Below are positions 1 through 64,000 of a DNA stretch of 64,000 bases, piece by piece. The translations under genes were made by a program, and so were the position numbers. The notes under the pieces are model-generated. The model searched no databases. It was given only the letters and a program-made list of their open reading frames with translations, and had not been told where the DNA came from. Source of the stretch: Pneumocystis sp. 'macacae' (taxonomy: Eukaryota; Ascomycota; Pneumocystomycetes; Pneumocystales; Pneumocystaceae); the NCBI GenBank assembly GCA_018127085.1, contig CM030729.1, positions 186,001 to 250,000 on the forward strand, written 5' to 3'. Within the stretch, counting starts at the first letter, position 1; every line of letters starts with the position of its first letter.

Positions 1-781
1 ATCGCTGCATTAGTAATCGTTTATATTCTACTGGGTCTTTAGCCCAGAGCTCCGCAGCTTGTGCATTTAGTGGAGACCTATAAATTTATTTCATTTTATA
101 CAATAACTTGAACAATACTTACGCATTATTTGGCTCGCCCAAAAGACTTTGTAAGCTTAAAAGAATGGTCTGAACATTATAAACAGCAGACCATTTATCC
201 TAAAAAAGTATAGTCATGATCTATTAAGCATTTCTCAAGACTTACCTTAAGAATATCTAAACAAATATTACCACTCATGTCAACATTTGGATGCCACATT
301 GGTGATGTAAATGTAATAGTGGGAGCGGTATATGGATAATTTGGCGGAAAAATTAATGAAATCTTGAATGTTAAAGACTCATAATACTATTTCATAAATG
401 AATCAAATCAGATGCATCTATTTTTAGAACATACTGTTCCTGCAGGACCAACAATTGTACCCGCCCAATGAAGAAGATTTGAATCAGAATCAGGAAAAGC
501 AGAAATCCCAGGGATATTTGATGTCTAAAAATAATATTAGTCCATATAACGAAATAAAATACAAATCTATTTAAAATATAAATCATCAACAAAACACTTA
601 CCATTAATGCCATTAACTCATTTTGAAGTCTTTTAAGATATGCGTTAGAAAAATACAGAAAAACCTACAATAACACTCACCGTTTTGTTACACTATGCCC
701 ATTAAGAACAGTTCCTGATGATCTGTTTAATTTTATAGATGAACGATCATGATCTACAGGTGCTGTATTCTGAGCATCCAT
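1..781 (-). CDS. ubc11: Ubiquitin-conjugating enzyme E2, UBC11/UbcH10 type (3' end outside window)
   Basis: This E2 enzyme family transfers ubiquitin to APC/C substrates during mitosis. The start at 781 opens a first exon of about 34 residues ending in HSVTKR at a GTGAGT donor. Later exons read [33 protein letters not shown], then [37 protein letters not shown] with the catalytic cysteine in ICLD, then [20 protein letters not shown], which continues to the window edge. The [11 protein letters not shown] tail and GISAFP block are typical of UBC11/UbcH10 rather than Ubc4/5. The last residues and stop lie left of position 1. It is divergent from chk1 and shares a spacer of about 600 bp with it. 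Family assignment is secure; the ubc11 orthology is recalled from memory. Confidence 0.88.
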
Positions 782-1383
782 AACACTTTTTCTAATCAAT
801 ACTTTTCTCTTAAATCATTTAAAAACGTTTTTAATTTCTTTACCTTTCTGATCTTTTATTCCAGCACCAGATCCCTGTCCTAAAAATCTTTTTTTCTGAT
901 TTCTACTCCAATCTTCTTTTTTACAATACTCTTTTTTATTTCAAATACTTAGTTAGTTCTATCTATTCTTATTAACTTTTAATTTTCAACTCTTCCTCGT
1001 AGCTTAAATTGCTAATGTTTTGATAATTTCGAAAAAAGCAATTAATAAGATAACGTATTAACGTTAATATTGAAAGGCAGGTAGCGACAGCCGGAAACGG
1101 TAGACTACATAAACCCTAAACTAATAAAAGTCATGCATATTAAAGCATTACTAATAAGCATTAATTATAAGTTTAAGAGTCATAATGTTATGATATTAAA
1201 AATAGTAAAAAGGGATAATTGTTTAAAACAAATTATACTATAAATAACTTCTAAATTTATTCATAAAATTTTAAAAATCATAAATAACTTAAATAAAGAT
1301 AGAAACTTAGTATATTTCAAAACGTAACTTTAAAATAAAAATGACAAGTATAATATGTATGAAAAAACATTAAGAGACTATAA
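782..1383. promoter_or_regulatory. Shared divergent promoter spacer, ubc11 / chk1
   Basis: This 602-bp spacer separates two start codons that face away from each other, so both promoters must lie here. It is AT-rich apart from a short GC-containing patch near 1075-1110. No unambiguous TATA element or recognised cell-cycle box is visible, and no coding segment was found in it. Confidence 0.5.
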
Positions 1384-3276
1384 ATGCAAAAAACATTGCT
1401 AGATGAAGAGCTTCCAGAAGATTTACCATTCTATCCAGGACAAATTATTGGTACAGGAGCGTTTTCTGTGTATGTACTCTATATTACTTTCTACAATACT
1501 TTATAACATGAATTTCAGGGTTCGACTTTGTCGGGATCTCTACTCTAAAGATATTTTTGCTGTTAAATTTATACATAAAAATTTAGCTATTATAAACGCA
1601 GTTACAAAAAAACAGATTGCATGTGAAGTTGCCCTTCATAGACTTTGTACATATCATCATAATGTTCTTCAATTTATTGCGTCTAATGAAAGTTCTAACT
1701 GGAGATGGATTGCTCTAGAGTATGCACATGGAGGAGATCTTTTTGATAAAATAGGTTCAAAATAGTTTTCAAATATTTTTAAAATAATACTAATATATTG
1801 AAGAACCAGATTTAGGCGTAGACCCAGAAATCGCACATTATTTTTTCAGTCAGCTAATTTCTGGTGTGGTAAATATAATCATAAAATCTAAATATTTTCA
1901 ATGTTCATATTTATCAGAAACATTTACATTCAAAAGGTGTTGCTCATAGAGGTATACATTATTTTCTTTTAATTCAAAAATAATACATTCATAAGATATT
2001 AAACCAGAAAATATATTGCTTGATGGAGATGGAAATCTTAAAATATCAGATTTTGGACTAGCATCACTATTCAGACACAATAACCAAACAAGAAAACTTT
2101 CTACAACATGTGGAAGTCCTCCATATATTGCTCCAGAAGTCTTATTTTTTTTAACTGAAAAATTATTTACAAATTATAGATTACAGGAGAATATGATGGA
2201 GAAGCAGTAGACACATGGTCTTGCGGGATTGTTTTATATACATTATTTTTTGGAAGTACTCCATGGTCAGAACCAACTAATTTTGATTCTAATTTCTGCT
2301 TGTTTCAAAAATATAAAGATCAATTATATCTCTATGAACCATGGAATCAATTAGATTCATCAGCATTGTGTATAAAATCCCATAAAAAGTAAAAATTACT
2401 TATATTTCAAGCACTTCTTCTAGGTTTATTAACTATTAATCCATCTGAACGTATGACTCTTCAAAAAGCATCAAATCATCCTTGGGTAAATAAAAAGAAT
2501 TACTTTTTGGGAGAAAATGGACTTTGCTGTAATCCCTTAATACTTGGAAATAGACTTATGAAGAAGTTACAAGTCAAAAGCAGTCAACAAACACTTTCCT
2601 TAGAAACAGTGTATGGTGTTTACTTCATATATATATATGTAACAATGATAGTGCTGAAAACAATAGTACACCATCTTTAGTACATGATCAAGCAAAAATT
2701 GAATTTAGTTTAGGTATTCCTGCTTTTTCATCTCAGTCTATTAAATCTCCGAGACAATTAAAATCTAATGATCTTTTTGATATTATTTCTGAAGATCCTT
2801 CATTAAGTCAATTCTCACCATCAACTCAATTTTTAGAATCTTTGGTATTCCTTAAAATTTTTTTATTTTTTATTAAATATTATAGACTCAACGTGCCCAA
2901 CATTTCCATGATATTTGTCCACCTGAGCGTCTTACTAGATTTTATTCAATAACATCTAATTCTATTCTTATTTCTATACTCGAAAAAGCATTAGCAAAAC
3001 ATTCCATTATAGTTCCGAATACTCTATTTTCATCAACATCTGATATATCTATCCCAATTATATCCACAGACAAAAGAAAATGTCCTCTTCAAGGGCAAAT
3101 AAATATACATGAATTAAAAAAAAGCAATTTATTTATGGTTGATTTTGTAAAAAATAAAGGTGATCCTCTTGAATGGAGGAGATTTTTTAAAGTATTTACT
3201 AAAATTACGATATGTTTTATTAATATAATTATAGAACATTGCTTCTGAATGTATGGATATAATATATACAGGATAA
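1384..3276 (+). CDS. chk1: Checkpoint serine/threonine kinase Chk1
   Basis: This is the DNA-damage and replication checkpoint effector kinase that delays mitosis. The start at 1384 gives [20 protein letters not shown] followed by the glycine loop [12 protein letters not shown]. The catalytic lysine is in FAVKFIHK, the hinge reads [18 protein letters not shown] (a Chk1 hallmark), the catalytic loop is [12 protein letters not shown], the metal motif is DFGLAS, and activation-segment [10 protein letters not shown] and [10 protein letters not shown] follow. The C-terminal part after about residue 280 contains a Chk1-type regulatory region with [11 protein letters not shown]. At least seven short introns were placed from GT/AG ends (for example 1755-1803), including one that splits APE from [11 protein letters not shown]. 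The predicted end is [13 protein letters not shown] and TAA at 3274-3276. The kinase identity is strong; some exon borders are approximate. Confidence 0.93.
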
Positions 3277-3841
3277 TATCTTAAATTACTTTTATTAAGG
3301 TTACTTGAATCACTTTCAGTAAATTTAAATATTGTTAAAATGTATTAAAAATATTTTATGAAAAAACATATTATTTTAATATAAATAAAAATATATTATA
3401 ATTTTCATTTAATATTTTCAATAAAAAATTTAAAAACTGTTTCATAAATCCATTAAATAGAATTTTAATATATTTAATAAACAAAGAAAATAGAAGATTT
3501 AAATTATTGAAACTAAATTAAAATTAAGAGTTAAAAAATTTAATTTCAAAAAATATTTTCTTGTATTTTTAAACCATAAGACATAATAATAGTAAATTTT
3601 AGTCTTTTTTTCTTTTAAAATAAAAATAGATGAATATGATTTAAAATGATTCATCATATTCTTATTTTCTTAGAATATTACACAACTGTTTGAATCAATT
3701 TAGGAAATAAACTAATTACTATGGAAACCAAGTTAGCTGAAATTACAGTAACGTCAAAAGTGTTAAGGAGAAAAATTAAAATATTTTATTTCTTCAACAC
3801 TTTTAATATATATATATATATGCATATCTTCTGTTTAGAGG
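3277..3841. other. AT-rich spacer chk1-rad50
   Basis: About 565 bp of very AT-rich DNA lie between the chk1 stop and the proposed rad50 start. It must hold the chk1 terminator and the rad50 promoter. A short (TA)n run occurs near 3808-3822. No reading frame with protein similarity was seen. Confidence 0.5.
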
Positions 3842-6800
3842 ATGTCATCAATTGATAAGTTATTTTTTTTATTTAAAGATACACTGATTAAAATTATATC
3901 AGATTAAGTATTATGGGAATACGGTCTTTTGATATTAATGTCAGAGAAACTATTCAATTCTATAGTCCATTGACATTAATTGTTGGTCACAACGGGTCTG
4001 GAAAAACAGTTTGAATCTTTATTTAATACTCAATCATAATTAATTTTCTCTAGACTATTATAGAATGCTTAAGATACTCAACTACTGGAGATTTACCACC
4101 TAATTCAAAAGGAGGTGCATTTATTCATGATCCAAATGTAACACTTGTAATTCAGTCTAAAATTAATAATATATAAAAGATATGTGGTGAAAAAGAAGTT
4201 CTCGCACAAATTAAACTTTCTTTCAAAAATACAAACGGTACAAAAATGATATGTACTAGATCTTTACAGCTTTTAGTCAAGAAAACAACACGGTCACAAA
4301 AAACTCTTGATGGACAGTTAACAATTTTCAAAAATGGAGAGAGGTTAGCAATTAGTAATAAATGTGCAGAGCTTGATGCACAAATACCTATATCTTTAGG
4401 AGTTAGTAAAGCTGTACTCGATTATGTAATATTTTGTCATCAAGAAGATAGTAATTGGCCTCTTAGTGAACCAGCCGTTTTAAAAAAAAGATTTGATGAA
4501 ATTTTTGAAGCTCTTCGTTATACTAAAGCTTTAGATCAAATAAAAAATCTTAGAAAAGAACAAACAACGACAATTAAAATTGATGAAATAACGTTAGAAC
4601 ATTATAGGTCTAACAGGGAAAAAGCAGATAAAATCAAAAAATTGTCAAATGAAATTATAGAAAAAATCACAAAAAATCAAACTAAAATAAACAGTCTTGA
4701 TATACAAATACAATTAAACCTTTCAGAGCAAGACGAGCTCCTTCGCTCAGGAAAAGAAATTGAACGTGTAATTTCTGAAATAGAAAGATTAAAACATGAA
4801 AAAGTTCACTTATTAAATACATTAAATGATTTAGGTAATAATATTACTCATTACGAAGAAACCAGTCAAGAATTAGAAAATATGCTTGAAAATTTCGAAA
4901 AAAAAAAAGAAGATACATTAACCTTAATAAATTTTAAAAAAAAAGAACATGAAATTTTAAAAAAACAAATAACATCTTCCAGAGACGATTTAGGGACAGC
5001 TATGTCAGAAGAAGGGAAATTATTAGCAGAAGTAGAAGTAATGTATTTTTTTAAAAAATAAATGTTATTAATATTTATAGACATTTCAAAAATTAATTTT
5101 AAAACAACAAAGTTTAATTCAAGAAATTATTACAAATCATAAATTTATAAATTATAACGTAACTTCAAGTGAAAATGAAATAGAAACACTTCTAAAAGAT
5201 ATATCTTCGAAAAATAATGAACAGAAGTATTTTTTAGATAATTTAAAGGTATTTTTTATTTTTAAAACATAACTTTTATTTAAAAAAAACTTAAGAAAGA
5301 AAATAGAGAAAAGGAAGGAAAACTAAATGAAAGACTTCAAGAACTTCTTTTTAAAGAAAATATGCTTGAACAGAAAAAAATAACAGTACGGCAAAATATA
5401 AGACTTTCAGAAAAAAAAATTGAAACTTTTCAAGACAATTTAGACAAGCTATCAATAAACGAGTCAGATATAGATATACTAAGAATTAAGATAACAGATA
5501 TAGATAAAAAGATAAAAGAATATAATATAGAACTTCAAAAAAATGAATGGGATGAAAAAATAAGACAGAAACAAAATGATTTACAATCTCATGAAGAAGC
5601 TATTGTTATATTAAATAGAGAATTAGCCAAGGGAACCAATAGAATGGAGACTCAAGCGAAATATGAAATTATAGAAGAAGAATTAAATAGAAAAAAAAAG
5701 ATGCTTTATATATTGTAACTATGATCATTTGTTTTGTTTCTAAATCTTATTTTTAAAAGGATTGAAACAAATAAGAAAAAAGTTGAAAATTTAAAAGAAA
5801 GTATTATAAATTTTAACACTGAAGAACAATTCATAAAAGATGAATATAAGTAAGTTCTAGAAAGGCTAAATTTTCTAATATATTTACAATATAAAGTAAA
5901 AAAAGAGACGAATTTAAAGAATTAGAAAAAAAATACGAAATTACTAAACAAAAACTTTCAGAAACAGAAAATATATTAAATATAGCTAAAAAGAATCTCG
6001 ATAATAAAATAGATCAAAAAAAATTATATGAAATACAAATTTTAGAAGTATGTGATTCTATTGACTGTTTTTTACAAACATATGAATCTAAAAAAAAAGA
6101 ATTACAAGAAATTGCAAAGTTTATATCTTTTATATAAAGTACAATTTTCTAACATCATTAGATATATATTAAATTTGAAATATATGAATGACTATTTCCT
6201 AGAATCAAAAATGAAAATGCATGAACAAAAATTTTGTATATTATGTATGAGATCTTTTAATACTCAAGAAATTTTAGAATTCGAAGAAATTATAGAAAAG
6301 CATATAGAAAATATACAAATTAAAGAGATACAGTTTTCAGAATCACTAAAAAAATTAGAAGAAGATATAAGAAAATTAAAAAATGTAAAAACTGTATTTG
6401 ATGCTTTTCAAAAGTTAAAGAATTCAGAAATTCCTAATGAAGAGATCAAAATAAATAATTTTGAAAATGATATAAAGGAATTACTGAGCTATATAGAAAA
6501 GGTATTTGTTATATTAAAATTAAAAATTTTATTAATTTACTAGAATTCTCAAATACTCGAAACAACAAAAAAATTACTTGAAGAATTTCAGTCCTTAGAA
6601 AAAACAAATATGGAAATAATTCATCTTCAGAAAGAAATAGATGATTTAATGTTATCTTTTAAAAATTTTGAAAATAATTTACAAGAATTTGGATGCTCCA
6701 GAACATTTCAAGAATTGCAATCTGAACTTGAAAGTTTTAAGTATAAAAAAGAGAAAATAAACGATGAATTATCTGTTTTATGTTCTGAAAAAGAAATGTG

Positions 6801-8426
6801 TAAACTCCAAATATCAGAAAACAACATCTTATATAAAGATATACAAATAAAATTAAATGAGGCTGAATATAAATTAAAAGAAAAAAACAATCTTCTTAAT
6901 AAAAAAAGTAAAATAATAGATGATATTTCTAAATTTAATAAAGAAATTGATGTAAATAAATTCTTTCGAACAAATTATATGCTAATGATTTTTAGGAAAT
7001 AGATATAGATTTAAAAACACTTTCTCCTCAAATATCTCAGCTTCATAAATCTTTAAAAGAAATTAGAGAAGAAACAATGAGAGAAGAAGAACAAGCTCAA
7101 GAATATTTTAATGAATTACAGCAAAAATATCATCAACTTGTTGATATTAGTTTAGAGCTTAAAACATATAAAAATAGTCAGGAAAACCTAAATTTATGCA
7201 AAGAGAAGATATCCAATATGCAAGAATTAGTTGTAGACTTAGATAAAAAAATTACTAATATTACACAAGAGATCAACGATCTTGAAAAAGCAATTTTAGA
7301 TATAAAAACTATGGAAAGAAATATTACAGATAACTTAAGATGTAGAAAAATAGAAAACGAAATTACAGAAATTATAAAAAATATTTTGGATTTAGAAAAA
7401 AAAAATGCAGAAATAGATAGAGAACAATATTTGTTAAATTGTACTAAGCTAAAAGATAAACATGAACAATTAGTGACAAAACGGGCAAGTTTGTTAGGTG
7501 AAATTAAAGAATTAAGCAATCAACTTCATACGTATGAAAAGGAACTAGAAGAATATAAAGATATACATGAACAATATAGAAAACAATTAATAAAAACGCG
7601 TACAATGGCTAAAGTAAATGACGATTTACAGAAATACGGAAAAGCATTAGATAAGTGTGTAAATACATAAGCGTTATAATTTACTAATAATAAAGTGCAA
7701 TTATGAAATACCATAGTCTTAAAATGGAAGAAATTAATAGGATTGTTGACGAATTATGGAAAAAAACATATTGTGGGACTGATGTAGATACAATTCTTAT
7801 AAGATCAGATAATGAAAACCTAAAAGAAAATAGGTCATATAATTATAGAGTAAATTGCTTGGCTTTTAAAATTTGAATTAATTTATATAAGGTGTGTATG
7901 ATAAAAGGCGATACAGAACTTGATATGAGAGGAAGATGTAGCGCAGGTCAAAAAGGTAAGTAGGAATAGTAATATGTAATTTATTAAAAATATCAAGTTT
8001 TGGCAAGTATTATAATCAGACTTGCACTTGCAGAATGTTTTGGTACAAATTGTGGTATTTTAGCGTTAGATGAGCCAACAACTAACCTCGATCGTGAAAA
8101 TATACAGTCGTTAGCTATATCTTTAGCAAATATTATCCTTCAACGACGTCAACAGGCTAATTTTCAATTAATTGTTATTACTCATGACGAAGATTTTTTA
8201 AGAATGATGAGTTGTAGTGACTATTGTGATTACTATTACAGAATTAGTAGAAATGAACAGCAAAAGAGCATAATCGAAAAACAAAGAATATGTATGTATA
8301 TTTTGTACTTTTTTATACGAATTAAATATTTTATATTAGCTGAAGTAATATAATATAAAAATTAATATAAAAATATATAAAATATATTATTTTTCAGTAT
8401 CTATAAATATGTTCAAATTTATTTAG
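3842..8426 (+). CDS. rad50: DNA double-strand break repair ATPase Rad50
   Basis: Rad50 is the SMC-like ATPase of the MRN complex, which tethers and processes DNA ends. A short first exon (MSSID) is spliced at 3858 to [21 protein letters not shown], matching the S. pombe two-part N-terminus. Walker A is [13 protein letters not shown]. It is followed by [13 protein letters not shown] and [15 protein letters not shown], then long Lys/Glu-rich coiled coil. The zinc-hook CXXC is FCILCMRSF near 6233-6265. The second half of the coiled coil leads to the ABC signature [11 protein letters not shown], then [15 protein letters not shown] and Walker [13 protein letters not shown] with VITHDEDFL. At least ten short introns interrupt the gene. 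The 3' end is uncertain: either reading through to 8353 or splicing at 8292 to a short exon ending at 8426. Confidence 0.93.
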
Positions 8427-8858
8427 TGTATCTTCATAATATGTCTGTTATAAATGGTTTTGAAAGGTTTTTAAAAATTATATTTTATTTTTTTATATCA
8501 TTTTTTATATTACTTTTTTTAATTTTATTATATTTTTAAATAATTAACATATTTCGAATAAAATTAAATATAAAATAGAAAAATACCTATTAATGTTTTA
8601 TTAAAATCTATTTTAGAAGGTGATATAGAATAAATAAATAATACATTTTTGTGATATTAATTTTTACACTTTTTTAAAAGTTGATTAAACAATCAAAACT
8701 ACTTAAACATTTTAAGTACAATAATATTATATGCAAGAAAATTAGTAAAATCACCAAAATATAAAATATAACATATTCTAAACAGTAAATTTCTCAGTAG
8801 AATAGCTTATATTCTAATAAAATTACTTAACAATAACTACAAAAATACATTTTTATAA
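8427..8858. other. Convergent 3' spacer rad50 / gcn5
   Basis: This very AT-rich spacer lies between two genes that end toward each other, so it should hold both polyadenylation regions. No coding signal or RNA gene was recognised. The 3' boundary of rad50 is itself uncertain. Confidence 0.5.
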
Positions 8859-10812
<1,954 letters not shown>

Positions 10813-10910
10813 ATTTTTTATTCATTATAATTTCTTTTATCCTTCTAAAGTTTTCAAAGTTTAAAATCGATCGATTTATAATATAATACAAACTTTTTTA
10901 AGATACAATT

Positions 10911-11337
10911 ATGAGTCAAAATAAAGATTACCTCTATGAAAAAGCAGTAGTATGTTGAAAACGGGTTCCAGTATCTTCTAATATTAATTTAACTTGTAAT
11001 TTTAGGAGGCTTTTGAGAAAGCAGATACATTTTTACCATTAATTCCTATAAAATTTCATAAAAAAATAACGTTTGTTTTATTATTCTTAGGATTTTTATT
11101 TGCAACATTATTTAAACTGTAATACCTTCTAAAACTAACATATAAATCAATGTTAATTTTTTGTTAGAACAAAATATAAAACAGCAAAAAGAATTTATAT
11201 AGCCAAATCAATTAGTTATATTTTCATATCTTGTATATTTTTTGGGTAAATATCCTTATGAAGACAGTAAAACCATGTTAAATATATATAGATTTAGTGC
11301 TGTTTATCTAATGTGTACTTTGGGAATTTATGTATAA
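10911..11337 (+). CDS. ost5: Small oligosaccharyltransferase subunit, OST5/TMEM258 family
   Basis: This small two-span membrane subunit belongs to the oligosaccharyltransferase, which N-glycosylates proteins in the ER. The four-exon model starts MSQNKDYLYEKAV at 10911. It splices at 10950 to EAFEKADTFLPLIPIKFHKK, then a membrane span ITFVLLFLGFLFATLFKL. After another intron TKYKTAKRIYIAKSISYIF continues into ISCIFFG, and after a third (near 11246-11291) the tail is FSAVYLMCTLGIYV. The pattern PLIP..H, the span, TKYT-like and FGF...GIYV ending is that of OST5/TMEM258. The gene starts only about 98 bp from the divergent gcn5 start. No single exon exceeds 45 residues, so it is easily missed. Confidence 0.78.
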
Positions 11338-11465
11338 TATTAATTACTAAAATATCTAAAATTTTACTTTAAATCGAACATAAGTTCAATATATAACGTA
11401 TTTTATTATCGTTTTAAATAAATCAAATCTAAAATATGCTAATATAGCAATTTAAGGATACAATA

Positions 11466-12613
11466 ATGAATCCAATGAAAGAGCCCATATTTTCAGCAGT
11501 TACCGATACTGTTATGCCCATTATCACTTTGTTAAAATGTGTTGCGTTTAAGCCAAGATGTACAGTTAGAATATCATCAGAAGGACTTAAATTGACAGTT
11601 GAAGACAATCTTTCATTACAAGGTCATAAAAAATACTTATATTAACAAAAAGTTAAGAATTATTTAGCACATGCTTTTCTAGACAAGAGTATGTTTTCAT
11701 TTTATCGCTTTAATCCTAATCAAGACTCTATGGACAATAATAATAACCCTAATACAGCAATATTTTTTACAGTTTCGCTTTTAGCTATGCTAGAATGTTT
11801 TAATATTATGAACAATGACTTAAAAGAAAAAAATTTTATGCTTAATAAAAAATTACAACAAAATATTTTGCGTGTAGGAAGTAATTGTCATTTATCTTAT
11901 ATTGGTGATGGACATCCTTTTGTTTTTGTGTATTATCCAAATATTAATATTAGAATATCTAATACTTCAAAGAATACAGGAAAGTGGGATGGTTACGACA
12001 TGTGAACTTACTACATTTGAAAAAGAAAATATTACCGACATATTTTTACAAGACAATTTGTTGAATCAAAAAATTATTATAAAAGTAGAATTACTATGTA
12101 TATATATTTATATATTGTTTTAAAAAATATTTAGAGTGAATCACTTTATGATGCTATACAAGAATTAGAATTTACTTCTAGCGACTTACTTACAATACGT
12201 TCATCACCACAGTATCCATATTTACGCTTAAGTTCGGTTGGTACTATGGGCAGTGTAATAATAGAATATACAAATGAAAAAGATATTATTGAAACATTTT
12301 CTTGTTCTAATGTTGTAGAAAATAGGTATTGTTTTGTTGTTTTAAAAAACTAAATAACATATAATAGTTATAAATTTTCTATGATACGACATTCAATGTA
12401 TGCAATGTCTTCAGCAATTAAAGTGAGCATTAGAACGGATAAAAACGGAGTATTAAGTATGCAGTTTATGATTGAAACAGGAGAGAGCAAATATAGTTTT
12501 GTTGATTTTAGAGTACAATAATATAAATTTAATTTAATTATACTAAAAAATTATAGATGTTATCGAGTACAGAAATAGAAAACCATTTTTATAATGAAAA
12601 ATTAGAATTGTAA
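11466..12613 (+). CDS. rad1: 9-1-1 checkpoint clamp subunit Rad1
   Basis: Rad1 is one of the three PCNA-like subunits of the Rad9-Rad1-Hus1 clamp loaded at damaged DNA. From 11466 the protein reads MNPMKEPIFSAVTDTVMPII, then LLKCVAFKPRCTVRISSEGLKLTVED, QAHAFLDKSMFSFYRF, FTVSLLAMLECFNIM, NCHLSYIGDGHPFVF, ESGMVTTCELTTFE, YDAIQELEFTSSDLLTIRSSPQYPYLRLSSVG and FSMIRHSMYAMSSAIKVSIRTDKNGVLSMQFMIETG. This is the order of Rad1 clamp elements. Five introns were placed; the intron at about 11931-11982 restores the frame to ESGMVTTCE. The stop TAA is at 12611-12613. It lies close downstream of ost5 on the same strand, with a gap of 128 bp. Confidence 0.93.
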
Positions 12614-13218
12614 CATTTAATATACTTATTTGAATTATTCAAAATATCTTTCAAAATACGATCAATATTATATGAATTAAATATTATTGTAAAAACTTCA
12701 AAAATACCAATATACACAATTATTTTAGAAAATATTCTTTATATTTTATACACGCTTCTTAAAACCTTTATTATATCATTTATAATTGTTTTGATTATAC
12801 AGATTATTTCAATTGAAAGAATTACTATTTAAATATTCAATATCCATTCATAATAATTATTTCAATATGATTGTATAATAAAATTATAATAGACTACTAA
12901 AAATATTTCAACAATATTCAAACAATGTTAATATTACATTATACCATAAATTTTAAACTTTGAAAAATACTTCTAGAGATTATAATATCAAAATTAATAT
13001 AAAAGAATATAATGTAATAAATCAATTTAAAAATAAGAAAAACATAGTTTTTATAAAAATTTTAATTTTCTAATCTATTTAAAAATATTATCTTATTCAT
13101 ATTTTATTATAGCAACGTAAAAGTAACCATAGTAACCATAGATTTTGATAAAATCAAATGAATTATAGTAACAAAAAAAATTAACAGATATTCCTTAGAA
13201 TAAAAAACGTTTTCTACT
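12614..13218. other. AT-rich spacer rad1 - rax1-like
   Basis: About 600 bp of low-complexity AT-rich DNA with no coding signal on either strand. It should contain the rad1 terminator and the promoter of the next plus-strand gene. Confidence 0.5.
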
Positions 13219-14326
13219 ATGTCATGCAAAGAATTTAGAGATAGGCTACCAACATTGCATGAAGTTCTTTCACGAAGAGCAGAACCTCCAGTTGATTTGT
13301 TCAATTTCTATATCTATATGAGAGATCAAGTACAAAGTGTCGATTGTATGCATATAAAAATATATCTTTAAATAAAACTGACAAGCTATTGCAATAGACC
13401 TTGACTTATGGCTAGACATTATGCAGCATACATCATTATGCCGCCTATATGTGCGAGAATTGCGGAGATCTATTCTTGTTTCAACGCCGAATGAATTTGA
13501 TAAAAATGCTAAAGAAAAACTAAAAAATTTTAAAGAAGGAGAAGAAGGTGATTATTTACGTTCTACCATGTTCTCAGATAAAGACATTGATGTTCATATT
13601 GTAACATCAAATCTTCACAACTATGGATCAATGAATGCCGAATTAAGTAATAATCGTAATAGTGGTAATAAAGGACGAAATAGAGAATCTTATATTTCAT
13701 CAGAAGAATCTCATAATTCATCAGAAGTAACACAAACTATCAACCGTAAAGATATTCGTGCATCAGCAGAAAGAGTACTTTATGCATACCTAATCCAAGG
13801 TGCAGAAAGAGAAGTAGCACTTCCTTCTCATATTCTTCGAGGAATTGCGACTGCAATAGAAGTAGATGGAAGAGATGATCCAGAAGTTTTCGATGAAGCA
13901 AGAGATTATGTATTTCAAGCCATGGAACGTGATGCGTATCCGGGTTTTTTGCAGGCCAAAGCCCTAGGAAATATAATTCCATTAAGCAGTCTTCTTCGAT
14001 TACTTTTAGGTCTTTTATCTCTATTTGCTGGACTTTGGGCAGGGTTTACATTAATTTTCCTTGGAGCAACAAGAAGCGAACGAGCATGGGTATTTATACC
14101 ATTTTCAATAGGAATATACTGTCTTTATGCACACCAATATTTTCTTGACCCTATTTTAATCATTATTGGATTATCAGAAACAACCTTTTTATCATATATG
14201 CGCATACGAGAGCCATATGTTAAAAAATTATTACTAAAAAGAGCTTTATGGGTACTATTATTAATTGGAATTACAATAATAGCAATATCTCTATTATTCA
14301 GTCTAGTTCCTTCCTATAAATTATAA
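13219..14326 (+). CDS. Rax1-like RGS-domain membrane protein
   Basis: The protein has an N-terminal RGS-like region followed by C-terminal membrane spans, the arrangement of yeast Rax1, a bud-site/polarity membrane protein. Exon 1 (13219) reads MSCKEFRDRLPTLHEVLSRR and AEPPVDLFNFYIYMRDQ. An intron near 13349-13400 joins it to LDLWLDIMQHTSLCRLYVRELRRS. A variable Ser/Asn-rich loop follows, then the second RGS half (ASAERVLYAYLIQGAEREVALP and FDEARDYVFQAMERDAYPGFLQAKALGN). Four hydrophobic segments then run to the end (SSLLRLLLGLLSLFAGLWAG, VFIPFSIGIYCL, YFLDPILIIIGL, WVLLLIGITIIAISLLF). Fit to the Rax1 family is good; the cellular role here is inferred. Confidence 0.82.
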
Positions 14327-14532
14327 AAAAAACATATTATTTCTTGGAGCATTTCTTTTGAATTTATATACAAAGCTTATATGCAACTAGAAAATATAAT
14401 TTAACTTATTACCGCAATGATATAAATCACCATTTAATACAATAACTTCATTTAATGTATTTAATTTCATTTAACAATTTTATCTAAAACAACTAATATG
14501 TTTATAACGAAATCAAAACACAACTAAGGATA

Positions 14533-16137
14533 CTAACAACATAATAGATCACCATGTGTATTTTCTAATGCTTCATTATTTTTTATTTTGTTTATAAAAA
14601 GAGAAGTTTTTAAAGACAATAAACATGACAATTCAGATTGATTCAATTTGTATTTCTCAATAACATTGTTTTCAAGAGCTTTCCAGTCATTCTCTGCAAT
14701 ATTAAACCATGGGGTATCAGGAGCAGTCAATTTATAATCGAAAAAACGTGTATATGGAATGCATCTAAATGCCTTTCTAGCAACTCGAACTTCTTGAATA
14801 TAATTTTCTGGAGCAATATATTTCTGTTTTCCAGATTTTGTCTTAAATTCAGAAAGATTTTCCAAAATTAGTTCTATATTTTGATATTTTTGAATAAGAA
14901 AAAAGGCACCATAACATCCTAATCCATGTATTGTATTACAAAAATCTGTTCCACATAATATCGCAAAATCAATAAACGAATCTATAGAAATATTGTCTAA
15001 ATTAAATCGAACATCAATAGGGTCAATCATAAACATATTTGAAGGAAGAAAAAAATTTCCATTATTTTTATTAGCCAAGCCTTTCATTGACATAAAACCT
15101 CGAAGCATTTTTGCATTAAATACTAAAGCATCTGCATCCTCTGTTACAACAAAATCAGCTATCCCTAAAATATTAAATATATAAAGAAATAAAAAAAAGA
15201 AAACAAAAATACCACTATTAACTAAAGAACTTGCAACTCCTTCTGCTTCATAACCAGGAGGAGAAGTCAAAACTGTTATCCCAAGAATTTTGAAAATAGT
15301 CTTTGTTTGATTAATTTGTTCCCATGTTGGTGCAGATAAACGACGAGATATTTTTTGAATAAACTTATTTATAGATATTTGACGCTTCTCTAAATCATCT
15401 TTAAGCGTATCTTCAGCATATGGGTCCAATAAATTATTTAATATAGAAAATTCTGATATTAATCCAGGTGTAGAATCTAGAAAAATATCATAAATATAAT
15501 CAATTATTTGACTTAAAAGTTTTTCTAGAGAAAGATCTCCATTCTTACACATAAAAAACTCATCTTTCATCCATGTTTGCAATTTTATCCTTAGATTACC
15601 TTCATAAAAATCCTATAGAAATTATTTTTCATTAATAAAAGCAATTATTCATTTTAAACGTACAAGACCAGACAAACCATGTTTAAAGTCATCATATATC
15701 TGAATTGCTTTCTTTAAAAATAAATTAATAGAGTTTTTATCATTTACATTTAATTCCGAAATTTGATATACAATTTTTAATAAATTTTTCAAACGAGCAG
15801 CTTGTCTTGTTTTTTCTACAAGAAGCTTCTCATTATTTTTTTTAATATGCAATCTTCTAATCTTTTCATTTATTTTTGCAGGAGCAGAATGTCGTCCATC
15901 AAATATAATAATTGGTGTCACTTTATAAAATCTACATATCCTTGCAAGATAAAGTGCCCAAACAATATGACGATATTTATCGATTGTAGAAATCCAAGGA
16001 GAAGCAAACCCGCGACGAAGAAGTAATGTACCATCAATTGCCAAGGTTTTATATTTTAATTCTTTCTCACCAACTTTCTTGATAGAATTTGGAGAAAAAC
16101 GACGAATAAACGATATAAGATATTTTACACCCATCAA
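14533..16137 (-). CDS. XPG/FEN1-family structure-specific nuclease (divergent)
   Basis: This is a member of the FEN1/EXO1/XPG nuclease superfamily. The N-terminal domain has MGVKYLISFIRR, the metal aspartate in LAIDGTLLLRRG and IIIFDGR. The I domain contains GYEAEGVASSLVNSG, and the intron near 15182-15230 (in frame if unspliced) joins it to IADFVVTEDADALVF. The helix-turn region reads DFAILCGTDFCNTIHGLGCYGA. All expected acidic metal ligands (D in AIDG, FDGR, EAEG, EDAD, CGTD) are present. An intron at about 15590-15644 separates HGLSGL from DFYEG. The N-terminus differs from canonical Rad2/FEN1, and I could not assign it to FEN1, EXO1, GEN1 or XPG. There are two possible initiators, at 16137 and 16134 (MM). 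Confidence 0.82.
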
Positions 16138-16341
16138 TAAATTACTAAAATAGAATAAAATTGACTTTTATATAAATAATAACATAATTTATTTATTTCA
16201 TATTTAAAATTATTTCGATAAAATTCAAAAATGAAATTTTAATTTTTCTAAATGCGTATAACAATAAATAATTTAGTCACCACTAATATAATTCTATAAA
16301 CAAAACATTCAATGATTTCCCAAACCAAAATTAATGATATC

Positions 16342-17705
16342 CTAATAAAATTGATAAAAAGCAGTTATAAAAATAAATAAAATAAAATTAATGCAAAATA
16401 TGTTATTTTTAAGAAGAAAGGATTGGCGAGATGATATATTTAAATCATCTATATCTCTAGATGATTGACCATCGTCAGGGTAAGGAATAAAATTATTATC
16501 GGGATCAGTAGAATCATCCTTAGAATCTGTAGAATTGTCTTGAGAATCAATAGAGCCATCCTTGGAATCAGTAGAGTGATCCTTGGAATCAATAGAGTCA
16601 TCCTTGGAATTAGTAGAATCGTCTTTAAAATCAGTAGAATCGTCTTTAGAATTAGTAGAATCGTCTTTAGAACCAGAATCTAATGAAGCCTTAACTACAC
16701 TATTAATTGAAGGTATAGTTTTTTCAGATTCTTCATAAATATTAGTTTTCAACATAATTAGTGAACAAAATATTAAACTATGATACCTTTGGGACATTCC
16801 AAACTATACTTTTTTTCTCCATTAATAGTAAAAACACCCCAAAATTTTTCAACATTTGAACTTTGGCCAGTTAATCCAACAGCATCGCCCTTCCATGGTT
16901 CATCTGTCAACTCGAAAATAATAATATTAAGGCCGCTATATAAAGACGGACAAATGGTATTAATCCAATAATAAGCAGCATTTTCAACACTTGGTAATGA
17001 ATTTCCATAAGTAGTTCCGCCAGTAGGCCATCCTGTTTCACCAATCCACACCTCAAGAGTATTTTTAATTATCCTGGTGACTTCCATAGCACGAGAAACG
17101 CCATTAAAGAACGTAGCAGGGGAATCATTTATTGTCACTCCTTGCCAATATGGAAATAAATTAACAAAAATAATATCTGAAGCCTTAACAACACTATTAG
17201 CAGCATCAGTTGCAAAAATATTCCAAGTATCTGCAGTGCCGACTTTAATATTACTAAGTCCTAATTCACCTAATAATTCTTTAACAGATACAATTTGTTT
17301 TGTTAAAACATCATCTGAATAATCATTACGGTAAAGAACTTCTGATCCTACAGCAATTGCATAAATATAGGAGGAATAACTAGGCAAATGTTTTTTTAAA
17401 ACCTCTTTTTCATTTGTAAACTGCTGAGTATTAATATCACCTGGCCAAATTCCAAGAATAATTTTCATTTTTTCTAGAACCACTGCAGGCATAATTTCCT
17501 GCATACAATTGCAATCACTAATTGAAAAAACACGAATATATTTTGCATAATTCTTTATTAACAAAATATCATCTCTATAATCATTCGTGTTTTTACATTT
17601 TCCATCCAGTTTTCTAGTACTGAGAGAAAACCCAAGATTCCCGCTACCTATAATTCTTCCAATAAATGCTATAATTAATATGCAAATCCTCAATAACAAA
17701 TGCAT
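16342..17705 (-). CDS. GPI-anchored glycoside hydrolase family 17 beta-1,3-glucanase/transglucosidase
   Basis: This is a cell-wall glucan-modifying enzyme of the BGL2/SCW family. A signal peptide (MHLLLRICILIIAFIGRIIG) starts at 17705. The GH17 domain contains IRVFSISDCNC, ILGIWPGD, the catalytic acid region AIAVGSEVLYRND, VNLFPYWQG and the nucleophile region LEVWIGETGWPTGG, then IIIFELTDEPWKG and KFWGVFTINGEKKYSLECPK. An intron near 16738-16793 removes the in-frame stop after KGIIV and joins a Ser/Asp/Lys-rich linker made of about eight SKDDSTD-like heptads. The C-terminus is a hydrophobic tail (NNIFCINFILFIFITAFY), as expected for a GPI signal. The two catalytic Glu residues are visible. 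The repeat linker is unusual and may vary between strains. Confidence 0.88.
16495..16690 (-). repeat. 21-bp coding tandem repeat (SKDDSTD heptads) in the GH17 gene
   Basis: About eight degenerate 21-nt units encode heptapeptides such as SKDDSTN, FKDDSTN, SKDDSID, SKDHSTD, SKDGSID, SQDNSTD and SKDDSTD. They form an acidic, hydroxyl-rich linker between the catalytic domain and the GPI tail. Substitutions are mostly conservative, and the unit length is an exact codon multiple. Confidence 0.85.
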
Positions 17706-18332
17706 TTACGTTACTGTCATAAATAAAAACTAAGTAACAAAATTAATATTTAATATATGCAAAACGTTTACGAAAACAAATATCTTAAATTTACATAAAC
17801 AGGAAGTATAAACTTCATTTTTAAGTGTATGATATGCAGTAATAAAATTTTAAATATTGATAAAAAATATTATTTTTTCAATGAATTTTAAAGATTATCT
17901 TTAAAAAAAGCGATATAAAGATAAATGTAAATTGTAATATTTAAAAAATTATAAAACTTATAAAAGACAAAAGTTATAAATTCAAAACAAAAATATTAAA
18001 TATATATATAAAACAATTATACTATAATAGATAATTCATTCAACAAATATCCCATTATTATTTTATGTAATCAACATTTTTCTATATATTCTAATCTTTA
18101 AACGAAAAACTTGAATATTTTTATATATTACATTTATTCCATATACATATAAAACCTAAAAACAAGAATAAAAAATATATTAAAAATAAAACAGTGCTAA
18201 AAACTAATAAATCCAATAAATAATATGCATTCTATTTACAGAAGTTACTGCCGTTAATTAGATCTATTCTTCCATAACCAAAAATAATATCTTCGCAAAA
18301 TGTATGAGCACATTTTGAAATTCATATCGTTA
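17706..18332. other. AT-rich spacer GH17 / TEA factor
   Basis: The two flanking genes are both on the minus strand, so this holds the GH17 promoter and the TEA-gene 3' region. Most of it is low-complexity AT. At 18232-18330 a short minus-strand open segment (containing FGYGRIDL) is the only protein-like stretch; it is reported separately as an observation. Confidence 0.45.
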
Positions 18333-20130
18333 TTATATAGAATCATTTTTTTTTAAATTCTCAGAATTATCGAACGTTGAAACACCATTAGTATTTGTAG
18401 GAAAAAACCCAAGCTTAGGAAGACTTTCTACTTGCCATGCACCTACTGTTTCATTTTCTGAAACAGAACTTGCTAAAAACCTATCTTGAGAACTATAAGA
18501 TTCAGGTGCAACAAATGATAAAGTGTTTGTGATATCAGATGTTTGCGAGGATGTATATTGCTGAAGATTATCAAATAAAACGGAAATATTTGCTGGTCGC
18601 AAGATAGAAGGAGGAGATAAATAACTAGGAATTGGCACTGGACAGTTTGTACTGTACATACTAAGAGGACTCGACTGAAAATTCATACAAGGCGTTGTAC
18701 ATTGCTCATAATTAGTCGAAGGTGTAAATAATTGCTCATTAGACGAAGTATATGGGAAATGATCAAAGACAATCTCTCGACAAATAGTGATTCCTGCATC
18801 AGAAAACACTGTTTCGAATTCCCAAGCAAGAAGTGCCATTCGAGAAGAAGAATTGGTAAAACGCAATACCTCAAAAACAACTGTAATACCTTTGACAGCT
18901 ACACGAATTTCCCATTCTTTCTTACACTTTAGCTTCTCCGCACTAAGAGGAGTATTTGTTGAATGACTAGTAGATAATGTGTTTAATCCAGAAAGAAATG
19001 TAGCCCAAAAATCAATAGCAAAAGGAAGAATAATTGTATCATTATGTACCAATGCTTTCTGCTTAAGTTCCAATATACATTGACTCATTGTATAAATACG
19101 TATTACACATCCCCATGTTTCATCATGCACTGTATTAGGTGGTTTTGCTAAAACAAAATGAGCCTGAAAAGTACTTTTTTCATTATCCATATGGGGTGGT
19201 ATTGAAAGCGTCGAAGTAACATGATAAACCGGACAAGTAATACCATTAGATGAAAGAAGAACCTCAACTAAAAAAGGGAATCGAACAGTCCAATTAGGCA
19301 AAGAATCGATAAAAACAGATGCAGAAAAGGGAGAGTCTTTTAATCGAGAATAGACATGTTCAGAAGAAAATGTTGTTTTCCAAATCGAAAACTCCAAAAT
19401 ACGAAAATAAGGATATTTAGGTATATCTGGTATCAAATTACCATGCAATGTTTGTGAAAAATCAAGTGTATTCAAATGTTGATAAGGTACTGATGAATCA
19501 AGCTGAGTAAAAGTAGGACTCGATGGAGAAAGAAAAGATGTATTTGTTTTCGTTTTTTCTGGAGAAACACATGGTGTATCAGAAACCATTTTTAAAACTG
19601 AAAATATTAATATACATCAATCCAACTACTAATTTTACATTCAGGATCCTCTCGACGAAGATGCTTTAACACTTGAATATGACTCGAAACTTGTTTTCGA
19701 GTACGTATCTTCCCAGTACGACGATAAATATAATCAGCAATAAGTTCATTTCTACCACATGGTTTTGACCCAACAACAATTTTACGTCGTCCTAGCTTAG
19801 GAATATGCGCAATTGCTACTTTAAATCAACAAAAACTCCTACATCTATTTATAAACACATACCATCCATAAATGCTTCTTCTACATCAACTGGCCAAACT
19901 TTTTCCCCCAAAACCTCTCGTTTCTCGGATTCTACATGTGTTCTCTTTCCACTCCTACTTCCATTTTTTTCTGACGGAAAATTATTTTGCCTATTTATTT
20001 CTATTTTTGTTGTTCCTACTGAGTCAATATTCTGAGAGATTTCACCCAATGGCCATTTTTCTGCTTTCAACCCTTCAATCACCTCCGGCGCAAACTGAAC
20101 GCCCTCCTGTATACCAATTACCATCAACAC
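18333..20130 (-). CDS. TEA/ATTS-domain transcription factor (AbaA/TEC1 family)
   Basis: This is a DNA-binding regulator of the family that controls development and morphogenesis in fungi. The first exon starts at 20130 (MLMVIGIQEGVQFAPEVIEG) and contains WPVDVEEAFMDG, the start of the TEA fold. After an intron near 19817-19860 the core continues VAIAHIPKLGRRKIVVGSKP, CGRNELIADYIYRRTGKIRTRKQVSSHIQVLKHL with the recognition helix KQVSSHIQVL. A short intron near 19592-19622 joins this to a 420-residue, Ser/Thr/Pro-rich C-terminal region that includes a folded block (ITVVFEVLRFTNSSSRMALL) typical of the transactivation half of this family. The DNA-binding domain is diagnostic; target genes cannot be inferred from sequence. 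Confidence 0.9.
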
Positions 20131-20683
20131 CTTGTTCTGTATCCGTTATCTAAGAACTTGTTGCCTTTATTCAGTGTGCAAAAGTTTTTTTAACAATTTC
20201 CGAAATATTGATAGGTTTATAAGTGTCGCGTCGCGCTCACGATCAATAAGACGCGTATAGAATCACCTAATCGCGCTAAAGTGATAGAAATAAGCTAAGA
20301 TAATCAAAGATAAATGTAACTCAAATTTTCGTCAAATAATAATTTATTACTTTAGATGAATTTCTAATAAATGTATTAGTTATTAAAAGAAACAATGTGA
20401 GTAATATGAATAAGGGATAATTCGTAATTGTATTAGTAATACTAATACTAAAGGAAAAACTAGATAACGTTTTAGAAAATAAAGTTCATAGAAATTAAAA
20501 ATTTAAAAAATATTTATAAATCACAATTAAATAAATAATACTTTATTCAGTTAGCTTCTTAGAATATGTTTTAGATGTCATGTTAACAATAAATTTAATA
20601 AAAAAAATATAAAACTATTTAAACATTAATAATTACAGTATTTATTGTTTTTAAAAATAGTCTTATAATAATTCAAATATTTA
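20131..20683. promoter_or_regulatory. TEA-factor upstream region with MCB-like/CGCG cluster
   Basis: This spacer lies upstream of the minus-strand TEA gene and downstream of CTNNBL1. At 20225-20275 there is a local cluster of CGCG-containing motifs: GTCGCGTCGCGCTC, an exact ACGCGT at 20251-20256, and TCGCGC. ACGCGT is the MBF (MluI cell-cycle box) site in yeasts. The rest is AT-rich with no coding signal. Its role as a cell-cycle element is inference. Confidence 0.45.
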
Positions 20684-22757
20684 CTATAAAAGCTCTAATA
20701 ATGTTTTTACTATTTCTTTTTCATCTCCAGTACTCTGTGATTTATCACCCTCGATATCGTTAGTCTCCATATTATTCATATATTCTATTATTAATTAAAA
20801 ATGTTATTTTTGGATACTATCTTTACCCTGAAGAACATCCTTAATAGATGAAATATCCTTATTGTCTGTTTTTAATAATTCTTGAACTTTTTTTTTTATT
20901 CCTAAATCTTCTACACATAACCATGCTAAAATTAAATCTATCACTTGTAGACAATAAAGCCCAGAATCTAGAAGATCAATATATATTTCGGATTCTTTTT
21001 CCGCTTTGTCATCTTCATTTAATTCCTTAAACTCTTTTCTTATTTTTTCATTAGCAGAGTCAACGCGGATTTCATAAATTTTTCTTAATTCCATAAGTCG
21101 TAATATTTTTTCATAATCTTTTTCTACAAATTTAGCTAATGTTCGAATACGTGATGCAGAATCTATAGGTAGTGATCGTAAAAGAGACGAAAATATTCCT
21201 AATAAATACTCTATAGCTTTAAATGGTGGCTATGATAGTCAATCTTTTTACTTATTGATATTATTTGAAACCTTTTTCATAAAAATAGAAAAAATACTTC
21301 TTAATCCAGCAGATTCAATAAGTCTTTCACAACAAGATATGCCATACAATCCACCAAGAGCATGATCTAGAACTTTCAGACTGCGGTATTTACACATTTT
21401 TCCATCTCTAATACATTTAAGAAATAATTGTATATATATATATACATATTTATATACCTTAACATTATTAAACATAATTCAATACCTTCTGCTTCAACAA
21501 ACTTCTCTTTGCCTTCTTTCTCTTCTAAAAGGGAACATAAACAATCAAAAATATTTTCCACAAACTCATCTTCAATATTTTTAACAGGGTCTCTTTTACG
21601 ATAAGGACTAAGAACATGTAACAGTATATCAACACCATTTAATTCAATAAATTTTTTTCGGATTAAAGAACTTGATGATGTATAAACAGCTAATAATTCT
21701 GCAACATACTGTTTATTTTGAGAAATAGGAAATTCTTTTATTTGAAGTCTTTTAAGTAACCAATCTAAAATATTTGTAGAAAAAACAGCATTTTCAGAAA
21801 AAACAGGAGAAAATGACGAAATGTTCTCAAAAATACCTAGTAATTAATTAATTTTAATAAATAAAAATATCTAAAATACTCAAAGTACAATATATACCAT
21901 GCTCATCCAACTCATTGGACTCATTTAAGCGAGAAATATTATCCACTAAAGCTTTCAAAAATTGAGATTCAATCTTAAACAATTAAAAAATACATTTTTC
22001 ATATTTTAACATACCAAAGTATTTATCAAAGATTTCATTTGATTTTGATCATAATCAATATCATCATCTATTAATTCATCGAAAAGTTCTAATACAGTTA
22101 TAGCAATATCAGCATTCTCATGAGATAAAAGACTGATCAATGAATTAAAACATCCTAAACGTATCATTTCAGAATACAATTCAGGATAACTAGAAAATAC
22201 TGAAAGCGCCTTAATATCTGAATCCAAATCAGCTTCAGATGAAAGAAACCTATTTTTAGTCGATATATAACTTAAAAATAGCATTATTACTTTTCAGGAT
22301 TCTCTGAGTACTTAATTCGTAACTCTTGATTTTTCGTAATTGTCCTTTCAAGCCTAAGAACTAATTTTTTAAGAAGAGAAACATCCACTATTTCAGGCTT
22401 GTATATTTTAGAATCTATTTTCACAATAATTCTATTTCATACCCCAACAGGATCATTTTTATCAACTTCATTCATTAAATCCAAAATGTTTTCTTGTGTT
22501 TTCGTTAAACCACCACCAAAGAACCGTTCATTTTCTTCTTCCACTCCAAATGATATGAAATTTTCAGAAACATTAGTCAATAGATTATTTTTTTGATTAT
22601 TTTCTTCAACATAAATATCTTGATTTTTTTTAAACGTTTCTAATGGATTAACAGGTACAATTTTACGTTTTTTGGGAATAAATTCAGGTTTCTAAAATTT
22701 CATTAGTATAAAAAAAGATTACATATCAGCTACTTTAAATAATTCATCAATTTCCAT
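20684..22757 (-). CDS. CTNNBL1-like ARM-repeat spliceosomal protein
   Basis: This is the homologue of beta-catenin-like protein 1, an armadillo-repeat component associated with the Prp19/CDC5L spliceosome complex. The start at 22757 (MEIDELFK) splices to KPEFIPKKRKIVPVN, a basic NLS-like stretch. Diagnostic ARM text follows: DSDIKALSVFSSYPELYSEMIRL, SLISLLSHENADIAITVLELFDELIDDD, and later GIELCLIML, LKVLDHALGG and CERLIESAGLRSIF. The C-terminus is helical and acidic (ELRKIYEIRVDSANEKIRKEF) and ends after the last intron with TNDIEGDKSQSTGDEKEIV and a stop at 20684-20686. Introns near 20785-20827, 21215-21250, 21432-21470, 21840-21900, 21970-22015, 22285-22300 and 22695-22733 are estimates. 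Function is by homology. Confidence 0.88.
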
Positions 22758-22842
22758 AACTTGTCTTTTTTAAAAAAAGTCATTTATTCGATGAACCGAT
22801 TTATCGACTAGATCGAAAATTACAAAACAATAATAACTTATT

Positions 22843-23586
22843 ATGACTTCTTATAACTCATCTTATTTTTATTACGGACAAAAACCATCAACTCAAATGT
22901 ATTCAGTAGCTCCTCAAATACATAATCCTTTTCCACGACCTGGTTTGTCCTTAAAAATCAAGAATTTCATAAATAATAAATTAACCAGGTTTTCTTATGA
23001 CAGCAGAAGAAGCTGCAATTGCAGAGCAACAGTCTATTTATTCCTCGGAAAATAGAGAAAATGCAAAGCTTCGTAATCAAGCAAGATGGAAAGGAAAAGA
23101 AAAACGGATTACAGTATTACGTGAAGGAGGAGGTACTGTATGGGAAGATCCAAGTCTTCTTGAGTGGAATCCAGCACATTTTAGACTTTTTGCTGGAGAT
23201 CTTGGAGGAGAAGTTTCAGATGAAACACTATTTAAAGCTTTTCAACATTATAGAAGCCTTAGTAAAGCAAAAGTTATTAGAGATAAAAAAACGGGGAAAA
23301 GTAAAGGTTACGGATTTGTTGCATTCAAGGATCCAGATGAATTTGTAAGAGCATGGAGGGAAATGAATGGTAAGTAAAAGTTATTTTACATAAACATAAA
23401 ATACTCATTTTAGGTAAATACATTGGATCTCATCCAGTAAAATTACGTAAAGCAAATACAGAAATCAGAGCAGTATCTATTCATCAGGAAAAATTAGAAC
23501 AAAAAAAAAGAGCAAGCAGATATGAACAGGAAAAAATACAAAGCGGAAGAATAAGTAAAAAGAAAGTAAAAACAATAAAACGATAA
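22843..23586 (+). CDS. RBM42-like RNA-binding protein (single C-terminal RRM)
   Basis: Exon 1 (22843) encodes MTSYNSSYFYYGQKPSTQ and a Pro-rich segment, ending PFPRPG. A 45-nt intron joins it to FLMTAEEAAIAEQQSIY and a basic helix. The RRM reads FRLFAGDLGGEVSDETLFKAF (RNP2-type) and KAKVIRDKKTGKSKGYGFVAF (RNP1), followed by RAWREMNGK. A second intron (near 23371-23413) joins YIGSHPVKLRKA and a basic tail ending IKR at 23586. The GGGTVWEDPSL...EWNPAHFRLFAGDLG arrangement is characteristic of RBM42. It starts 86 bp from the divergent CTNNBL1 gene, another splicing-associated factor. Confidence 0.88.
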
Positions 23587-23721
23587 TTTTTTTCATTAAA
23601 TTAGAAAAACAGTATGATTAAAACTTATGTATAAATAAACAAATTAGGAATGATACTATTTTCATTATTTTTAATTCTTTAATATTTAACTAAAATAGAT
23701 AAATTATTTAAATCTAAAAAT

Positions 23722-25253
23722 TTATCTTTTTGAAGAATTTTCTATATCACCATGCGACTCCAAAGGAAATAATTCATCACTATTAGCTAAAGGCATTATT
23801 TCTCTATTTAATCTTTTAGAAAGTTTTATATCTTTTAATGAATAATATTTTAAAAAATTATATAATATAATTCCAGTAAGTGTTATAAAAAAACCTATAA
23901 TATTTATAAAAGTAAGACGATCTTTGAAAAAGATAGCAGATGCACCCATTGTAATAACTTCCTTACATATCCCTAAATATATAAAACAAATATTTATAAA
24001 TATTTCATTTAGAACCTGCCACAGAAAGTGTTAAAACACTAGTTCTCTTAATTAACCTATTGTAAATTAGCTTATGAAGAAAAAAAAGCAATTAATTTAC
24101 CAAAACTCACTCACAATCATAAAAAAAGCAATAATTCCCGGAAATACTAAAATTATTATAGCATTAATGCCATAATCCCAAAAAGACGAATATACTATGT
24201 TCATAAATCCTTCTATTAACAATGACATAAGCATTAAAGTAAAAAAGATAGATGGAGAAAGAAAATATATAAATGAAAACGGATTAAAAGAAATAGAGTC
24301 AGCCAGAGACATCAATTGAACAAGTGACCATTTAAGTCCTCCAAAGGCAGATGCCACAATAGCCATAAAGAATCTATTTTTATTTATTTTTCACATTAAA
24401 AAATATTACATACCCTTCAAAGACAAATTCTATTTGAGTTGATGCCATCATAACAACACCAACTGTAATAATGATGATGATTGTAATAAGGGATATGCTT
24501 ATTTTTTCAAGACCAAAAATAAAAGCAAATAATAAAACAAATCCAAGAGACGATGACTTGCACATTGCTTTTAAAACTGTAAAAAATATCATATATATTT
24601 AGGGAGATTACTATAAAACGATAAAGTTATTGTTCTAAGAGAAATATTTGAAAGTCCAATTTCTAAACTTGTAGCCATACCACATGGAATAATTTTTACT
24701 CTAAAAATATAAGAATATTTTTAAAAGAAAATAAGTAGAACAAATGATCCTTCATCTCAAAACCTTTATTAGCAGGCTGATATTGAGGAAATAATCTCAT
24801 GATAATTATAGAAACGCAAAACTCAATCAAAATGTGTATACCTAAAACAAAATCAACAATCATATCATAAATAAATAAGAACAAACATGCAGAAAATAAA
24901 GGAAATTTAAAATTAAAATATTTTTCTGAGTACATCCATTTATTATACAAAGATAATATTATTGAAAAAATAAACCTTAAAAACAATTTATTAAATAAAA
25001 ATGAAAACAGAAAAACCTACCATAATATTATAAAAACAAGATTAGCCAGTATATTTTTAAAAAAATCTTTTTTTGCTTTAGTAGAAAAAGGTGAGAATAC
25101 ATTAGGATTTTGATAATTCAAATTATTTTCCAAATTTATATAGGAATCAGTATTGATATACTGGTAAGGTTGCTCCCTTAAGTAGTGTGAAAATTTAAGG
25201 AGTGGAATGGTATCTATTATTTTATTATAATACCATTTAACATTTCTATACAT
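23722..25253 (-). CDS. SLC35C2-like triose-phosphate/nucleotide-sugar transporter family protein
   Basis: This is a polytopic membrane protein of the drug/metabolite (TPT/EamA) superfamily. The N-terminal cytosolic part (MYRNVKWYYNKIIDTIPLLK) is followed by FSIILSLYNKWMYSEKYFNF, typical of SLC35C2 and its fungal homologues. Later exons give GLSNISLRTITLSFY, VLKAMCKSSSLGFVLLFAFIFGLEKIS, an intermembrane stretch with TIIIIITVGVVMMASTQIEFVF, VASAFGGLKWSLVQL and the last span FINIIGFFITLTGIILYNFLK. A hydrophilic C-tail ends ENSSKR at 23722. Several introns (24378-24415, 24595-24640, 24985-25016 and others) are placed by frame and GT/AG. The substrate is unknown; Golgi location is an inference from the family. 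Confidence 0.82.
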
Positions 25254-25319
25254 CTTTAGGTTTTACGTCATGTTCAAACGCAACTATAATAATTTATATA
25301 TTTTTTATACAAAAATAAT

Positions 25320-26769
25320 CTATTTCTTTATAAATTCTATATTTGCCCAATCTGGCAGCTCAGTTTCAAAACACCATGAACCATCATCTAATTTATACTT
25401 CCAAGCATGTAAATAAATTTTTAACTCATTTTGTGAAGGATCTGAATATAATGGTGCTTGACAAACATTACATACTTCACCAGTCAAAAGCTCACCGAGC
25501 CTAGATTCTCTTCTTTTTTCTGCTTCTTTTATTTCATCTGTATACCAAGAAGCTGTCTCTGTTTTCCCCATTTCTGTTAACGAAGAAATCAACTCATCAT
25601 CATTCAGCACAAAACTACCATTTTTACCCATACCAGACCCCCAAACCTTCGTGTTTGCATAAATTGGATCATTCACTATAGGATTACCTAACCATTGCAA
25701 ATGAACTCGAAGTTGATGTGTTCTTCCGGTTAAAGGTTGACCTAATTATTATATATTAAACAAAAATAAAACAAATATACACATACAATGAACAATGCTA
25801 TTTTTCCCATCATAATTTAGCCGTTTGAAAATAGATTTAGATGATTTTCCATTTGGATGAACTCTATTTAATCCAAGCTTTGGTGATATTGTTAGAAGCG
25901 GTTCAGTACACACTATCTCTCCTCTTACATGATTAATAAAAATAACTAAAACAAAATACTTTACTCAGGAAATAAACCATGCACTTTACATATATATTCT
26001 TTTAAAATACGCCTATCATACATCTTTTTACGCATTTCATCTGCAACGCGTACATTACGAGCCAAAATCATTAATCCAGAAGTAAGTCTATCAAGTCTAT
26101 TACATGCTATTTATTATTAGAAACAAAAAAAAGTTATCAAAAATACGAGAAAGATTAGGAAAGCCCATTTCTGCCATCATAATATGTGTGATAGAATTAT
26201 GCCGATATCGTCCAGCTGGATGCACCTAGAATGATTTTGATAAAGGAAATAGAAATAAATAGAAAAATATTACAGGAATTCCAGAAGGTTTATTTATTAC
26301 AACAATGTCATCATTTTGATAAATAATATCAATATTTTTATCAGTTACAGGTGGTTCGTGTCTATGACTAAGATGCTCTATAACATCTCCATTTTTTATT
26401 ATTTGTTCAAATGTGGCAACATGTCCATTTACCATAACACGACCATCTTTAATTTCTTGTTCCTAAATCACGAATAAAAATACTAATCAATATAAATAAA
26501 AAAATACATAATATTGTGGCGTTCGATCTCGAAATTCTGTAGAAAAAATATCATATATAGTACGACCTCTCCATCTTTCTTTAGCAAATGTTTTATAATT
26601 AAAAAAGTAAGGAATTACTCTCCTTAATCCTAAAATAATATCAATATTCATTATACTATATTTAAAAACTACCATTATCAAATACATAGCAAGCATTTTC
26701 TAAAGGATTATATGAAGGTTCTAATTTCTGATGTTTTAAAGATCTTTCTTTTTCATATTTCAAACTCAT
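25320..26769 (-). CDS. RluA-family tRNA pseudouridine synthase (PUS9/RIB2 type)
   Basis: This enzyme family converts uridine to pseudouridine, here most like fungal Pus9/Pus8, which modify tRNA position 32. The start at 26769 gives [15 protein letters not shown], then [28 protein letters not shown]. An S4-like segment follows ([27 protein letters not shown]), then [24 protein letters not shown], the catalytic motif [17 protein letters not shown] with its Asp, and a tail covering [18 protein letters not shown]. The C-terminus includes a [12 protein letters not shown] segment. Introns near 26125-26160, 26228-26272, 25935-25970 and 25742-25790 were used. The start could lie farther upstream, but no better exon was seen. 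Confidence 0.88.
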
Positions 26770-27103
26770 TAACAAACAATAACTGTGAAATAAAAAATAT
26801 TTACTGCATGAAAAACTAGAATTCTGTTGTAATTGAATAAATTTTAGAAATAAAATTTTTATAAAATGTTCGATAAATAAAATTTAATATTATTTTATAT
26901 TGTTAGAAGAGAATATTTTACAATAAAAATATATTCTAAAAATAAAATAATATAATTATATAACTTGTCAAAAATGTACTGTAATATTCTTAAACAAAAA
27001 TATTAAATTTATTTAACGAAAAACATCATTCATAGTGTATAACTCACTAAATCAGACATACTTTATAAGCTCTACAAAATTTATTTGATAATTGTTCTAA
27101 TTA
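26770..27103. other. AT-rich spacer
   Basis: About 330 bp of AT-rich DNA lie between two minus-strand genes. It contains the presumed promoter of the pseudouridine synthase and the 3' end of the zinc-ribbon gene. Nothing else was recognised. Confidence 0.5.
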
Positions 27104-27530
27104 TTATTGAGCATAGTTGTATGGATTAGAAGTTTGATATTTTATCATTGAAATTCTTTGTATTTCAGCATCATCTACACTTTGAAACCAAGAACATATA
27201 TGACATCGCATAACCTATAAAAATAAATATCTATTCAAATCCATTCAGTTAATATATTTTATATAAAACATACCTTTCCCCAACTATATGGTATCAAAGG
27301 AATAAAACAAACAGTAATAAATTTTTTTTCATTGATAGGAGTAACTAAAACATATAAATGATATATTTATATTTTAGTATACTGAATTCTCACCAGATAT
27401 ATTGTGACATATGGGACAATAAACAAATAAATTTTCATATCCTAAAAAGATCATCAAATTCTTAAAAATTTTATAATATACCTTGAATTTTAGTACTGAA
27501 ATCTTCAACTCCAAAAAGAAAGAGACACAT
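27104..27530 (-). CDS. Small zinc-ribbon protein (CPIC...CHIC), four exons
   Basis: This about 97-residue protein was recovered by splicing four short exons. The start at 27530 reads MCLFLFGVEDFSTKIQ. A GTATAT intron leads to GYENLFVYCPICHNIS, another to VTPINEKKFITVCFIPLIPYSWGK, and a third to VMRCHICSWFQSVDDAEIQR, ending NPYNYAQ and a stop at 27104-27106. Two CXXC pairs (CPIC, CHIC) flank a short hydrophobic beta segment, as in fungal zinc_ribbon_15-type proteins. All four exons join in phase with canonical GT/AG ends, which supports the model. The biochemical role is unknown. Confidence 0.75.
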
Positions 27531-28749
27531 TAAATAAAGTACTATTATTATATATTATTATAATTATTATAGTATTATATTATATATAACAATAACAGAT
27601 AAATCATTTTTCTAATTTGCATAAATCATTTCGATTAATAATTTGCCAATTACTTTAAAATGTTCAAATTATTAATTTTTGATACAAAAAATAGAAATTA
27701 AATATTTATAGTATATATTTCAAAATAATATATTTCATAATTATTAATTTCTTTTAATACAGCAAAATAAAATTTATTTTATAAAAAATATTTAACTAAA
27801 TTATAATTAATAAAATATTTTTAATCTAAAAAGTTTAAATAACTTTATTCTTATATAAATTCTCAAATATATGTTAATACTAATTATTACAAAATAATGT
27901 CAATATCCAATCCGTTTATTTCATTAGAAGTTATTTTAATATTTATATTAAATTAAAGAATATCAAATTAAAATATTTTATGTAGAACACAAAAAAATTC
28001 AAATAAAAATAATTTTTAGTTTTATCATTTTATAATAACCACATAAGTCAATTTTTTTAATTATACTTCTGTAACTATTCATTTTTAATATACGATCTCT
28101 TGAATATTAAATAATAATTTTTCAATTTTGAAAACAAACTAAAATCAATTATTAACTATATAATTACTTATTTTTTTCATTAAACTTTAATATTACATAA
28201 TATCTTTTTTAATGCAAAAATCAACATCCTAAATTTATAAACCTCAAAATATAAATTTTAATCATATTATTTTCTCATATAAAATACTATCTTAAATAAA
28301 AAAAATCTAAAATAATCAATAAACTATTTTTTAAATGTTTTTTAAAGACTTTAAATATAAAATTAAATATTTTTTCTTGTTTTTTATAAAACATCTTTAA
28401 CTATTCCTATACTAAATATAACATTTAATTCATTTTTCTGAAAAATTAAACATAATATATAATTCATAAATAGAAATTCTAATATCTAAAAATCCAAATT
28501 TATAAATATTTACTTAAGATCAATATTTTTTTTATCTGATTTCAAATTATAAAAAAACAAATCAATAAAAGCAAATATCTTATAAGTATTAAAAGTATTT
28601 TGTTATTATATATAAGTTTAAAATATCTATAGTTCATCCTAACCCATATCGTCAACAATTATTACATTACCGTTTTTCTTAAAAAATTATAATCAAATAC
28701 TCGTTTTATATCATAAAGTTAATCGTTTGTATTAAATTTGTTTTACGGA
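27531..28749. other. Long AT-rich intergenic region
   Basis: About 1.2 kb of extremely AT-rich sequence with many homopolymer and TAAT-type runs. It lies between the divergent zinc-ribbon gene and OST4. Both strands were read. No coding segment, tRNA or structured RNA could be supported. Confidence 0.5.
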
Positions 28750-28866
28750 ATGATTAATGATAGTCAAACGTACGCACTTTCTATTGCAATGGGAATTATA
28801 GCCATATTTCTAATCTTCATTTATCATTTTATTGTTGTAAATGATGTTCCAAATAAACAGGATTAA
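28750..28866 (+). CDS. ost4: Oligosaccharyltransferase subunit OST4 (38-residue mini-protein)
   Basis: OST4 is a single-span mini-subunit that stabilises Stt3 and Ost3/6 in the ER oligosaccharyltransferase. The intronless frame at 28750 encodes MINDSQTYALSIAMGIIAIF followed by LIFIYHFIVVNDVPNKQD. This matches the OST4 pattern: a short polar start, one membrane helix, then YHF and VN before a polar tail. The length (38 residues) is also typical. A second OST subunit (OST5-like) lies in the same window at 10.9 kb. Confidence 0.9.
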   Translation: MINDSQTYALSIAMGIIAIFLIFIYHFIVVNDVPNKQD

Positions 28867-29181
28867 AAACAGAAAAAATATTCACTAGGTCACATATAGT
28901 CTTTTGTTAGCTGAAGGCATATTAATAACAATATTGTATTAACGCATATCCAAAGGATATTTTTACAGATAATATTTTTTTATTATATATTTTCATGTAT
29001 TTAAATTTAAAATTGTAAAAATAAATTAGATTAGAACCATTTATTTACTATTATATTTTTTATTTTAAAAGAACAAAAATTAGACTATAATACCATAAAT
29101 TTTAACTAATATACATTAATATTTACGGTATCTTAAACACTCTTATACCCAAAGGTTTTTACTTAATACTTTTGATATATT
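28867..29181. other. Spacer ost4 - vps24
   Basis: This 315-bp AT-rich region separates two plus-strand genes. No motif beyond ordinary AT-rich promoter sequence was recognised. Confidence 0.45.
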
Positions 29182-29935
29182 ATGGAGATTCTTCGTCGTC
29201 TTTTTATAGGCAAACCACTTCAAGAGCAAGTTAGTTGATAGATCATAACCATCTATATCTTAATATTTTACTAATCTTTTATATTCAGGTAAAAGAATGG
29301 CAAAGAAAATTGAAATCAGAATGCCGTAATATTGATAGACAACTTTCTCAATTGTCTATTCAAGAAAATAAAACAAAAAAATCTATTAAAAAATATGCTT
29401 GTGAAGCATCCTCTCATACAGCACAAGCATCCTGTCGATTACTAACAAAAGAGCTTATTCGGGCAAAAAAACAGCGCTCTCGACTAGAATATAGCAAGGC
29501 ACTTCTTAACAGCTTAAACATGCAACTAGATGAACAGTTAGCAACACTTAAAGTTGCAGGAATACTACAAAAAAACACAATAATGATAAAAGATGTAAAT
29601 AGACTAATACATTTACCTGAACTCAATGAAACCATGATGGCAATCAGTAAAGAAATGATGAAAGTATATGAGATAGATACTTATTTAAAAACATCTAATA
29701 AAACTAGGCAGGGATTTTTGAAGAAATGGTATCAGATGTACTAGATATGGAAGATTTGGATCAAGATCCAGTTGAAACAAAACAAGTAGATCAAATATTA
29801 TTTGAAATCACAGACGGACTACTAGGATCAATAGAGCCAGTGCCCACTTCCCAAATCAATACAATTGAGGAAACTGACCAGGAAGAAACATCTTTAGAAC
29901 ACATGCGGCATCGTTTAAAGGCACTTCGAAATTAA
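29182..29935 (+). CDS. vps24: ESCRT-III subunit Vps24/CHMP3
   Basis: Vps24 polymerises with Snf7 in ESCRT-III to bud and cut endosomal vesicles. Exon 1 (29182) encodes MEILRRLFIGKPLQEQ and an intron ending in TTCAG near 29288 joins VKEWQRKLKSECRNIDRQLS. The basic N-terminal helix 1 and the helix-2 region (SHTAQASCRLLTKELIRAKKQRSRLEYSKALLNSL) are typical of the SNF7 family. A second intron (about 29663-29708) restores the frame at GIFEEMVSDVLDMED, where the family has a conserved acidic stretch. The C-terminus ends in LEHMRHRLKALRN, a MIM1-like motif that binds Vps4. The neighbouring frame change is a normal intron, not a mutation. Confidence 0.92.
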
Positions 29936-31067
29936 AAAACAAGAAAACATTATCGAATCATTATAACTGCTAACTATTATTACTGTTGAAAAAATATTAA
30001 TTGCCATTAAAAAAATATCAATCTATAACCATTTAGAAACACCATTTTACAATCACTGAGCATTCATTATAACTATGGATTATTAAACAACTCTACGATA
30101 TCACACTGAAATAATTAATCTATGACTTATTTTCCAAACAACATCAATTTACTTTTTGTATCTTCAATAAATATTATCCTCAACAACATTATAGTATCTA
30201 GAAGAGTGTCTTTTTAAAAAATAGCGATTTCTTACAAAAAACATTTTCATATGTAAAACTATACTTTTGTTCTAAAACTTTTTTAAAATTTATACAAAAT
30301 AGCCCTAGAGCGATAATTCATTCTAACAATAAAAACATTATTATATTACTTGAAAATTAACCTTTTAGTTTAATAACTGAAAAAACTCATCTCCAAAACA
30401 AAAAAAAAGTTTAGTATTTAACCAAATCTAGTTATATTTATAGGGACAGATATCATAGCAAACTGATTTAATATCTTCAATCTATATCGAGCTTATTAAT
30501 TGCATCAATATCAATGCAGATAGCTTTAAATTATATATATCAAATCACATGCTGTATATAAATTCTATATCTACTATACATACGGATTAATTATGTATTC
30601 ACATAAATATAAATTCTATGAGTATGCACTGACTGTACAGAATACATATGTCAAATAAATACAACTAATATGTAACTGGCAATATATTTCATATATATGC
30701 ACTATGCATTCATTATATATGCACACTATATACATGTTGTATACATTTTATATTTATACTGTATGCATTTATGCATAATATATATATTACATATATATTA
30801 ACAATATGCTTGCATTTTACACATTATTTTCTGATCACATATGCACCATATGTATTATATTTTTACTGCATGTACTATATATATATTGCATGTGCATTAT
30901 ATATATATTGCATGTGCATTATATATATATTGCATGTGCATTATATATAGACTACATATCAAAATTTCATAAAACATGCTTCTCATTGTCCCTAATAACC
31001 AAATATATTTGTTATGTTTAAAAAGATATTCTTTATTTAAAATGCTTTTACACTTTCTATTCAGCAT
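29936..31067. other. Intergenic region rich in TATATA / TGCATG repeats
   Basis: This is about 1.1 kb between vps24 and a minus-strand PGA2-like gene. From about 30540 the sequence becomes a mosaic of alternating purine-pyrimidine steps (TATATGCAT, TGTATAC) and includes a 22-bp tandem repeat. No coding signal was recognised; peptides read through the repeat are periodic artefacts. Confidence 0.6.
30868..30950. repeat. 22-bp tandem repeat TGCATGTGCATTATATATATAT, about 3.5 copies
   Basis: Three adjacent units built from TGCATGTGCA followed by a (TA)n tail are visible, with a partial fourth. The block is almost purely alternating purine and pyrimidine, and it contains the palindrome TGCA. It sits in the intergenic region left of the GC island and looks like the AT-rich counterpart of the alternating tract at 33.8-34.5 kb. 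Confidence 0.8.
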
Positions 31068-31346
31068 TTAACTGTCTCTTATCTTTACTGAACTATTGTT
31101 CTGCTTTAAACGAAGCATAGTACCCCAGGAAAGCACTGTATCCTGAGTCTTATCGAGAGAATCCGCTTTATCGTCCATATCATAGCGCATCGCCTGTTTA
31201 TAACTTAAATATCGTTGCAAATATGGCCGTAATAAAAGATAACAGCAGACAACTATAATAATTCGTAATACATCTGTTCATCAGTCTTAGTATTTCATTC
31301 AACCATACTCACCTTGCAAATCATATTTTGCTTTTATCGTAAACAT
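31068..31346 (-). CDS. PGA2-like small ER membrane protein (two exons)
   Basis: A spliced minus-strand gene hidden in what looks like intergenic DNA. Exon 1 from 31346 reads MFTIKAKYDLQ and ends at a GTGAGT donor. The intron carries a branch-like CTAAGACTGATG and ends in GAACAG. Exon 2 reads DVLRIIIVVCCYLLLRPYLQ then RYLSYKQAMRYDMDDKADSLD, KTQDTVLSWGTMLRLKQN and a stop at 31068-31070. A single N-terminal membrane span followed by LLLRPYLQ and a polar tail resembles fungal PGA2-type proteins, involved in ER processing of Gas1 and similar proteins. More 5' exon sequence is possible. The coding nature is well supported; the family name is moderately sure. Confidence 0.68.
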
Positions 31347-32128
31347 CTGTAAGACACGTGATAGCCATTACGTTTTCAAAACGTACAAGACATATGCTTC
31401 TATATATAACATGTGTAAAATTTCAGGTATTTAGTATAGAAAAATATTTCTAAAAACGGAATAAATAATATAAAAATCAATATTAGAAGTTGCACAAAAT
31501 ATATCTTTAGAAATAGAGAATACTTGGTAAAACAATATGCACGTGACACAAGGAGAAAGTAAAACAAGAAAAAGAATAAAATAAAAGTATAGAAATGTAT
31601 GAATAAAAGAAGAGATTAAAATATAGATAAATCACCTACTAGAAGACATGGAGCATCTAGACCGCCTGTAAATTATATATATTGATGTCAACTATAGAAC
31701 AATGTGAAATTAGAAATACAAAAAGTGCAAAAGTAAAGTACAAAAAACATAAAAATAGAGAAAACAATACATATTTCGGTTCAAAAAAACACAAAAATTC
31801 AGTATATTCTTTATAAGAAGAAAAATATCTTGTCTTAAAGTAAAATGTCTTTTTCGAGGTTTTTCTGAGGGTCCGACGGTGCGGGTATATAAAAAAACGG
31901 GGACAAGCCACGTCGAAGTACAAACGACCAAATCTCACAGTGACACTTTATAACAAAGAAACGCTTAAAAACACAACATTCGCGGCTATTTTAAGGCTGG
32001 GCGGTAGTATTTAAGCAAAAGAGCATAAGGGTTTGCATACGTGTGAGTTTGTTGGTATTTCTCTGCTTTTTTCTGTGTCAAAGCACGTTTATATATTTTC
32101 CGATATCCTTTGGTAAATTAAAGCGATA
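31347..32128. other. Divergent spacer between PGA2-like gene and mlo3
   Basis: About 780 bp hold the promoters of both divergent genes. Composition rises from AT-rich to mixed toward 32.1 kb, marking the left ramp of the GC island. Around 31850-31910 a GC-containing patch ends in a TATATAAAAA run, a plausible but unproven TATA-like element. A 93-residue minus-strand frame here lacks any recognised similarity. Confidence 0.45.
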
Positions 32129-33137
32129 ATGACACCATTAGACAAATCTTTGGACGGTATATATGATGTGTATGGTGTGCAGCAAGTTGGATGCTAATAG
32201 CTGCAGAAATTATCGCTTCAAGATCAAGATCGGCACAGATACGAAGAGCCCCAAGACGGGGGAATCGAAGAATTATGAGGGGCCGTATAGCAGGACGCCT
32301 GAGTAGTCGTGTAGCAGGCCGTGTGGGGACAAGAAGATTCAGGGATATTGTGAGCTCAACGGCAGCGGCAATACAGGCAGTGATCGATGAAGGCAGCAAA
32401 ATCATTGTTAGCAATTTGGTAAGTATCTGGCTCTAGATGCATTTGGCGTGTAGGGACCAGGCTGACAGGCACCAGCCGTCTGATGTAACCGAAGCTCAAA
32501 TTAAGGTATGAAATCATCAAAGCAAAGACTTTAAGAAGCGGAACTATCGCCCTCGTTTGGACGTCGTCGCGTTTCTCGTCCGTCGCTTTTCTCCTTCATA
32601 TTCCTTGATATTCATTTACCAACCACTATCTCCTGCTTCAAAGGACCTCTTTTCTAATTCCATTGGACCTACACGCAGATGCTTTTTGAGCTATGGCCCC
32701 AACGGCCAGTCAAAAGGCATTGCTACTGTAGTTTTTCAAAGAAAAGCGGATGCCGGCCGAGCGTATAACAAGTACGAGGGAAAAGTCATCGATGGTGCCC
32801 GAAAACTAAAGGTCTTTCTCCCCCGCCCCACTATCCCCTAACCCCCGCAGATTGAGATTGTCCTCGACCCTAGGATGTCTTTGGCTACTTCTTCTCTTTC
32901 CCAGCGTGTCGCCTCCGCATTTCCCCGGTACCTTTTCCCCTCCTGCCGCCCCTAGCTAATTCTTAGGCCTCGGAAGACCGGCGGACTGAGAAGAATGGGT
33001 CGTTTCAGGGCCCCCAGGCCCAAGAAAACCGCCGAGGAGCTGGATGCCGAGATGATTGGTAAGCAGCCCCCCGTCTCTGCCCCGCCTCACACTCTGCAGA
33101 CTACTTTGGGAGTGCTAACCAAGAAACTGCTGCTTAG
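32129..33137 (+). CDS. mlo3: mRNA export adaptor of the Yra1/Mlo3/ALYREF family
   Basis: This RRM adaptor couples splicing and 3'-end formation to mRNA export. Exon 1 (MTPLDKSLD) carries the UAP56-binding-type motif. A Arg/Gly-rich N-terminal region follows (RRAPRRGNRRIMRGRIAGR), then the RRM: IIVSNLPSDVTEAQIK, then DLFSNSIGPTRRCFLSYGPN, GQSKGIATVVFQRKADAGRAY and GKVIDGARKLK, IEIVLDPRM. The C-terminus (GGLRRMGRFRAPRPKKTAEE, LDAEMIDYFGS) is the conserved UAP56-interacting end; stop at 33135-33137. Introns: about 32157-32201, 32416-32475, 32506-32643 (138 nt, the longest), 32811-32850, 32929-32967 and 33060-33101. Base composition climbs along the gene from moderate at the 5' end to strongly GC-rich at the 3' end. 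Confidence 0.9.
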
Positions 33138-33261
33138 ATACATCTTAGATACATAAACCTATTCTATATTCTATAGTATAGACTAATTTAAACCCGTTGC
33201 CCCAGACTGTTGCCTAGCAACGCCACCCCTGCCAGCCTCGCTGCCCACCAGTCACGTGCCG

Positions 33262-33761
33262 CTATATCCGCGGTGTGAGCGAGTGGGGCGCCTTCCGTGC
33301 CACTGCCGCCCGTATATTCTCCTTCTTGCCCCGTGTCCTGGCGTCGGGCCTTGCATGCTGCGCCGCATACTCAGCCATCAGCTCGTGCTGGCCGTGTAAG
33401 ACTTGTCCAGACAACCGGGACATACAAGACCCTCGTTCCGCCGCGCACAGAGCTTCTGCATCAGCACCGCCTGCTGCACCACCCACCTACAAGCACATCC
33501 TCGACATTGACAACCTTTCCGCCCCGGTGCTTCGCAAACGACTCGACATCCTCGCCCAGCGTGTGGATCTGCGAGAACACAAGTGTCGACAGCGACGCGA
33601 CAAACCCCGATGTTGCCGTCGCCCGCAGCTCCAGAGACTCTGTCTCTGCAATCTGCTCGGTCGCGTGCCAGACTGCCGACTCAAGCGCTGCCATAAGCCC
33701 CTGCTGCTGCCCCGTCGACCATACCTTGTCGCTGCAGCGCCCTCTCTTCAGCCGCAGCCAT
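33262..33761 (-). CDS. mhf1: CENP-S / Mhf1 histone-fold protein (spliced, minus strand)
   Basis: CENP-S (Mhf1) forms a histone-fold dimer with CENP-X for kinetochore assembly and Fanconi/FANCM-type repair. The start at 33761 gives MAAAEERALQRQ. A 37-nt intron ending in TATGGCAG joins ALESAVWHATEQIAETESLE. The core then reads ATATSGFVASLSTLVFSQIH, TLGEDVESFAKHRGGKVVNVEDVL, the hallmark of CENP-S. A second intron (GTAGGT...GATGCAG) leads to KLCARRNE, and a third to VLHGQHELMAEYAAQHARPD and a basic tail, ending at 33262-33264. Each exon joins in phase. The gene lies in the GC island, convergent with mlo3 (125 bp between stops). Confidence 0.82.
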
Positions 33762-33779
33762 TGCTCGGACGCTGCACCG

Positions 33780-34480
33780 CGCACACGCACCGCTACACCG
33801 TGCACTGCGCGCATGCACAGCGCATACAACACGCATACATTACGCATACACTACGCATATAGTGCGCATATATTGCACATAGAGCACATGCAACGCACAC
33901 CGTGCATATACACGCATGTACTGCGCATACAGCGCACATATACTATGCATATACACGCATATATTATGTATATATGCACATTCCGCATACAATACGCATA
34001 CACCCGGAACCCGGAGATACACACATATACCGTGCATATACCGTGCATATACCGCGCATACACTGCAGCGGTGCACCAGTGTGCATACGCCCGCATACAC
34101 CGTGCACTGTGCATACACCCATATATTGGCGTACGTGCGTGTATGCACAGTGGGCATATGTGCGGTGTATACATCACACGAAGCGTCGCACAGCGTGTAT
34201 GACCGCACTTTAGGGTGTATGCGCTGTATATGCGTATTGTATGCGTATTATATGCGCGCTGTATGCGCAGTATGCACAGTGCACTGCACATGGGTGTGTG
34301 CGCTCTGCGCTGTGCAGCACGTGTATGCGCACTGTATGCGGGGTGTATGCGCAGTATATGCGGTGTATATGCATAGTACATGCGTGTATGTGTGCACTAT
34401 ATGCGTGCTGATGCGTGTATATGCGCGCTGCGCGTGTGCGCCATGCGCCGTGCATACACCCATGTGCCGCACATACACCG
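33780..34480. repeat. Alternating purine-pyrimidine tract arranged as a large imperfect inverted repeat
   Basis: About 700 bp consist almost entirely of alternating steps (GC, CA, TA, TG, CG) built from variants of GCGCATACAC on the left and GTGTATGCGC on the right. The left arm (about 33.78-34.12 kb) is CATACAC-like, and the right arm (about 34.13-34.44 kb) is its complement-like GTGTATG. At the centre CACTGTGCATACAC (34105-34118) and GTGTATGCACAGTG (34139-34152) form an exact 14-bp inverted repeat around a 20-nt loop. The tract lies in the intergenic space before the acyltransferase gene. Z-DNA or cruciform potential follows from the pattern; function is unknown. Confidence 0.8.
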
Positions 34481-34507
34481 CACAGACGCGCTCGCCTGCG
34501 CCCACCC

Positions 34508-36540
34508 ATGGCCGCCTTTGCATACGACCTCGTGCTCTGGATGATGGCCGGTAAGCCCCCCTCTCCTCCCACTGACCTCAGTCCTCATCGACCTCTTCTT
34601 CCGCGACGTCCGCTCCCGCGGCGCATTCCGCATCCCCACAAAGGGCGCCCTCATCTTTGTTGCTGCTCCCCATGCAAACCAGTTTGTCGACCCCCTTCTC
34701 CTCATGCGCCAGGTGCAGCTTGCTGCTGCCCGCCGTATCTCCTTCCTCATTGCCGAGAAGTCGATGCGCCGCTGGTTCATTGGCCGCCTCGCCCGCCTTG
34801 TCGCCTCAAGTATGCCCTCTCTCTGCCTGCTGACCTCAGTCCCTGTTGTCCGTCCCCTCGACCGCCTCCGCCCCGGCACGGGCCGCGTCCGCGCTGCCGG
34901 TGCTGCGCTCTGTGGCCGCGGCACCCGCTTTACTGCTGAGCTTGGCCCGGGCTCTGTGGTTGTTGTGGGTGGCTGCACGCTTGAGGTTGCAGCAGTCCTG
35001 TCGGACTCTGCAGCAGCGCTGCGGGCTGCAGCCAGCAGTCCCTGCGACTGGGCGCCGTTTGAGTATGCAGCAAAGGTCGACCAGACAGCAGTCTATGCGG
35101 CAGTCTTCCAGCGGCTCGACGAGGGCGGCTGCATCGGCATCTTCCCGGAGGGCGGCAGCCACGACCGGACTGATCTCCTCCCGCTCAAGGGTATGTGTGT
35201 GCAGACAGGCTGACAGTCAGCGGGTGTAGCAGTCATGGCGCTCGGGGCGCTGGCGAGAAACAGCGCCATCGGCCTCAAGATTGTCCCCTGCGGCATGAAC
35301 TACTTCAATGCGCACCGCTTCCGGTCGCGCGCCGTCCTTGAGTTTGGGATGCCGCTGTCTATCCCGGGCGAGCTTGTCGAGCAGTACCGCCGCGGAGAGC
35401 GCGAGGCAGCAGTGCACGCGGTGCTCGAGATGGTCTCGCGCGCCCTGCGCGCAGTGACCGTCCGCACGGCGGACTACGAGACGCTCGTAGTCGTCCAGGC
35501 GTGCCGGCGGCTGTACCGCGGGGGGCGGCAGGGGCTGCAGCAGGCGGTCGAGCTGAACCGGCGGTTTATCGAGGGATACAGCCAGTGGCGCACAGACAGA
35601 CGGGTCGAGCGGCTGCGGCAGGCAGTCCTGGCATACGAGCGCGAGCTGGAGCTGCTGGGGCTGCGGGACCACGAGGTCGACAGTGCACGGTACAGCGGGG
35701 CGCGGGTGCTGCGGGAGGTTGTGTATCGGAGCACGAAGTTTGTGGTGCTGGGGGTGCTGGCGCTGCCGGGGGTGGTGCTGTTTTCGCCGGTCTTTGCAGC
35801 GACAAAGATCATCTCGCAGCGAAAGGCGAGAGGTGGGTGTGTGGGGCAGGAGGGAGCTGACGGTGCAGAGGCACTGGGCGGATCGACAGTCAAGATCGAG
35901 GGCAGAGACGTGCTGGCGACGTGGAAGCTGCTCGTTGCACTGGCACTGGTGCCGGCGCTGCTGGTGGTGTATTCGGGGGTGGTCGCATGTGTGGGTGTGT
36001 ACTATGGGGTGGTGGGGTCGCGGAAGAGTGTGTGTGGGGTGGTGGTGGGGAGTATGGTGGGGATAGGAGTGATTTCGTTTGCAGCGCTGCGGTTTGGGGA
36101 GAGTGGGCTGGACATATACAAGTAGGGAGCAGAGGGGGGGAGAGGGGCTGACAGACAGGTCGCTGCGGCCGCTGGTGCTGAGTCTGGCATCGGCAGACAC
36201 GATGGAGAGGCTGCGGCGGACACGGGAGGAGCTGGCGGTCGAGCTGACAGAGGTGGTCAACGCGCTGGGGCCGGGGCTGTTTGCAGACCTTGAGCCGGAG
36301 AGGGTCTGCACAATGCCTGAATACATGGTCCAGGAGGGCGGGGCGGGGGCGGGGAGGGTCGACAGTCTGTGTGAGGAGACGGAGAGAGAAGGGGCGACGG
36401 GGGAGAGCTTTGAGGAGGTGTCGAGGAGGGTGCGGAGGGCGATGCGGCAGAGGATGCGGCGGCGGACACGGGGGTGTCCGGGGACAGGGGGAGAGAGCGC
36501 CTACGGGTCGGTGAGTGGGAGCGAGGGCGAGGCAGAGTAG
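34508..36540 (+). CDS. Glycerol-3-phosphate acyltransferase (Sct1/Gpt2 family)
   Basis: This enzyme makes lysophosphatidic acid from glycerol-3-phosphate and acyl-CoA in the ER. The start at 34508 gives MAAFAYDLVLWMMA. After an intron, VLIDLFFRDVRSRGAFRIPT leads to the acyltransferase block: AAPHANQFVDPLLLM (the HX4D-type motif appears as HANQFVD), RRISFLIAEKSM, then IGIFPEGGSHDRTDLLPLK (FPEGGSH) and AVMALGALARNSAIGLKIVPCGMNYF. The latter part has VLGVLALPGVVLFSPVFAAT and LLVALALVPALLVVYSGVV membrane spans. Introns are GC-rich but keep CTGAC branch sites (at 34552, 34812, 35191, 35836 and 36126). Codon choice flips from C-ending in early exons to G-ending in later ones. The C-tail is unusually Arg/Gly-rich. 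Stop at 36538-36540. Confidence 0.9.
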
Positions 36541-36861
36541 GTGTGGTGCACACTGGGCAGGTGCTGCCGGTGCAGCATCAGGAGAGGCACTGGGCAGTGC
36601 TAGGACGGGCACTGGGCAGGGCTGGGGCAACAGTGCGGTAGGGCGAGTGCACTGCCGCTGGTGCCGGGTCAGGGTGTGGGCCAGGGCATGGGCTAGGCCA
36701 CACAGGGTTGGGGCTAGGATAGGGTTAGGGCAGGATTAGGGCAGGGAAAGGTTGGGCAGGGCAGGGATAGCTAGGGTTGGAATAGATAGGGTAAGGTTAG
36801 AATAGGCAGGGTTAGGGTAAGGACAGTAGGGTCGGGTTAGGGTTAGGGCTGGCCAGGAGGG
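36541..36861. repeat. G-rich degenerate TTAGGG-like spacer with G-quadruplex motif
   Basis: This is the convergent 3' spacer between the acyltransferase and mpg1. From about 36690 it consists of variants such as GGGTTAGGG, GGATAGGG, GGGCAGGG and GGGTTGG. At 36829-36848 it reads GGGTCGGGTTAGGGTTAGGG, which fits the canonical four-run G3 quadruplex pattern. The unit resembles the fungal/vertebrate telomere repeat TTAGGG, but it is degenerate and surrounded by unique genes, so it is interstitial here. Confidence 0.75.
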
Positions 36862-38755
36862 CTACATGATGATGGCAGGGACCTGGGGGTCAGATGTGCA
36901 AGGGGAGGGGAGATACCTCGATGTTCTGGTCGATGCTTTTGTGTGGGAGGATGGAGCCGCCGTTGACGTAGACCTCGTCTCTGATGGTTACTTTGGGGGG
37001 TGAGTGGGGAGGAGGAGGGGGGGAGGTACCGTCTTCGCCGAGGACAGAGACGTTTTCGAGGCGGGCCCACTTGCCGACAGTGGAGTTCCAGCCGACGATG
37101 GTGCTCTCGATCCATGCATGGTTGCGGATCTTGGAGCCCTGGAGGATGACGCATCGTTTGAGACGGACGCCGTTGCCGATGGTGCAGTCGGGGCCGATAA
37201 CGACGTTGGGGCCGATGCGGCAGCAGCTGCCGATCTTGGCAGAGGGATGGATGATGACGTTTCCGCCGTAGATGTAGGGGCTTGTGTTGTCGAGACAGGA
37301 GGGCTTGTGTTTGGCAAGAGAGGACAGGTAGAGACAGGTGCCGGTCAGGTAGTCCTTTGGGTGCCCAATGTCCTGCTGAGTGAGTCGGGAGGGGGACGCA
37401 TGTGTGTTGTGGAGACCATCCAGTAGCCCTCGAGATCATAGCTGTGGAGCTGGCCCTGGGCAGCCATTGCAGGGAAAATCTCTTTTTCGATGCTTGTTGG
37501 ACGCAGAGAGATGCGCTGCAGGATGGATGTGTTGAAAACATATATTCCAGCATTGATTTTGTTGCTGACAAACTCCACGGGCTTCTCGACAAAACGCTCG
37601 ATTTCCGAGCTGGAAGGCTTCATTACGACGACACCGTATTTGGAAGGCTCTTCGACTTTTGTGACAACAATAGTGCCTTCGGCTTTGTGAAGCTGGTGAA
37701 AGCACAGGAATTGTGTAAAATTGTATTCGCAAATGATGTCTGAGTTGAGGACAAAAAAGGGCGAATTATCTTTTTCAAGTATATTGCGTGCAAGCGCGAG
37801 TGGACCTGCTGTACCTGGAAGAGACGTGGGTTAGTAATAATATTGGTATTTTAAAGTGTAGCCGCGTAGTGGATGAATGTTTAGCCAAGAATACTTATTT
37901 ATATATCCTTGGACGAATAGTTTCACAGCTCATTGGATAGAACCGCACTTATACAAATTATTTTAGCTAAATAAATACTAGCCAATAGCGTGTTTAGGAT
38001 TGATCTGTGCTCTGCAAAAGCTCTAGAATAAAGTGCTATTGTTTGATGCCATTCATTTGGCATTCTTTTGTAATCTTTATCCATACCTAGTGGCTGGAAT
38101 ACATGAGATGAATAGACAATGAAAAGGCATTTCGCCCTTATAGCATACCTCGTTTTCCACGGAAAATGTTATATTGATGTGATATTGTTGTTCATAATGT
38201 TTGAGGGTCGAAACCATGATTTCCGAGCAATAGTTAACCGCCAATACGATATCTAAATCAGCATTTTCATGTCATTCATATTCTCATGTTTCTAACCATC
38301 TACCTGTCACCCCTGCTGCTGCCAGAGCCTCAATCTGGTGAACTGTGCGAATCAGTGTAATATAAATACAAAGAAAAGCACTGACGAATTATCGGTCGGT
38401 TTCCAAACTGTAATTTTTAGCTCTTCTACTTTTATATCGTGTATAATACTTCAACTAAAGGTTTTGGCAGAGTCAAAGTCTGTAATTATTAGATACATTT
38501 GGAGACTCAGTCTTGCGCATAGAAACGCAAATGGGTACATACAAGCGGCCGTAGCCGTGTACCGTATCCTGCTCACATTAAAAATCATTCTTCTGAAAAT
38601 TCAATGCGTTGATAGTTGAAACAAAAATATATTCGTTATTAAATATAGCAAAAATATTGATTTTTCTTAGTTTACAGACAACGATATAATGTACCTTTAT
38701 ACAACGCTTATTCGATGCTCTAAAACGTACCTCCGACAAGAATTAGTGCTTTCAT
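36862..38755 (-). CDS. mpg1: Mannose-1-phosphate guanylyltransferase (GDP-mannose pyrophosphorylase)
   Basis: This enzyme makes GDP-mannose, the donor for N- and O-glycosylation, GPI anchors and wall mannan. Exon 1 is MKALILVGG (start 38755). A long intron of about 170 nt leads to YGTRLRPL, and further introns to [10 protein letters not shown] and [13 protein letters not shown]. The nucleotidyltransferase core continues to [38 protein letters not shown] and LEGYWMDIG. The C-terminal left-handed beta-helix has [17 protein letters not shown] and [17 protein letters not shown], ending VPAIIM at 36862-36864. Introns and exons of the 5' half are AT-rich and those of the 3' half GC-rich, with the ramp near 37.6-37.85 kb. 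The gene is convergent with the acyltransferase. Confidence 0.93.
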
Positions 38756-39298
38756 TATACAAATGCTTCGATCAAGATTTCAATTAGAATTCAATCAATC
38801 CAAATTGTTTAGAAACATAAAGTTAATTTCTATTATGAGTCTTTAGCTAAAGTTTCTGTGGCACCTAATATTATTTTTTGTGTTATTTGTGCTTTTTAAA
38901 CGTTTTTCAAATATTTTAAACGAGATACGTTTTGAAAATCTCGTGCTACGTTTTATATTAGGGTTATATCCTAATATGTAATAGATTCAAAATATGTATA
39001 TAGTATATGTACTGTTTAATACCTTTTTTTAGAAAAATTGTATATCTTTCTATTGTTTTTTTTTTTTTTTGTATTTTCATATTATTTTTTTTACAGTTAA
39101 ATACGTAAATCTTATACAATTTGAGATTTACCGATATAAGCAACCACATTTAATGGATGAACAAAGTCTAACAGATTAAAAAACTATAAGTTATTTTAAT
39201 CGTGAAAATAATTCTATATTTACATATTTATTTTTGGATCACTGTTTTTTATCTTTTTTCATGTTTTTTTATTGGTTTAATTAGTATTTTTGTCTGAT
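38756..39298. other. AT-rich divergent spacer mpg1 / F-box gene
   Basis: About 540 bp, AT-rich, holding both promoters. It includes a T run at 39055-39070. Nothing coding was recognised. Confidence 0.45.
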
Positions 39299-40677
39299 AT
39301 GACTCAAAAAAAATGTACCGATTTTGTTAAGGTAAAAAAATAGAATAAATATTCTTCTTATAATTTTAGAAACTTCCTTGTGAATTGTCTTTTTATATAT
39401 TTGCATATCTTTCACATGTTGAAGTTTTAGTATGTATGTTGGTGTGTAAACGATGGTACACAATAGCAACACATCCTTTAATTTGGAAACAATTATATAA
39501 ACGCCAGCAATGGAAAATTAACTATGAGCGTATTTGGCGTTGTGAAGAATGGGCAGAACAGGAAACGCAACGTCTTCGTGATTGGATAGCACAACATCCA
39601 CAGCAATGTTCTCTTGAGCAAATACTTGAGCAAATATTACCGATGGATAGTATGTTTCGTCCACCTCATATAATGTTTTTGTCAGGTACTGAACTTGTTT
39701 TAAATTGGCGATTTTTGTATCTTCAGCGCTATCGATTGCTTAAAAATTGGGAGAAAGGTGCATATATATGTTACACTGTCCCCCGAACATTAACATTAGG
39801 ATATGACGAGATGCATCAGGATGGGATTTATTGCATTGAGTTTGATAGAAATTGGATTGTTTCTGGGTCAAAAGATACAACAATTCGTATATGGGATTTA
39901 CAAAAGGGTCTATGTCACAAAGTGTTTCGTGGACACCGTGCAAGTGTATTAACTCTTCAATTCGATGTCAATATGAATGTTCTTGTTTCTGGATCAAGTG
40001 ATACACTGGTCATTATTTGGAATTTAAGTTCTGGAAAAATACTTTCGATATACAAGGGACATACTGATAGTGTTCTAAGTCTTTGCTTTGATACAAAACA
40101 TATCGTAACTTGTTCAAAGGATTCTACAATCCGAATTTGGCATCATGTTGGTCATGTAATTGGGGAAAAACGGCATTATATTCATGTACTTAGAGGACAC
40201 CATGCGGCTGTTAATGCTGTTCAGCTCAAAGAAGATCGAATTGTGAGTGCTAGTGGTGATCGGACAATCAGAATATGGAATGTATATACTGGTACTTGTT
40301 TGCGCACAATCATGTGTCATCAGCGTGGTGTTGCGTGTTTACAATTCGATGGTAAACACATTGTATCAGGGAGTTCGGATCATTTAGTTCGACTATTCGA
40401 TGCGGATTCAGGTCAAGTACTACACACTTTTGAAGGTCATTTAGATCTTGTACGCACAGTTCGATATCATTCAGATAAAATCATTTCTGGTTCGTATGAT
40501 GAAAATATATGTATATGGGATTTATTTTCCGGAAAATTACTACATCAAATTAAAAGTAAAGATGCTGGTCGTATTTATCGAATTGCATTTGATGATATTC
40601 GTATCGTGAGTTGTGGACAAAAAAAACATATTATTGTATATGATTTTGGGCATGATATAGATACCACTTTTTTCTAA
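39299..40677 (+). CDS. F-box/WD40 substrate receptor of an SCF ubiquitin ligase
   Basis: Exon 1 (MTQKKCTDFVK) from 39299 splices at about 39331-39369 to KLPCELSFYIFAYLSHVEVLVCMLVCKRWYTIATHPLIWKQ, a typical F-box that binds Skp1. A helical linker follows (ERIWRCEEWAEQETQRLRDWI). Seven WD40 repeats run from about GIYCIEFDRNWIVSGSKDTT to YDFGHDIDTTFF, with repeated GxHxxxV and WD/YD signatures (RIWDLQKG, IIWNLSSG, RIWHHVG, RIWNVYTG, RLFDADSG, CIWDLFSG). This is the architecture of Pof1/Pof11/FBXW proteins. Substrates cannot be read from sequence. An exon farther upstream is possible. Confidence 0.86.
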
Positions 40678-40950
40678 AATATATATACAAGAATATTAAA
40701 TTATGATTATATATACATATTTATTAATAATAAAAATATTTAAATATACAAAATCGAGAATATGAAGCCCAGGTATCGAAATTTAAGTCTTGTAAAATCC
40801 TTGTATTTATTTGATAAAGAATTTTATGATTTTTATTTTTTACATTTATTTGTATATTTGTTACGATCTACTCGATCTACTTTAGCGGGTAACGTTTATC
40901 GAGGAGATACTGAATAACGATAAAAAAGATATCATCAGTTTCTTCATAAA

Positions 40951-43898
40951 ATGGTTAATAAAACACAGAATATTTTAGAAGCAGTTGCTATCCATGGTCG
41001 TACAATTCCTGATTCAGAAAGAGCATCGTTTTTTCTATATGCAAAGGTATATAACATGTATTTCTCTAGATAGATGAGAGAACTGATAAGCAAAGATTAT
41101 GTCATGGCCGGAAAAACGGGTACCACTTCTATATTTGTCGCAGGATATTACTTATTTACCTCAATCTACACGCATATATGTATTAAATAATGATGGAACA
41201 GCACCAGAAGAAACAGCTGCAACAATAGCATTGGGGATTCCAGTTTTTGAATCATATGAGATAATATCACCAGAAAGCAGTCCATTTCAGCTTTCAGATG
41301 AATATCGGCGTTCTCAGCAGAATTTTTCACAAAAATATGAGCATTCTTCATCATTGAGTTCTCCAATTGTGTTTCGTGATTCACCTACGTTTTCTAGGCG
41401 AACAGGATTATCTAGTCTTCCAACACAAGAAATTGTTGACGATATAGACAATATTGATACAGTACGTCGCCGCTCGAGTTCTTTGTTTTCAATACGTAGC
41501 GCAATGCTTCCTAAAACTCAATCTATGGAATCACAAAAAGTCCGATCAAATACAGATTCACCTTTAAAGTCAAAACGAAATTCTCATAATTGTCTATCTT
41601 TTTCTAAAAATCGTCTTGCTGGTGATGAATTTTTGAAAAATTTTTGTTTGCTTTCATCAGAAAAAAAAGAAAATAAAAGAAAATTATGTGAACAGAAAAA
41701 AAAGATAATCAATGCAGATCGGTTACCTGAGGGTCATTCTAAAATATCAAAAGGTATGTTTTTTATTTTTTAGCATATTTTTCGTGAATATTTCTTAATT
41801 CTAGTAGAAAATAGTTCCATTGAGAAATTAGAATCGGATATGTTTATTAATAATTCTGATTTTTTTAATACAAAATGCGATGAAAGCTTACAAACAGTTG
41901 ACACTGATGAATTAACAACAGGCTTCTGTAAATATGTTCCCCAAGTTGCTACAGTAGAACTTGAAGATATGATTCTTTATGTTTACTTTCCTACCAATCA
42001 AATTAAAGAAATTTTGATAGAAATAGAATTTGTTTCTGTTATTCATGAGGCTACTGATTTAGGTGCAGATGGACGTTGTTATTGTTTAAACTTACAATGT
42101 TTACCCATTTGTCAAAATCCAGCAAGTGTTAGGTTTGATCTACAAAAAGTTAATAATAAAAATATTCACCTTTCTGATACGCAAATTGTTACAGAGAATT
42201 TGGAAGAAGGAGTTGATAAAAGTATTATAGATATTATAGATCTTACACATGAGAATCTTGAAAAAAGATCATGGCAGTGTTTTTGGCAAGTTCATTTAGA
42301 TGCATTTGATTACGATTATCCAGGAACATTAAATGTCCAAACAAGGGTTGATATTAGACCTATGAGAAATGCTGTTGTGGTTGGCTTTTCTTCTAATATA
42401 ACATTTCTTGAACATGATATTCATCTTTCGAAAAATGTATTAAATATAGGTTTGATACAAAAATTTCACATTTATGGGCCACCTGGGCTACAATTTGTAG
42501 CTATAAAATCAATGGGAATTTTACATTGGAAATGTGATGGGATTCCAATAAAAAATATTGAGTCTGATATTGAATCCAATTCAATTCAGTCTGATATTTA
42601 TGATTATGTTATTCGGATAACAAGAAAAAAGGAATATGGGCTTAGTGATCTGCTTATTGAATCAGAGATTATAATTCCAGAACCTCTCTCAACATTAGTA
42701 TTTGCATCGTGTTTACATATTCCTTATTTTAAGATCGATTCGGAAATTATTCAATTTATGAAGACGTCATTACCATTGATATCTTATCTCGTTCATCCTG
42801 AAATGCAAACAGGTTGGAAATTAATTTCTTCTGATAAAGATGATTTATTAGAAGATGGGTCTCGTGTATTAGAATATCAACGTATTTCTAATGATTCCGG
42901 ACCATTGGATATTCATATTGAAAAGCTATCTCCTCTAAAAATGCTTAAAGAGACTTTATATTTAAACTCTGAGAATTATATCGATAGTGTTGATATTGAA
43001 ATTTTTTCATTATCAGTTTCACAATATTGCTTATTCTATAGGGTATTGATTATAGATCCATGCATTTGTGATAATATACTGCTGCATTTTAAGCATGATT
43101 CTAATCCTTCGTTTATTACTTTAAATGGTAGAAAAATGTCTTCTGGTGTTTATTCTAGATTCAATGGTGATGTATATGTATTGGCTGATGATTGGCTTTA
43201 TAAAGATTCATTTCTTAGATTTGAAATAGGCTGGATAAAGGATATATCGAACCATAATTTAGATAAATTAAATTTACCTGTTCTTCCCAATAATGGAATT
43301 AAAAATATGACTATAACTGTAGATTCTGATTTTGGTATCTATATAATAAGTTATATTTGCCTTTTTAATTTTTAATTTAGGTAAAATTATGGAATTTAGT
43401 TCTGAAAAATATACAGATTATAAACTTAGGACTAATAAAATAAGTAAACGAAATATATCTTCTTCAGTTGCATCAAGTATTTCTATTTTAAAACTAAATT
43501 CGAAAAAAAATCTTAATAAAAGAAAAAAAGAGTTAGCATGGGGAAAACTGATATTTAGGATATTTTTTGTTATTTTTCTATTTTTCTTCATTCCATTTTT
43601 AAATTCGATACATTCTTTTGATAAATTAAAAATGCAAATAAATAGATCTTTGGATATATCTCAAAGATTTAAAAATACATGTTTAGACTCTACCACATTA
43701 ATAACTATAAATGAACTTAGTCAACGTTTAAATAATTATGAATTATATATTAAAAATCTGGAAAATGTTGTTACTGAAAATTCTAATTGTTGTCGTAATT
43801 TTATTGCTAATTCTTCTAATGTGATTCTGAAAAATGGAAATAACATGTGGTTTGCTGAAAGACGGCGTTTTAAAAAAATGTTTAAATGGTATGATTAA
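40951..43898 (+). CDS. Large fungal protein with C-terminal membrane anchor, unrecognised
   Basis: A four-exon gene encodes roughly 930 residues. The start at 40951 (MVNKTQNILEAVAIHGRTIP) is followed by an intron near 41047-41093. A Ser/Arg-rich segment (RRRSSSLFSIRSAM) precedes an intron at about 41754-41804. A long acidic-hydrophobic middle part contains the repeated beta-strand-like text WQCFWQVHLDAFDYDYPGTL, LLIESEIIIPEPLST and VYVLADDWLYKDSF. A final intron near 43337-43381 restores the frame to GKIMEF. The C-terminus has a strong membrane segment (LIFRIFFVIFLFFFIPFLNS) and a coiled-coil-like tail with KNLENVVTENS. I do not recognise the family. It is probably a tail-oriented membrane protein. 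Confidence 0.75.
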
Positions 43899-44242
43899 TG
43901 TAATTATTTTAGAATTGTAATTTCATTTAATAGTATGTGAAAGGATTGCTTGTTTTAACGTTTTTATTAGCCTTTTCAGTGAGCTATGCTATAATTTAAG
44001 ATATGTAATGAATCGTTCATGTATATTGGATGTTATTGTATATTTATGAATAGCAGAAATGATAAATATTTATTTACATAGTATTTATTATATTAAAAGT
44101 ATGTTTTATACTATATTTTTTATAGATTATTCTGAGATTTTAAACTTGAAATTAATATAATTATATTCAAAAATTAAGAAATATAAAAATATTTGGATTT
44201 TTTTACCACATATAGAAATATATTATAGGTATCATATTTTAA

Positions 44243-45132
44243 TTATGTAAATTTAAAACTTCGAGAGATATTAGTATTGATTTTTCCGCCATGATAACTT
44301 CCTTTTTTTTTTTTACTCTTTTCTGCTCTAAATTCTTTTCCTTTAGTAAATATTAAATCTCTATTAGCTTTTGTGCCATATTCATCTTGTTCTCCTTTGT
44401 ATGCCATAGCATAACTATTATCTCTCAGACAATTATGAGCAAATTCAATTTTTGATTTATCAATTCTTGAAAAAGATTTTTTTTTTAACTTTCCTTTTAT
44501 ATCTTTTTTTTTATCTAAATTTTCTTTATCATATGTTTCTTTAAAGTTTAAATCACATGTTCTAAAAAAATAATTAAATATAATATATAATAAATTTTAA
44601 AAACTACATTTCTTTTTTATTTGGTTGGAGATCTGATGCATTTTCGAAGTATATTTCGTTCCCCTTTTCAACATAATGTGTATTCGGTGTTTCTGTTTCT
44701 ATTCTATTTTTTAAATATTCATTTTTTATTCCATTTTTTTGTTTTTTAGATTTTTTCATAGGTATTTCTTGACAAGAAAGAATTAATTTCCTTTTTTTAA
44801 CTAATAAAAGAAAGAAGTATCCATATATATAAAAACATATTACCTTCATTATTTCTTTCTATTTGTGTATTTTTTGGTATTTTCTTTTTTTTTTCTTTAA
44901 TTTTTTCTGAAGATATTACTTCTGATAAAGTTTTTTCTAAATATAGATGTTTCTCAGTGTCTTTTCCTTTATTGTATAAATTGTATACTTCAATTAATGA
45001 TTTTATTTCCTTTTTTTGTAGAAAAAGTTCTTTTTTTCCTGTTTCTTCAGCAAAAATTTTAGCTGTTTTAGAAAATCCACTTTTTGACAAAAAGTAGTAA
45101 ACTGATATTAACAATTCATCAAGAACTTCCAT
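44243..45132 (-). CDS. Mini SRP40/NOLC1-like nucleolar protein with LisH and SRP40_C
   Basis: This is a compact version of the Nopp140/Srp40 nucleolar chaperone family. From 45132 the protein starts MEVLDELLISVYYFLSKSGFSKTAKIF, a LisH-like motif. A short, Lys-rich linker replaces the long Ser/acidic repeats of yeast Srp40. Two introns (near 44805-44840 and 44562-44605) lead to the SRP40_C block: NCLRDNSYAMAYKGEQDEYG, TKANRDLIFTKGKEFRAEKSKKKKGSYHGGKI. The stop is at 44243-44245. Role in snoRNP biogenesis is inferred from the family. Confidence 0.8.
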
Positions 45133-45271
45133 TTTTTATGTATAAAAATTATTTACCTAAAACTAGATTTCTTAGGATTGTCAGGAATATATTAGTAGTA
45201 AACGATGCGAAAAGTTTATCTGAAAATATTATAAAGTTAAAAATAAGCTAAAGTATGTTGTTAAATTTATA

Positions 45272-48200
45272 ATGAATTTGGAAGATGAGTCAAATGATGT
45301 TAAATCTCGTATTATTCAATCTCTTTTTTCGTATTCTACAGAAGACGGAGAACGTATGTATATATATTGTTTAAGTATTTATTAAAGTTAGTAATTTAGC
45401 TCTTGAAAATTATATAACGCATATTAAAGTTCTTGAAGAATCTCATTGCTACACTCCTTCGCGTCTTGGATCTCAAAGTGTAATACGAAAACAAAGATAT
45501 ATTTTGATTTCAGGTAGATAGCAATATTCTTATAGCAGTTTTATATTTTTTCATAGTAAAAAACAATGGAAATGTTCAGATACATAAGTCAAGGGAAAAT
45601 AATAATGGTACATTTTCTATCGGAAAAACATGGGATATGAATGAACTTCAAAGAATTGATAATGTTGATGCGTGCAAGGTTATTATTACTCTTCAAAAAC
45701 CATATTATTGGATATGTGAATCAGCAAAAGATAAAGCAGTATTTATTGAAGTTTTAGTGAAAATATATAAGAAATTTACTGGTGAAGATGTTCCTGTTAT
45801 GAATGGTTTTGAGGAAATGAAAAACTCTGATATTATAAATTACATACCAGAAGATATATCTGCTCTAAAGAGACACTCATCTATTTCGTATACTATTCAG
45901 AAGAACATGAGTGAGCCATCTTCTAGACGAGATTCTATTTCTGGTTCTCAATTTCAAAAAAATACTCAGCATCCACGACCTTCTTCTGCAAGATATGCAT
46001 CAGGTCAATCATTTTTAAGTTCCGACTCTTTCTATTCTCATAAGCCAAATAAAAGTTATACAGAAGAGGCACATAGTTTTTTAGTCAATGTTAGAATTTT
46101 AGTTCTAATTTATTTTAGCAAATACAAAGACAAAATAACCAATCACTTTCATCAAAGAATAGTTCATTTGAAAGAACCAGGTATTGTATTGTTATTTTAT
46201 AAAGATTTATTTATAAAATTTAAACATAGTGATCTTTTGAAATATGAACATGAATTGTTTTCGAATAAAATTTTTGGCAATTCAGCATTTCAAGATGTTA
46301 CCACAAAGACCCATGATAGTTTTAGTATTTCTTCTAATAGAGAATCTTTTGAAAAAAATACATTTTCTAATAATTTATCTAATTCTTTAAAAAAATATAC
46401 TGATTATGAGACAGCTAAAATATTTAACAATGAAAAGGATGTTGAAGATTTCATAAATTATATTGACGAAATGTTAGATGATTTTGATTGGACTGAATTA
46501 GGGAATACAGAGAGATTAGAAGAAAAAATAAAGGATGAGTTATCTACATTGCAAACAGCAAACATATGTGCAATTATTGAAACCAATGGTAGAGCCGTAG
46601 GATTAGGTGAAAGGTTGATGTCATCTGTTAAAGAATGTGAAAATTTGAGCTCTTTACTTGCTTTATATTCTTTTGGATTTAATGTTAGTATATGCTTTTT
46701 TCCATTACACATAAATTTAATTTATTAGACTATTAAAGATGATATTTTTCATATAGAAACTCAGAACAGAGGATTACAAGTTCAAACTGCAAATCAGAAA
46801 AAGTTAGCCTTAGAGCTACAAAATTTATTGGTAATTAATTATTTAATATTAAGTTTTGAAATATTTAATCTACTAAGGATACCTTTTCTATTGATGCTCA
46901 TGATTTAGAAGCTTTAAAAAAGGCATCACTTGAATCCACGACTGGGATTATCGATATCGAGAAGTCTTTAACTTTTTTATATAAAGCTCTTAAAATATCA
47001 ATAACATCTGAAACCGATAACGAGGTTCCAACTGGTGATGTTATAATAATGGAGGGTAAAAGAGCTGAGTATGAGAAAGAAAGTAATGAGTTTCTTTCTC
47101 GGTTAGCTCATTATTTAGATATTAGATTTCAGGTTCGTATACTTTAATTATATCAACTCTAACTTAAAATAATAAAGTTAGAACTTGCCAATCTTATACA
47201 TACAGATTATTCTCCTACTTCAAAAGTATTAAAACCTCAATTAGTTAGTCATATTTCTACCTATATGTCTTTTTATCGTTATCAAAGCTTTATGCTTTAT
47301 GCAAAGCAACTTAATTTTTCTATGTTTACGACATTTCAAGAGGTAATAGTATTTGAATTTTATATCATTTAACTGACTTTGCAGTATTATATTAAATACA
47401 CTAGCGGATTTTATAATAATGATTTTGAGAAATTTTTTAATGTTTGGAGGGTTATTACGAAAAAAGATATCTTAGAAGATGCAGATTTTTGTGCGTTGAA
47501 ATTGATTTTTTTTTTATTAATATAAATTAGTATTTGTTTCCCTTAAAGAAATAATACATGGCATGATAAATACGAAATCCACTAATCTTAAGCCTTCTAG
47601 TACCACAGTTAAAACATCTCGTGGTCCCATTACGGATGTTTGGAAATATGAAAAAAACCAAGAAACTGGCATTCCCGTCAACGAAGCGTTTTCTCATGTT
47701 ATAAAAGAACTTATAAATATAGTTAGTCAAGAACAAAATTTCATTACATTATTTTTTCATATGACATCTATGAAAAGGCAGAACTATGATGAACTTATTT
47801 CTTGTAATACCACTCAAGTTGATATTGTACAGGAACTTAAGACAAAAAACGCTGTAGAATCAAATAGATCTTTGGCTAGATCTGTTTTAAATATAATGTC
47901 TAAAATTATGAATTCATTAGAGGAAAATACATTGAGTTTTGCAGAATTTTGTTGTAGAAATGATCCTATGTAAGTTGAATTCAAATATTATTGTTATTCT
48001 TATTTAGTATTAGGTCAATTATTGAAAATATAGAGTTTTTAAAAATGTATTTATTAGAATGGCGTGAAACTGATCAAGAATATTTAATCCGAATTTTAAA
48101 TAAATTGTATTCCAAATATATAGAATATTTTGATATTTTTATTGATATTCAAATTCAAGCAATAGAAGGAGTTAAATTAGTTAATAAAAGGAAACAAGGA

Positions 48201-49015
48201 GTTCTTTCTTTTTTTAAAATCTTTCCTGTTTGTATTTGTATTGTTTTGTCATAATCTAATAGATTTAGAGTTTTGTTGAAAAATTTAATAAGCAGATTGT
48301 TAATTTTTCTGATAGTACGGGAACAAAGGAATTATTGTATAAGGCGTTTGAAAAAATAGAAAATACTATGTTTAAAACATTTAAATTATTAATTCGTGAT
48401 GCGTGTAATTTAAATAGTATTTCCAAAACGGATTTTGAAGACAAAGATCTTTTAAATTATTATATTATTATTATTGAGAATATGTTTCAATACGTTGAAG
48501 AACTTAAAAAAAAGAATATATCTATTCTTAAAATATTTGAGGATAAAGCAATTAGAGAATATAAAGAGCATTTGAAATTATATATTGAAAATATTATTAA
48601 ACGGCCTTTAGGTCGCATTGTGGTATGTTTTTTCAGACTTAAAAAAAAGTAACGTACAAAGGAATTTTCGGAAAATATGGACACTTTATTGAAAACGAAA
48701 ACTATAGAAGAAATAAAAAATATAATAGAATTTTCACCAACATCCGTAAAACGTATAGCAGCTTCACATGATATTAAAGAAATATTGAAAGGAATCGAGA
48801 TCTTATATAAACGTATTGAAAAACATTTTAAAAATGAAGAGAATTATTATCATGGACAAGTAGTCGCAATTGTTTGGAATAAAATAAATGATGAATATAA
48901 ATTTAATATAGAAAGTTTCCATCAATTGGTTGCGAATTATTATAAAGTAGATGGCATTCATATAGATTGGTCGTATGATGATATCAAATTTAGTTTTTTT
49001 AGAAAAGGAATGTAA
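45272..49015 (+). CDS. sec3: Exocyst subunit Sec3
   Basis: Sec3 marks sites of polarised exocytosis and binds PI(4,5)P2 and Rho GTPases. From 45272, MNLEDESNDVKSRIIQSLFS leads into the N-terminal PH-like lipid-binding domain (IRKQRYILIS, GKTWDMNELQRIDNVDACKVIITL and YWICESAKDKAVFIEVLVKIYKKFTG). A Ser-rich linker and a helical region (DFDWTELGNTERLEEKIKDEL) follow, then Sec3_C helices with SHISTYMSFYRYQSFMLYAKQ, SRGPITDVWKYEKNQETG and WRETDQEYLIRIL. It ends HIDWSYDDIKFSFFRKGM, stop at 49013-49015. About ten introns split it (for example near 45354-45406, 46728, 46830-46877 and 48240-48270). Confidence 0.88.
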
Positions 49016-49164
49016 ATTTATATTCAAAGTAAAATATATTTGTTAAGTATCTACCGTAGATATATTTTATTTTTAATATTAAAATATTTGAATAAAATCA
49101 AGTTTAAAGATAATGTAAAATATAATTTATTATGTGGCAAACGTGCAATGTTTTCTTTCTAAAA

Positions 49165-50182
49165 TCATTCTTCTAATAGGAATTGAATGGCCATTTCAAC
49201 GTTATTATTTGCTCTTGTTAATGCATTTACAGCTTGATGTCTTGTGAATCCCATAGCTACTATAGATTCAATTTCATGTTCTCTTGCTCCACTAAGTTCT
49301 GGTCTTTCCGAAACTCCACTTATTGCATTCAAAATAGAAGCACTAGTAGGTATTGTGCGTTGCGTCTCATTATTATTTGATTGTCTTGAAATAAATATAG
49401 AAGGTGCATCATTAATAATTTTTGAAAAGACTCGTTTAGGTATTTTCCAATTCGCGCCAGGAAGGTACTTAAAGACATAAAGACGACCTATAAGCCATCC
49501 TATACCCGCTGAGATTATACTTCCCGGCGATTGTGCAAAAAGTAGCTGAAATGAAACAATATACATATATATTTTATTTGACATAATCAACCCCTTTTTA
49601 TGATTAAAGGATGGCGAATTCAATACTTTAAAATTATAACTTGAAGGGATAATTGCATGATATTGTGCTAAAACTGAAAAAAAAAGTGCAGTAGGTCCAG
49701 GTGGAATATATTGATAACGTCCACTACTTAAAGGTTTTATTACAGCCCCCAAAAAAAGGGGAGTAAGAATAGATGTATAAATTAACGATAAAATTATAAA
49801 TGATGCATATTTCCTAGCTCCAAAATGCCGCTCTACTATTCTTAAACTATAAATCATCAAAACACCGAATAAAACTTCTCCTGCATTTGCATAAATCATT
49901 TGCCAAGTAAAAACCCTCCAGTACTATATTATGAGTGGATAATCAGCTTAGAGATGTTGTTTTTTCAAAAATTACTACCTGATGATAATTTGAAAAATGA
50001 GGAAAAATTTGAATATGAAAATAATGTTTTATACCAAAAATACTTGCTAATGTTGAGTTTAAAATAGTTCCATATAAAATGCATTTAGTAATTGGTGTAT
50101 GCTGAAGTCCTTAATGTAAATTAGATATTTTTTTATCTAAGAAAATGATAAAAAACATACCTGACGGTGTTAAGCTGAACAT
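49165..50182 (-). CDS. dsc2: Dsc2/UBAC2-like rhomboid-fold membrane protein with UBA domain
   Basis: Dsc2-type proteins belong to the Golgi Dsc E3 ligase that activates sterol-sensing SREBP factors in S. pombe; UBAC2 is the animal homologue. The start at 50182 (MFSLTPS) splices to GLQHTPITKCILYGTILNST. A rhomboid-like membrane core follows (YANAGEVLFGVLMIYSLRIVERHFG, ASFIILSLIYTSILTPLFLG, ALFFSVLAQYHAIIPSS, QSPGSIISAGIGWLIGRLYV). The last residues form a UBA domain: HEIESIVAMGFTRHQAVNAL, TRANNNVEMAIQFLLEE. An in-frame intron lies near 49546-49600. The architecture is diagnostic for the family; partners are not in this window. Confidence 0.84.
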
Positions 50183-50248
50183 GTTGGGACTCGTTGCTCC
50201 GGAGACGGATTGGTAATATTTTTCTCGACGTTATAAAAAACGATAACC

Positions 50249-51270
50249 ATGTATTTAGTCAGAATGCAACGATTAGTAACAGGTTCTGGGGCATCTTTTG
50301 ATTTTTTACGATATAAGAGGGTTATTTTTTGCTGTATGTCTCCCGGATTTCGTTTTTTCTCAGTTTCAAAACATACATTACCTGATCTTCCATATGATTA
50401 TAATGTTAGTTGATGGAAGTTCCTGAACAGGAATTTAATTAGATTTTTAGGCACTTGAACCTTATCTTTCTCGTGATTTACTTGAGGTAAATATTTTTTT
50501 TTGTTTTTAAAATTATTTTTTTAAAATTTCAGCTTCACTATAACAAACACCATCGTGCTTATGTAACGAATTTTAATTTAGCTTTGGAAAAGTATAATGA
50601 ATATGATTCTTCTGTGGATTTAGCAACTCGTATGAATCTTTTAACATCTATTAAGTTTCATGGCGGTGGTAGGTATGGGAAAGATAAGAAATATTGATTT
50701 TGAATATTTTTTATAGGTCATATTAATCATTCTTTATATTGGGAAAGTCTTCTTCCACCAAAAGAGGGAGGTGGACAAATTTTTGATGGGCCTTTGGTTG
50801 ATGCGATTAAAAAAGAATGGGGAAGTGTTGATCAATTCATTCGTACATTTAACACACATTTGTCTGGAATTCAAGGAAGTGGATGGTGTTGGCTTGTGAA
50901 AATACCATCAAGTCGACAGCTTTTTATTCAAACAACAATGGTGCTTTTCTTTTGATGCTTTTTAATAACTAATTTAGATAGAATCAAGACCTTGTTACTC
51001 AAGGTAAAGTTATTCTTGGAATAGTAAAATTGTTCTGTATTATTTTATAGAAAATTAATTATTTTATAGGATGCCTGGGAACATGCATATTGTAATTTTA
51101 GTATTTTTGGAGATTAGATACTAAAGCAAAATAGATATTCAATATTTTAATAATAAAGTTAAATATTTCGAGAATATATGGAATGTAAGATTCAATTGTT
51201 AGTTAACTTTTAATTAATGAAATAAAAGGTTATTAATTGGAAGACCATGAATCAGAGATTTGAACAATAA
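50249..51270 (+). CDS. sod2: Mitochondrial manganese superoxide dismutase
   Basis: This enzyme converts superoxide to hydrogen peroxide in the mitochondrial matrix. From 50249 a basic presequence (MYLVRMQRLVTGSGASFDFL) precedes LPDLPYDYN. Introns separate ALEPYLSRDLLE, LHYNKHHRAYVTNFN, FHGGG, HINHSLYWESLLPP, IQGSGWCWLVK, NQDLVTQGKVILGI, DAWEHAYY, IQYFNNKVKYFENIWN and VINWK. The metal ligands His (HYNKHH and HINHSLYW) and Asp/His of DAWEHAYY are present. Splicing the three introns between about 50942 and 51110 and one near 51172-51229 restores the typical Mn-SOD end. Cys at the GSGWCWL position, usually Ala, is a small departure. Confidence 0.92.
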
Positions 51271-51390
51271 CTACAAGTACTATATTATAATAAATATCTA
51301 AATATGGTTTTTAATCTTGAAGTGAAAAGATATCATTGCAACATAGTTTATTGTTAAAGATGCTATAAATATGTTGATTTTTCAAGTATG

Positions 51391-53882
51391 TTATTCGTCT
51401 TCCTCTCCTTTATAAAGAAACTTTTGTACAATAACTTTTTCTGCTTTGCCTATAATGGGTGTTAACGGTTCACGTGCATCTAATACATTTCCAAGATCAT
51501 CCAGTCGGATCTGTAGATATTAATATATAACCTAATTAAATGATTTTTTACCATTTGTGTTTTTTTAGATAAACATCCCTTTTGAAATTTTATTTTTTTC
51601 AAATTAGACTTTTCCAATGTGTGATTAGACTTAGACTGTCCAAAATCTGATTCTAAAAGTTTGTCCCACTTTACACCCTTTTTTAAAGGCGTAAGTTCTC
51701 GCGGAGTCCAATTATCATCATCCCCAGGACCAAGAGTATAATCATGTGTTTTTTCTTTTTGTAATTTTTTTCGTCTAAGACGTGCTTCCGCTGCAAGTTT
51801 AGATTGAGATTTTGCAGTTGGTGATGGAGGACGCATTTGATTTTTTCGTACAATAACTCTATCAAAATCACATCTATATATCCTATTTTGGTATGTATTT
51901 TGTCTTGTCATTTTAGTTATTTCTCCAAGGGTTAAATAATTTAAAGATCGATATGGGGTATACGAATTTTGAGAAACAGCATTATGTTTTGTTGTTGGCA
52001 CATGAGGCTGTAAAATAGGTGTAAATAATGTTTTTGATTCTATTCTAGATCGATTATATAAACCCCGTTCTTCATTGTTAGATTCTAAATTTTTAAAAGT
52101 AAAAAACTCTGTTTGATTAATAACTTTTTGCCTTGAAGGAGATCCAAGTCCATTATTTGCAAAAGAACTAGTATTTTTCTTGGGAGTATTTTCGGATACT
52201 ACTTGTGAAGAATGTAATAATTTTATATTTTGAGAAGCCAATAAAGCTGTTTTCCGGGAAATGGCTGCCTGATTTTGAAATTAATATAAATGGAATGATA
52301 TTAGCTGATTTACCTTTTTTATTGTCTTTCTAGGTGATCCAAGACAAGCACCTTTTTTTGGACTTGGTGTAGGAACTCTTAAAGCACCTGTCGAAATGCC
52401 ATCAATTTTTATGTTTTTTGTAGGCGTACATAATGTTTCATTCGTATCCTCTTTCAGTGAATTTGGTGAAATATCATTTAATACTGTAGTTCTCGAAGTA
52501 AACGTAGGTACCAAAAGTCGAGATTTTTGCAATCTTGGAAGGCTTTTAAATGACATATGATAATTATGTGTACTAGTAGGAAGTGATTTTGTAGAATTAG
52601 ATAATATTCTAGCAGTGGACAAAGAAATAGATTGTTTTAGCATCATAGTCATTGAGGACGTAGATTTAGATTCAGATAATAATGTCTTTGGCTTTAATAT
52701 CTTTTTAGATAATTTTTGTGATTCATCTGATATTATAGGTATGCTCATTTTTTGCGATGATAATTCATCAATTAAATGAAATGAGTGATTCCCTTTTACA
52801 TCTGCTTCTAATTCAGAACTGAATCTATCTGGAAACGAATCCTTTTTCATATTTCTATCCTTTATAGAAGTTGCTAGTGCTTTTTTAGATTCCCACTTTT
52901 TCAAAAATCCTTGAAGACTAGAATTGTTTGATATATCCCTTATAGTTTCTTTTTCCTGAAAATTTATACACACATCTTTTTTCCTTGTTTTTTTTCGTTG
53001 AGACAACTGTCTCCACCATTTTTGAATAGAAATACATGCTTCTACAATTTCTAAATAACGCATTCGTATAACCCAACCACGCCATGCAGCTTGAATAATA
53101 ATAGCAGATTTTCTTTGTTTATAAAAGTCCCTTCTAGCAAGCATAGTAAGATATCTGAGCTGGATAACTTTTGCTGCTCGGTTTTGAAGAGTTATTGATT
53201 TTCGTATTAAATAACCTCGTATATAAGCCTGTATCCTAATATAAAAAGATGCATGTGTTTGAACGTGATCAATTTCTTTTTTAAGAGCACACTCCAACGT
53301 TTTATTTTGTTTTTGTAATAATGATGCTGATTTTCTTCGAGAAACAGTTGATGTTGAACGATGAGCTATTGTACCGACAATAGAAAACCTTCGAATCTCT
53401 TTTCTTCGTTTTTGAAATGACGAAAGTAGTGGGAATAATCTTTCTACATCACTTTTTCTTTTTTTAATCTTCCGTTCAACACTGCCTGGTGCTTCTATAA
53501 ACAATGTATTTTCCTCAAATGGATTTCTAGAATACAATGTAACATCTTCGTCATCTTGAATCTCTATAGACCGTTGTTTCTCTAACATAACAGAACTTTT
53601 TGTTGCATACAAATAACTTTGCCGTCGATTTTTTTTCTTTTCTTTAGAATTTTCTTGCTGGTTTAAACTTTCCACTGAAAAAAGCACTGTTTTAGAAGGA
53701 AGAAGTACTGTTTTTCTTCTTGATGAAACATGCTGTGGTGGTGTTTCCATTGCATGTAATCTCTTTTCTGCAGATGTAGGTGTTCCAAAATAGATCACAC
53801 TATCACTTATATCCAAAATAGTACCATTAGCTCTATCATCCGATTTTTCCTTAGGACCCATGTTTTCATCCAACACGCCCAT
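51391..53882 (-). CDS. IQ-motif and Ser/Lys-rich protein, unrecognised
   Basis: A basic protein of roughly 800 residues (start 53882, MGVLDENMGPKEK). The N-terminal third is Lys/Ser-rich with many SRRK and phospho-type sites. The middle has three to four IQ-like calmodulin/light-chain binding motifs (IRIQAYIRGYLIRK, AKVIQLRYLTMLARR, IIIQAAWRGWVIR, SIQKWWRQLSQR). The C-terminal part, joined across an intron near 52268-52312, contains GVKWDKLLESDFG, SKLAAEARLRRKKLQ and, after a last intron near 51510-51550, IRLDDLGNVLDAREPLTP and KVIVQKFLYKGEEDE. It suggests a cytoskeletal or spindle-associated role, but the family is not recognised. Confidence 0.72.
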
Positions 53883-54068
53883 TATTGAATATCTATTAAT
53901 ACTTATATTTCGTCAAAAAAGTTACCTTAGATATCGATTTCTCAAAACAATTGTCGTTGCTATTATTAGGGTTAGGTTAACGGTTCAAATATAAGACATT
54001 AAAGAGATGAAAAAATACGAAAAAATGTATAAAAAATTTCTTTTATAAATATGTGGTGGTTTACCCAT

Positions 54069-55939
54069 TTAGCTGTAATGTTTTTTTATTCTTTCTTCAG
54101 CAGCTCGTGCTCGTTTTTCTCTTTCGATACGTCTTTGAAGGTCGAGAGATAAGTTACGTTGATCTTGTAAAGTTTTCCCTATTGATAAAGGTATGATTGT
54201 TTTTTTTTTAAGTTTTTCTGAACTTTCATTCAATGATGCCTCATTTTTTATAAATTTTTTTAATTCATTTTCTCGTCGTAGCTTTTCCCTTTGTAATGTT
54301 TTGATTTTAAGTTCATTTGAATGCTCTTCTCGTTTTTTAATTTCACTTTCTGTCAATGCAGAAGGAACATGTGCTAGTCTCCAGTCCCACTTTTCCTCAC
54401 CCAGTCGTGCTCGACATAGTCTAAATGCATATTGCGTTGTTTTATCACCTGCTATTTCATATGCGGTTTTTCCATTTCCGTTTCTTATAGTTGGATCTGC
54501 ACCTTTTTCCAGCAATGCTGTAACAATAAATGATAAAGAGAGTGATGACGAAAGGTGAAGAGGTGTAGAAGTATGTTGGTATAATAAAATTGGGTGAAAT
54601 TCAAAATCATATGATAATGAATTTTTTTCCATATAATCAATTAATCTTTGAGGATCGCCTTCTTTTATAAGAAGAATAATTTCTAAAGTCTTTTTTTTTT
54701 GAAATTCAAGTACTTTATCTACTTTTGTTATTTTGGGAATATTTATTACATTTGTTACAATTTTAGGAAGAATTTTGACTTCTTTTGTATTAATTTCAAC
54801 TATTTTTGAAATTGTAAGTTCATTAAAACATCTAATGAGTTCATTTCTAGTAGCTCTATGAGTGGTAAATGGAATTTTTCTTAAACGCTTATCTGTTATT
54901 GATAAAACTGAATTTTCATATCCAAAAAGAATTTTACGATTATGTTTGCCTGAGGCTTTAACAAAAATTAACTCCGATTCATCTAATGCTGACTTCCATG
55001 ATGCTAAAAGCTGACGAATTTTCTATCAAAAGGTTATATAAATAAATATAAATTAAACATATTAACCATTTGTAAAGCAGCTTCATTATACCTTCTTAAG
55101 CTACTCCCAGCAGAGATAGCTGCTCCTTTCCCTGAATCATGGATAATTTGGGACCCACCTTGTTTTCTACGTGTTGTATAGTAATGAAAAGTTTTATGAT
55201 ACAATATATTAAGTTCATCTATTTTGAAGCAATTTCTAATATTTTTATTTTTTGGGCATAAAGAGACAATCATCCCTGCAAAATTTCCCCCTCCAACCAT
55301 TATTAATGAAATCGTTCTATGCTTGTTTTCTGTATTTAATTGATTTTGACGAAGAACGGAAATAAATGTTTGTGAATTATCATAATTAAAAAGACATCTA
55401 TAAAATCCAATATGTATAGGTTTTTCTAATTTACTTGATGAAGTCCATATTATTGGATCTTTAGGTTTTTGTGGTTGTATAATATCTTCAACAGGTATTT
55501 GCGTCTTTGACACAAATAAATCATCAGTATTATCTAACTCTGAACTTTTACTTCCTGAGTCTGACCCAGAAATTGATTCTGTTATATCTGTGTATATAAG
55601 TATGATTTTTATATGAAAGTTGATATATGTGTATATACCCTCTAATGCTGCTTCAAATTCTTCAAAATCTAATACAGGCATCTTAGCTGCATTTCTTTTA
55701 ATATTAAATCGATGCCAATCTGTTTTAACATGTATTCTATGCTCTTCCTGAGAATTAAATTTTATCTCATTGCATATAGAACATGTTAATGGTATTTCTT
55801 TATTAAGTTCATAAATTGGTGATTCATTTATTTTTTCTGATATAATAAACATTTTATCTTCTTCTATTAATGTTGATAGAATTTCTTCTGGAATACTATA
55901 AATATAAAATGGTTTAATTAAAAGTTTTTCATCTTTCAT
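54069..55939 (-). CDS. vms1: Vms1/ANKZF1 peptidyl-tRNA hydrolase of ribosome quality control
   Basis: Vms1 cuts the nascent chain from tRNA on stalled 60S ribosomes and binds Cdc48 through a C-terminal VIM helix. From 55939 the protein contains a C2H2-type zinc finger (LTCSICNEIKFNSQEEHRIHVKTDWHRFN), then the VLRF1 catalytic domain with ISLIMVGGGNFAGMIVSL, KTFHYYTTRRKQGGSQIIHD (GGSQ holds the catalytic Gln) and AGSSLRRYNEAALQM. Ankyrin-type repeats follow (LLEKGADPTIRNGNGKTAYE), then a long Lys/Glu coiled tail ending QRRIEREKRARAAEERIKKHYS, the VIM-like Cdc48 binder. Introns lie near 55030-55065 and 55580-55640. Confidence 0.9.
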
Positions 55940-56663
55940 TTTTATTTTTTTAATAAAAAATTAAGTCGATGTTTATTGAAGACTAAAGCATATAGTTTAT
56001 TTATCTTTATAATATTTAAATTACAAAATAAATATATTTTTTAAATAAAAGATATTATTTAATCGTATTTTTATAATTTTGAATATTTAGTGTTATTTGA
56101 TTTCTTAAAGTCTAAATTATTGATACTTATTAAATTTTGTTTTAGATTTGTTTTTTAATCAATAGATTAGTTATGTTTTATAAAAGATTTTTTTATGTAA
56201 AAACTAAATTAATAGTTTGATTTTTGGAAAATATATAAAATATAAGCTGGATAGTTAATCAGAATTTAAAATATTCTAAGTTTCATATACTGTAATTTAA
56301 TTTTTAAATATGTAATATTAGTTTTTTTTAATTGGTTAAAAAAATGAATGTTTTTTAATAAAAAATATAATTTTTTTAATTTATATTATAATTTCATATA
56401 ATTTTTATAAAAAATACAATTAAATGAATTTTTAAAAATATAGAAAAAAAAATTCTAAAAAAATTAAAAAAAACTAATGAAAATATTTTATTTTTATATA
56501 AAATTAAGAAAAATATATTCATTTTTTTGAACAATAAATTTTAGTTTAACGAAATTATAGATAATTATCTGCCGATTTGTTAAAAAGTTTTTAAAAAAAA
56601 TAAAGATTTTAAAATAGATTAAAATTAAAAAGAAGCTTTATCCGTTTTTTTTAAACTGCAATT
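55940..56663. other. AT-rich spacer vms1 / epsin
   Basis: About 720 bp of strongly AT-rich sequence between divergent vms1 and ent1; it should hold both promoters. Long A/T runs dominate and no coding or RNA element was recognised. Confidence 0.5.
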
Positions 56664-58617
56664 ATGTATACTACAGGGAAAGCTGCTATTCGAACAGTGT
56701 AAATATAATTTATATTAATGAGAAATATACTTAAAATAATAGAAAAAATTTAAAATATTCAGATGTACAAAACAAGGTACGTTCAGCAACTTCAAATGAT
56801 CCATGGGGACCTAGTGGAGCAGATATGAACGAAATTGCACGTATGACATTTGATCCGTATATTCTAAAAATTCTACAATATTTTTTTAATGAAAATGTTA
56901 GACATAGTTTTGCCGAAGTTATGGATATGCTTGATCGTCGAATGAATGATAAGGGCAAGAACTGGAGACATGTATTTAAAGTATGTTATAGAATATTTCT
57001 GTTTATGTATATAATAATGAGTTTTGCCAAGGCATTAACAGTTCTTGATTATTGTTTACATAGTGGATCAGAAAACACAGTAAAATGGGCAAAAGATAAT
57101 ATATATATTATAAAGACGCTTCGTGAATTTAATTATATCAGTGATGATGGTAAAGATCAAGGATCAAATGGTATTTTTATCATTGCATATAAGTTAAATT
57201 GAGCGTTTTAGTAAGAATAAAAGCTAGGGATATTACAGAATTGTTGCAAGATGATGAGCGTCTTCGCTCTGAGCGAAAAAATCATACACATATGCATGGT
57301 CGTTTAGGATTTAAACATGATGATAATTATAATACATCAAGTAATATTTTACATAAAAAACCACTTTATAAAAAATCTTCGCCAGTATTAGAAATGTTTG
57401 ATGATGATAAAGAACTTCAGTACGCTATAGAAGAAAGCAAGCTTCAATCAGAAGATGATAGACGTATGTCTATATTAAAAGCTAAACAGGAAGAAGAAGA
57501 ATTAGCGCTTGCTCTTCAACTTAGTAAAGAAGAGGAGCAACTACGGCAGATGGCTTTGCTTCAAAAGCAAAAGGGGGATCTTTTGTTTGAGAAAACATAC
57601 CAACAACCGCAGCAAACAGTTAATTTTTTTGATAATCAAGTTTTTAATTCTATACAACAGCAACCACAAAACGTTGATTATACTCAAAATATGTATCTAC
57701 ATACACAAAATACCTTTCAAACTCAACAAAATCCTAATATACGAAATATTGGATATTATCAACCTTTACCCAGTTATTCTCAATTAAACTATCAACAAAT
57801 AAGTTATCCTCATTTTCAACAGACTATGCAAACAAATAATCCATATTCTTCATTGACAGATACTCAATTACCTCAACAAAATTTTTCATTGGATAATTCT
57901 TATACTAATTGTTCTCAAGATCAATTTAGATCCCTTAGAATAAAATCAAACAATCCTTTTGTTCAAATAACAAATTCTAACGATTATAAAGATAGTTTTA
58001 GTACAGCCGATACATCTTTGGATTTATATAAAAACCAAAAAAATGAATCAACTCAAATGACCCAAAGTACACAAAATCTTTTTTCTGAAAAACCGGGTAC
58101 TCTTTATCAAGCTAAACTGTCCTCCTTACTGCAATCAGGTAACCCTGGTATTGATACGTTTGGGAATGTTGGCGATCTTCGTATTCCTAGTCAACATACA
58201 GTTGGTGAGTCAGTTAATTCTTATGGAGTACGAACAAAAACCGAGCCGACTGGTGTCAATTCTTTTTATAATCAAAAAATGAAACCACATACAAATTCAC
58301 AATTAAATCTGCAAACGAATTCACAAGCAAATTTGCAAATGAATCCACAAATGAACCAGCAAATAAATCTGCAAACAAATCAAGTAAATACCCAAGTAAA
58401 TCAACAAATTTCTTTTAATAGACAGTCTATTATTTCTGCACCTACTGGTGTGGGGCTTGCAAGTTTCCCTAATGAACAAAAAAATATAAGATATCCCTCC
58501 ATGGACTATTCTACTCCATTAGCTATTTCAGGAATTAGTTCATACAACTCTTATTTGCAATCTCATACTTCACAACCACAAAATAATCCCCCATCTACAA
58601 GTCTAATTGAGCTTTAA
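56664..58617 (+). CDS. ent1: Epsin (ENTH, UIM, NPF, clathrin box)
   Basis: Epsin is an endocytic adaptor that links ubiquitinated cargo, PIP2 and clathrin. Exon 1 (MYTTGKAAIRTV, 56664) splices through GTAAAT...AATAG to KNLKYSDVQNKVRSATSNDP and WGPSGADMNEIARMTFDPY, the ENTH domain (MDMLDRRMNDKGKNWRHVFK, ALTVLDYCLHSGSENTV). After an intron the helical continuation VRIKARDITELLQDDERLRSERKN is followed by two UIMs (ELQYAIEESKLQSEDDRR, ELALALQLSKEEEQ), N/Q-rich low complexity, NNPF (an EH-binding NPF) and a terminal SLIEL clathrin-box-like motif. The Q/N-rich part has a run of QTNSQ/QMNQQ-like repeats near 58290-58400. Introns near 56700-56743, 56981-57028 and 57169-57202. Confidence 0.9.
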
Positions 58618-58774
58618 TTTTATTTATTTCTTTGTTTTATGTTTTTTTATTTATTGGTTTATTAAAAAGCTAATTTTATGTTTTTATTTATCATTTATCA
58701 TTAAATTTTATTTCGATTATTTTAAGTTTTGATCTTGATTTACTTCATCAAAGATGGATGTTTGTTAATTTATA

Positions 58775-59792
58775 ATGTTAAGTTTAGATAATCAATCAAA
58801 TTTAATAAGAAAAAGATCAGAATTGCAGCCCTCGTACAGCCAACAAAATAAATCGAATATTCTGTATTCTACAGATTCAGGAACATCGGTAAATACAAAA
58901 GATGATATTTCTGTGCCAAGTGCAAAAAAATCAAGAAATAATATAGGTAGAATATTTTTTATGTTTATATTTCTTAATATTATCTATAGTTTATTCTCAG
59001 CCTGATGATTCTGGTATTGGAAATCATTTACAATCTCAACTTTATTATGCATTAGAATATCTTAAAGTGAGTTAAAGAGGAAAATATGAATAAATAAAGG
59101 AGATATTGATGGATAATTTAGAAGAAAGAGTCTCCGAAGACACTTCAAGAAATATCTCTATATCTTTCTATGCCACTAACAGCAGAATTTATTGATCGAC
59201 TGCGGACAAATGAAAGAATTGAGTATGATCCGTATAAAGATACATATTATTTTAAACCAATACACAATATTCATTCTGCTGAATCTCTTGTTTCTTTTTT
59301 AAGTTCAAGTGTAACAGCAGTAGGTATTATGATTAAAGACTTGAAGGAAGGGTGGTCTGGTGCCATGGATGAAATTGAACGACTGGAAAAAAATGGGCAG
59401 ATTCTTGTCCTTAGAGCAAAAAAGGATGGTCTTCCAAAGTCTGTATGGCCTAACTATTCAGATGATCAAGAATCTGTTGATAAAGGTTTCTAAAAAAATA
59501 AAATTGTTAATTTAATACTAAACAGAATTCAAAACAATATGGCATTCGCTGGCGATACCGGCACCGTCTGATCTTCCACATGAACTTGAAAAAGGTAAAC
59601 AACCATATTCTTTATAATTATTTTCTAATAAAGGAAGTTGGGTTAAAACCTACTTCTGTAGATCCTGCAACAGTAAAAAAAATTCCTGTAACAACAAGTC
59701 TACAAAAGAGCAAAAAAAGGCGTAACCCTAGAGGAAGAATTACAAACACACACTTAAATAGTTTAAAAGATTATAGTGATAGAAGGCTTTAA
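58775..59792 (+). CDS. tfa2: General transcription factor TFIIE beta subunit
   Basis: TFIIE-beta helps recruit and regulate TFIIH at RNA polymerase II promoters. The start at 58775 gives MLSLDNQSNLIRKRSELQPS. Introns (near 58949-59000 and 59069-59120) lead to QSQLYYALEYLK and SPKTLQEISLYLSMPLTAEF. The winged-helix core continues IDRLRTNERIEYDPYKDTYYFKPIHNI and later SSVTAVGIMIKDLKEGWSGAMDEIERLEKNGQILVLRAKKDGLP. A further intron (59485-59525) joins TIWHSLAIPAPSDLPHELEK and the last, VGLKPTSVDPATVKKIP with a Lys-rich tail (KKRRNPRGR). The order and spacing match fungal TFIIE-beta. Confidence 0.88.
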
Positions 59793-59913
59793 TATTTATT
59801 GATGTATATAAATACGTTTATTTTTGGTGAGATAATATATATAAATATAAATTTTATAGTAAAGATATATTTTAGACGGTTTTTAGTTATCAAGCTTTAT
59901 TTTTTATGTTAAA

Positions 59914-60706
59914 TTAATGAATTTTTGATTTTTCTAACCAGTTTCGCATACTTTTAGCACTATCATGACCAATACGAAAAACTTTTTATTTTAGATGGTT
60001 TCAAATATTCTATGCATACTTACACATGCACTCTGTATCGTCTAAGTTACGAAGGAATTCAATTCCTTCTATAGATCCGCTATGGGGATTATGAGCATGA
60101 TCAGCGATAAGGCATATACGAGATTTAAAAGTCTTGAAATAAATAACTAATTGAAATAAACAATCGACTTACCTCCATCAGAATGTCTACAAGTTCGTTA
60201 TCCGAAATTCTACGTGATTAAGTTTGAATTATTAGTGAAAAGATATATACAAACTTAAAATTTTTTCTGCGAATAAATAATAGTGTGTAGAAAAAGTTCT
60301 TAGATCAACATTTTGAGGACACGCTTTAAGAGCATTTCTAACACGCAATGATAATGCATTAGGGAATTCAATATCAACAAAATTGCTATTTAAAAAATAA
60401 ATCTTTATCTACGTGTATGTCGATTATACCTAATAGCCAACATCTCTGCAAGCCAAAAAGGGAGATCGATTGAACTTCCTTCACTTACCTGTATAAAAAT
60501 TTTCAATAAATACGTTTTATTTTCAAATTTTATCTATTTTACATCTGTATCATGATTCCCTTCTAAATAACCTAATCCAGGCACTGTATGTTGAAAAATA
60601 CATGGTAATTTCTCAAAAAAAAAGTTAGAATAGTTTTATTCGTAAAATTTTATATATTAACCGTGTTTTCACAAAGGATGTCATCAAGATCATAATAATT
60701 GCTCAT
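59914..60706 (-). CDS. psf3: GINS complex subunit Psf3
   Basis: Psf3 is one of four GINS subunits of the CMG replicative helicase. Exon 1 (60706) reads MSNYYDLDDILCENT. Introns lead to KLPCIFQHTVPGLGYLEGNHDTD, then VSEGSSIDLPFWLAEMLAI, FVDIEFPNALSLRVRNALKACP and QNVDLRTFSTHYYLFAEKI. The last exons contain SVKACLIADHAHNPHSGS-like text and end GHDSAKSMRNWLEKSKIH with a stop at 59914-59916. The start MSNYY.LDDIL and VPGLGYLEG are very characteristic of Psf3. About six short introns; the gene has no long open frame. Confidence 0.87.
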
Positions 60707-60813
60707 TTATTTAAATTAAGAGGTTGATTTGATATCGAACAAGATTAACGTCTGTAAAAATCATTTTGAAATTTTAAGGAAAAATCTCATATATTGATTT
60801 TAAATTAACTAAT

Positions 60814-63498
60814 ATGGGATCATATAGTAGTTCTTCTGATGCAGAAAGTGATAATGATGGGTTTGATAGTTTAGATTCGGAAGAACAAGAAGCATCAGGT
60901 CTTTTTTTAAAACGACGTAAAAGATATCGTAGGAAAAATGAGAAAGACAGTGCTATGTTAGGAGTTTTTGCTGATGAAAGTGATGACAATATGTCTGGAT
61001 TGTCAGAAAAACAGCTAAGATATAAGTATATAGCTTTTAGAATTAAAAAAATGGTTAATTTTATACAGACATGTTCGTTTTACGTCTTCAAAAGATTTAG
61101 ATGATTTAGGTAGTCTAAATGAAAGATATTCTACACCGAAATCTTCAGAAGGTGTAAGAATAGTCGATAAGAATAAGTTAAAATATTCTTCTGGCGGCTC
61201 AAAAATGCTATATGATACTTCAGATGAGTTACAAATGTTAATATCTTTTGAACCTTTTAAAGTATTGAAAATAACTAGTTTAAGGTCATCAAGTAATTTC
61301 AAAAGTTCTGGATTCGGAGCAAAGATAATGGAAAAAATGGGATACATTGCTGGTAAAGGTTTAGGATCTCAAGGACAGGGTATCTTGAATCCTGTAGAAA
61401 CAAAAATAAGGCCTATAAGAGCGGGCCTTGGTTCAATAAAAGAAAGAACACAACAAGATATTGAGGAGTCAAGACGACGAAATGGAGAAGTCGATGAGGA
61501 TCAAAAAAGCCACTATTCAAAAAGTTTATCTGAGCATAAGCAAGAAAAAAAGTATAAAGAAAAAATAAAATATAAAACAGCAAGTGAAATTGCAGGTGGA
61601 ATGGAAGTTCCTCGTGTTCTTCAGCAAATAATTGATATGACTGGGAAAGATGTTAAACTAATTGAAAATATATCTGGAACTATGTCTATCCCAGTAACTT
61701 TAAGTCATAATGATGAAATATATCAAATATCGCAGATTGCTAGACGTGATTTAGAAATGCATGCTACTGAATGGAAACAATTGCAAGATCGCAAGACATA
61801 TATTGAAATGGAAGAAAATAGGATAAATGAAAAAGTAAATCAAGAATCTGTAAGAATTCAAGAACTTGAAAAAATTATAGAAGAAATTGAAAAAATAGAA
61901 CTATTTTGTAAAAATAATCCGAAAAGTAGCCTTGAAATATTGAATGATGTTTCTGAAATGTTAGAAAGAATTCAAATAGAATTCTCTGAAGAAATTGAAA
62001 CATACCATTTGGATGAAGTCGTTGTTTCTATCCTTTTCCCAATAGTATGCTTACAAATTTATTTGTATTGATTTTTTTAACTTTAAGTTTAGGTAAAACA
62101 GGTATTTCTATCATGGAAACCTTTAGAAGAACCTACTTTTGTCTTAAATCTTTTTTGTAAATGGAAAGATATTCTGAGGATAAAAAGTATGTTTAATTTA
62201 GATGAAATAGATGATTCCTTTTCATTAAAGCAAAGGTAATTAACTATACTTAAATGGATAAATACTAATATTATTAAAGAACTATGACACCATTTGAAAA
62301 TATGTTGCAATATTTATGGGTTCCTCAAGTTCGATCAGCGATTAATAATACATGGGATCCTCATAATCCATCTTCCGTTCTTCTTCTTTTTGAATCATGG
62401 AAAAGCTTATTATCACCATTTATTCAAGACTTTATATTAAACCAATTAATATTTCCAAAACTTCAAAGGTCTGTTTCTGATTGGAATCCTCGAGATTTTA
62501 TTAAGAAAAAGGGTCATCAACTTCCACATATTTGGCTTTTTCCTTGGTTACCTTTATTGAAAGAAAATACAGAAACTTTAATTGATAATGTTAAAAGAAA
62601 ATTTAAAACAATACTAAGTTCATGGAATATACAAGATGGTCCTATAGAAGAATTGAATGCATGGAAGGAAATTTTCGGTGAGAGTCAATTTGAAAAGTTA
62701 ATGTTAAATTATTTGTTACCCAAATTATCTACATGTCTTCGTCTGGATTTTCATGTTGACCCAAGTGATCAAAAATTAGAACCTCTGGAATGGGTGTTTT
62801 CTTGGCGGGATTTTTTTAAACCTTCAGTATTTGATCGATTATTTGCAGTAGAGTTTTTTCCAAAGTGGATGGATATACTTTATTTATGGCTCACTGATTC
62901 GCATTGTAACTATGCACAAGTTAGTGAATGGTTTGTATTTTATAAGGATTTTTCGCTTGTTTACTTAATTTAGGTATCAATGGTGGCAGCAAGTATTTCC
63001 TCCAGAATTACTTAAAATGCCTATGATTCGTGAATCTTTTGTAAAGGGATTAGATATGATGCATCAGGCACTTAATCTTGGAAAAGATGTTTCTGAAAAG
63101 TACCTTTATTTTATTTTTATTTTTAATTATTTACAATTAATAGATTACCTCCTCCTGTAATTGATTTTATAGATTCTATAGAAATGAAAACTAAAGAAAA
63201 TCCAATACCTGAGAGATATGGAAAACAACTTGGTGTTGAAGATATTAAATTTAAAGATGTTGTTGAAGGATTTTGTGTAGAACACGACCTTATTTTAATA
63301 CCTTTGCGAAAAGCACATGAAGATACTGGAAACCCTCTCTTTAGAATTACAGCGAGTGCAAGCGGCACCGGAGGCATTATTGTATATATTAAAGGAGATG
63401 TTGTTTGGGTACAGAATTTGAAAAATAAAAATGAATTTAGTCCTCAATCTTTAAATCATATCTTAACTTTAGCACAAAGATCAAGTTATCGGATATAA
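60814..63498 (+). CDS. G-patch splicing factor TFIP11/Ntr1 (Spp382)
   Basis: This factor activates the Prp43 helicase for spliceosome disassembly. Exon 1 (60814) reads MGSYSSSSDAESDNDGFDSL with an acidic N-terminus. After an intron at about 61027-61069 it continues VRFTSSKDLDDLGSLNERYS. The G-patch is GFGAKIMEKMGYIAGKGLGSQGQGI. Later come KTASEIAGGMEVPRVLQQIIDMTG (the TFIP11 family signature), a coiled coil, and the GCF-like repeat region WNPRDFIKKKGHQLPHIW, WLPLLKENTETLIDNV. The C-terminal region ends with FRITASASGTGGIIVYIKGDV and ITVLAQRSS-like text at 63498. Introns near 62040-62094, 62235-62283, 62934-62975 and 63098-63142. Confidence 0.9.
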
Positions 63499-63648
63499 TT
63501 AACATTAATATAAAGAATATCATTTTATATATTGAATTTAAGGATTGTTGTATTTTTATTATAAAAAAGATAAATATTAAAAATATTTCTTCATTGCGAA
63601 ACGACGGATTTTCAACTACTTAGGCAAGTTTTATTCAAAATTTGTAAA

Positions 63649-64000
63649 ATGCGTGCTATAAAAAATGCGTATACTTATTTGACATCTAAAGATTCTTATA
63701 TATATCCCGAACCATCTTCTATGTTAATTTCTATGATGTCAACAGAGTTATCTGCACTTAAAAATTTAGAAAAGCAGACAAAAAATATTCAAGGGTCTGA
63801 TGAAAATATTCCAAAAAATAGATCAAAATCAAAATCACCAGTGAGTTTTGCGCAACATCCAGGCATTTATACGTTTTCTTTCATATTTATTTGTTAACAT
63901 TTTAATTGAAGTGAATATAAAAACTCAAGACCAAAATACAGGCTACAGTTCATATTTTGGATATGAGAGGGTTTTTATAAGGTTTAAGGGATTTATTAGT
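63649..64000 (+). CDS. Partial unrecognised protein at the right edge
   Basis: A new plus-strand frame starts at 63649 (MRAIKNAYTYLTSKDSYIYP) and reads EPSSMLISMMSTELSALKNLEKQTKN, then SKSKSPVSFAQHPGIYT. A donor near 63872 may splice through to EYKNSRPKYRLQFIF near 63914, and the gene probably continues past the window. The family is not recognised, and no membrane segment is seen in the visible part. Confidence 0.45.

Follow-up and report, generated by a model that had tools for sequence, protein, structure and literature searches.

What could make a short run of ordinary genes GC-rich within AT-rich DNA is the question raised by this locus of Pneumocystis macacae. In the window, i.e., the whole 64-kb stretch of DNA that was analyzed, positions 32150-37707 are 59% GC (0.592), the edges being set where 400-bp smoothed GC exceeds 0.42, a cut-off that we chose. 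The twelve 500-bp windows at 32001-38000 have a mean GC of 0.575 (minimum 0.41), and the remaining 116 have a mean of 0.27 (SD 0.052, maximum 0.382). By this measure the GC-rich island that a sequence-only reading had described over ordinary genes in an AT-rich window is real, and the base counts given there (50 of 60 at 34861-34920, 17 of 60 at 37921-37980) are exact.

Genes and composition of the island

The island contains the following features (coordinates within the window).
32150..37707, no strand: GC island (400-bp smoothed GC > 0.42; GC 0.592)
32150..34932, no strand: C-rich left arm, skew -0.14
34933..37707, no strand: G-rich right arm, skew +0.31
34933, no strand: centre, where the top strand turns from C-rich to G-rich, in acyltransferase exon 3 (minimum of cumulative G minus C)
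32512..32841, + strand: RRM frame, the mlo3 of the sequence-only reading (PF00076, E 2.5e-8)
33461..33850, - strand: CENP-S frame (PF15630, E 1.6e-16)
34508..36537, + strand: glycerol-3-phosphate acyltransferase-type gene with six exons (exon blocks, PF01553, orthologs)
36890..37830, - strand: C-terminal half of mpg1 (mannose-1-phosphate guanylyltransferase) in two frames, holding the upper island edge (PF25087, PF00483; GMPPB/nucleotidyl transferase)
33800..34480, no strand: alternating purine-pyrimidine stretch (alternation 0.86; value for the window 0.47)
36680..36850, + strand: degenerate TTAGGG array (5 exact TTAGGG, 9 TAGGG, 0 CCCTA)

The gene content first proposed is backed by Pfam at the level of domains, with an RRM frame for the putative mlo3, CENP-S, acyltransferase, and GMPPB/nucleotidyl transferase frames for mpg1. 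The claim that exons, introns and spacers shift together also held, GC being raised alike in all three in this island (acyltransferase GC3 0.79, its five intron gaps 0.53-0.69, two island spacers 0.52 and 0.63). A profile in 200-bp windows, which had been suggested as a check, confirmed the island and revealed that both edges are gradients across roughly 1 kb rather than steps. Both edges had been placed inside genes; the upper one does fall within an mpg1 frame, where GC3 drops from 0.61 on the inner side to 0.48 on the outer side, but the lower one could be placed only close to where mlo3 begins.

The top strand flips from C-rich to G-rich at about 34.93 kb, within a single acyltransferase exon, and the third codon positions follow, with C74:G18 left of the switch and C127:G270 right of it. 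The outermost left arm (32201-32400) opposes the C-rich trend, with a skew of +0.25.

Strand-polarized islands and their orthologs in other species

A C-rich left half joined to a G-rich right half was present in 16 of 16 islands examined, which range in size from 2.7 to 6.3 kb. Thirteen were located through relatives of the alternating purine-pyrimidine stretch at 33800-34480, with which they share a repeat (a selection effect); one came from blind sampling, one was predicted from a single probe, and one is the island described above. This census is of sampled loci rather than a whole-genome scan, and probes 3-3.5 kb apart may skip narrower islands. When skew was compared about the midpoint defined by GC, which is set without use of skew, it was antisymmetric in all 16 islands vs 1 of 20 AT-rich 5-kb blocks, and a block permutation was passed by 15 of the 16. 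The polarized zone extends about 2.5 kb on each side of the centre; in the mean profile the centres were set by skew, which sharpens that profile. Contig C10, probed end to end, carries four islands spaced 86-137 kb apart (average about 107 kb). Three were counted on C6, including one at C6:316 kb that is known from a single 300-bp probe (GC 0.66) in which the skew switch was unseen. Island centres often fall inside genes. A centromere identity was ruled out, as there are several islands per chromosome (at least four on C10, three on C6).

Degenerate telomere-like arrays recur among the islands: TTAGGG units in the right arm of the present one, CCCTAA runs in the left arms of L020 and L021, and a CCCTAA pair in L016; in L019, unlike L020 and L021, a CCCTAA pair lies right of the assigned centre. 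These arrays may be products of the skew. A chromosome fusion at the 36680-36850 array was rejected, since perfect triple TTAGGG turned up nowhere but close to where contigs C10 and C15 start. GCAGC-rich words are over-represented at the centres: GCAGCCGC occurs in 11 of the 16, against a simulated mean of 2.5 and a maximum of 7. Over 100 simulations the most frequent 8-mer reached 10, the centres were positioned by skew and the margin is small; a shared GCAGC-rich centre motif is offered as a lead only. The P. macacae 'RG protein' family comprises 190 Arg/Gly-rich proteins (PMC7940399); the idea that these are spurious island frames was unsupported, one Arg/Gly-rich island frame matching no protein at E 0.01.

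The comparison of orthologs that the sequence-only reading had proposed was carried out at the protein level for two islands, those of the acyltransferase and of MON2, two of three protein searches having yielded orthologs. Six of the best 7 among 120 listed acyltransferase matches are named Pneumocystis species, and MON2, which spans AT-rich into GC-rich sequence, has Pneumocystis orthologs. The best acyltransferase matches being other Pneumocystis species, vertical inheritance is supported over the transfer that had already been argued against. Changes were scored only in columns with agreement among three comparison species, namely dog and two rat species or, when the dog species itself was scored, rabbit and two rat species. 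For P. jirovecii, columns are missing over the beginning of the acyltransferase and over part of MON2, which its gene models do not cover. The P. macacae acyltransferase has 32 FYMINK-to-GARP and 0 reverse changes, and MON2 has 22 to 1 inside the island zone vs 6 to 1 outside. MON2 evolves fast within this zone and at an ordinary rate outside, fast GC-ward protein change being confined to the island. The P. jirovecii acyltransferase has the same amino-acid shift about the same point of the gene, and the MON2 island zone is shifted likewise in P. jirovecii and P. oryctolagi, whereas the dog and rat Pneumocystis species have the shift at neither gene. At these two loci the islands are partly common to sister species.

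A literature search agrees with the earlier remark that no described Pneumocystis island of this kind was known: such islands are undescribed in the titles and abstract starts of the best-ranked matches (the best 4 to 25 of up to 24,082 papers), a search that covers subscription literature sparsely. The term 'GC-rich' is absent from the main texts of PMC7940399 and PMC4764891, and 'GC content' is absent from the former and used twice in the latter, for whole genomes. The central C-to-G switch, the island class with its recurrence in the genome, and the traces in other species were all absent from the sequence-only reading and go beyond its single-island observation.

Probable break hotspots and rival explanations

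GC-biased conversion hotspots are marked by local AT-to-GC enrichment of all site classes and by composition-driven protein change, and stable hotspots are expected where PRDM9 does not shift them. Both marks are found here, in the joint rise of exons, introns and spacers and in the local AT-to-GC change (at the protein level, in two islands). The islands are probably best explained as long-lived hotspots of breakage (recombination) whose repair is both GC-biased and strand-asymmetric. Each island would be a fixed point of recurrent DNA breakage, with the break sited at the strand switch; the breaks would most likely be meiotic and Spo11-type, at hotspots that have kept their place since before the P. 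macacae/P. jirovecii split. Resection of the ends would be followed by outward synthesis to either side over as much as about 2.5 kb, with correction or copying that prefers G:C over A:T. If G were also preferred over C on the outward-synthesized strand, the top strand would become C-rich on the left and G-rich on the right; such a bias could arise, for instance, from strand-specific repair of G:T mismatches to G:C. The genome contains a Spo11-family gene and Rad51-family genes. The local GC-biased-repair hotspot of the sequence-only reading, in which recombination was likewise inferred, stands as the best fit; conceived without the class, the switch and the sharing among species, it is incomplete, since plain GC-biased conversion alone does not predict a central strand switch.

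Several points weigh against the break-hotspot explanation. As we read the human data (PMC7615360), the mutations at human hotspots would give the opposite skew, and the island centres often lie in genes, unlike the large intergenic sites of fission yeast. The low diversity of P. macacae (about 0.1% SNPs among isolates, or 0.8% divergence among assemblies; PMC7940399) speaks against conversion bias, since this requires heterozygosity. A purely mutational hotspot does not need it: error-prone synthesis inserting G on the new strand would refill fragile sites or breaks that recur in mitosis or meiosis, with no homolog conversion. Strand-antisymmetric composition is natural for one-strand mutation, human meiotic breaks raise strand-asymmetric point mutation within 2 kb (PMC7615360), and the telomere-like and alternating repeats of the islands would suit repair slippage. 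We nevertheless consider this explanation rather unlikely, because the polarity is contrary to the human case as we read it (PMC7615360) and because Y-family polymerase domains were undetected, in a search that ignores introns and is not proof of absence, which counts against error-prone fill-in by such polymerases. On the same two points we rejected the Y-family translesion mutagenesis proposed for human hotspots. The main rival is that the centres are replication origins, whose bidirectional forks would enrich the outward leading strand in G, while initiation-linked synthesis or repair would raise GC. A G-rich leading strand is the general sign of skew, and the islands fit it; the window flanks at 4-30 kb agree (-0.084 left, +0.075 right), as does non-ORF flank sequence (-0.171 left, +0.105 right), and at 0.5-2.5 kb beyond the edges the left skew is below the right in 8 of 11 islands. 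Replication skew should, however, run along the replicon, and of the seven islands sampled at 4-30 kb just three have left below right and the present one alone crosses from negative to positive, which speaks against origins. Origins would also leave unexplained how GC reaches 0.65 from about 0.27-0.3 over 2.5 kb, and the 86-137 kb spacing on C10 is wide for fungal origins. We hold this explanation to be unlikely.

Transcription could act if R-loops at divergent promoters protected or exposed the non-template strand, giving opposite skews on each side. Divergent gene pairs are indeed found no more than about 1 kb from some centres (CENP-S/acyltransferase here, AAR2/uS11 in L015, Whi5-like/EMP24 in L013), and the skew sign matches the coding strand in 8 of 17 gene intervals; position, however, matches it in 15 of the 17. 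The switch sits in one acyltransferase exon, on one coding strand, and both the minus-strand mpg1 of the right arm and a plus-strand DEAD-box helicase in the left arm of L026 are skewed against their coding strands. Skew tracks position, independent of transcription; divergent-promoter R-loops or a CpG-island promoter were rejected as a general cause, and we regard the explanation as very improbable. The sharp contrast in composition might also suggest horizontal transfer, contamination or misassembly, the chance of which is close to nil: orthology of the acyltransferase and MON2 in two islands rules out transfer and contamination, one anatomy is common to 16 islands, and the assembly was built from Nanopore and Illumina reads (PMC7940399).

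Implications and comparison with known systems

Extending the break-hotspot explanation, we tentatively propose, as possible rather than probable, that in primate and partly in rabbit Pneumocystis dozens of fixed, spaced sites of outward synthesis, perhaps non-eroding programmed breaks, rewrote their surroundings, including proteins, into polarized GC islands, with a G-outward bias opposite to the human footprint, and that the genome alone displays the position and reach of each site. If islands are break hotspots, base composition alone would provide a recombination map for an organism that can be neither cultured nor crossed, and, if true, this would test the fixity of hotspots since the P. 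macacae/P. jirovecii split, put at about 62 million years (PMC7940399). As a natural experiment, the islands would also show what repair does to sequence, the bias being sufficient to rewrite housekeeping proteins, and their strand polarity can separate models of heteroduplex repair. Gene models within islands may be unreliable (one example in this analysis), and fast evolution of island genes need not signal host adaptation.

With GC-biased conversion hotspots in general (PMC7403616) the islands share all-site AT-to-GC enrichment and composition-driven protein change; the Pneumocystis contrast is, however, extreme (GC 0.65, up from 0.27-0.3, over 2.5 kb) and strand-polarized about a centre, a polarity not described for such hotspots in the literature consulted. 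In PMC7403616 'GC skew' denotes enrichment and not strand asymmetry. The runaway GC regions and GC-outlier gene clusters of gerbils (PMC7403616) are alike in extreme local GC, raised substitution and the AT-to-GC direction of amino-acid change, but they are large regions or gene clusters, in contrast to kilobase islands recurring along chromosomes. Human meiotic breaks (PMC7615360) act over about 2 kb per side, the strand effect being reversed across the break, and their resection of 1-2 kb per side is comparable to the reach of about 2.5 kb in Pneumocystis. Mutations at human hotspots are C>N and A>N on the overhang strand, which loses C and A, whereas the would-be overhang in Pneumocystis is C-rich; because of this opposite sign we do not class the islands as a human-type footprint of break-induced mutation. 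Fission yeast, also a member of Taphrinomycotina, has similarly wide-spaced meiotic break hotspots, about 65 kb apart on average (PMC2580034). These lie mainly in large intergenic regions, whereas Pneumocystis centres are often in genes and about 107 kb apart on C10, and the parts of PMC2580034 used here make no mention of GC islands at them. For asexual Candida (PMC3845650), fungal GC differences have been ascribed to recombination or replication, the same two rivals as here; the regional variation in Candida was modelled from codon third positions, whereas in Pneumocystis it takes the form of discrete, polarized islands.

Composition and strand switch of the island

The sequence-only reading had claimed a GC-rich island over ordinary genes, and our analysis confirmed it, since all twelve 500-bp windows of positions 32001-38000 have a GC fraction of at least 0.41 vs at most 0.382 in the 116 others. 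Its edges are gradients in GC. The window occupies bases 186001-250000 of contig C10 (485010 bases), in a genome of 8.27 Mb. The relevant features are:

32150-37707, GC island with an RRM frame (putative mlo3), CENP-S, the acyltransferase gene and the 3' half of mpg1
33800-34480, long alternating purine-pyrimidine (TGCATA-like) stretch
34508-36537, acyltransferase gene, reading frame intact across six exons
~34933, centre of the island, within acyltransferase exon 3
36680-36850, degenerate TTAGGG array, right arm
39370-40677, F-box/WD40 gene

Third positions are 79% GC in the acyltransferase vs 22% in the F-box/WD40 gene; acyltransferase intron gaps reach 53-69% GC and two island spacers 52% and 63%. 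TGCATA-like stretches also occur in other islands matched by the repeat search described below, and are AT-rich in the flank (30680-30970), with GC enrichment in those within the island. The match of the acyltransferase protein in Pneumocystis sp. 'macacae' is PMAC_000356, a database model of 410 residues. It begins in exon 4, so that roughly the N-terminal third is missing, and uses another frame near the C-terminal end.

The top strand is C-rich to the left of the centre and G-rich to its right, a switch that had escaped the earlier reading. On the one coding strand of the acyltransferase, third positions change from C74 T23 G18 A5 on the left to G270 C127 T52 A52 on the right, while the mpg1 C-terminal-domain open frame, which is on the opposite strand in this right arm, shows C117 and G22 and so again places G on the top strand. 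The skew is therefore set by neither codon choice nor transcription. Based on Pfam domains and the acyltransferase exons, we compared 17 intervals from seven islands, a partial set because most of the 30 island frames scanned had no Pfam match; skew had the sign expected from the side of the centre in 15 of the 17, and from the coding strand in 8. The two exceptions are the outer RRM interval, at +0.03, and a ribosomal-protein interval located at the switch, at -0.08; two matching intervals are also near zero (-0.02, +0.04). Skew goes with position, not transcription.

A class of polarised islands and its spacing

A genome search with positions 34000-36000 gave matches to simple alternating repeats elsewhere, and the 13 matched places that were then examined over 10 kb each (L009-L021) all proved to be GC islands of the same build. 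Seven further 10-kb pieces of contig C10, taken without regard to repeat matches, comprised one more island (L026), five AT-rich pieces and the contig start (L022, C10:1-10000), which is GC-rich and carries a TTAGGG telomere. The subtelomere there is strongly C-rich (skew about -0.6), and reverse frames of this piece are rich in Arg and Gly. One GC-rich, C-rich probe at C10:404 kb predicted an island with the switch to its right, and a 2.65-kb island (L123) was found there, with skew -0.17 and then +0.44.

When islands were split at a GC-defined midpoint, without use of skew, the left half was negative and the right half positive in 16 of 16, vs 1 of 20 AT-rich 5-kb blocks. Within-island block permutation was passed by 15 of the 16, L019 failing it (p 0.057). 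Averaging 15 islands gives a profile in which GC is 0.65-0.66 at the centre and drops to 0.32-0.36 at a distance of 3 kb, and GC skew runs from -0.31 to +0.30, with AT skew at most 0.11 from zero. Across the 16 islands, GCAGC-rich words cluster around the switch (within 250 bp) slightly more than in dinucleotide simulations. Degenerate telomere-like arrays read CCCTAA on left arms (L016, L020, L021) and TTAGGG on the right arm of the window's island, L019 being an exception. The replicative helicase genes MCM6 and MCM2 adjoin two islands (L009, L011), probably by chance.

The whole of C10 was covered by pieces together with 300-400-bp probes placed every 3-3.5 kb. Its islands are centred at 84, 221, 318 and 404 kb, giving spacings of 137, 97 and 86 kb. 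A weaker feature at about 262 kb (L124, C10:260001-264500; GC 0.41) has the same switch, from -0.45 to +0.46, and may be a young, nascent island or a fading, decaying one; the second C10 piece with GC above 0.4 (L125, 472-476 kb) had no skew switch. On C6, 160-382 kb, islands lie at 165 and 373 kb, and single probes were GC-rich at 316 kb (0.66) and 0.45 at 278 kb. Extrapolation from C10 alone would give a genome total of the order of 70 islands. The average gap between fission-yeast break hotspots is about 65 kb, according to PMC2580034.

History from orthologous proteins

We compared the acyltransferase and MON2, a gene of another island on C3 (matching PMAC_002103), with orthologs from P. 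jirovecii, P. oryctolagi, P. canis, P. carinii and P. wakefieldiae, measuring amino-acid shift as the share GARP/(GARP+FYMINK). Over acyltransferase residues 61-180 this share is 0.79-0.80 in P. macacae, 0.73-0.79 in P. jirovecii and 0.12-0.53 in the four others. Past residue 240 it stays at or above 0.65 throughout in P. macacae, and in P. jirovecii goes from 0.58 to 0.26 (residues 541-600) and 0.00 in the last 22 columns. The switch falls at residue 122, so the signal in P. jirovecii surrounds the same position and covers a shorter stretch. Over the first 100 MON2 columns, P. macacae has 0.79, P. jirovecii 0.68 and P. oryctolagi 0.74, and the dog and rat species have 0.35-0.50; past column 700 no such difference was seen among the six species (maximum 0.38, P. 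macacae).

Change rates were counted only in alignment columns on which the comparison species are unanimous. For the acyltransferase, the changed fractions were 0.27, 0.37 and 0.49 in P. macacae (32 FYMINK-to-GARP changes, reverse 0), 0.25, 0.14 and 0.07 in P. jirovecii (20, reverse 1) and 0.06-0.14 in the rabbit and dog species. For MON2, the two zones lying towards the island centre had fractions of 0.33 and 0.26 in P. macacae; farther out its fraction was 0.15, compared with 0.11-0.13 there in P. jirovecii and the rabbit and dog species. These rates and their direction indicate a local and directional process. It is common to P. macacae and P. jirovecii at two loci, barring two independent origins at the same points; PMC7940399 puts their split at about 62 million years.

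Origins, breaks and repair as candidate causes

GC that is symmetric, and G versus C that is antisymmetric, about a point imply that something acts outward on the DNA, on the other strand each side. The main rival to a break hotspot is that island centres are replication origins, for which the skew sign fits a G-rich leading strand, the flanks of the window's island agree in skew out to 30 kb, and left skew lies below right just outside 8 of 11 islands. However, at 4-30 kb only the window's island, among seven, goes from negative to positive, left lies below right in only 3 of the 7, and a pure origin model leaves the GC rise unexplained. We therefore regard origins as unlikely, although a site may be both origin and break hotspot.

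We consider a long-lived break or recombination hotspot with GC-biased, strand-asymmetric repair the probable explanation. A double-strand break would occur at the centre, its ends would be resected and new strands would run outward; GC-biased repair would raise GC, and strand-specific correction or copying would produce the skew by favouring G on the nascent strand that runs outward. A Spo11-family match lies at C12:219.9 kb, and the genome also has matches to the Rad51 family, the uracil-DNA-glycosylase superfamily and B-family polymerases. PF00817 and PF11799, both Pfam domains of Y-family translesion polymerases, had no match genome-wide, which counts against the simplest version of this explanation; it is possible that these enzymes were lost or are hidden by introns. 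Conversion bias requires heterozygosity. Diversity in P. macacae is low according to PMC7940399, which also argues against the simplest version.

In human hotspots, PMC7615360 places C>N and A>N mutations on the overhang strand; as we read it, this pattern gives a skew opposite to that of the islands, again against the simplest version. Among top-ranked matches of our literature searches, we met no account of GC islands with strand polarity in Pneumocystis. Hotspot GC bias, runaway GC in gerbils and strand-asymmetric hotspot mutation are each known separately, and if the polarity proves to require a new repair rule, the islands could be a categorical novelty beside them.
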